DNA of 35,477 bases from positions 1-35,477 of the forward strand of contig PLTZ01000002.1 in assembly GCA_003164715.1 (NCBI GenBank), read 5' to 3'. The translations under genes were made by a program, and so were the position numbers. Each line of letters begins with the position of its first letter. The first letter of the stretch is position 1. The notes beneath the pieces were generated by a model, which made no database searches, was not told where the DNA came from, and saw only the letters and a program-made list of their open reading frames with translations. This DNA is from Opitutaceae bacterium. Its GTDB lineage: Bacteria; Verrucomicrobiota; Verrucomicrobiia; Opitutales; Opitutaceae. Shown here piece after piece: positions 1-35,477 of this stretch.

Positions 1-114
1 CGGGGGACAGGGTGGTATACTTTGACGGCTCAGGCGGCGTATTCTCGGGGCAATCGCTATGCGATTCCACGCCTTCGACGGCCTCAGAGCCGGGGGACGG
101 GGTGGTATACTTTG
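1..114. repeat. Two 24-bp direct repeats inside the istA coding sequence
   Basis: Positions 1-24 and 91-114 match at 23 of 24 bases (CGGGGGACRGGGTGGTATAC followed by TTTG). On the minus strand both are in the istA frame and encode KYTT-x-SP. The part GGTGGTATACTTTG resembles GGTGGCCTACTTTG in the terminal repeat at 2159, in the same orientation. They may be extra transposase-binding sites embedded in coding sequence, or simply a duplicated linker. Confidence 0.6.
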
Positions 115-121
115 CGTACCG

Positions 122-129
122 CCGAACCG
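122..129. repeat. Left copy of the 8-bp target duplication of the IS256 element
   Basis: CCGAACCG here is identical to 1999-2006. An 8-bp duplication fits the 8-9 bp made by IS256-family transposases. Confidence 0.8.
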
Positions 130-184
130 GGTACTGTCCGTCAAGTTGCGCACATTTTAAAATGGTGAGTGCGGAGGAAGGATC
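130..184 (+). repeat. Left inverted repeat of the IS256 element
   Basis: The outer 26 bases (GGTACTGTCCG...GTTGCGCACAT) match the outer 26 of the right end at 19 positions without gaps, with two solid blocks, GTCCG and GTTGCGCACAT. Similarity continues inward to GCGGAGGAAGGATC with a 1-nt gap. The GGAGGAAGG block that acts as the transposase ribosome binding site at the other end is duplicated here, ahead of ATG 186. Confidence 0.8.
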
Positions 185-250
185 TATGTTGATGGTTGGG
201 TTAACGATTGGAATGGAGCGAAATGCTCCCGTTCCGGAAGTCTGGGGAAG

Positions 251-298
251 GATCCTTAAAGGATCGGGGGTGAAAGGGGGTGTGGGGGAAAGCGGGGG
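251..298 (+). other. Palindrome followed by a four-tract G-quadruplex motif
   Basis: A perfect 15-bp palindrome, GATCCTT-A-AAGGATC (251-265), is followed at once by four runs of exactly five G at 266-270, 276-280, 284-288 and 294-298, separated by loops of 5, 3 and 5 bases. This satisfies the usual G-quadruplex pattern strongly. It lies inside the IS256 element between the left inverted repeat and the passenger ORF. A role in expression or transposition is only a guess. Confidence 0.6.
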
Positions 299-390
299 CG
301 AAGCCACCGCTGTCCCCCACCACTTGGTTGAGTTGGCTCGGCTGGCGGGGTTGGCTGGACATGCCGGGCGGATTGGCCATGACGGGAGGA

Positions 391-663
391 ATGATTTCGC
401 TTGGGAGCGGCGAAGCCGGCCGCAGTTTGAAAGCGCTGAAGCGAGAATTGGCCGCGTTGCAGAAACGCTGCACCAAGCTATGGGCGGAAATGGCGGCCCA
501 GGAGCAGGAGTACGTCGAGCGCAAGATGTGTCGGGCGGCGACGACCCGCGCCTTCAGGCGATACGAAGCCTTGCGCGATCGGTACTGGGCAGCGGAATTT
601 CGCCGCGTGCAGCTGCGCGGATTGGTTGCCGAGCGATCGAAGCCCGGCGACGACCTGCCGTAA
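391..663 (+). CDS. Small hypothetical passenger protein in the IS256 element
   Basis: This 90-residue ORF is not recognised. From about residue 13 it is rich in Lys, Arg, Glu, Ala and Leu with helical, coiled-coil-like spacing (ALKRELAALQKR, then AFRRYEALRDRYWAAEF). Third codon positions are GC-rich as in real genes, unlike the other frames here. The frame is open further upstream to 280. ATG 391 was chosen because GGGAGG precedes it, although the spacing is too short; ATG 361 and 379 are alternatives. It ends 4 bp from the transposase stop, facing it. It may be an accessory IS protein or a captured gene fragment. Confidence 0.45.
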   Translation: MISLGSGEAGRSLKALKRELAALQKRCTKLWAEMAAQEQEYVERKMCRAATTRAFRRYEALRDRYWAAEFRRVQLRGLVAERSKPGDDLP

Positions 664-667
664 GCTT

Positions 668-1936
668 TCATGCGAATTGTCCTTCCACGACCTTGGAGGG
701 CGCAGGCGGGGCGATCGTGAGATCTTTGAGATGAGACATATCCATGTACCGTTTCCGGCCCCAGAGCGTGCCCACAATATGGCGCAGCCGGGCCGCAACG
801 AGGATGAGGGCACTGTTGCCGTCGGGGAAGGCGCCAACGGCCCGGGTTCGTCTACGGATCTCGCGCATGATGCGCTCCAGGGGATTATTGGTCCGCAAAC
901 TGCGCCAGTGCTCCGAAGGAAAATGGAAGTAGTGGAATGTCTCCTCGATGCCAGTGGCGACGGTCTCGGCCGCGCGGGCGAGCTTCATCTCGCGCAGCTT
1001 GGCGACGACCAACAGGGCCTTTGCCCGGGCCGCTTCAAGGTCCTCCTGGGCGTGGATTGCCTTGAGCATGGCGGCGACCTCTCGGACCTTCGAACTCGGC
1101 ACCGCCGTCCAGACGTTGCGGTAGAAATGGACCACGCAGCGTTGCCAGCGGGTGTCGGGATAAAACTCAGCCAGGCTCTCGACCAGCCCGAGACACTTGT
1201 CGCTGATCACCAGGCGCACTCCAGTGAGCCCTCGGTCCTTAAGGTAGCGCAGGAAGTTAACCCAGGAGGGCTTGTCCTCCTTCGCGCCCTCCATGACACC
1301 CAGAACTTCGCGGAAGCCGTCCTGGTTGACGCCGATGGCGACCAAGATGCTCACGTTCTTGACCTCGCCACCCCAGGAGCGCTTCAGCCATATCCCGTCG
1401 AGAAAAACATAGGGGTGCTCGCCGGTGATCGGCTGGTTGCGCCACTCCTCGATCTGGACAGCGATCTTCTGGTTGAGCTCGCTCACCGTGCTGGGGCTCA
1501 CCCGGGTGCCCCAGAGTGCCTGCGTGATATCCTCGACTCGTCGGACGGAAACCCCAGCCAGGTACATCTCAACCAGCGCCTCCTCCACGCTGATCTCCCG
1601 GCGCCGGTAGCGTTCAACGATCGCGCTCTCGAAAGGGAGCTTCCGAAGCTTCGGCATCTTCAGCGTCACCTCACCCGCCTGGGTATGCAGCTGGCGCTCG
1701 TAATGGCCGGCTCGGGTATCCACCCGATCCTCGGAATGCTCATAGCGCTTCGCTCCACAAAGCTGGTCTGCCTCGGCATCCAGAAGGGCGTTCAGCGTCT
1801 CTTCCACGGTCGTTACGACGATCTTGTTGAGGTGATCCTTGATCAGGCCTTCATTGATGGCGATCACGTCACCAAGAGGCTTCGTTTGGCTGTCCGCGCC
1901 GGTCGCGGATGCATCGGAGATCATGTCTTCGTTCAT
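668..1936 (-). CDS. IS256-family (mutator type) transposase
   Basis: The 422-residue protein has the full length of the family. It catalyses DDE-type cut-and-paste or copy-out movement of the surrounding element. The catalytic triad is visible as D180 (in FLDGIWLK), D246 (in VISDKC) and E354 (in NNPLERI), together with the family CxxH signature RCVVHFYRN at 266-274. The N-terminal region contains the DNA-binding part, with SVRRVEDI and SPSTVSELN helices near 130-155. ATG 1936 is preceded by GGAGGAAGG, which is part of the inverted repeat. There is no frameshift or internal stop, so the element may be active. Confidence 0.93.
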   Translation of the reverse strand: MNEDMISDASATGADSQTKPLGDVIAINEGLIKDHLNKIVVTTVEETLNALLDAEADQLCGAKRYEHSEDRVDTRAGHYERQLHTQAGEVTLKMPKLRKLPFESAIVERYRRREISVEEALVEMYLAGVSVRRVEDITQALWGTRVSPSTVSELNQKIAVQIEEWRNQPITGEHPYVFLDGIWLKRSWGGEVKNVSILVAIGVNQDGFREVLGVMEGAKEDKPSWVNFLRYLKDRGLTGVRLVISDKCLGLVESLAEFYPDTRWQRCVVHFYRNVWTAVPSSKVREVAAMLKAIHAQEDLEAARAKALLVVAKLREMKLARAAETVATGIEETFHYFHFPSEHWRSLRTNNPLERIMREIRRRTRAVGAFPDGNSALILVAARLRHIVGTLWGRKRYMDMSHLKDLTIAPPAPSKVVEGQFA

Positions 1937-1942
1937 TGGAGT

Positions 1943-1998
1943 GGACCTTCCTCCGTACTAACCGTTTAGAATATGTGCGCAACAATCCGGACGTTATC
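1943..1998 (-). repeat. Right inverted repeat of the IS256 element
   Basis: Read on the minus strand it begins GATAACGTCCG and contains GTTGCGCACAT, then TACGGAGGAAGGTCC. The GGAGGAAGG inside the repeat lies at ribosome-binding distance from the transposase ATG at 1936, so the terminal repeat also serves as the translation signal. Confidence 0.8.
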
Positions 1999-2006
1999 CC
2001 GAACCG
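1999..2006. repeat. Right copy of the 8-bp target duplication of the IS256 element
   Basis: CCGAACCG, identical to 122-129. On the minus strand it spans istA codons ending in T-V-R, immediately before the break. Confidence 0.8.
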
Positions 2007-2106
2007 TCTTTCGACTCAGCTTTAATTCACGCGCAATGCATCGTTCTGACCAGCCCCGCGCGGCCAGCATTTGGATCGTACTAATCATAGGCGCTTTAAG
2101 AAGGTT

Positions 2107-2148
2107 CATTGCGCCCTTCTCTGCGGACTCCGCCGCAGAGGCGCAATG
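2107..2148 (-). promoter_or_regulatory. Hairpin covering the istA start codon
   Basis: On the transcript the segment 2148-2107 folds on itself. CATTGCGC (2148-2141) pairs with GCGCAATG (2114-2107), and CTCTGCGG (2140-2133) pairs with CCGCAGAG (2126-2119), around a 6-nt loop. The only interruption is a 4-nt bulge, AAGG (2118-2115), which is the likely Shine-Dalgarno core. The istA ATG is the last three bases of the outer stem. Such a structure would hold down transposase translation, as is known for other IS elements when transcripts enter from outside. The pairing is seen directly; the regulatory role is inferred. Confidence 0.6.
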
Positions 2149-2158
2149 GCTCCTAAAG

Positions 2159-2207
2159 GTGGCCTACTTTGACCCCGTCCCTAACTGGTACCCTTTGGCC
2201 GTCCCCC
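2159..2207. repeat. Tandem terminal repeats of the IS21 end
   Basis: Two imperfect 23-bp copies lie next to each other: 2159-2181 (GTGGCCTACTTTGACCCCG core) and 2185-2207 (CTGGTACCCTTTGGCCG core, ending in CCCCC). IS21-family elements carry such multiple repeats at their ends as transposase binding sites. The outer copy reaches almost to the IS tip at 2211. Confidence 0.6.
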
Positions 2208-2211
2208 GACA

Positions 2212-2405
2212 GCAACATCAGTGATCGGACCAGAGCGATCCCGCTTCATAAACTGTGCGGCGAAATTCCCTGACCGGTCATAAAAGAGCAATGCCACGGG
2301 ATCTTCGCCTAGCGACGGCTCAAGGCGACGCTCGCCACTGCGGGTGCAATCGATGCGACTGATCAGCTTCCATGTTCCCGGTAGAACCACGCTCAAAGGG
2401 TCCAT
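2212..2405 (-). pseudogene. Lipocalin-like domain protein, 3' end removed by the IS21 insertion
   Basis: From ATG 2405 the frame reads LPGTWKLIS, then LGEDPVALLFYDRSGNFAAQFMKR, the start pattern of the small bacterial lipocalin-like family (Lipocalin_5 type; G-T-W near the start, then a G-x-DP-x-x-L-x-Y segment). Family members are about 130-150 residues; here about 64 remain before the IS tip, and translation ends inside the IS at 2181. The rest of the gene should lie beyond the left edge, on the far side of the IS. It follows the cyclase gene by 43 bp and may once have been in its operon. A TTG start at 2462 overlapping the cyclase stop is an alternative. The function of the family is poorly known. 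Confidence 0.65.
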
Positions 2406-2448
2406 CAGGAGTTCGCATCCGCCGAACAGAGGGTGAAGGCGCAGTCGC

Positions 2449-3294
2449 TCATGCAGCCTCAAGCTTCCAATCGACCGTATGGGCGCGAACCGGACGATCG
2501 AATCCCTTCAATACCACTTCCCCAATTTCCTGAAATTGGAATCCTTTGCCGAGACACAGTTCGGCCACAGCATTGGAGACCAGAATCTGCGCCGGTGAAG
2601 CATAAGTGCAAAGTCGCGCGGCAAGTTGGACTGTAGATCCGAAAAGGTCCTGATGCTGCTGTACGGGTTCTCCCGCTGCCGCACCGATACGAATCTTAAT
2701 GGGCTGAGCCTGCTGGTTCTGAGCATGATTCGCCAAATCGTGTTGGATCTTCCTTGCACATTTCACCGCCGAGACAGCTGAAATGAAAGAAGCCATAATT
2801 CCGTCGCCGGTATGCTTCACCTCGCGACCGCCAAGACTAGCCAAGGCGCTGCGGACCACGTCATTGTGCAGGTTCAGAAAAGCCATTGCCGCTTCATCTC
2901 CCAGCGTTTGAGTCAGCGAGGTCGAATCGACTATGTCCGTGAAAAGAATGGTCCGGATTCCCGAATCCCTATCATTGGGGCTGCCATTGGGAATAATGAC
3001 CGCACCGGCGCTATTGACCTCTGTACCGCCGAGAAATGCATCCGCGAGTTCGGGCTGAATCTCGATGATGCTATCGGCGACCATTCCATGGGCTTCGCGA
3101 TGGACACGGCATGCCGTCTCGGCATCGGGTGCAGAAACGAGGCAACAGACGTTTTTCTTAACCTCGTCCACCCAATATTTGTGATACTCAACGCAATATT
3201 TCTTTTGAACCGCTACATCCTTTTGGTGAGCCCCCAAAAGGGCCTCAATCGTCAAGCCCAGGACGCAACGATGGATATCCATGTAAAGGGGCAT
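2449..3294 (-). CDS. DUF4242 / class III nucleotide cyclase fusion protein
   Basis: This 281-residue soluble protein has two parts. Residues 1-80 are a DUF4242 domain (related to the nickel-binding SCO4226 protein), with histidines at 8, 23, 38, 65 and 69. Residues 113-275 are a class III adenylate/guanylate cyclase domain that would make cAMP or cGMP. Visible cyclase residues are the metal ligands D120 (FTDIVDST) and D164 (HTGDG), the purine-selecting pair K160 and D216, which favours ATP, and the transition-state arginine R227. The usual catalytic asparagine of the VNxAAR motif is Q223. No membrane segment or signal peptide is present. A stand-alone DUF4242 gene lies 56 bp upstream and a truncated lipocalin gene downstream. 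That DUF4242 senses a metal or ligand for the cyclase is inference. Confidence 0.85.
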   Translation of the reverse strand: MPLYMDIHRCVLGLTIEALLGAHQKDVAVQKKYCVEYHKYWVDEVKKNVCCLVSAPDAETACRVHREAHGMVADSIIEIQPELADAFLGGTEVNSAGAVIIPNGSPNDRDSGIRTILFTDIVDSTSLTQTLGDEAAMAFLNLHNDVVRSALASLGGREVKHTGDGIMASFISAVSAVKCARKIQHDLANHAQNQQAQPIKIRIGAAAGEPVQQHQDLFGSTVQLAARLCTYASPAQILVSNAVAELCLGKGFQFQEIGEVVLKGFDRPVRAHTVDWKLEAA

Positions 3295-3350
3295 GCGTTG
3301 TCGTGCTCTATTTATTATTCTTGTCCATCGACCTTGTTAAACTGGGTTGG

Positions 3351-3626
3351 TTAGGCCTCTGCTGTCGTTGGATCGATCATGCGCCTTACTTCGGATACCC
3401 GATTTGCCGGAAACCCACCTTGTTTCGCATGTTCTCTTACCAACGCCTCGTTAGGAGCGATGTAGACGCAATAGATTTTTTCGTCGGTAACGTAGCTCTC
3501 GACCCACTGAATTTGTGGGCCCAGATTCTTTAACACGCTGCATGACTTCTGAGAGATGCCTCGCAGCTGCTCGGGCGTGAGTTTCCCTGCGCCTGGTATT
3601 TCGCGTTCGATTACGAATTTTGGCAT
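3351..3626 (-). CDS. DUF4242 (SCO4226-like) small protein
   Basis: The 91-residue protein is a complete, single-domain DUF4242 member. It begins MPKFVIEREIPGAGKLTPEQ and contains IQWVESYVTDEKIYCVYIAPNE and EHAKQGGFPANRVSEVR. The family forms small ferredoxin-like dimers, one of which (SCO4226 of Streptomyces) binds nickel. There is no signal peptide, so it is probably cytoplasmic. It is the first gene of a short minus-strand group, followed by the DUF4242-cyclase fusion. Having the domain both alone and fused in one operon suggests that the two proteins pair or sense the same ligand, but this is inference. No clear ribosome binding site precedes ATG 3626. Confidence 0.8.
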   Translation of the reverse strand: MPKFVIEREIPGAGKLTPEQLRGISQKSCSVLKNLGPQIQWVESYVTDEKIYCVYIAPNEALVREHAKQGGFPANRVSEVRRMIDPTTAEA

Positions 3627-4090
3627 GTTGCTTTTGGGTTTAACTTTGATTGGTGCGGTTTACATGTCTGACATTAATCGTGCTGATGGCCGCTATTCGA
3701 TACACTAATCCGGCTCCGGTCAATATTGGTGCTGTTCGGTGGCATTGGTGCGGACGCTCCTTTTCCCGCCAGCGTTCTTGTCCAAACGCCTACAATAAAG
3801 CCACGGCCAGCGGATCGGCTCATAGCCTTGACCAATGTGGGTATATTCGGGTCTCGTGCAAAAACTTCTAGGTGGCGTAGTAAGTGAGACTCGTGTCAGA
3901 ACTCTTGGCGTCCGTTCCCATCGTCTAACCATCAATTTTCGAATTCCCTACCACCGTGAGCACTTCCGCTGGACCGATCGAATCAAGAAATCCAAGGGAC
4001 ATTCGATCTCGGACAAAAGGGACCCACTCAACGGCAATGTCAGCGAAGCTGGGAAAACGAGCTGAGCCTGCCGCTCACAGAGGAGAACAC
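3627..4090. other. Long intergenic spacer between DUF4242 gene and trpE
   Basis: I find no gene here on either strand. Base composition is much less GC-rich than the DNA from trpE onward. Three copies of ATTGGTGCKG occur at 3649-3658, 3725-3734 and 3744-3753, upstream of the DUF4242 gene. A small hairpin, TGAGC-CTGCC-GCTCA (4063-4077), lies just before the ribosome binding site at 4079-4086. Promoters for the divergent genes must lie here, but none stands out. Confidence 0.5.
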
Positions 4091-4126
4091 ATGTTACACG
4101 AGGTCCAGTCCGCTACAGTGGAGTGA
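4091..4126 (+). CDS. Candidate 11-codon leader ORF coupled to trpE
   Basis: ATG 4091 has a better ribosome binding site (AGAGGAGA at 4079-4086, 4 bases before ATG) than trpE itself. It encodes MLHEVQSATVE and ends with TGA at 4124-4126, two bases before the trpE ATG at 4129, and it is out of frame with trpE. This layout would allow ribosomes to re-initiate at trpE. It has no Trp codons, so it is not a classical attenuator peptide. Confidence 0.4.
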   Translation: MLHEVQSATVE

Positions 4127-4128
4127 CC

Positions 4129-5613
4129 ATGGAGATCCATCCCACCCGAGAGGAGTTCCTTGCGCTCGCCCGGACGGGCAACCTGATCCCCGTGTATGCG
4201 GACCTGATGGCGGACTTCGAGACCCCGGTCTCGGCCTACTCCAAGCTGCGCGGCCACGGCCCGGCGTACCTCCTCGAGTCAGTGGAGGGCGGCGAGAACC
4301 TCTCGCGCTACAGCTTCATCGGATGCCGGCCGAGGAAGACCTTCGCCTGCGGCCCGCAGATCACCGAGATCCGCGAGCCGGGCAAGCCCGCGCGCACGGT
4401 GCCCACCCCGGGGGACCCGCTCACGCTGATCGAAGCCGAGCTCCGGCAGTTCCGGCCGGTCAAGCTGCCGGGCCTGCCCCGGTTCACCGGCGGCGCCGTC
4501 GGCTTCCTGAGCTACGAGTACGTGACGCGGATCGAGCCCACGGTGCCGGCGGCGGCCGCCGACGAGCTCAAGATGCCGCTCATCTACTTCATGCTGTCGG
4601 ACAGCCTCCTCATCTTCGACCGCGCGAAGCAGACCCTGCGGCTTTGCGTCAACGCGCATGTCTCGGCGGAGGGCCCCGACGCGGCGTACTCCGCGGCCGA
4701 GGCCGAGCTCTGCCAGCTCTTCGAGGTGCTGAAGCAGCACGGCGCCCTCGCCCCGGCGCCGCTCGTCGGCGCCCCCAGGGTCGAGGTGCCCCCGGGCAAT
4801 TTCACCCGGCCCGCGTACGAGAAGCTGGTCGAGAGCGTGAAGGAGTACATCCGCGCAGGCGACGTGATCCAGGTCGTCCCCTCCCAGCGGTTCTCGCGCC
4901 CGTTCACCAAGACCCCCCTGGACCTCTACCGCGCGCTCCGAACCGTAAATCCGTCGCCGTACACGTTCATCCTCGATGCGGGGGACTTCGCGCTGGTCGG
5001 CGCCTCCCCGGAGGTGCACGTGCGCCTGACCGACGGGCTCGTCGAGATCCGCCCCATCGCGGGCACGCGGGCGCGCGGCGCCACGCACGAGGAGGACTTG
5101 GCCCTCGAGAAGGAGCTCCTCGCCGACGAGAAGGAGCGCGCCGAGCACCTGATGCTGGTCGACCTCGCGCGCAACGACATCGGGCGCGTCTGCACGTTCG
5201 GCTCGATCCACGTCCCGGAGTACATGTTCGTCGAGCGGTACTCGCACGTGATGCACATCGTCTCGCAGGTCGAGGGCGTCATCGACCCCGGGAAAAGCGC
5301 GTTTGACCTCATGCGCGCCACGTTCCCCGCCGGCACCGTCAGCGGCGCCCCCAAGGTGCGCGCCATGCAGATCATCGCGGAGAAGGAACCGGTCCAGAGG
5401 GGGTTCTACGCGGGCGCGCTCGGGTACTTTGGCTACGACGGCAACCTGGACTCGTGCATCACGCTCCGGACGGCGCTCCTGCGCGACGGCACGGTCCACA
5501 TCCAGGCCGGCGGCGGCGTCGTCGCGGACTCCGACCCGGCCGCGGAGTACCAGGAGACGGTCAACAAGGCGGGCGCCCTGTTCAAGGCCGTCGAGATCGC
5601 GTCGCGGTTCTGA
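4129..5613 (+). CDS. trpE: Anthranilate synthase component I
   Basis: The 494-residue enzyme converts chorismate to anthranilate with ammonia or glutamine from a TrpG partner, the first committed step of tryptophan synthesis. The N-terminal domain carries the LLES motif (in AYLLESVEGG) that binds feedback-inhibiting tryptophan. The C-terminal chorismate-binding domain shows PIAGTRARG, ERAEHLMLVDLARND, FPAGTVSGAPKV and AGGGVVADSDPAAEY, all intact. ATG 4129 is preferred over GTG 4123 because GGAG (4120-4123) sits 5 bases before it. No trpG or other trp gene is next to it; the following gene is a sigma factor after a ~365-bp gap. LLES and the full length favour TrpE over PabB. Confidence 0.95.
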   Translation: MEIHPTREEFLALARTGNLIPVYADLMADFETPVSAYSKLRGHGPAYLLESVEGGENLSRYSFIGCRPRKTFACGPQITEIREPGKPARTVPTPGDPLTLIEAELRQFRPVKLPGLPRFTGGAVGFLSYEYVTRIEPTVPAAAADELKMPLIYFMLSDSLLIFDRAKQTLRLCVNAHVSAEGPDAAYSAAEAELCQLFEVLKQHGALAPAPLVGAPRVEVPPGNFTRPAYEKLVESVKEYIRAGDVIQVVPSQRFSRPFTKTPLDLYRALRTVNPSPYTFILDAGDFALVGASPEVHVRLTDGLVEIRPIAGTRARGATHEEDLALEKELLADEKERAEHLMLVDLARNDIGRVCTFGSIHVPEYMFVERYSHVMHIVSQVEGVIDPGKSAFDLMRATFPAGTVSGAPKVRAMQIIAEKEPVQRGFYAGALGYFGYDGNLDSCITLRTALLRDGTVHIQAGGGVVADSDPAAEYQETVNKAGALFKAVEIASRF

Positions 5614-5978
5614 GCCTTCGGGGGCGCGCCCTTGTAACGGAACCGTTACGATTTCGCCTTCACCCTAGGGCGCGCTCGCGCCGACGATGTGCGCACGCCC
5701 AGGTCCCGGGGATTGCCGTCCGTCCGCGCGCATCCATTCAAAAGAACTTCGGCTAATGGGCGGGACTGCGTCAGATTCAAGACTCTAATGCTGCACTCTC
5801 GGAGCCGAGCGCCAAAGTGCGCCCCGGGCCCCCGGGAATGGGACATAATTGCGCTCAATCCGCGTGACGGTCGCGCAACTTCAGAGGGGACCCCTCGTCT
5901 GGCCGAAAGGAACGGTTTACGCTTTGGGTTCGGGAACAATCGAGCGTTTCAATCCTCAAATAGACAGAAGAAACCGCA
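5614..5978. other. Intergenic region between trpE and the sigma factor gene
   Basis: No gene is seen. GGGCGCGCCC (5622-5631) follows the trpE stop and is followed by the palindrome described separately. A further odd palindrome, GAGGGG-A-CCCCTC, lies at about 5882-5894. The sigma gene promoter must lie here; CATAAT near 5843-5848 is a possible -10 box but has no convincing -35 partner. Confidence 0.4.
5634..5649. promoter_or_regulatory. 16-bp palindrome, operator-like
   Basis: GTAACGG-AA-CCGTTAC has perfect 7-bp arms. The 2-base centre is too short for a good RNA hairpin and no T-run follows, so a protein-binding site is more likely than a terminator. It lies 20 bp after trpE and well upstream of the sigma factor gene. 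The regulator is unknown. Confidence 0.35.
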
Positions 5979-7058
5979 ATGAACCTGAAATACAGGGCCG
6001 ACGGCCCAACCGCCGACGTGGACACCGAAGCGACAGGCAGGATGGCCGCCGCCCCGGAGCGGGCCGGCCCCTTCGACAGCCCGCCGTCGTTCCTGGAGAA
6101 GCCCGAGCCGGCCGAGGCCCCCGCGCTCCCGACGGACCGCAGCAACCTCCAGATCTACCTCCAGGAGATCGGCAAGACCCCGCTCCTGACGATCGACGAG
6201 GAGATCTCGCTCGCGAAGCGGATCCGCCGCGGGGACAAGTCCGCGCGCGACCACATGATCAAGGCGAACCTGCGCCTGGTCGTCAAAATCGCGATGGACT
6301 ACAAGGATTTCGGCCTGCCGCTGCTCGACCTCATCAGCGAGGGCAACATCGGTCTCGTGAAGGCCGTCGAGCGCTTCGACCCGCGCAAGGGCGGCAAGCT
6401 CTCGACCTACGCCGCCTGGTGGATCAAGCAGTCGATCAAGCGGGCCCTCGCCAACCAGTCGAAGACCATCCGCCTGCCCGTCCACCTGGTCGACAAGATC
6501 TCAAAGATGCGCAAGACGGCGATGGTGCTCTCCGAGCGCATGGGCCGCGAGCCCACGGACGAGGAGCTCGCGATGGAGCTGCAGATCCCCACCTCGAAGG
6601 TCGCGCACCTGAAGAGCGTGAGCGTGAGGCCGGCGTCGCTCGACGCGCCGGTCGGCGACGACGGCGACTCGGCCACGTTCGGCGAGATCGTCGGCGACGA
6701 CAGCGCGACCAGCCCCTACGACAACCTCCGCGACAAGAACCTGAACTCCGACCTGCATTCGATGGTCGACTCGCTCGACAAGCGCGAGGCCGAGATCATC
6801 CGCATGCGCTTCGGATTGGACGGCCGCGGCGAGCTGACGCTCGAGGAGGTGGGCCGCCGCTTCAACGTGACGCGCGAGCGCATCCGCCAGCTCGAGTACG
6901 CCGCGCTCGGCAAGATGCGCCGGGCCATGGCCAAGCACGAGGCCGTCCGCACGGCCGACGAGGTCGAGCAGGAGGACCGCCAGCGCCAGCGCATGACGGT
7001 CATCCGCGAGTTTATCGAGTCGAAGGCGAGGCGGGGCGGGCGTGCGTTGGAGAGCTGA
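5979..7058 (+). CDS. RpoD/SigA-like sigma-70 factor
   Basis: The 359-residue sigma factor directs RNA polymerase to promoters. It lacks region 1.1. Region 1.2 starts near residue 50 (NLQIYLQEIGKTPLL), region 2 follows (LRLVVKIAMDYKDFGLPLLD, then KLSTYAAWWIKQSIKRA), and regions 3 and 4 follow, with the region 4.2 helix-turn-helix LTLEEVGRRFNVTRERIRQLE near 290-310. A ~35-residue charged tail follows instead of the usual short RpoD end. Conservation of 2.3-2.4 fits a group 1 or 2 (primary or RpoS-like) factor; I cannot say which from sequence alone. It is monocistronic and converges on rpsA with only 15 bp between the stops. Confidence 0.9.
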   Translation: MNLKYRADGPTADVDTEATGRMAAAPERAGPFDSPPSFLEKPEPAEAPALPTDRSNLQIYLQEIGKTPLLTIDEEISLAKRIRRGDKSARDHMIKANLRLVVKIAMDYKDFGLPLLDLISEGNIGLVKAVERFDPRKGGKLSTYAAWWIKQSIKRALANQSKTIRLPVHLVDKISKMRKTAMVLSERMGREPTDEELAMELQIPTSKVAHLKSVSVRPASLDAPVGDDGDSATFGEIVGDDSATSPYDNLRDKNLNSDLHSMVDSLDKREAEIIRMRFGLDGRGELTLEEVGRRFNVTRERIRQLEYAALGKMRRAMAKHEAVRTADEVEQEDRQRQRMTVIREFIESKARRGGRALES

Positions 7059-7073
7059 GGCGACCCTTGGGGG

Positions 7074-8747
7074 CTATTCGCCCTTCTTGGAGGCCTCGTC
7101 GAGGATGTCGCCCAGGTTCATCATGTCGTTGCTCGCGCTGCGGTTCAGGGCCTCGTAGGAGGCCGTCTCCGCCGCCAGCTGGTCCGCGCTGTAGTTCGCG
7201 GCCTTGATCGACAGCCCGAGCCTGCGCTCCTCGCGGTCGATCTTGATGACGCGGGCGGTCACCTTCTGCTCGGGCTTGAGGACGTCCTTCACCTTGTCGA
7301 TCCGCTCCTCGCTGATCTGCGAGATGTGCACGAGCCCGTCGATGCCGTCCTTCAACTCCACGAACGCGCCGAATGAGGTCACCTTCGTGACCGTTCCCTC
7401 GACCACGTCGCCAATCTTGAAGAAGCTGTCGATGTCCGACCACGGGTCGGTGGCGAGCTGCTTCATGCCGAGGCTGATGCGCTGCTGCTGGGGATCGATG
7501 TCGAGCACGATGGCGTCGACCTCGTCGCCCTTCTTGAGGACCTCGGAGGGATGGTTGACCTTGCGCGTCCAGCTCATGTCCGAGACGTGGACCATGCCGT
7601 CGATGCCCTCCTCGAGCTCGATGAAGGCCCCGTAGGTGGTCATGTTGCGGACCTTGCCGCGGACGCGGGCGCCGATCGGGTAATTGTGGCGGACCATGTC
7701 CCACGGGTTGGGCTCGAGCTGGCGCAGGCCGAGCGAGATCTTCTGCTCCTCCTTCTGGATGCCGAGGACGACGGCGTCGAGCTCCTGGCCGACCTTGAGC
7801 AGCTCGGAGGGCTTCGTGATGCGCTTGGTCCAGGACATCTCCGTGATGTGGACCAGGCCCTCGACCCCCGGCTCGATCTCGACGAACGCGCCGTACGGGA
7901 CGAGGTTCACGACCTTACCGCGAACCTTGGCTCCGACCGGGAACTTGCGGTCGATCTCGTCCCAGGGGTTCTTGGTCGTCTGCTTCAAGCCGAGCGACAC
8001 GCGCTCCTTCTCCCGGTTGACCTCGATGATCATGACCTCGATCTCCTCGCCCTGCTTGAGCATCTCGCTCGGGTGGGAGATCCGGCCCCAGCTCATGTCG
8101 GTGATGTGGAGGAGCCCGTCCATGCCGTCCAGGTCGATGAACGCGCCGAAATCCGTGATGTTCTTGACGACGCCCTTGCGGAACTGGCCGGGCTGGATGG
8201 AGTCGAGGAGGGCGCGGCGTTTCTCCGTGCGCTGCTGCTCGATCAGCTCGCGCCTTGAGAGGACGATGTTTTTCCTCTCGAGGTTGATCTTGAGGACCTT
8301 GAAGTCGTAGGTCTGCCCGACGTACTGGTCCAGGTTCTTCGGGGGCTGCACGTCGATGTGCGACGCCGGCATGAACGCGTCCACGCCGATCGAGATGATG
8401 AGCCCGCCCTTCACCTTGGCCTTCACGCGGCCGGTGGCCACGGAGCCCTCGGGGAACCGCGTGAGGATGTTGTCCCAGTTCTTCTTCTGCTCGGCCTTGT
8501 CGAAGGACAGGATCGGGCTTCCGTCCCGGTCCTCGAGCTTCTCGACCAGGACCTCGATCGTCGAGCCGATCTGCAGGTCCCCGATGTCGATGAACTCGTT
8601 GGCGGGTATGACGCCCTCGGACTTGCCGCCGATGTCGACAACGACCTCGTTCTGGCGGACTTCCGTGATTGTGCCGGGGACGATAGCGCCCTCCTTGAGC
8701 TTATCGAAGGAGGATTGAGCGAGCAGCTCTTGCATTAATGAACTCAT
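7074..8747 (-). CDS. rpsA: 30S ribosomal protein S1
   Basis: The 557-residue protein binds mRNA on the small ribosomal subunit and helps start translation. Six S1 (OB-fold) repeats run from about residue 18 to 520; the last four are the most alike, each with a GAF(I/V)(D/E)L-type core and a GLVHI or GLLHI end. The full six-repeat form is present. The start was set at ATG 8747 (MSSLMQELL), because the frame upstream to 8858 encodes low-quality sequence. There is no Shine-Dalgarno sequence before 8747 or before the second ATG at 8735, which is common for rpsA. A ~296-bp leader precedes it. Confidence 0.95.
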   Translation of the reverse strand: MSSLMQELLAQSSFDKLKEGAIVPGTITEVRQNEVVVDIGGKSEGVIPANEFIDIGDLQIGSTIEVLVEKLEDRDGSPILSFDKAEQKKNWDNILTRFPEGSVATGRVKAKVKGGLIISIGVDAFMPASHIDVQPPKNLDQYVGQTYDFKVLKINLERKNIVLSRRELIEQQRTEKRRALLDSIQPGQFRKGVVKNITDFGAFIDLDGMDGLLHITDMSWGRISHPSEMLKQGEEIEVMIIEVNREKERVSLGLKQTTKNPWDEIDRKFPVGAKVRGKVVNLVPYGAFVEIEPGVEGLVHITEMSWTKRITKPSELLKVGQELDAVVLGIQKEEQKISLGLRQLEPNPWDMVRHNYPIGARVRGKVRNMTTYGAFIELEEGIDGMVHVSDMSWTRKVNHPSEVLKKGDEVDAIVLDIDPQQQRISLGMKQLATDPWSDIDSFFKIGDVVEGTVTKVTSFGAFVELKDGIDGLVHISQISEERIDKVKDVLKPEQKVTARVIKIDREERRLGLSIKAANYSADQLAAETASYEALNRSASNDMMNLGDILDEASKKGE

Positions 8748-9043
8748 GGGCTGGGAACGGATGGTCGGCGCGCCTGCTCCGGAGCACCCCGGCCACCACG
8801 GCAGGCCTTTTGGGCCTCGGGTTGATGGTTGAACTTTTTTCAGGCCCTGCGGGAGCATCGCGGCGGCGCAGGTCTGACCGATAGTGAATGCCGCGAAGGT
8901 TCAGAAAACCATCCGCCACGCCGGCCGGGCAAGCACAAACTCGGCTTCGGGGCCGCGCGCTTCGGGCCCCCGGGGGGCCGGCCCGCCCTGAGGGGAGGCC
9001 GCACAAGGACGCAACCTAGAGCATGATAACGACTAATAAAATC
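8748..9043. other. rpsA upstream region with GC-rich hairpins
   Basis: No gene is seen. On the rpsA sense strand AGGCC-CAAAA-GGCCT forms a hairpin (about 8802-8817). An almost perfect GC palindrome, GGCCCCC/GGGGGCC, lies at about 8965-8979. No T-run follows either one, so they look more like leader structures than terminators. TATCAT on the minus strand near 9020 could be a -10 box, but no good -35 is present. Confidence 0.4.
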
Positions 9044-9511
9044 CTAATGCTTCTCGGGCGCGTTGAGGGCGTTCTGCACGTCCCTGAAGAAAACACTGTA
9101 GAGGGGGGTGTCGCGCAGGGGCGTCTCTGTCGCCATGCCCGGCTGCTTGGACGAATCGGCCTCGATCGTCTCGATCAGCGAAACCTGCACCTCCGTGCCC
9201 GCCTCGCCCGCAGGCGTCAGGTGCACCTTCATGAGGATCTGGCGGGAGCTGTTGGGCTCGTCGCCGCTCGCCACGCCGCTCATCGCCTCGAGTACCCCGG
9301 TGGCCGGACCGCCCCTTACAAACGTGAAACTCATCTGGCCCACGGCGGCCTTGACCGCGTCGTACGCCGCCCTCTGGTCGGCCTGGAAGACCTGCGAGCG
9401 CGGCGCCTCCCGCGGCCCGAGCGCGGAGCGCACCTCGTCCTGGAGGTCGGAGTTGCACCCCCCAAGGAGCACGGCCGCCAGACACACTGCCAATAGCTTT
9501 GGGTTCTTCAT
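9044..9511 (-). CDS. Small predicted lipoprotein of unknown function
   Basis: The 155-residue protein has a lipoprotein signal peptide: basic start (MKNPK), hydrophobic core and lipobox LLGGC with the lipidated cysteine at 19. It should be anchored in a membrane facing the periplasm. The rest is a compact soluble domain containing QRAAYDAVKAAVGQMSFTF and GTEVQVSLIETIEAD, with no motif I recognise. Its ATG overlaps the stop of the agmatine deiminase gene (ATGA), so translation is coupled. A role in polyamine metabolism cannot be claimed from position alone. Confidence 0.8.
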   Translation of the reverse strand: MKNPKLLAVCLAAVLLGGCNSDLQDEVRSALGPREAPRSQVFQADQRAAYDAVKAAVGQMSFTFVRGGPATGVLEAMSGVASGDEPNSSRQILMKVHLTPAGEAGTEVQVSLIETIEADSSKQPGMATETPLRDTPLYSVFFRDVQNALNAPEKH

Positions 9512-10563
9512 GGGTTGGACGCCGGCTGCTGCTGCGAGATGCAATGGAGAGTGCCAAGGCCCCAGACTAGTTCCAAGCAATCTATGGGAATCACCTCGCG
9601 GCCGGGAAAGCACGAGGAAAGAACCTCGGCCGCCTCGCGGTCGCGCTTGGGCTGGCGGAAGGCGGCCATGAGCACGGCCCCATTGATGATGAGGAAGTTC
9701 GCATAGCTGGCCGGCAGGACCTGCCCGTTGCGCCGGCAGAGCGCCGGCGTCGGCAGCTTGACGAGGTCGAGCCTTCGGCCCGAGGCCGTCCGCGTGGAGC
9801 GCAGACGCTCGAGGTTCTCCCCGAGCGCGCGGTAGTTCGGGCTGCGCCGGTCGCGCTCGACTGAGGTGAGGACCCCCGATTCGCCGAAGAACCGCGTCAG
9901 GTCGTCGACGTGGCCGTCCGTGTCGTCCCCCGCGATGCCTTCCCCGAGCCAGATGACCTCGTAGACGCCGAGGAAGCGCATCAGGCGGCGCTCGATCTGC
10001 GCCCGGGTGAGCCTCGGGTTGCGGTTCGGGTTCAGCAGGCACGCCTCGGTCGTCAGGAGGAGCCCGCTGCCATTCACGTCGATCGATCCCCCCTCAAGGA
10101 CCATCCCGGTTTTGAAGCGGCGCAGCGAAAGGGCGCGGGCGACCCGCCCGGGTATCCGGTTGTCCCGGTCGAAGGGGGGGTGCTTGCCCCCCCACGAGTT
10201 GAACTCCCAGTCCGTCACCGCCACCTCGCCGGTCCGGTCGTTGCGCACGAAGATGGGGCCGTTGTCCCTGCACCAGGCGTCGTTGGTCGGATGGTCGAAG
10301 AACTCGACGTTTCCCATGTCGGCGCCCGCCGCCTCGATCATCGAGCGGGCGCGCGCCTCGAGGGCGCCAGAGACGTTCAGGCGAACCTTCTCCCGCTCGC
10401 TGACGCGCGCCGCCACCTCGGCGAACACGCCCGGGATCGGCCTGAAGTTCCCGGGCCACGTCCTGCGCCTGTGGGGCCAGGACAGCCACACGGCCTCCTG
10501 CCTCTCCCACTCCGCCGGCATCCTGAAGCCAAGCGCGGCCGGCGTCTTTGGGGCAACGGGCAT
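9508..10563 (-). CDS. aguA: Agmatine deiminase
   Basis: The 351-residue enzyme hydrolyses agmatine to N-carbamoylputrescine and ammonia in the cytoplasm. It is a full-length member of the peptidylarginine-deiminase-like family. The catalytic motifs are visible: NDAWCRDNGP near 94-103, GDDTDGHVDD with H218, and GLGTLHC with the nucleophile C341 followed by ISQQQP. The next enzyme of the pathway, aguB, is immediately upstream in the same operon. The stop overlaps the start of the lipoprotein gene by ATGA. Confidence 0.94.
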   Translation of the reverse strand: MPVAPKTPAALGFRMPAEWERQEAVWLSWPHRRRTWPGNFRPIPGVFAEVAARVSEREKVRLNVSGALEARARSMIEAAGADMGNVEFFDHPTNDAWCRDNGPIFVRNDRTGEVAVTDWEFNSWGGKHPPFDRDNRIPGRVARALSLRRFKTGMVLEGGSIDVNGSGLLLTTEACLLNPNRNPRLTRAQIERRLMRFLGVYEVIWLGEGIAGDDTDGHVDDLTRFFGESGVLTSVERDRRSPNYRALGENLERLRSTRTASGRRLDLVKLPTPALCRRNGQVLPASYANFLIINGAVLMAAFRQPKRDREAAEVLSSCFPGREVIPIDCLELVWGLGTLHCISQQQPASNP

Positions 10564-10571
10564 GGCGGGCG

Positions 10572-11450
10572 TCAGTCGCGGAATCGCTTCGCAAGGTCGC
10601 CGTACGCGTCAATCCTGCGGTCGCGCAGGAAGGGCCAGTGGGTGCGGGTCGCGTCCACCTCCGCAAGGTCCACCGGGACAATGAGGACCTCCTCCTGCGA
10701 CGCCGAGGCCCTCCCGAGCACCTGGCCGCCCGTGCCCGAGACAAAGCTCTGGCCCCAGAACTCGATTCCCGCGCCGCCGGCCACTTTCTCGTGCCCGACC
10801 CGGTTGCACGCCGCGACGAAGCACCCGTTCGCGATGCTGTGCGCGCGCTGCGCGGTCTCCCACGCGCCGTGCTGGCGCGCCCCGAGCCGCCTCTTCTCGC
10901 CGGGATGCCAGCCGATCGCGGTCGGATAGAGGAGGATCTCGGCGCCCTGGAGCGCGGTCAGCCGGGCCGCCTCCGGGTACCACTGGTCCCAGCAGATGAG
11001 CACCCCGATCGTTCCAAACCGGGTCTTCCACGCCCGGAAGCCCGTGTCGCCCGGGGTGAAGTAGAACTTCTCGTAGTAGAGCGGATCGTCCGGGATGTGC
11101 ATCTTCCTGTAGATGCCGAGGATCGAGCCGTCGGCGTCGATGACGACCGCGGTGTTGTGGTAGAGGCCGCTCGCGCGCCGCTCGAAGAGGGAGGCGATCA
11201 CCACCACGCCCCGCTTCTTGGCCAGCCGCTGGAAGGCCTCCGTGCCGGGGCCGGGGATCCTCTGCGCCAGCCGGAAGTTCCCGTAGTCCTCGCTCTGGCA
11301 GAAATACCGCGAGCGGAAGAGCTCCTGGGTGCAGATGATGTTCGCGCCCTGGCGGGCGGCCTTCTCCGCCATCGCCAGCGCCTTCCTCTGGTTGGCCGCC
11401 GGATCGGCCGAACACGCGTGCTGGAGCAGTCCGATCGCGACCTTCGCCAT
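10572..11450 (-). CDS. aguB: N-carbamoylputrescine amidohydrolase
   Basis: The 292-residue nitrilase-superfamily enzyme converts N-carbamoylputrescine to putrescine, CO2 and ammonia, completing the agmatine route to polyamines. The Glu-Lys-Cys triad is present: E43 (TQELFRSRYF), K116 (RKMHIPDD) and C153 (LICWDQWYPE). The residues around the cysteine and the YYEKFYFTPGD segment are typical of AguB rather than of other nitrilases. It starts one base after the hisG stop (TAG-G-ATG) and is followed 8 bp later by aguA. Confidence 0.94.
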   Translation of the reverse strand: MAKVAIGLLQHACSADPAANQRKALAMAEKAARQGANIICTQELFRSRYFCQSEDYGNFRLAQRIPGPGTEAFQRLAKKRGVVVIASLFERRASGLYHNTAVVIDADGSILGIYRKMHIPDDPLYYEKFYFTPGDTGFRAWKTRFGTIGVLICWDQWYPEAARLTALQGAEILLYPTAIGWHPGEKRRLGARQHGAWETAQRAHSIANGCFVAACNRVGHEKVAGGAGIEFWGQSFVSGTGGQVLGRASASQEEVLIVPVDLAEVDATRTHWPFLRDRRIDAYGDLAKRFRD

Positions 11451-11451
11451 C

Positions 11452-12336
11452 CTAATAGACGACTTTGTTGAGCGGGTACTCCACGATGCCCTCGGCGCCG
11501 AGCCTCTTGAGCTGCGGCAGGATCTCGCGCACGACGCTCTCGTCGATGATCGTCTCCAGGGCCACCCAGTCCGGGTCGTTGAGCGGGGAGATCGTCGGGT
11601 CCCTGAGGGACGGCACGGCCTTGATGATGGTGGCGAGCGCCTTGCGGGGGGCGTTCATCTTGAGGCCCACCTTCGACTCGGCCTCGAGGGCGCCGCGCAC
11701 AAGAAGCGCGATCGTCTCGATCTTCCTGCGCTTCACGGGATCGGCCCACGCCTTCTTGTTGGCGATGAGCTTGGTGTTGGTCTCCAGGAGCGTGTCCACG
11801 ATGCGCAGCTTGTTCGCGCGCAGCGACGACCCGGTCTCCGTGATGTCGACGATCGCGTCCACGAGGTCGGGGACCTTCATCTCGGTCGCCCCCCACGAGA
11901 ACTCGACTTCCACCTTGATCTTGCGCGACGCGAAGTAGCGCTTGACGGTCTGGACGAGCTCGGTGGCGACCCGCTTGCCGGCCAGGTCGGCCGGCGCCTT
12001 CACCGGCGAGTCCTCGGCCACGCAGAGCACCCAGCGCGACTTGGCGGCCGACGCCTTGCTGTAGATCAGGTCGCAGACCTCCACGACGTCGGACTCGTTC
12101 TCCTTGATCCAGTCAAGGCCCGTGAGCCCGCAGTCGAAGAACCCGTGCTCCACGTAGCGGCTCACCTCCTGGGCGCGCACGAAGCGGGCGTCGAGCTCCG
12201 GGTCGTCGATCGCGGGCCGGTAGGACCGCGAGTTGCTAGTGATCTTCCATCCCGCCTTTGCGAACAGGTTTCGGGTGGACTCCTCCAGGCTGCCCTTGGG
12301 CAGCCCGAGCATCAGGATTGGCTTATTGTCCGGCAC
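11452..12336 (-). CDS. hisG: ATP phosphoribosyltransferase, long form
   Basis: The 294-residue enzyme joins ATP and PRPP, the first and feedback-controlled step of histidine synthesis. The catalytic domain starts with [13 protein letters not shown] and contains [16 protein letters not shown] near the PRPP-binding loop. The C-terminal ACT-like regulatory domain (about residues 215-294, ending [15 protein letters not shown]) identifies the long form, which works without HisZ. GTG 12336 was chosen; ATG 12312 would cut into the first strand, and the open frame further upstream does not resemble the family. It is the first gene of a four-gene operon with aguB and aguA, which is an unusual partnership. 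Confidence 0.92.
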
Positions 12337-12399
12337 AAGGACCCAGAGTCGCCTGTCGACGTTGCCGTTCAAGCAAAATGCTCCGGGGGCTTGCTCGGG

Positions 12400-12427
12400 T
12401 TGACATCGCTCCGAGTGGCTGTAAAAG
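12400..12427 (+). promoter_or_regulatory. Promoter of the response regulator gene
   Basis: A perfect -35 box, TTGACA (12400-12405), is followed after 16 bases by TAAAAG (12422-12427), a 4/6 match to the -10 consensus. Transcription would start only about 10 bases before the ATG at 12444, giving a very short leader, which fits the lack of a clear ribosome binding site. Confidence 0.55.
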
Positions 12428-12443
12428 CCTTCAGAGACCGCCC

Positions 12444-13223
12444 ATGCCAGACCCACAGCCGACGCGGCAGAACCCCAAGCCCCTCATCGTGGTCGTCGAG
12501 GACGAGCCCGAGCTGGCGCAGCTCATCGCCCGGCACCTTGAGAAGGGGGGCATGCGGGTCCAGGTGTGCAACCGCGCCGCCCATGCGTTCAAGTTCCTGC
12601 AGCACAACTTCGCCAATCTCGTCCTCCTGGACCTCGTCCTGCCCGACCAGGGGGGGTTCGAGCTGTACGAGGACCTGAAGGCGGCCGACATCAACGTGCC
12701 CGTCATCTTCCTGACGGCCAACCTCGAGGAGAACAGCAAGGTCCACGGCCTCGAGCAGGGCGGAGACGACTACATCACCAAGCCGTTCAGCTACCCCGAG
12801 CTGACGGCGCGCATCAAGGCGGTGCTGCGCCGCGCCGACTACAAGGAGGACCTGAACCTGACGAAGAACGTCAGGGTGAACACCGAGCCGTTCGACTTCT
12901 GCGGCGCGCACGTCACCCCGGTGCGCCTGGAGGTCACGTTCCCCGGTGGCGAGACGATCTCCGTCGGCCGCAAGGAGCTCGGGATCCTCTCCTACTTGAA
13001 CGACCACCAGGGCGAGGTGATCACGCGCAAGGCGCTGATCCACGCGGTGTGGGGCCAGCACGCCGACGTCAAGAGCCGCTCCCTCGACCAGTACGTCGTG
13101 AAGGTGCGCGAAATCTTCAAGTCGAAGGGCCTGGACCTCGCGGACTTCCGGACGGTCCACGGCATCGGCTACATCTTCGACCCGAAGAAGGTCTCGGACA
13201 GGGGCGTCAGGACGGCGCCCTAG
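12444..13223 (+). CDS. OmpR/PhoB-type response regulator, orphan
   Basis: The 259-residue protein has a receiver domain (about 13-128) with the acidic pair E19-D20, phospho-acceptor D63 ([10 protein letters not shown]), T91 and K113 (YITKPF), all intact. It ends in a winged-helix DNA-binding domain (about 150-255; [15 protein letters not shown], then [10 protein letters not shown]). It should bind DNA when phosphorylated by a sensor kinase, but no kinase gene is in this window. It is transcribed away from hisG. Its stop codon shares CTAG with the stop of the opposing exonuclease gene. The targets are unknown. Confidence 0.9.
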
Positions 13224-14101
13224 AAGAGCTCCGGCTGCCCGTAGCGCTGCCTCGCCTCCGCGAGCGCGGAGCGCATCTCCATCCGCTCGAGGATCCCGTA
13301 GAGCTCGGCCGGCCTCGGCTGCGGATGCGCCTCCGGCAGGGGCGGCAGCGACAGGTTGAGCGTCGTCACCTTGAGGTTCCGGCGCAGGAGTTCGGCGGAG
13401 GAGGCCACCACCGCGCGGAACCGCTCGGGGGCGACCCGCTCCGCCGCCGCGATGACGCCCTCCAGGCTGCCGAATTCGGCGAGCCACTTCGCGGCCGTCT
13501 TCGGCCCCACCCCTGCGAGGCCCGGGATATTGTCGGAGCTGTCGCCCACGAGCGCCAGGTAGTCGGCGATCTTCGAGGGGGGCACCCCGAACTTCTCCAT
13601 GACGCCCGCCTCGTCCATCAGCCGCCAGCCCAGCTTGGGGTTGGCCGACGGCGGCGGCAGCAGGATGCGGATCCGCTCGCCGACGATCTGGGCGAAGTCC
13701 TTGTCCGAGCTGACGACAAGCACCTGGTCGCCCTTGCCCGCGAGCGCCCACGCGTGCGACGCGAGCAGGTCGTCGCTCTCGACGCCGTCCTGCTCGATGC
13801 CGCCGAGGCCCATCGCCCGGGTCAGCTCCTTGATGACGGGGATCTGCTTGGAGAGGGCCTCGGGCATCTCCTCGCGCTGCGCCTTGTATTCGGGAAGCAG
13901 CGCCAAGCGGTCCATCGCGCCCCCGAGGTCAAAGAAGACGAGCGCGCCGTCGGGCTTCTCCTGGTCGGTGAGCCTCCAGAGCGACTTCACCCAGCCGTGG
14001 AGGGCGTTCGTCGGGAAGCCGTCGGCCCGGGCGAGCTCGGGGATGGCGAAGAAGCAGCGGTATGCCAGGTTGAACCCGTCGACCAGGAGCCTTTTTGCCA
14101 T
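13220..14101 (-). CDS. Stand-alone 5'-3' exonuclease (Pol I N-domain type)
   Basis: The 293-residue protein matches the 5' nuclease domain of DNA polymerase I without any polymerase part, so it is a flap/RNase-H-like nuclease that could remove RNA primers. Visible are LLVDGFNLAYRCF at the start, the acidic metal-binding stretches GVESDDLLAS, VSSDKDFAQ and LVGDSSDNIPG, and the helix-hairpin-helix GVGPKTAAKWL. ATG 14101 (MAKRLLVDG) is preferred over the TTG at 14116. It follows smc with an 18-bp gap and is probably co-transcribed with it. Confidence 0.9.
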   Translation of the reverse strand: MAKRLLVDGFNLAYRCFFAIPELARADGFPTNALHGWVKSLWRLTDQEKPDGALVFFDLGGAMDRLALLPEYKAQREEMPEALSKQIPVIKELTRAMGLGGIEQDGVESDDLLASHAWALAGKGDQVLVVSSDKDFAQIVGERIRILLPPPSANPKLGWRLMDEAGVMEKFGVPPSKIADYLALVGDSSDNIPGLAGVGPKTAAKWLAEFGSLEGVIAAAERVAPERFRAVVASSAELLRRNLKVTTLNLSLPPLPEAHPQPRPAELYGILERMEMRSALAEARQRYGQPELF

Positions 14102-14119
14102 GGCGGTGTCCCCCAAGGG

Positions 14120-17100
14120 TCAGGCGCCCGAGGGGACCTTGTCGGGCCAGAGGGGCAGCGTGTTGCGCACCGCCTCGTCCACCGTGGCGGGCTGGCGGGC
14201 CTCGGCCTCGCCGCGTTCGTGGTTGAACCGCATGGAGACCGTCTTCGAGACGCCCCGCTCCTCCATCGTCACCCCGTAGATCGCGTTCGCCGCCGCGACG
14301 GTGCGCTTGTTGTGCGTGATGATGATGAACTGGGAGTCCTTGACGAACTTGCGCAGGAGCTCGGTGAAGCGGCCGATGTTCGACTCGTCAAGCGGCGCGT
14401 CGAGCTCGTCGAGGAGGCAGAACGGCGACGGCTTCACCAGGTAGAGCGCGAACAGAAGCGCGACCGCCGTGAGCGTGCGCTGCCCGCCCGACAGGAGCGA
14501 GATCCCCTTGAGTCTCGTGCCCGGGGGCTGCGCGACGATCTCGATCCCGCTCTCGAGGACGTCCTCGGTCTGGATGAGCTCGATGTTGGCCCGCCCGCCT
14601 CCGAAGAGGGTCTGGAAGGTGTACTCGAAGTTCTTCTTGATCTGCTCGAAGGTCACCGAGAACTGCCGCTGCGAGGTCTGGTTGATCTCGTCGATCGCCG
14701 CGATGAGCTCGACCCGGGCGCGGGTCAGGTCGTCGCACTGGTTCTTCAGGAAGTCGTGGCGCTGCTTGAGCTCCGAGTACTCCTCGATCGCGACCAGGTT
14801 GACGGCGCCCATCCCGCCCATCCGCTGGCGCAGCGCGTCGGCCTCGGCCTTGACTAGCTCCCAGTCCGTCGCATCGAGCGCGGCGAGCTCCGCCTCCCCC
14901 GGGTGCTCCGGGCGCTTCTTCCTCGGCCGGCGCACGACCGGCTCCGCGTCCTCCTCCTCGTCGAGGTCGAGCGGCCTGTGGCCCGCCGGCTCGTCGTCGG
15001 CGTGCCAGAGCATCTCCTTCCAGCCGACCGCCGCAATGTCCACCTGGAACTCGCGCGCCACCTCCTCGCTCATGAAGACCGACCTCTGCCGGGCCTCGGC
15101 GTGGCGCACCTCCTGGGCGCTCAGCTCCTCGTGCGCCGCGTCGGACTCCTGGCGGAGCGCAGCCTGCGCAGCCTCGAGGGACTCGATGTCGCGCTCCACG
15201 GCGAGGAGCTCCACGCGGATCCTCTCCACCTGCTCCTGCGCCACGAGAAAGGTGTCGCCGATCCGCGTCGCGCTCGAGCGCTGGTCCGACTCCTCCTTCT
15301 CGAGCTCGGCCATCTGACTTGTCCAGGCCTCGATCTCCTGCTGGCGCTCGACGAGGAGCTCGCCGATCTGCTCGCGGCGCCGCTCCATCTCCCCGAGCCC
15401 GCGGTCCAGCACCTCCACCTTCTGGCGGCGCTCGGCGAGCTCGAGGCGCGCCTGGGCCAGGGCCTCGCGCTTCGCATCGCGCTCGGAGCGCACCGCCGCG
15501 AGCCGGGCCTCGATGTCGTCGATCCTCCGGCGCTGGGCGGTCGCGGCGGACTCGGACTCGGCGAGCCCCGCCTTCGCCTTCTCCCAGCGCGCCTGCGCCT
15601 CGAGCCTGGCGGCGTCAACCGCGGCGAGCTCCTGCTCCATCCTCCGCAGGCGGGCCGACGCCTCGTCGGCGACCCAGCGGGCGTTGCGCTCCTCGGCCTG
15701 GGCCGAGGCGAGCGCCTGCGTCACGGTCATGACGGCCGCCCGCCGCTCCTCAAGGAGCTGCTCCGCGGCGGCGATCCTCGCGTTCAGGGCCTCGCCCTGG
15801 GCGCGGAGCTCGTCGTGCGCGCGCTGGTCCTCGGCAAGGGCCCTGCCCGTCTCGCGCAGGTCGATCTCGCGCTGGACGATGCTGTTCGCATGCTTCTTCG
15901 GGTTGGCGTGGCCCCCGGAGACGATTCCGCGGCGGTCCACGACCTCGCCCTTGCGCGTCGCCACCGAAAGGAACGGAAAGTCCGGGTGGGCGCGCCAGAA
16001 ATCGAGGAACGCCCCGAGGTCGTCGGCGATGTAGCACGAGGCCAGGATGGCTCCCGCCGGATGGCCGTCGTCGATCCGCGCCAGGGCCGAGGCCGCGGGA
16101 TACAGCCCGGGCGGCAGCTCGGCCGCGGACGCGCCCCCCGCGCCGAGCTCGGCGATCCGCAGCACCACCGATCCGATCTGCTCCTGCTCGAGCTGGGCGA
16201 AGATGCGCCGGGCCGTGGACAGGTCGCTCACCTCGATGGCCTCGGCCGCCGAGCCGAGGAGCGCCTCCACGGCGCGCCCGAACTCGGGCTTGATCTCGAT
16301 CCCCTGCGAGACGGGGGTCGCCTTCGCGCCGGCCAGGGCCTGCGCGAGCCGGCCCTGGAGCACGGCCTTGGCGCCCTCGCCGAACCCCTCCCAGCGCTCC
16401 TGAAGCTGCTGCAGGAGGCGCAGCCGTGCGCCGCGCTGCGCCATCTGCCGGTCGATCTCCTGCAGCTTGCGCTGAAGCTCCCTGAAATCCCGGGTCGTGT
16501 CGGTCACGCCCTGCTGCGCCTCGGCCGCGGCCTCGTTCGCCCGCGCCCTGCCGGAGAGCGTCTCCGCGGCCTTCACCGCGGTCTCCGCGGCGGCCTTCTC
16601 GGCCGCGCCGGCCTGCTCCGCGGCGAGGCGCAGCTCCCCGGAGAGCGCCTCGTGACGGTTGAGGCTCGTCTTCTGGTCGACCTCGTAGCCGGAGGATTCG
16701 GTGCGCAGCCGGGCGACGGCGCTGTCGGCCTGCAGGAGCTCGAACTTCGCCTGCTGGAGGTCGCGGTTGAGCTTGCCGAGCTCACCCTCGGAGACGGCGA
16801 GCTCGCGGTTGTGCTGCTGGTAGACGGCGTCGCTGCTGCCGAGCAGGCCCAGCTGGAGCTGCTTGTCCTGGGAGCCGCTGTCCACCTGGGCCGCGACCTC
16901 GCGCAGCTGCATCTCGAGCTCGGCCAGCGTGTCGCGCGTCCCCGCGAGCCGGTCGGCCAGGCCCGTGCGCCTGATCTGCGCCAGGTTCGCCGAATTCTCG
17001 GCGTGGTCCTTCTGCGACCGGAGGTCATAGACGGCCTGCTGGGCGTCCTGGACCCTCTGGTTGAGCCTGCTGCGGTCGGCCTTCCTCGACTCCAGGCCGG

Positions 17101-17899
17101 CCTGCTGGCCCTCGAGGGCCGCCCTGCGGCGCTCGGCCTCGGCCCGGAGTCCCGCAAGGGTGACCTCCAGCGCCGCGATCGACTCCGAGAGTTTCCCATG
17201 CTGGAAGGCGCTCCAGGCCACGCTCAGGTGGCGCAGGCGGTGGCCGAGCCTCTTGTAGCGCATCGCCTTGGATGCCTGACGCTTAAGGCTCCCAATCTGC
17301 CGGGCCACCTCTCCGATGACGTCGGCCACCCGGGCCAGGTTCTGGTCCGTGAGCGCCAGCTTGGCCATGGCCTCCTTGCGCTGGCTCTTGTACTTGGTGA
17401 TGCCGGCGGCCTCCTCGAAGACGGCGCGCCGCTCTTCGGGCTTGGACGAGAGGACCTGGTCGATCTGGCCCTGGGCCATGATCGAATAGCTGGTCCGGCC
17501 GACGCCGGTGTCCATGAAGAGCTTGTGGATGTCCTTGAGGCGGCAGGCCTGCCCGTTGAACAGGTACTCCCCCTGCCCGTCCCGGTAGACCCTGCGGGTG
17601 ACTTCAATCTCGTGAAACTCGCTGCCCAGCTGCTTCTCGCATTCCGTCAGCAGCATCGAGACCTCGCACATCTGCGCCGAACGGCGCGTGTCGGTCCCCT
17701 CGAAGATGACGTCCTGCATCTTGCCGCCGCGCAGCGCCTTCGCGCTCTGCTCCCCAAGCACCCAGCGGATCGAGTCCGCGATGTTGGATTTGCCGCAACC
17801 GTTCGGCCCGACCACGGCGGTCACGCCGGGCTCGAAACTGAGGGTCGTTGGATCGGCGAATGACTTGAAACCTTGGAGCTTTAGGGCCTTGAGATACAT
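14120..17899 (-). CDS. smc: Chromosome partition protein SMC
   Basis: The 1259-residue ATPase organises and separates chromosomes together with ScpA and ScpB. The N-terminal head has Walker A GPNGCGKSN (31-39) and the IMAQGQIDQVL segment; long coiled coils flank a hinge at about residues 520-670; the C-terminal head has the signature LLSGGQRTLTA and Walker B FCLLDELDAPLD. It is slightly longer than many SMCs because of a charged insert at about residues 966-1002. The start is ATG 17899 (MYLKALKLQGF); the frame stays open upstream to 18862, but that part is a shadow of the glcD-like gene. The exonuclease gene follows. Confidence 0.96.
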   Translation of the reverse strand: MYLKALKLQGFKSFADPTTLSFEPGVTAVVGPNGCGKSNIADSIRWVLGEQSAKALRGGKMQDVIFEGTDTRRSAQMCEVSMLLTECEKQLGSEFHEIEVTRRVYRDGQGEYLFNGQACRLKDIHKLFMDTGVGRTSYSIMAQGQIDQVLSSKPEERRAVFEEAAGITKYKSQRKEAMAKLALTDQNLARVADVIGEVARQIGSLKRQASKAMRYKRLGHRLRHLSVAWSAFQHGKLSESIAALEVTLAGLRAEAERRRAALEGQQAGLESRKADRSRLNQRVQDAQQAVYDLRSQKDHAENSANLAQIRRTGLADRLAGTRDTLAELEMQLREVAAQVDSGSQDKQLQLGLLGSSDAVYQQHNRELAVSEGELGKLNRDLQQAKFELLQADSAVARLRTESSGYEVDQKTSLNRHEALSGELRLAAEQAGAAEKAAAETAVKAAETLSGRARANEAAAEAQQGVTDTTRDFRELQRKLQEIDRQMAQRGARLRLLQQLQERWEGFGEGAKAVLQGRLAQALAGAKATPVSQGIEIKPEFGRAVEALLGSAAEAIEVSDLSTARRIFAQLEQEQIGSVVLRIAELGAGGASAAELPPGLYPAASALARIDDGHPAGAILASCYIADDLGAFLDFWRAHPDFPFLSVATRKGEVVDRRGIVSGGHANPKKHANSIVQREIDLRETGRALAEDQRAHDELRAQGEALNARIAAAEQLLEERRAAVMTVTQALASAQAEERNARWVADEASARLRRMEQELAAVDAARLEAQARWEKAKAGLAESESAATAQRRRIDDIEARLAAVRSERDAKREALAQARLELAERRQKVEVLDRGLGEMERRREQIGELLVERQQEIEAWTSQMAELEKEESDQRSSATRIGDTFLVAQEQVERIRVELLAVERDIESLEAAQAALRQESDAAHEELSAQEVRHAEARQRSVFMSEEVAREFQVDIAAVGWKEMLWHADDEPAGHRPLDLDEEEDAEPVVRRPRKKRPEHPGEAELAALDATDWELVKAEADALRQRMGGMGAVNLVAIEEYSELKQRHDFLKNQCDDLTRARVELIAAIDEINQTSQRQFSVTFEQIKKNFEYTFQTLFGGGRANIELIQTEDVLESGIEIVAQPPGTRLKGISLLSGGQRTLTAVALLFALYLVKPSPFCLLDELDAPLDESNIGRFTELLRKFVKDSQFIIITHNKRTVAAANAIYGVTMEERGVSKTVSMRFNHERGEAEARQPATVDEAVRNTLPLWPDKVPSGA

Positions 17900-17955
17900 G
17901 AGGCCTCTCAATTGGAGAGGGCCCGGCTTGCGCGGGCAAACGGAAAAGGGCGGCC

Positions 17956-19389
17956 TTAGTTGTGGTCCCAGGGTAGCCTCACCTCGAGGCGCCGGTGTTC
18001 CCACACCCGGAATTCCTCGAACATCTTGCCCGGATTGAGGATTCCCCGAGGGTCGAGGGCCCGTTTCACCGCCCGCATGGCCCGGATGGCGGCCGGCGAA
18101 TGCTGGAAGCGCAGGAACGGCGTCTTGGCGAGCCCGATCCCGTGCTCCCCGGAGATCGCGCCGCCGAGGGCGACGACGGTCCTCATGAGCCGGTTGACCG
18201 CGCGCTCCGCCTCGCGGCACTCCGAGGGGACCGCGCGGTGGTACATGATGTTCACGTGGAGGTTCCCGTCGCCCAGGTGCCCGAACGTCGGGATCGCAAG
18301 CCCGGACTCCCGGCGCAGGCCCTCGAGGAATCGGGCGAACTGCACGTACCTGCGCATCGGGACGACCACATCCTCGTTGAGCTTCGAGTCGCCGAGCTTG
18401 AACATCGCGCCCGAGCACGCGCGGCGCACCTCCCAGAGGCCCTCGGCCTCGGCGCGGTCCTTCGCCTGGCGGTGCGCGAGCCCGTGCCGGCGCGCCCATG
18501 CGAGGGCGATCGCCCTCTGCTCGCGCACCTCGGCGACGCCGCCCGCAAGCTCCACGAGCACCACGGGGCGACCGCCCTGCCCCTTGAACACGGGCCGGCC
18601 GGTCGCGCGCTCGGCGCAGTCGACGGAATACCGGTCGAGGAATTCGCAGATGGCCGGCTGCACGCGCAGGGCGAAGAGCGCCAGGACCGCTCGGAAGGCG
18701 TCCGCCTCGGTCCGGAAGGAAACCAGGAGCGTCCAGCGCTCCGCGGGACGCGGCAGGAGCCTCAGGGTCGCGTCCGTGACGACGCCGAGCATGCCCTCGC
18801 TCCCGATCCAGAGGTCGCGCAGGTTGAATCCCGCGGAGAACTTCCGGGTGTCGGTGCCCCACTGGACCCGCTCGCCGGTGGGCAGGTATCCCCCGAGCGC
18901 CATGACAAAGTCGCGGGTGACGCCGTACTTTCCGCCGTGCATGCCCCCGGCGTTGCAGGCGATGTTCCCGCCGATCGTGCAGTACTTCTTGGACGCCGGG
19001 TCGGGCGGGTAGAACAGGCCCCGCCTCTCGGCGGCCGCCTGGATCCGGGCGACCACGGCGCCGGCCTGCACGTGCGCAAGGCCCGAGGGCCCGTCGACCC
19101 GGATCCGGTTGAGCCGGTGCAGGTCGAGGACCCAGCCCCCCCGCATCGGGGCCGCCGACCCGGTCAGGCTCGTTCCGCGCCCGCGCACCGTGACCGGCAC
19201 GCGGCGGCGGTTCGCGAGCTTCAGGACCTCGGCCACGTCCGACGGGGAGCGCGGGAGGATGACCGCCTCGGGGCGAAACGGGATCTTGCTGCTGTCAAAC
19301 GAGGCCGCGTCCCTCGAAATCGGGTCGGTCCGGACGACTCCCGGGCCCAGCCGGGCCTTCAACTGCTTCGTGGCGGCGGAAAATTCCAT
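17956..19389 (-). CDS. GlcD-like FAD-binding oxidoreductase
   Basis: The 477-residue flavoprotein belongs to the glycolate oxidase GlcD / D-lactate dehydrogenase family, which oxidises 2-hydroxy acids. The FAD-binding PCMH domain is at about 35-215 (VTVRGRGTSLTGSAAP; IGGNIACNAGG), and the C-terminal FAD-linked oxidase domain follows, with FGHLGDGNLHVNI and GAISGEHGIGLAKTPFL. No GlcE or GlcF partner is present, so the substrate is open: glycolate, D-lactate or another 2-hydroxy acid. It starts 14 bp after the amidohydrolase stop and is probably in one operon with it. Confidence 0.88.
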   Translation of the reverse strand: MEFSAATKQLKARLGPGVVRTDPISRDAASFDSSKIPFRPEAVILPRSPSDVAEVLKLANRRRVPVTVRGRGTSLTGSAAPMRGGWVLDLHRLNRIRVDGPSGLAHVQAGAVVARIQAAAERRGLFYPPDPASKKYCTIGGNIACNAGGMHGGKYGVTRDFVMALGGYLPTGERVQWGTDTRKFSAGFNLRDLWIGSEGMLGVVTDATLRLLPRPAERWTLLVSFRTEADAFRAVLALFALRVQPAICEFLDRYSVDCAERATGRPVFKGQGGRPVVLVELAGGVAEVREQRAIALAWARRHGLAHRQAKDRAEAEGLWEVRRACSGAMFKLGDSKLNEDVVVPMRRYVQFARFLEGLRRESGLAIPTFGHLGDGNLHVNIMYHRAVPSECREAERAVNRLMRTVVALGGAISGEHGIGLAKTPFLRFQHSPAAIRAMRAVKRALDPRGILNPGKMFEEFRVWEHRRLEVRLPWDHN

Positions 19390-19403
19390 CGACGGCAGAC
19401 CCG

Positions 19404-20318
19404 CTACACGCGCTTTTGCGCGGGCGCAAGACCCGCCGACAAGAGCCGCCTGATATTAGAGCCGAGGATCCGGGCGCGCTCGTCCCCGTCCAGCCCGGCG
19501 CCGGCTATCTCGCCCAGGAAGCGCCCGAAATCCGGCGCTCGGGACACCCGGGGATGAAGGAGCAGCGGGTAGTCCGAGCCGTAGAGGATCCGCCCGGTGC
19601 CGACCAGGCCCACGGCCCGCCGGAAGACGCCGCAGTCGTACAGGAGCGGTGAGGCCGCCGTGTCGAAGTAGAGGTTGGGCGGTAGCGCCTCTCCGCCGGG
19701 GGCCCCGTTGAAGGCCATCCCCCCTCCCCAGTGCGCGAGGATGAGGGTCGCCTCGGGGTGCTCCCTGGCGAGCCGCACGTAGGCGTCCAACGGCGTCCTC
19801 GGCCCGGCCGCAGGCCCCGCGGCCGGATCGGTCGCATGGAGCGTGATCGGGATCCGCCTTTCGACCGCCATCTCGATGACGCGCCTGAAGGACGGGTCGT
19901 CGAGGCCGAAACCCTGCGCCTGGGGAAGGAGCTCGCCAATGCCGCGCAGGCCCGCGTCGAGCGCCCGCTCCAGGGCCTCGAGCGAGCGCCTGCCCCCCGC
20001 CGGCTGCACGCCCGCGAAGCCGATCAGCCGCTTTGGGTGCCTCCTCGTCCACTCTAGGTACCAACCGTTCTGCAGGTCGCAGGTCTCCTGGCGCTCCCAG
20101 TACCAGCCCTGCATCACGCAGGCCTCGACGCCGGCCTGGTCCATGTCCGCGACGAGGGTGTCCGGGTCCGCCCAGCCCTGGATGGAGCGCCGCCCCTCGG
20201 GCGCGACGCACCGCGTCCATGCGGGCTCCCCGTGGGCGAGGCCCCATTCGGCGGGGGCGGCCGCGACCTCCGGAGCGTACACGTGGACGTGCGCGTCGAC
20301 GATCCCGGTCTCCGGCAT
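19404..20318 (-). CDS. Amidohydrolase-2 family TIM-barrel hydrolase
   Basis: The 304-residue protein shows the metal-dependent amidohydrolase pattern of the PF04909 type: HVHVY near the start, a central ITLHATDP segment, LILAHWGGG, and LYGSDYPLL with the C-terminal metal aspartate. Members hydrolyse or decarboxylate small cyclic or aromatic compounds; the substrate here cannot be told. ATG 20318 has a good ribosome binding site (GAGGTGGAG). It lies 10 bp after the Aas-like gene and ahead of the GlcD-like oxidoreductase. Confidence 0.82.
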   Translation of the reverse strand: MPETGIVDAHVHVYAPEVAAAPAEWGLAHGEPAWTRCVAPEGRRSIQGWADPDTLVADMDQAGVEACVMQGWYWERQETCDLQNGWYLEWTRRHPKRLIGFAGVQPAGGRRSLEALERALDAGLRGIGELLPQAQGFGLDDPSFRRVIEMAVERRIPITLHATDPAAGPAAGPRTPLDAYVRLAREHPEATLILAHWGGGMAFNGAPGGEALPPNLYFDTAASPLLYDCGVFRRAVGLVGTGRILYGSDYPLLLHPRVSRAPDFGRFLGEIAGAGLDGDERARILGSNIRRLLSAGLAPAQKRV

Positions 20319-20328
20319 GGGCTCCACC

Positions 20329-22545
20329 TCAGACGGCGCGGCTGTCCTGGGCGAGCCGCTTGCACTGCGCGATGTCGAGCTTGCCCGTGCCAAGGACCGG
20401 GATGGCCGCCACCTTGACCACGGAACGCGGGATCCAGAGGTTCGGGAAGCCGGCCTGCGAAAGCTTCTCGCGCACGCCTCCGGTCGTGATGTCGAGCGTC
20501 GTCACGACGACCAGCGCCTCCCCCTTCGACTCGTCGGAGACCCCGGTGACGACGACGGACGGGACCTCTCCCGGGTCGACGCCGTACGCCTCCGCGATCT
20601 TGTCCTCGATCGTCCCGTGGGGCACCATCTCGCCGCCCATCTTGGAGAAGCGCGCGAGCCGGCCGTTGACGCTGACAAAGCCCTCGTCGTCGATGTGGGC
20701 GAGGTCCCCCGTGACGAACCAGCCGTCGCGCAGCGAGGCGCCCGGGAAGGGTTCGCCCAGGTAGTGCGAGAGCACGTTCTCCCCCTTGAGCAGCAGGATG
20801 CCGGTCTGCCCGGCGGCCAGGTCCGCTCCCGTGTCCATGTCGACGACCCGCGCCGCCATCCCGGGCATCAGGCGGCCGACCGTCCCGGGCTTGCTCCCGA
20901 CCTGCTCGTCGGTCGTCTCCGTGTGGACCAGCGGATCGGGCTGGTTGATGTTCGACACCGGCGAGGTCTCCGTGAGGCCGTAGCCCTCGAAGATCTGGAG
21001 CTGGAACTTATCCCGGAACCCGCGCGCGAGGTCCTCCGGGAGCTTCTCGGCCCCGGTGACGACCAGGTCGAGCGATTTGAGGTCCGCCGGGGTGGCCCGC
21101 TTCAGGACGGGCCTCAGGAACGTAGGCGCCCCGAGGAGCACGGTGACGTTCTCCTCGCGTATCGCGTCGATGATGGCGCGGGTGTCGAGCGGGCTCGGGG
21201 TCGTGACCAGGTGGCAGCCCCGGATGAACGGGTACCACAGGGTGACGGTGAAGCCGAAGCTGTGGAACAGGGGAAGGCAGCCGAGGAGCACCGCCGAATC
21301 GGGCAGGATCGACAGGGAGGAGATCTGCGCGCAGTTGGCCAGGACGTTGCGGTGCGAGAGGACGACGCCCCTCGGGTTTCCCGCGCTTCCGCTCGTGAAG
21401 AGGAGGGCCGCCTCCTCGCGGTCCCCCACATGGGGCAGCCCGAGGAGGTTCGCGACCCACTGGTTGGGCAGGAGCCACGCGGCGGCCAGCCACGGGAGCA
21501 TCGCCCTCTTCCCGCCGGCCGCCTTGATCTCGGCCACGAGGTCGAGCGAGCGGGCCGGCCACGGGAAGTCCGGCAGGCGGGAGCGCATCGCGTCCGCGGT
21601 GAGGATGGTGCGCACGCCGGCCTCGGCCATGCTCGACTCCGACGACTTGCGCCCCGCGGTGAAGTTCAGGTTCACGGGCACCTTTCCCGCGCACACGATC
21701 GCCAGGTTCGCGATCGCCCCGCCGGCGCCCGAGGGCAGGACCACGCCGACGCGCCTCTCGGGGACGGTCCTCTTCAGGTGCCGGGAGAGCGCCGCCGCGG
21801 CCGCGATCAGCTGGGCCGCCGTGAGCACCCGGCGCCCGGACGTGCGGTCGACAAGGGCCGGCGTGCTCGGCCTGCGGGCCAGGCCGCGCACGATCTCGCG
21901 CCCAATGTGCCGGCGCAGCGCGGGCCTCTCGGCGAACGCCTGGGTCCCGAGCTCCATGAGCGCCTGCCGCGCGGACGCGCAGTCCGCCCGCTCGGGCGGG
22001 ATCGGCTCCCCGAACGCGACGCACACGGGAGTGGGCAGCAGGCGCGGGGATTTCCAGAGGTACTTGTTTCCCGCAAAGGAGAACACGGACCCCCAGAGGC
22101 CGTCGAGGGCTGCGGGAATGACCGGGACCCGGGCCCTTTTGGCGACACGCTCGAACCCGCTGTGCAGGTTCATCAGCTGGCCGGTGCGGGACACCACCCA
22201 CTCGGGAAAAAAGCACACGAGTTCACCGCGCTCGAGCGCCTTGACCGCCTCGTCCTGCCACTCGGGTCCGCTTTCCGGATAGACCTCAATCGCCCCCGCG
22301 ACCCTCGAGATCCACGACAGGAGCCTCGGGATGTCGGGCGCCTTGTAGGCCACGAACCGCAGCGGCCTCGGGCAAACGAGCTGCAGCACGAACGCGTCGA
22401 CATACGACAGGTGGTTCGCGATCACCACGGCCCCCCCCGCCGCCGGCACATGGCCAATGCCAAGCACCTTGGCGCGGTAAAGCACCCTAGCTGTGAACAC
22501 TGCAGGGATCTCGATCCAGAGGGGCAGCGTGGATCGCCTTCTCAT
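20329..22545 (-). CDS. aas: Bifunctional acyltransferase / acyl-ACP synthetase, Aas type
   Basis: The 738-residue fusion matches the size and order of E. coli Aas, which re-acylates lysophospholipids using fatty acids it loads onto acyl carrier protein. The N-terminal PlsC-like domain (about 25-200) has the catalytic NHLSYVDAF, but its third motif reads FPEW instead of FPEG. The C-terminal AMP-binding domain (about 225-735) has FTSGSAGNPRGVVLSHRN, FEGYGLTETSPV, GWFVTGDLAHID and the terminal lysine of TGKLDIAQ. No transporter (LplT) domain is attached. It probably acts at the inner membrane. It follows the AsmA-like gene by 18 bp. Confidence 0.88.
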   Translation of the reverse strand: MRRRSTLPLWIEIPAVFTARVLYRAKVLGIGHVPAAGGAVVIANHLSYVDAFVLQLVCPRPLRFVAYKAPDIPRLLSWISRVAGAIEVYPESGPEWQDEAVKALERGELVCFFPEWVVSRTGQLMNLHSGFERVAKRARVPVIPAALDGLWGSVFSFAGNKYLWKSPRLLPTPVCVAFGEPIPPERADCASARQALMELGTQAFAERPALRRHIGREIVRGLARRPSTPALVDRTSGRRVLTAAQLIAAAAALSRHLKRTVPERRVGVVLPSGAGGAIANLAIVCAGKVPVNLNFTAGRKSSESSMAEAGVRTILTADAMRSRLPDFPWPARSLDLVAEIKAAGGKRAMLPWLAAAWLLPNQWVANLLGLPHVGDREEAALLFTSGSAGNPRGVVLSHRNVLANCAQISSLSILPDSAVLLGCLPLFHSFGFTVTLWYPFIRGCHLVTTPSPLDTRAIIDAIREENVTVLLGAPTFLRPVLKRATPADLKSLDLVVTGAEKLPEDLARGFRDKFQLQIFEGYGLTETSPVSNINQPDPLVHTETTDEQVGSKPGTVGRLMPGMAARVVDMDTGADLAAGQTGILLLKGENVLSHYLGEPFPGASLRDGWFVTGDLAHIDDEGFVSVNGRLARFSKMGGEMVPHGTIEDKIAEAYGVDPGEVPSVVVTGVSDESKGEALVVVTTLDITTGGVREKLSQAGFPNLWIPRSVVKVAAIPVLGTGKLDIAQCKRLAQDSRAV

Positions 22546-22563
22546 CGAATCCCATGGAAATTT

Positions 22564-25503
22564 TCACCTACCAAGGAGTTTGTCAAACAAACCGCCCCCC
22601 TTTTTTAGCGACGCTTGGAGGAGGGTCTCCCTCCATTGGCTCGGGTCGATGGCGCGCAGCGAGCCCCCAAGGTGGACCGGCTGGTTGAGCGGCCGGTACC
22701 CGAGATCGTCCTGGCCGTCCTTCAGGAGCCCGACCAGGTCCAGGGCCTTGGCGACGTGCGCGCGGGCGCCCATCTCCAGGTCCACGGAAAGCGCCTGGTC
22801 CGGGACCGCGGTGCCCTCGGCGTAGGCGATCCTGCCCTTGCCCGCCAGGCGCTCCTCCGGGGCGATCAGGGTGATCTCCGTGAGGCGGATGTCCATGTCG
22901 GGGCCGCGCTCCGCCGAGACGCCCATCTGGTCGTAGCGGATCTCGGAGAGCTCCTTCGCGGACTCGACAAGCGCCGTGGCGAGGTTCTCGGACTTCTTCC
23001 CGAAGAGCGAGGTGACCGAGTCGAGCGCGCCGACCAGCTTTGACGGCGCCTGCCTGATCGACTCGACGATGTCCGTCTGCAGCGCCCGGAACCTTCCGTC
23101 CTTGCTCACGAGCTTCAGGTCGCCCTGCGCCCCGCCCAGGAGCTCGCCGAGCCCCGCGCCGCTTGCCGTGAAGTGGGCCGCGACGTCGAAGCGGCCCTCG
23201 ACCGCAGGGGGCCTGTCGGGGCTGATCGCCCGGAAGAGCGGCGCGGAATCCACGTTGTCCAGGGCCACCACGGCCCGAAGCGCGTAGGGCCGGCCGGCGT
23301 CGCCCGCGAAGGCGAGCGTGGCCTCGAACCGCGAGGCGCCGCCGTCCCCGAAGCTCGCCGACCCGGCCTCCACGGAGAGCGAGGACTCGTCGAGCAGGAG
23401 CGTCCCGCGGAGGTCGCGCAGGTCGAATGCGTCAAGCGACAGCTCCTCGAGCTTGACCGAGATCCGGCCCCGGACAGCCGGCCAGAACGGGGCGGCCGGC
23501 AGCGGCCGCGCGGGGTCCGCCGCCGCGCCCACGCCCGCGTCGCCGCGGCAGAAGAGGGCACCGAGCGCGGGTAGGTCCGCCGGCACGAACCGCGTGCCCC
23601 CGAGAGTCGCCTCCAGGTACCGGCCCTTGGCATCCGTCGCCACGGTGCCGGTGAGCGCCAAGTCCGCCGCCCGCGTACCATAGTCCAGGTGGATCGGCGC
23701 GCCGAACCTCACCTTCCCGTCCGCCTCAAAGTCGGCCCGGATCTCCGACGTCACGACCGGCAGCGCCGCGTCGGATCCCGCCGCGGGCGCGAGGCCCGTG
23801 AGCTCAAGCTTGACGCGGACCTCGAGTGTCGAGCCAAGGCTCGCCTCGAAGCTGCCGCTCGCGTCGCCCCCGGTGAGCCTCGGGAGCGCGGCGGCCCCCG
23901 GCTGGGACAGGAGGGCCGGCAGCGAGGCGCTCCAGGATCCCGCGGCCTTTACCGCCCGGTCGGGCCCGGCGAGGCGCCCGAACCTTGCCTCAAGGGAGGC
24001 GATCCTCACGCCCCCGCTCCTCACCTCGAGCGGCGCCAACTGGAACTGCCAACCCTGCGGCGCATAGTCCGCCAGCACGAACGCAGAGAGGTCGAGACCT
24101 GTCGCCAGCGGGCCGCCCGGAGACGAGAGCGCCACGCCCGCGCAGCGCAGCGGCACCTTTGTCCTGAGGACGAGGCGGCCGTCCTCGGCACGCATCACGA
24201 ACTCCCCCTGCGCGCCGCCGCCGCCCAGTTCGAGCCGGGGCAGCGCGCCCTTGAGCCACTCGAGGGGCACCCCCTTAAGGAGAATGCCGACAAGGTCCGC
24301 CGAGGGGTCCGCGACCTTGAGCTCGCCGGACTCCGGGTTGAACTCGAACGGCTGGAGCGCCCGCACCGACAAAACCGGCGCGGCGCCCGCCAGGCTCGTC
24401 TCAAGGCGGGCCACCCGCAGCGACTTGCCGAGTCGGGCGACGTCAAAGTCGGCGACGAGCTCGACGCGGCCGAGGGCGCCGAGCCCCCGGGCGACGACGC
24501 CCAGCCTGTCGGCGGCGGCCCTGAGCTTGCCGGACGCGCGGACGTCGCCCGTGGAGGGGTCCACCTCGTAGGCGCCCTCCCCGGCCGCGTAGAAGGCGGG
24601 CAGGCTGCGCCCGAGGGCGAACGGAGCCAGGTCAGTGTCCCTCAGGTTCAGCTGCCAGGACCCCGCCATCTTGAGCGAGCCGTCCGGGCTTGCCGCGTCG
24701 AATTGCGCGATGGTCTCGGCTCCCCGGATGAGCGACACCGAGTAGGACGCCCGGCCGGCGTCCCGTGCGACCCAGGCCGCGCAGGCGAGGCCTATCCCCC
24801 CGGGGAACTTCGGCCCGCTGGCCTTGGCCTGCGCCTTCAGGTCGGCCCGGGTGATCGTGCCCGAGGCCCCCATGTTCGCCGTCAGCGTCGCCTCCACCTC
24901 CACCGAGGAGACCGCGGCCAAGGGATCGCTCACGAGGGAGGTCGCCCTGCAGAGGAAGCGGCCCTCGCGGCCCTGCCCGAAGCCGCCCCCCGTGATGACG
25001 ACGTGCGCGGTCCCCGCGGGCCGCCCCTGCTCGTCCGGGAAGATGACGGTGCCGTCGAGCTCGACCCCGTCGAGCGCCAGGTCCGCGCGCGTGTTGAAGG
25101 CCGAGAGGGCGGCGGCGGCGGCGCGGGCGAACCAGGGGTGTCCGGCCCCGGAGGGGCCCGCTCCGGGAGCCCGCGGGCCCGTGAGGTCAAGCGTCCAGCC
25201 GGTCGCCGAGAGGCCCGTGAAGCGGTAGCCCCGCCCGAGGAGCGCCGGGATGACCGCAAGGCGCGCCTGCGCCGAGGGAACGACAAGGACGCCCTCGTCG
25301 ACCTCCACGCGCATCCCACGCAGCGAGGCCCGGGTCACCCCGACCTCGAGTTGGTCGATGGAGGTCACCGGCCCGTTGCCCTTGGCGATGGCCGATCGCG
25401 CCGCCCACGTCTGCACGGAGGGGCTCAGGGCCACGGCGGCCGCGAGCGCGAGCGCGCCGGCGGACACGCCGGCCAGGATGAGGAAGATGCGCTTGGCGCT
25501 CAT
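22564..25503 (-). CDS. Large AsmA-like envelope protein
   Basis: The 979-residue protein starts with a membrane anchor or uncleaved signal (about residues 5-27) and is otherwise a long, beta-rich periplasmic chain. The C-terminal part (LGELLGGAQGDLKLVSKDG, then GKGRIAYAEGTAVPDQALSVDLEMGA) resembles AsmA/TamB-type proteins, which bridge the envelope and move or control phospholipids. The match is to general character rather than to a specific family. It lies between an efflux operon and the lipid-recycling aas gene, which suits an envelope-lipid role. The gap to the channel gene upstream is 51 bp. Confidence 0.72.
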   Translation of the reverse strand: MSAKRIFLILAGVSAGALALAAAVALSPSVQTWAARSAIAKGNGPVTSIDQLEVGVTRASLRGMRVEVDEGVLVVPSAQARLAVIPALLGRGYRFTGLSATGWTLDLTGPRAPGAGPSGAGHPWFARAAAAALSAFNTRADLALDGVELDGTVIFPDEQGRPAGTAHVVITGGGFGQGREGRFLCRATSLVSDPLAAVSSVEVEATLTANMGASGTITRADLKAQAKASGPKFPGGIGLACAAWVARDAGRASYSVSLIRGAETIAQFDAASPDGSLKMAGSWQLNLRDTDLAPFALGRSLPAFYAAGEGAYEVDPSTGDVRASGKLRAAADRLGVVARGLGALGRVELVADFDVARLGKSLRVARLETSLAGAAPVLSVRALQPFEFNPESGELKVADPSADLVGILLKGVPLEWLKGALPRLELGGGGAQGEFVMRAEDGRLVLRTKVPLRCAGVALSSPGGPLATGLDLSAFVLADYAPQGWQFQLAPLEVRSGGVRIASLEARFGRLAGPDRAVKAAGSWSASLPALLSQPGAAALPRLTGGDASGSFEASLGSTLEVRVKLELTGLAPAAGSDAALPVVTSEIRADFEADGKVRFGAPIHLDYGTRAADLALTGTVATDAKGRYLEATLGGTRFVPADLPALGALFCRGDAGVGAAADPARPLPAAPFWPAVRGRISVKLEELSLDAFDLRDLRGTLLLDESSLSVEAGSASFGDGGASRFEATLAFAGDAGRPYALRAVVALDNVDSAPLFRAISPDRPPAVEGRFDVAAHFTASGAGLGELLGGAQGDLKLVSKDGRFRALQTDIVESIRQAPSKLVGALDSVTSLFGKKSENLATALVESAKELSEIRYDQMGVSAERGPDMDIRLTEITLIAPEERLAGKGRIAYAEGTAVPDQALSVDLEMGARAHVAKALDLVGLLKDGQDDLGYRPLNQPVHLGGSLRAIDPSQWRETLLQASLKKGGGLFDKLLGR

Positions 25504-25554
25504 GGCTCGCGATCGCGCGGGCTATTATCCCGCCGGTTAAGGCCCGCGACCCTC

Positions 25555-26877
25555 CTAGGGCATCACGAGGGCATCGGAGAGTCCGACGGCCTTTCTTACG
25601 TTGGCGACGGCAACGAGGTAGTTGTAGTTGGCCGTGAGCTGGTCTGTCTTCGCCTGTTCCAGCGAGACCTCCGAGGTGAGGACGTCGAGCTGCGTGGCCG
25701 ATCCGGCGTGGAATTTCGCCTCGGCGAGGCGCAGCGCCTCCGCCGCCTGGTCGATCACCTTGGCCGAGGCCGCGACGAGCTCCCCGGCCTCCTGGAGGGA
25801 GGACAGGGACTGGCGCACCTCGACGTCGATCTCCAGCTCCTCGGAGGCCCTGGCGAGACGGGCCTGCTCCACCTGCGACTTCGCCTGGCGCACCTTGCCC
25901 TGCGTCGCCCGCCCGTCGAAGATCGCCCACGTAGACTGGAGCCCGTAGGTCCAGCCGTTGGCGGACACGCTTCCCCCGACCGGGGACACGAAGCTGAAGC
26001 CGTCCCACTGGTAGGAGCCGAACGCCTGGACGCTGGGGTAGTAGTTCGCGCGCGCGGTCTTCACGGACTCCTCGCTCGCGGCCTGCGCCTTGTCGAGCTT
26101 CCTCAACTCGGGCCGGTGCTCGTGGGCGGACGCGATCGCCGTGTCGGGGTCGTAGTTCTCCTGCGCGAAGGTCAGGCTGCCGGCGACCTCGGGAAACACC
26201 CCGGCGCTCGTGGCGCCGAGGGACTGGCGCAGCTGCTCCACCGCGACGCGGTAGGCGTTGCGCGCCGTGATCAGGTTCGGCTGGGCGTTCGCGAGGTACA
26301 CCTTCGCGCGCAGGACCTCGAAGTTCGAGACCGTTCCCGACTCGAACTGGTTCTTGGTGTCCTCAAGCTGGTGCTCGTAGAGGCGCACGTTCTCCTCCTC
26401 CACCTTTATCTTGTCCCGGGCGAGGAGCACGTTGTAGAACTTCGTGCGCACGTCGAGGAGCGCCGTGTCGATGGCCGTCTGCAGGTCGAAGGCCGCCGCG
26501 TCGCGCGAGAGCTTCGCGCCCTTGATGGACGACACCACGCCGCCGCCGGCGAAGAGGGTCTGCGTCGCCTTCAGCTCGACGGCCCAGAGGCTGCTCGACG
26601 GTGGGTAGACCTGCGAGATCGCGGCCGCGTTGCGCTCGTACTGCCCCTGGGCGGAGAGGTTCGGGATCTGCTGGCTGCGGACCTGGATGATGACCCCCTC
26701 CTGGAGCCGGATCGCCTCGCGCGCCTGCAGGATCGCGAAGTTGTGGTCGAGGGCATAGCCGATGGCCCCCTTCAGGTCCAGCGGCGAGGGCAGCTCGGCG
26801 GGGGCTTGCGTCGGCGAGCCGAGGGCCGAGGCCCATGCCATGAGGAGCGAGGCGGATACTAGGATGGGATGTTTCAT
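25555..26877 (-). CDS. TolC-family outer membrane efflux channel
   Basis: The 440-residue protein has a cleavable signal peptide (about 1-20, ending near ASALGSP) and two related OEP repeats, with the family-typical AIGYALDHNFAILQAREAI start and long helical stretches such as RLAEAKFHAGSATQLDVLTSE. It should form the trimeric outer-membrane duct for the RND pump encoded just before it. Its ATG overlaps the RND stop codon (ATGA). Confidence 0.92.
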   Translation of the reverse strand: MKHPILVSASLLMAWASALGSPTQAPAELPSPLDLKGAIGYALDHNFAILQAREAIRLQEGVIIQVRSQQIPNLSAQGQYERNAAAISQVYPPSSSLWAVELKATQTLFAGGGVVSSIKGAKLSRDAAAFDLQTAIDTALLDVRTKFYNVLLARDKIKVEEENVRLYEHQLEDTKNQFESGTVSNFEVLRAKVYLANAQPNLITARNAYRVAVEQLRQSLGATSAGVFPEVAGSLTFAQENYDPDTAIASAHEHRPELRKLDKAQAASEESVKTARANYYPSVQAFGSYQWDGFSFVSPVGGSVSANGWTYGLQSTWAIFDGRATQGKVRQAKSQVEQARLARASEELEIDVEVRQSLSSLQEAGELVAASAKVIDQAAEALRLAEAKFHAGSATQLDVLTSEVSLEQAKTDQLTANYNYLVAVANVRKAVGLSDALVMP

Positions 26878-29800
26878 GCGTGCGCCGTGGTGAGAGTGCC
26901 CTCGGGTGCCCGGATGGCCGCCTCCCTCGCCCGGTCCCGAGAATGGTCCTTGGCGATGAGCATGTAGATGGCCGGCATCACGAACAGCGTGAAGAAGGTC
27001 CCGATCGACAGGCCGCCCACGAGGACGAGGCCGATCGAGTTCCTTGCCGCAGCGCCCGCCCCCGTCACGAGCGTCAGGGGGAAGTGCCCGGCCACGGTCG
27101 CCACGGTGGTCATCAGGATCGGCCTGAGGCGCGTGAGCGCCGCGTCATGGACGGCCTCGAGCTTCGGCTTGCCCGCGAGCTGGAGCTTGTTCGCAAACTC
27201 CACGATCAGGATGCCGTTCTTGGCGATCAGCCCCACCAGGGTCACCAGGCCGACCTGCGAGTAGATGTTGAACGTCGTCGTCCACCCGTCCGTGAAGAAC
27301 GGCACGTTCTGGGCCGGGAACTTGAGGAACATGAACACGGCGGACCCGAAGGCCGCCAGCGGGACGGAGCCCCCGAGGATGACGAGCGGGTCGCGGAAGC
27401 TGTTGAACTGCGCGGCGAGGACGAGGAAGATGAGCGCCACGGCGAGGCTCATGGTCGTCCAGAACTTCGCGTTGCCGCCCTCCTTGCGCAGCTGGCGCGA
27501 CTCGCCCGTGTAGTCGATCGCGTAGCCCTTCGGGAGGATCTTGGCCCCCTCGGTCTCGAACACCTTGAGGGCGTCGTCGAGAGGCAGCCCGGAGGCCCCG
27601 CTGATGGTGACGGAGTTGAGCTGCTGGAACTTGTTGAGCGAGCGCGGGATGGTCGTGTCGTTGATCCGGGCCACCGTGCTGAGCGGGATCAGGGTGCCAT
27701 TGGGCCCGGTCACGTAGATCTTCTCAAGCTGCTCCGGGTTGAGCCGGTCCACGCGCTTCACCTGCGGGATCACCTTGTAGCTGCGACCCGAGATGTTGAA
27801 CCAGTTGACGTAGTTTCCACCCATCGCCGCCGACAGGTCGTCGCCGATCTGCTGGAGATTGAGCCCCAGCGCCGCGACCTTGTCGCGGTCGAGGACCACC
27901 TCCGACTGCGGCGCGTCGTACTTCATGTCGATCTGCGTGAAGTAGAACCGCTTGGTCTCCATGGCCTTCGCCGCAAGCTGCTTGGCGAAGGACAGGATCT
28001 CCTGCGGGTCCGCGGTCGACGTGACGACGACCTCAACCGGGAACGTTCCGCCTCCGGGCAAGGCCGGCGGCTGGACGAGCTGCAGCTGCAGGCCGGGGAT
28101 CGCCGAGACCTTCGGCTGCATCTGCGCGAGCATGACCTTGATCGGCCGCTTCCTCTGTCCCCACGGCTTCGCCACGAGGCCGGCAATGGACTGACCGGGA
28201 GTCGTGAACTGGAAGCTGAAGTCGGTGTCCTTGTCCGAGAAGTACGCCTCCCTGACGGCCGTCGCGTACCTCACGTTCTGGTCCAGAGTCGAGTTCGACG
28301 CCGTGGTGCCGATCCCGAAGATGATGCCCTGGTCCTCGGCAGGCGCGAGCTCGGCCGTCGCGTGCGTGATCATGTAGACGCCCAGGACGCTGATCACGGC
28401 CCAGACCACGTACACGGTGCCCCGGTTCGCGAGCGAGAACTCGAGCATCCTCGAATATGCCCGCTTGATCCGCTCAAAGGTGTGCGTGACCAGCTTGGCG
28501 AAGCCCCGCTCGTCGTCGCCCGGCCTGAGCAGGTGGGCGCACATCATCGGGGAGAGCGTGAGGGCCACGATGCCCGAAATGACGACCGCGCCCGCGAGCG
28601 TGAACGCGAACTCCCTGAAGAGGGTGCCCGTCAGCCCGCCCTGCAGGCCGATCGGCGCATAGACCGCCGCCAGCGTGATCGTCATCGCGATGATCGGGCC
28701 CACGAGCTCGCGGGCGCCGGTCAGCGCCGCCTCGGTGGCCGTCTTGCCCATGGAGAGGTGGCGCTCGACGTTCTCCACCACCACGATCGCGTCGTCGACC
28801 ACCAGTCCCACCGACAGGACGATCGCCAGCAATGTCAGCAGGTTGATCGTGAAGCCGAACAGCTGCATCAGGAAGACGGCGCCGACCAGCGAGAGCGGTA
28901 TCGCGACGACCGGGATCAGCACCGACCGGACCGACCCGAGAAAGAGGAAGATCACGACGACGACGATCATGAGCGTGTCGCCGAGGGTGTGGAACACCTC
29001 GTGGATCGCGTCGTTGATGTACGCCGTCGCGTCGTAGGCCACCTTCGCCTGCATCCCGCCGGGGAGCTCCTTCTGGATCGAGTCCATCTCGACGCGGATC
29101 TGGCGGATGACATCGAGGGAGTTCGCCGTCGGCAGGACGAAAATCCCCATGCCCACGGCCGTCTCGCCGGAGAACCTCATGTCGGCGTCGTAGTCCTCGG
29201 CGCCGAGCTCGACATCCGCCAGGTCGCGAAGGCGCACGATCGCGTTGTTCTGCTGGCGGATGACCAGGTTCTTGAACTCCTCGACCGAGCGCAGGTCCGT
29301 GTTGGCCGTGAGCGCGACCTGGGTGAGGTTGCCCTTGGTGTTGCCGAGCGCGCTCAGGTGGTTGTTCGAGGCGAGGGCGGCGCTCACCTGGGAGGGGCTG
29401 ATGTTGAAGGCCGCCATGTGGTCGGGCTTCAGCCAGATCCTCATGGCGAACGTGCGCCCGCCGAGGATGTCCGCCCGCTGCACCCCGGGGACCGACGAGA
29501 GCCGCGGCTGGACCACGCGCACCAGGTAGTCGGTGATCTCGTTCTGGTGCAGGGTCTCGGACGCGAAGCTCAGGTAGGCCGAGGCGAACTGCGAGTCCGC
29601 CGACTGGACGTTGATGGCCGGCACCTGCGCCTCGACGGGCAGGTTGCTGCGCACCTGGTCGACCTTGGAGCTTATCTCCGAGAGCGCCTTGATGGGGTCG
29701 TAGTTCAGCTTGAGGCGGGCCGAGATGGTCGAGATGCCCTGCACGCTCGTTGACGAGAGGTAGTCGATCCCGTCCGCGGCGGCGATCGAGCGCTCGAGCG

Positions 29801-29996
29801 GCGTCGTGATGAATCCCCTCACCAGGTCCGCGCTCGCGCCGACGTAGACCGTCGTGACGGTCACGGTCGCGTTGTCGTTGCGCGGGTATTGGCGCACGTT
29901 GAGCGTCCGGTACGCCTGGAATCCGGCGATCAGGATCACCAGGTTGACCACAATCCCGAGGACCGGGCGGCGGATGAATAGATCGGTGATCTTCAT
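26874..29996 (-). CDS. RND multidrug efflux pump, HAE-1 family
   Basis: The 1040-residue inner-membrane transporter expels hydrophobic drugs or similar compounds using the proton gradient. Twelve membrane segments in two halves are expected: one after the start KITDLFIRRPVLGIVVNLV, five around residues 330-540 and six in the C-terminal half. The proton-relay residues are visible: the aspartate pair in VGLVVDDAIVVVENVERH and the lysine in GLIAKNGILIVEFANKL. ATG 29996 (MKITDLF) was chosen over an upstream in-frame start at 30047, which overlaps the end of the membrane fusion protein gene. The substrate cannot be told. Confidence 0.94.
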   Translation of the reverse strand: MKITDLFIRRPVLGIVVNLVILIAGFQAYRTLNVRQYPRNDNATVTVTTVYVGASADLVRGFITTPLERSIAAADGIDYLSSTSVQGISTISARLKLNYDPIKALSEISSKVDQVRSNLPVEAQVPAINVQSADSQFASAYLSFASETLHQNEITDYLVRVVQPRLSSVPGVQRADILGGRTFAMRIWLKPDHMAAFNISPSQVSAALASNNHLSALGNTKGNLTQVALTANTDLRSVEEFKNLVIRQQNNAIVRLRDLADVELGAEDYDADMRFSGETAVGMGIFVLPTANSLDVIRQIRVEMDSIQKELPGGMQAKVAYDATAYINDAIHEVFHTLGDTLMIVVVVIFLFLGSVRSVLIPVVAIPLSLVGAVFLMQLFGFTINLLTLLAIVLSVGLVVDDAIVVVENVERHLSMGKTATEAALTGARELVGPIIAMTITLAAVYAPIGLQGGLTGTLFREFAFTLAGAVVISGIVALTLSPMMCAHLLRPGDDERGFAKLVTHTFERIKRAYSRMLEFSLANRGTVYVVWAVISVLGVYMITHATAELAPAEDQGIIFGIGTTASNSTLDQNVRYATAVREAYFSDKDTDFSFQFTTPGQSIAGLVAKPWGQRKRPIKVMLAQMQPKVSAIPGLQLQLVQPPALPGGGTFPVEVVVTSTADPQEILSFAKQLAAKAMETKRFYFTQIDMKYDAPQSEVVLDRDKVAALGLNLQQIGDDLSAAMGGNYVNWFNISGRSYKVIPQVKRVDRLNPEQLEKIYVTGPNGTLIPLSTVARINDTTIPRSLNKFQQLNSVTISGASGLPLDDALKVFETEGAKILPKGYAIDYTGESRQLRKEGGNAKFWTTMSLAVALIFLVLAAQFNSFRDPLVILGGSVPLAAFGSAVFMFLKFPAQNVPFFTDGWTTTFNIYSQVGLVTLVGLIAKNGILIVEFANKLQLAGKPKLEAVHDAALTRLRPILMTTVATVAGHFPLTLVTGAGAAARNSIGLVLVGGLSIGTFFTLFVMPAIYMLIAKDHSRDRAREAAIRAPEGTLTTAHA

Positions 29997-30021
29997 GGGG
30001 CTACGGTGGGCTCCGCCCGGC

Positions 30022-31140
30022 TCACGAATCCCTCGGCTTCGGCTCAAGCTGCGCCGCCGGCGCCACGGCGTTGTTCACCTGTACGGCGCTCCCAGGCCGC
30101 AGGCGGAAGACGCCCGAGGTGACGATCACGTCGCCCTCCTTGAGCCCCGAGGTGACCACGACAAAGTCGCCCTTCTGGGCGCCGAGCCGCACGATCTGCT
30201 GGCGGACGACCTTCTGCTTCTCGCCGGTGTCGGGGTCCGCCTTCTCGTCGACGACGTACACCGTGTTGCCGAAGGGCGCGTAGAGGACGGAGGTCGACGG
30301 GATCGTCAGGACCTTGTTGACGATCGGCAGCTCGACCGCGACGTCGACGTACATTCCGGGGTGCAGGCGGCCCTCCGCGTTCTGCACGGTCGCCTGGACG
30401 CGCACGTTTCGGGTGGCCGCGTCGACATCGGGGTTGATCGCCGTGATCTTGCCCTCCACGGGGCCGTCCGCGATCGCGTCTCCCGAAAGCCTCACCGGCA
30501 GGCCGACGGCAAGCTGGCGCAGCTGGTCCTGCGGGACGTAGAAGTCGACGAAGATGGGATTCAGCGCCTGGAGCGACACCAGGGCGTCGCCGGCCTTCAG
30601 GTTCTGGCCCAGGTTCACCAGGCGGATCCCGAGCCGCCCGGAGAAGGGCGCCTTTATCGTCTTCTTCGCGATCGTCGCGCGGATATTGTCGGCCGCCGCC
30701 GCCGCCTGCTTCGCGTTGGCCGCGTCCGCGTCGAACTGGGACTGCGAGACCGTGGCCTTGGCGAGCAGCCCGCGGGTGCGCTCCAGGTTGACGCGGGTCA
30801 GGTCGACGTTGGCCTCCGCGGAGCGCAGCTGCGCCTCCTCGGCCGACGTGTCCTGCCTGACGAGCAGGTCGCCGGCCTTGACCGGGGTGCCGGCCTCGAA
30901 CGCGATCTCGACGATCTTGCCGTCGAGCTCGGCGGCGACGGTGACGCCCTGCACGGCCGAGAGCGACCCGACGGAGGTGAGCGCCTCCTGCCAGGTCTCC
31001 AGCTTGACCGGGGTCGTGGACACGGCCTCGAGGGGCACCACGGACTTCATGTGAATGAGCGTGTTGATCTGCAGGAACTTGATTCCCGCGATCAGCGCGA
31101 CCAGGCCCAGCAGGCCGAGGATGATGACGAATCGTTTCAT
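30022..31140 (-). CDS. RND efflux membrane fusion protein
   Basis: The 372-residue periplasmic adaptor links the RND pump to the outer-membrane channel. An N-terminal membrane anchor (about 5-22) lacks a lipobox cysteine. Next come a lipoyl/barrel-sandwich part (ELDGKIVEIAFEAGTPVKAGD), a coiled-coil hairpin (about 103-160) and beta-barrel and proximal domains ending with KEGDVIVTSGVFRLRPG. Its ATG overlaps the stop of the marR gene (ATGA); the pump gene follows after 25 bp. Confidence 0.93.
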   Translation of the reverse strand: MKRFVIILGLLGLVALIAGIKFLQINTLIHMKSVVPLEAVSTTPVKLETWQEALTSVGSLSAVQGVTVAAELDGKIVEIAFEAGTPVKAGDLLVRQDTSAEEAQLRSAEANVDLTRVNLERTRGLLAKATVSQSQFDADAANAKQAAAAADNIRATIAKKTIKAPFSGRLGIRLVNLGQNLKAGDALVSLQALNPIFVDFYVPQDQLRQLAVGLPVRLSGDAIADGPVEGKITAINPDVDAATRNVRVQATVQNAEGRLHPGMYVDVAVELPIVNKVLTIPSTSVLYAPFGNTVYVVDEKADPDTGEKQKVVRQQIVRLGAQKGDFVVVTSGLKEGDVIVTSGVFRLRPGSAVQVNNAVAPAAQLEPKPRDS

Positions 31141-31730
31141 TTGCTTGTGATGGGAGCGGCGATATCGCCGGCGGCGTGCGCGGCGCCCTCCGGCGCGGCC
31201 GAATGCACCACGATGTGCGCGGCGGACGGTATTCCGGCGACCTTGTTCAGCAGCCGCACAAGCGTCGTGCGCTCGTGCTCGGAGAGCGGGGCCATCTGCG
31301 CCGCCATCTGCTTGAAGTGCCCGGGCAGGATTTCCTGGAGGGCCGAATGCCCCTTCGGCGTCAGGTGGATAAGCATCATCCTGCGGTCGCCCGAGTCGTG
31401 CTCGCGCGTGACGAGCCCGTCACGCTCGAGCGTGTCGACCAGGCCGGTGACGGTCGCCCGCGTCACCCCCGCCTTCTCAGCGAGGTCCGCGGGGGTCTGC
31501 GGGACCGGCTTCCCGCCGATCTTGTCGTAGAGGAGCATCATCACCGTGAAGCGCCCCGGCGACATGTTGTGCTCGTTCAGGAAGACCTCGCTGCGCCGGT
31601 AGGCCTCGTCCCCGGCCCGGAGCAGGTTCAGGTACGCCTCGCACGCGGAAGGGTCCAGGTCCGGATGGAGCCGGACCGCCTCGAGGATGCATTCATAGCG
31701 TGGGAGGTCCTTGAGCATCAATAACGGCAT
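31137..31730 (-). CDS. MarR-family transcriptional regulator of the efflux operon
   Basis: The 197-residue protein has the MarR winged helix at about residues 55-140 (NMSPGRFTVMMLLYDK, TPADLAEKAGVTRATVTGLVD, wing GDRRMMLIHLTPKG). About 30 extra residues form an Ala-rich C-terminal tail. MarR dimers bind palindromes and let go when they bind small phenolic or drug-like compounds. It is the first gene of the efflux operon, with a good ribosome binding site (AGGAG), and a candidate operator lies at the promoter, so autorepression and drug induction are likely. Confidence 0.92.
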   Translation of the reverse strand: MPLLMLKDLPRYECILEAVRLHPDLDPSACEAYLNLLRAGDEAYRRSEVFLNEHNMSPGRFTVMMLLYDKIGGKPVPQTPADLAEKAGVTRATVTGLVDTLERDGLVTREHDSGDRRMMLIHLTPKGHSALQEILPGHFKQMAAQMAPLSEHERTTLVRLLNKVAGIPSAAHIVVHSAAPEGAAHAAGDIAAPITSK

Positions 31731-31772
31731 CGGTGATCTCCTGGGTGCGATTCGTGGACGAAAGTTGGATAG

Positions 31773-31815
31773 TTAGGAACCTAATCATTCTACAATCAAG
31801 TGGTAAATTCGCCAA
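31773..31815 (-). promoter_or_regulatory. marR-efflux promoter with palindromic operator
   Basis: On the minus strand a -35 box TTGGCG (31815-31810) is followed after exactly 17 bases by TAGAAT (31792-31787), a 5/6 match to the -10 consensus. Two bases further comes the palindrome TTAGG-TT-CCTAA (31784-31773), covering the expected transcription start. Its size and form match known MarR-family operators. A second, weaker -35-like TTGATT lies inside the spacer. Confidence 0.65.
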
Positions 31816-31863
31816 AAGACACCAGGATTGCGGTATCGGTCTGGGGGCACCGCCCGGGGCGTA

Positions 31864-33858
31864 TCAGGCCCCCAACGAACCCACGGCGGCGACCACGGCC
31901 TCGACCGTGATACCCAATTCCTGGTAAACGACTGGAGCTGGGGCGCTTAGACCAAATCGGTCGATGCCGACCACCTTGCCGTCGAGACCCACGTATTTGC
32001 GCCAGAGGGCCGTGACGCCCGCCTCGATCGCCACCCGCCGGCGGCACGCGCTTGGCAGGATGCTCTCCCGGTACTCCGCGGGCTGCCGGTCAAAAACCTC
32101 AAACGAGGGCACCGACACGACGCGCACCCCGGGGCCCAAGAGCCGAGCGGCACCGAGCGCTAACTGAAGCTCGCTGCCCGAGGAAAGAAGGACGACGCTA
32201 AGCGGCGCCGTTTCCTGGAGCGCCACGTAGGCCCCCTTCAGCACCCCGGCCCTGCGCTCGTGCGCGGGGATCTCGTTGAGCACCGGCACGGCCTGGCGGG
32301 TGAGCGCAATCAGCGTCGGGCCCTCCGTGCGCTCAAGGGCGGCGGCGAAGGCGCCCGCCGTCTCCTCCGGGTCGGCGGGACGGATGACCTCCATGCCCGG
32401 GATCAGCCGCAGGGCCGAGAGCGTCTCCACCGGCTGGTGGGTCGGCCCGTCCTCGCCGACGCCGATGGAGTCGTGCGTGTAGATATAGACGACCGGAAGC
32501 CTGGAGAGCGCCGCAAGCCGCATCGAGGGCCGCGAGTAGTCGGCGAAGACAAGGAACGTTGCGATCGACGGGCGGAAGAGGCCGTCGTAGGCCACGCCGT
32601 TGGCGATCGCCGCCATCGCGTGCTCGCGGATCCCGAACCGGATGTTTCTCCCCGAGCGGTTCGTCGGGTCGAAGTCCTTGTCGGCCGCGATGTAGTTGAG
32701 CGTGGACCCGTAGAGGTCCGCGCTTCCGCCGATAAGGAGCGGGAGCTCCGCGGCGACCTGCTGGAGCACGTCGCGCCCGGCGGCTCGCGTCCCGCCGAGC
32801 TTAACGTCCGGCGCAAAGAGCGGGATCTTCGAGAGGAGGTGGGCCGCGCTCGGCTTCGAGCCCGCCGAGTCGAGGAGCGCCGCCCTCTCGGGGTTGGCGT
32901 CCCGCCAGGCCCTGTACGTCTTGACCCAGCGCCGGTGGGCCCGCACGAGCCTACGCTTGTGCTCGGCAAAGTACGCGCGCACGTCCTCGCTCACGAAGAA
33001 GCGCTCGGGAGGAAGGCCAAGCCCCGCGCGGGCGGAGTCCGCGAACTTCGCCCCGGCCTCGCCGTGGCCCTTCTGGGTGCCCTGGACCTCGGGGATACCC
33101 CTGGCGATGATCGTGTGCGCGATGATGAGCTGCGGCTTGCCGCTCTTCGCCTTCTTCGCGCGGTTGAAGGCCTTCAGGAAGGCGGCCATGTCATGGCCGT
33201 CCACCGTCTGGACGTCCCATTCGATCGCCTTGAACCTGCCCGCCGTGTTCTCGCTCTGGGTCTTCGCGGCCATCGCGTCCAGGGTGACAAGGTTCGAGTC
33301 GTAGATGAGAATCAGGTTGTCGAGCTTCTGGTGCCCCGCGAACTCGACGGCCTCCATCGCCACCCCCTCCTGCATGCAGCCATCGCCGGCGAGGCAGACC
33401 ACATGGTGGTCGAAGAGCGCGTGCTCGGGCGTGTTGAACCGTGCGGCCGCCATCTGGCCCGCAACGGCCATGCCGACCGCATTGCCGACGCCCTGCCCCA
33501 GGGGCCCGGTCGTGGCCTCAACCCCGGGAGTCTCGCGGAACTCGGGGTGGCCCGGCGTCCTGCTGTGCAGGCTGCGGAACTTGGCGATCTGCTCGATCGG
33601 CAGGTCGAAGCCGCTCAGGTGCAGCCATGCGTAGAGAAACAAGCTGCCGTGGCCGGCCGAAAGGACAAAACGGTCGCGGTTGATCCACCGCGGCTCGTCC
33701 GGATTAAGGGAAAGCGCGTGCCCGAAGAGCACCGCGCCGATCTCGGCGCAGCCGAGCGGGAGTCCGAGGTGGCCCGAGGCGCAGGCGCAGACGGCGTCGA
33801 TCGCGAGGCCGCGCGCCTGGTTTGCGGCCTTCCCGAGTGTGGCGGTTTGAAGGGGCAT
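31864..33858 (-). CDS. tkt: Transketolase
   Basis: The 664-residue thiamine-diphosphate enzyme moves two-carbon units between sugar phosphates in the pentose phosphate pathway. All three domains are present: a TPP-binding domain ([17 protein letters not shown], then [16 protein letters not shown] with the metal/TPP-binding GDG motif), a pyrimidine-binding domain ([22 protein letters not shown]) and a C-terminal domain. ATG 33858 (MPLQTATLG) was chosen; the TTG at 33876 lies too close to the AGGAG. It follows rplS by 80 bp and could be read from the ribosomal operon or from its own promoter. Confidence 0.95.
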
Positions 33859-33938
33859 CGAAATAAAGTCCCACAACTCCTACGGACTGCAAACGCCCCG
33901 TGGAAGAAGAAACTCCCGAAATATCCGCAGGTCGGGCG
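33859..33938 (-). terminator. Possible weak terminator between rplS and tkt
   Basis: After the rplS stop the minus strand carries ACGCCC and, 38 bases later, its complement GGGCGT followed by TTTG; nested inside are CCCGA and TCGGG followed by AGTTTCTTCTT. Either could form a hairpin with a short pyrimidine tail. The stems are short and the loops long, so read-through into tkt is likely. Confidence 0.25.
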
Positions 33939-34334
33939 TCAGCTTGAGGCGGGCGCGGCCGGGGCGGCGGCGGCCGCCTCCGAGTGTCTCGTCTTGACCG
34001 TGACCGCCACGGCGGCCTTGCCCAGGCGGTCGCGCAGGTAGTAGAGGCGCGCCTTCATGGGCTCCGACTCGAGCTCAATCTCGATCGTCTCAATGTTCGG
34101 GGAATTGACCGGGAAGACGCGCTCGACGCCCTCGCCGTAGCTGATCCTGCGCACCGTGAAGGTCTCGTGGATTCCCGACCCCTTGCGCGCGATCACGATG
34201 CCGGAGAAGATCTGGATGCGCTCCTTGTCGCCCTCGCGGACCTTGGTGTGCACGCGCACGCCGTCGCCGACTTTGAACGGCGGAATGTCCTTCTTCACCT
34301 GGTTGGCGGTGACTTCCTTGATGATCGGGTTCAT
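33939..34334 (-). CDS. rplS: 50S ribosomal protein L19
   Basis: The 131-residue protein is a component of the large subunit near the 30S interface. The core (about 8-112) is typical: [53 protein letters not shown] and [16 protein letters not shown] ~15-residue Ala/Ser/Pro-rich tail is added at the end. ATG 34334 (MNPIIKEV) has AAAGG just before it; the upstream in-frame extension is not family-like. It closes the rpsP-trmD-rplS cluster. Confidence 0.95.
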
Positions 34335-34365
34335 GCCTTTAGCCTTGTTTGTGTTTGATTGAAAG

Positions 34366-35037
34366 TTACTTAAGAATATCGGGTCGGACGCTTCGGGTCT
34401 TCTCCATGGCACGTGCGGACCGCCACTTTTCTATCTCGGCATGGTTGCCGGAAAGGAGGACTTCCGGCACGGACATGCCCCGAAATTCGGCGGGACGCGT
34501 GTATTGAGGAAAGTCGAGCAACTTGCCGGTGAAAGATTCGTGCGTCAACGACTTTTCCTCGCCGAGGACGCCCGGCACAAACCGGCTGAGCGCGTCGATG
34601 ACAACCGCTGCCGCAAGCGTCCCGTTGGTGAGGACGTAGTCCCCGATGCTGACCTCGAGGTCGATCACGCTGTCGCGGATCCTCTGGTCAATCCCCTCGT
34701 AATGGCCGCTCAGGAGGATCAGGTGGCGCTCCCTCGAGAGCTCCGCCGCCATCGCGGGCGTGAGCGGAACCCCGTCCGGCGTCAGGTAGATCCTCTTGCA
34801 GCCCGGCGTCTGGAGCTGCTCGATGGCCGCAAACACGGGCTCGGGCTTCATCACCATCCCCGCGCCGCCCCCGAAGGGACGGTCATCGGCCGTGCGGTGC
34901 TTGTCCGTCGTCCAGCCGCGCAGGTCGTGCACGGTGACGCGGAGGAGATCCTTCTCGAGGCCCTTTCCCAGGATGCTTTCGGCGAGGAAGCCGTCCAGCA
35001 TCCTCGGGAAAAGCGTCAGTACGTCGATGCGGGGCAT
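34366..35037 (-). CDS. trmD: tRNA (guanine-37 N1)-methyltransferase
   Basis: The 223-residue SPOUT-class enzyme methylates G37 next to the anticodon, preventing frameshifts. The deep-knot motifs are present: [28 protein letters not shown] and [15 protein letters not shown]. The last reads NGT where most TrmD proteins have GGE. C-terminal [21 protein letters not shown] is standard. It lies between rpsP (29-bp gap) and rplS (31-bp gap), the conserved bacterial order. Confidence 0.95.
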
Positions 35038-35066
35038 GGTGCCCCACCCTCCCGTGGCGGGCCGCC

Positions 35067-35387
35067 TCAGCTGGCGGCCGCCGGTTCGGCCGCCGGACTG
35101 GCCGGAGCGGCTTCGGGTGCCGCGGCCGCCTGGGGCGCCGCGGATGCGCCGCGGCGCGCCCGCTTGATGATGGAATGAAGCGTGTCGGTCGGCTTCGCGC
35201 CCTTGGAGATCCAGTAGTCGACGCGGTCGAGCCTCAGGTTGACCTGCCGGCCCTTCGTGCGGGGATCGTACGTCCCGACGGTCTCAACGGCGTCGCCATC
35301 GCGGCGTGAGCGGGTCTCGGCGACGACAATGCGGTAGTGCGGCTGATGCGTGGCGCCGATGCGAGAGAGGCGGATTTTGAGTGCCAT
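35067..35387 (-). CDS. rpsP: 30S ribosomal protein S16
   Basis: The 106-residue protein stabilises the body of the small subunit. Residues 1-80 are classical (MALKIRLSRIGATHQPHYRI, VETVGTYDPRTKG, VDYWISKGAKPTDTL). A ~25-residue Ala/Pro/Glu tail follows, much like the tail on L19 from the same operon. It is the first gene of the rpsP-trmD-rplS cluster and has the promoter described at 35430-35458. Confidence 0.95.
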   Translation of the reverse strand: MALKIRLSRIGATHQPHYRIVVAETRSRRDGDAVETVGTYDPRTKGRQVNLRLDRVDYWISKGAKPTDTLHSIIKRARRGASAAPQAAAAPEAAPASPAAEPAAAS

Positions 35388-35429
35388 GAGAGCGGGATTA
35401 CGGGTGTGTTCGAGTCGAAAAAGAGGTCA

Positions 35430-35458
35430 AATAACACTGCGCGGTCCTCCTATGTCAA
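35430..35458 (-). promoter_or_regulatory. Promoter of the rpsP-trmD-rplS operon
   Basis: On the minus strand a perfect -35 box TTGACA (35458-35453) is followed after 17 bases by GTTATT (35435-35430), a weak -10. Transcription would start about 35 bases before the rpsP ATG. The perfect -35 and correct spacing support it; the poor -10 lowers confidence. Confidence 0.45.
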
Positions 35459-35477
35459 GCGCCTACGCTGCCCGCTT

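Follow-up and report, generated by a model that had tools for sequence, protein, structure and literature searches.

A probable adenylyl cyclase fused to a SCO4226-like domain and its rare pairing with a free PF14026 gene in an Opitutaceae bacterium

The fusion gene found in the window (the whole 35,477-nt stretch of Opitutaceae DNA that was analyzed) belongs to a large, unstudied family of cyclases and occurs in a rare pairing with a free PF14026 gene. With all of its parts taken jointly, the mechanism that we propose is tentative. The fusion would be a soluble, homodimeric class III adenylyl cyclase whose N-terminal ferredoxin-like domain, of the subtype that we call H-type, would serve as the input and dimerization part and would bind a ligand at a conserved site (D6, H8, H23, D26, C51, H65, and H69). 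The signal would come from redox or reactive-electrophile metabolism rather than from nickel. The protein encoded upstream, of a second subtype (R-type) and of the same fold, could pair with the H-type domain and so trim the cyclase. A low-GC cassette carrying the two genes and a lipocalin gene would have entered at the glmS 3′ end, and insertion sequences would later have broken the lipocalin gene. The features of the window are as follows.

130 to 1998, minus strand: IS256-type (Mutator family) element (Transposase_mut, 355.5 bits; transposase at 668–1936).
1999 to 2198, minus strand: end of an IS21-type element, interrupted by the IS256-type element; the other part is at window 1–129.
2199 to 2404, minus strand: 5′ remnant of a Lipocalin_5 gene (positions 2–50 of 142), ending at the IS21-type end.
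2449 to 3294, minus strand: PF14026-cyclase fusion, 281 aa (PF14026, 67 bits, residues 4–79; Guanylate_cyc PF00211, 63.2 bits, residues 115–266).
2497 to 2952, minus strand: class III nucleotidyl cyclase catalytic domain of the fusion (PF00211, residues 115–266; D120, K160, D164, D216, Q223, and R227).
3058 to 3285, minus strand: N-terminal H-type, SCO4226-like domain of the fusion (PF14026, residues 4–79; phmmer).
3351 to 3626, minus strand: free PF14026 (DUF4242) protein, R-type, 91 aa (PF14026, 100.4 bits, residues 4–80).
4118 to 4124, no strand assigned: GTGGAGT, the trpE-side copy of the glmS 3′ end, read as the right edge of the inserted cassette.

The two DUF4242 genes of the original prediction, a stand-alone one and a fusion with a class III cyclase, were both confirmed by Pfam on the minus strand. 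The DUF4242 family is PF14026, currently named "SCO4226-like." All scores exceeded the Pfam cut-offs (28.5 bits for PF14026 and 21.9 bits for PF00211), thus excluding chance for the domains of both genes. In the host genome itself, the cyclase domain was matched at G000:C72:2497-2952, and no further PF14026 match was seen. The free gene lies upstream of the fusion across a gap of 56 bp. A promoter and terminator scan of positions 2150–4200 gave 1 and 3 sites, respectively, vs. 1.2 and 2.0 in shuffled sequences, so it is the shared strand, the short gap, and the like composition of the two genes that suggest an operon.

At least 561 relatives of the fusion were confirmed; the best 80 were kept, and this set is hence biased toward near relatives. 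The fusion architecture was checked in these best 80 of 561, of which 79 were full-length fusions from many phyla and one (L070) was frame-broken, in agreement with the earlier expectation that DUF4242-cyclase fusions occur elsewhere. Conservation was counted in 80 fusions, namely the window fusion and these 79. The family thus spans many phyla, and some annotated plasmids label its members "nickel-binding protein." Searches of open-access papers found no functional study of the PF14026-cyclase family. Three fusion-length PF14026 frames were observed in the genome of locus L018 (G072, contigs C36 and C107).

The AlphaFold model of the fusion (57 of 81 sequences) reached a pLDDT of 92.1 and a pTM of 0.88. 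The closest solved structures to its cyclase domain were Ma1120 of Mycobacterium avium (36% identity over the cyclase domain, Foldseek E = 1.2e-16) and Rv1900c, two class III adenylyl cyclases, but these matches cover the cyclase domain only and not the PF14026 domain. Every one of the top 50 Foldseek matches to the fusion model was a cyclase, which leaves sequence similarity as the basis for the fold match of the H-type domain. Among the 80 fusions, K160, D164, and D216 were present in all, R227 in 79, and D120 in 78. Both metal aspartates (D120 and D164) and the ATP-specifying pair (K160 and D216) are present in the window fusion, and the latter, a Lys/Asp substrate pair common to the two proteins, matches by motif K101 and D157 of Ma1120, as given in the accessible part of its description (PMC4215837). 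With its substrate and metal residues present, the fusion is probably an adenylyl cyclase. Position 223, the transition-state position at which most cyclases have Asn, was Gln in 73 of the 80 fusions and Asn in four, and Arg227 is present. The conclusion that Q223 makes the cyclase inactive was considered and rejected: according to the same part of that source (PMC4215837), Ma1120 also has a residue other than Asn at this position, Ala as opposed to the Gln of the fusion, and is active, and Asn put there lowered its activity, so Gln223 is no argument for a dead enzyme.

Proteins that bind cyclic nucleotides are encoded beside three fusions: a Crp-type regulator immediately upstream in L075 (L075:1167-1847) and, on the strand opposite to the fusion, cNMP-binding proteins in L064 and L067 (L064:7007-7393 and L067:2813-3931). 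These are possible cAMP receptors and fit a cAMP output of the fusion. The host has two further cyclase-domain matches, and its cNMP-binding domains over the cut-off lie on four contigs in open frames of 529–1046 codons. None of these cNMP-binding frames was Crp-sized; as they are open frames rather than called genes, one of them could contain a Crp-sized gene.

The N-terminal domain of the fusion is a clear homolog of SCO4226 (phmmer against 4oi3/4oi6, E = 1.4e-12). D6, H8, H23, W41, C51, and H65 were found in 80/80 fusions, and D26 and H69 were found in 79/80. The fused domain has D6, H8, H23, D26, W41, C51, and H65 in common with SCO4226 (PDB 4OI3/4OI6; PF14026, NF033706), a protein that, unlike the fusions, stands alone. 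In SCO4226, as far as the accessible part of the structural paper goes (PMC4186839), M5, Y50, and L52 face the dimer interface; because residues alternate along a strand, D6, H8, and C51 would likely face the helices bearing H23, D26, H65, and H69. Together, these residues resemble a site for a polar ligand contact that is separate from the nickel sites published for the protein surface.

The two PF14026 domains of the window are different subtypes and not copies of each other, the fused domain being H-type and the free protein R-type. The window fusion scored 113.9 bits with the fused-type (H) profile and the free protein scored 157.0 bits with the free-type (R) profile; these profiles were built here from fused domains and free proteins, respectively, with both window proteins among the building sequences. 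The opposite-type profile matched neither window protein at E 0.001. The free protein lacks D6, H8, and H23, and the R-type set keeps W41 (20/22), C53 (22/22), and H66 (21/22), two of the 22 having proved to be H-type. The AlphaFold model of the free protein (from four sequences only) had a pLDDT of 84.2, and its best PDB match was SCO4226 (4oi6, TM 0.75/0.83). The free protein was closest to the R-types of the host's own family and genus: it was 73–90% identical to the best R-type of five same-genus genomes (86.7% to G033), and one genome had a second copy at 62%.

Other PF14026 arrangements were observed in the host's family. Tandem double H-type proteins with signal-peptide-like starts (by eye) were found at L109:5675-6292 and L134:1838-2734, each with an R-type gene directly before it, which may represent an exported, cyclase-free form of the pairing. 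R-type pairs in which the second protein has a signal-peptide-like start (by eye) were found at L135:2175-2871, L136:1841-2572, and L137:1505-2237.

The R-then-H order is sporadic but repeated. A free PF14026 gene was found in the fetched flank of three of the 80 loci, with at least 1 kb of upstream flank available for 75 of them. In L050 and L072, the gene directly upstream of the fusion is an R-type one, with order and strand as in the window (2/80), whereas in L039 the free gene lies 3.3 kb downstream. As to the neighborhood survey called for in the original prediction, the free-then-fusion arrangement recurs in L050 and L072, but in no more than two of 80 loci, and other neighbors are commoner. 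A tree was computed for 80 fusions (L070 left out) by a quick search with SH-aLRT supports only. In it, the three fusions with an adjacent free gene were scattered and need three changes; a single origin of the pairing is also compatible with the starred branches alone. When the whole genomes of 49 of the 80 fusions were searched (L072 was included because its pair was known), 10 had a further short PF14026 frame, adjacent in two and elsewhere in eight, the short frames being typed only in L039, L050, and L072. The cyclase therefore needs no free PF14026 gene in cis.

PF14026 was present in 22/387 Verrucomicrobiota genomes, 76/296 genomes of the L072 phylum, 25/289 genomes of the L050 class, and at least 119/400 genomes of the L048 phylum. 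In these wider samples, the PF14026 frames of at least 250 aa beside a second PF14026 gene, not all of which were checked as cyclases, were only the pair centers and G238, in which the long frame encodes a double H-type protein that has no cyclase domain. At least 20 fusion-length frames were present among the matches listed for the L048 phylum, and none of these was paired. Two Verrucomicrobiota fusions (L139 and L140) had no R-type gene within the 4–5 kb fetched. A rough estimate, assuming a further short gene in one genome of five and 3,000 genes per genome, gave approximately 0.005 adjacent pairs expected in 80 loci vs. two observed.

Class III cyclases work as dimers, and PF14026 might be a dimerization clamp only, with the cyclase constitutive or regulated through its expression and the free R-type gene an unrelated island neighbor. 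This account is possible, if on the doubtful side. It agrees with SCO4226 being a swapped-strand dimer, as stated in the accessible part of the structural paper (PMC4186839), with the free gene being directly upstream in only two of 80 loci, and with the many contexts in which R-type genes stand alone. However, a mere clamp would hardly need D6, H8, H23, C51, and H65 in every one of 80 fusions from many phyla, and the same order and strand in three fusion loci, together with the two pairs of an R-type and a double H-type gene, exceeds chance by the rough estimate. In the mechanism that we prefer, in which the H-type domain would act as the input, the R-type protein is a concrete partner candidate, and cross-regulation between the R-type and H-type proteins would be a reasonable possibility. 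Its most specific form, in which the two subtypes would pair by the swapped strand and the mixed dimer would switch cAMP synthesis upon a redox or electrophile ligand at D6/H8/H23/C51/H65, is quite unlikely. A mixed R/H dimer as a cyclase input mechanism was not found described in the open-access papers searched.

The junction between glmS (identified by its SIS and GATase domains) and trpE was compared in L122, L123, L125, and host contig C36. In three of 10 trpE loci of the genus (L122, L123, and L125), the site is empty, and glmS runs directly into trpE (GAGTGACCATG); five of the other loci have the full flank and show no glmS, and two end at a contig end. In the host, GTGGAGTAAG closes the glmS side in C36, and the window has GTGGAGTGACC on the trpE side. 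The simplest reading is that a low-GC cassette carrying the gene pair and the lipocalin gene was inserted at the stop codon of glmS. The glmS 3′ end is a known entry point for islands (attTn7-like sites), which the window cassette resembles in its apparent insertion point. The GC3 of the pair was 0.554 and 0.553 vs. 0.96 for trpE. The R-type genes of genus members had a GC3 of 0.64–0.84; the window free gene is below this range, with a smaller contrast than that against trpE, and its low GC3 is weak evidence of recent transfer because the genus R-types are also rather low. A 104-aa frame with no Pfam match, located between glmS and the 3′ part of the lipocalin gene (G000:C36:30225-30539; L121:10226-10540), may belong to the inserted cassette.

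The lipocalin gene, whose frame we read as starting at 2404, is broken. Lipocalin_5 positions 70–141 were matched at G000:C36:30700-30903, approximately 0.5 kb past the glmS end. The 8-mer GATGTTGC occurs at both break points (window and C36), and the stretch beside the break (window 2149–2198) is 82% identical to C36. We infer that both parts come from one gene and that contigs C36 and C72 join. Window 1–129 is identical to C36 33291–33419 (100%), and window 1999–2023, on the other side of the IS256-type element, is identical to C36 33412–33436; C36 also carries an IstB_IS21 match (31163–31933, 209.1 bits) and an rve/Mu-type transposase frame (31930–33360). Inverted repeats of the IS256-type element are found at 129–181 and 1946–1999. 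The simplest reading is that the lipocalin gene was broken by the IS21-type element, itself later hit by the IS256-type element. The left end of the window is a contig end (G000:C72:1-35477), and the nested insertion sequences in window 1–2198 probably also caused this contig break.

A functional unit including the lipocalin gene, as the original prediction had proposed, was rejected: the window copy is broken, and a lipocalin gene was found near the fusion in 0/49 fusion genomes, most of which are drafts in which a contig end could hide one. A Lipocalin_5 match was present in eight of the 49, on another contig in seven and approximately 950 kb away in the eighth.

PF14026 was found in 13 of 57 genomes, the host included. 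No fusion was seen in the 56 related genomes, the window's genome being the only one in which a fusion was seen. An apparent second fusion in G006, of the same genus, was rejected, as the long frame is a repeat of the last part of the same free gene, located at the end of a contig and continuing past it. In the tree, the window fusion fell inside the OsmC-linked Chthoniobacterales clade with moderate support (87 and 92, not starred), and its end branch was 0.35 vs. a median of 0.18. This long branch, the lipocalin gene split by nested insertion sequences, and a composition not adapted to the host would all be expected if the locus were decaying and a once useful cassette were being lost, a possibility that we consider unlikely: both reading frames are intact, and there are 52 columns that at least 75 of the other 79 fusions conserve, at none of which the window fusion deviates, which argues against decay.

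The nickel link of DUF4242, from which a metal-responsive module had been suggested, was not borne out in the fusions. In the accessible part of its description (PMC4186839), SCO4226 is nickel-induced and binds four Ni per dimer, with a low affinity (Kd 10 uM) and at solvent-exposed surface sites, through nine side-chain ligands (H3, H12, H20, H23, E38, D43, S46, E74, and H76). Only H23 was fixed in the 80 fusions, and eight of the nine ligands were not conserved: the D43 position was Asp in 24 and Asn in 54, the S46 position was Ser in six, the E74 position was Glu in 13, and the H76 position was Ile in 71 and never His. In the window fusion, H23 and D43 are retained; D43 belongs to the Ni-1 site together with S46 and H76, whose positions are occupied here by Lys (K46) and Ile, respectively. 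Scores with the nickel-binding family model NF033706 (cut-off 125 bits) were 61.7 bits for the fusion and 12.5 bits for the free protein, which is of the other subtype and matched the SCO4226 nickel model at only E = 0.11. A nickel-responsive cyclase, in which Ni(II) would bind the H-type domain and switch cAMP synthesis, is thus very improbable: the nickel binding and induction of SCO4226, the clear homology of the fused domain, and the label "nickel-binding protein" in four of 16 plasmid records (match of at least 80% of the query) speak for it, but the published affinity is low, the ligands of the best site are not kept, and the fusion scores at about half of the family cut-off. The nickel label rests on residues not kept by the fusions, and a different conserved site is indicated. 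Of the second-messenger module originally envisaged, the evidence supports the cyclase, with its substrate and metal residues, but not the nickel response.

The redox or electrophile signal of the preferred mechanism is suggested by the neighbors of the fusions. The most frequent arrangement was the following.

L026:4811-5323, one example from a set of 29 loci (all among L003-L037 and L070): OsmC gene preceding the fusion, often itself preceded by a BBE-type FAD oxidase gene.

The OsmC gene was on the same strand as the fusion, with gaps of 2 to about 150 bp, in these 29 of 80 loci, which belong to Verrucomicrobiota, Pseudomonadota, and Vulcanimicrobiota (Pfam confirmation for five of the 29). 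Within 1.6 kb of the fusion, 25/80 loci had a BBE-type FAD oxidase (PF01565 and PF08031; four of the 25 Pfam-confirmed), among them L054, L060, and L062, which lie outside the OsmC clade. A glyoxalase was near the fusion in nine of 80 loci and further off in five. These OsmC, BBE oxidase, and glyoxalase neighbors suggest a signal of redox or reactive-electrophile metabolism rather than nickel, and the OsmC/FAD oxidase neighborhood makes such an input directly testable. Only one part of the fusion tree shows the OsmC link, and the window copy is without OsmC. The Chthoniobacterales fusions (e.g., Candidatus Udaeobacter) have the same architecture as the window fusion, with which they share at most 70% identity, but most of them have OsmC directly upstream, often with the BBE oxidase, whereas the window fusion has the R-type gene instead. 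Among the open-access matches listed for OsmC and adenylate cyclase, no paper on this gene was found, as judged by title and the start of the abstract.

Pfam scans covered 32 of 59 selected codirectional neighbors, and eight of 30 scanned were without a family; neighbor clusters 0 and 1 (antisense to the fusion) and 4 (an overlapping frame) were left aside. Many other loci had unrelated neighbors (glycosyltransferase, transporter, tryptophan-pathway, permease, and other genes). A peroxiredoxin gene adjoins the fusion in L065 and lies far off in L052, and a truncated globin gene adjoins it in L062.
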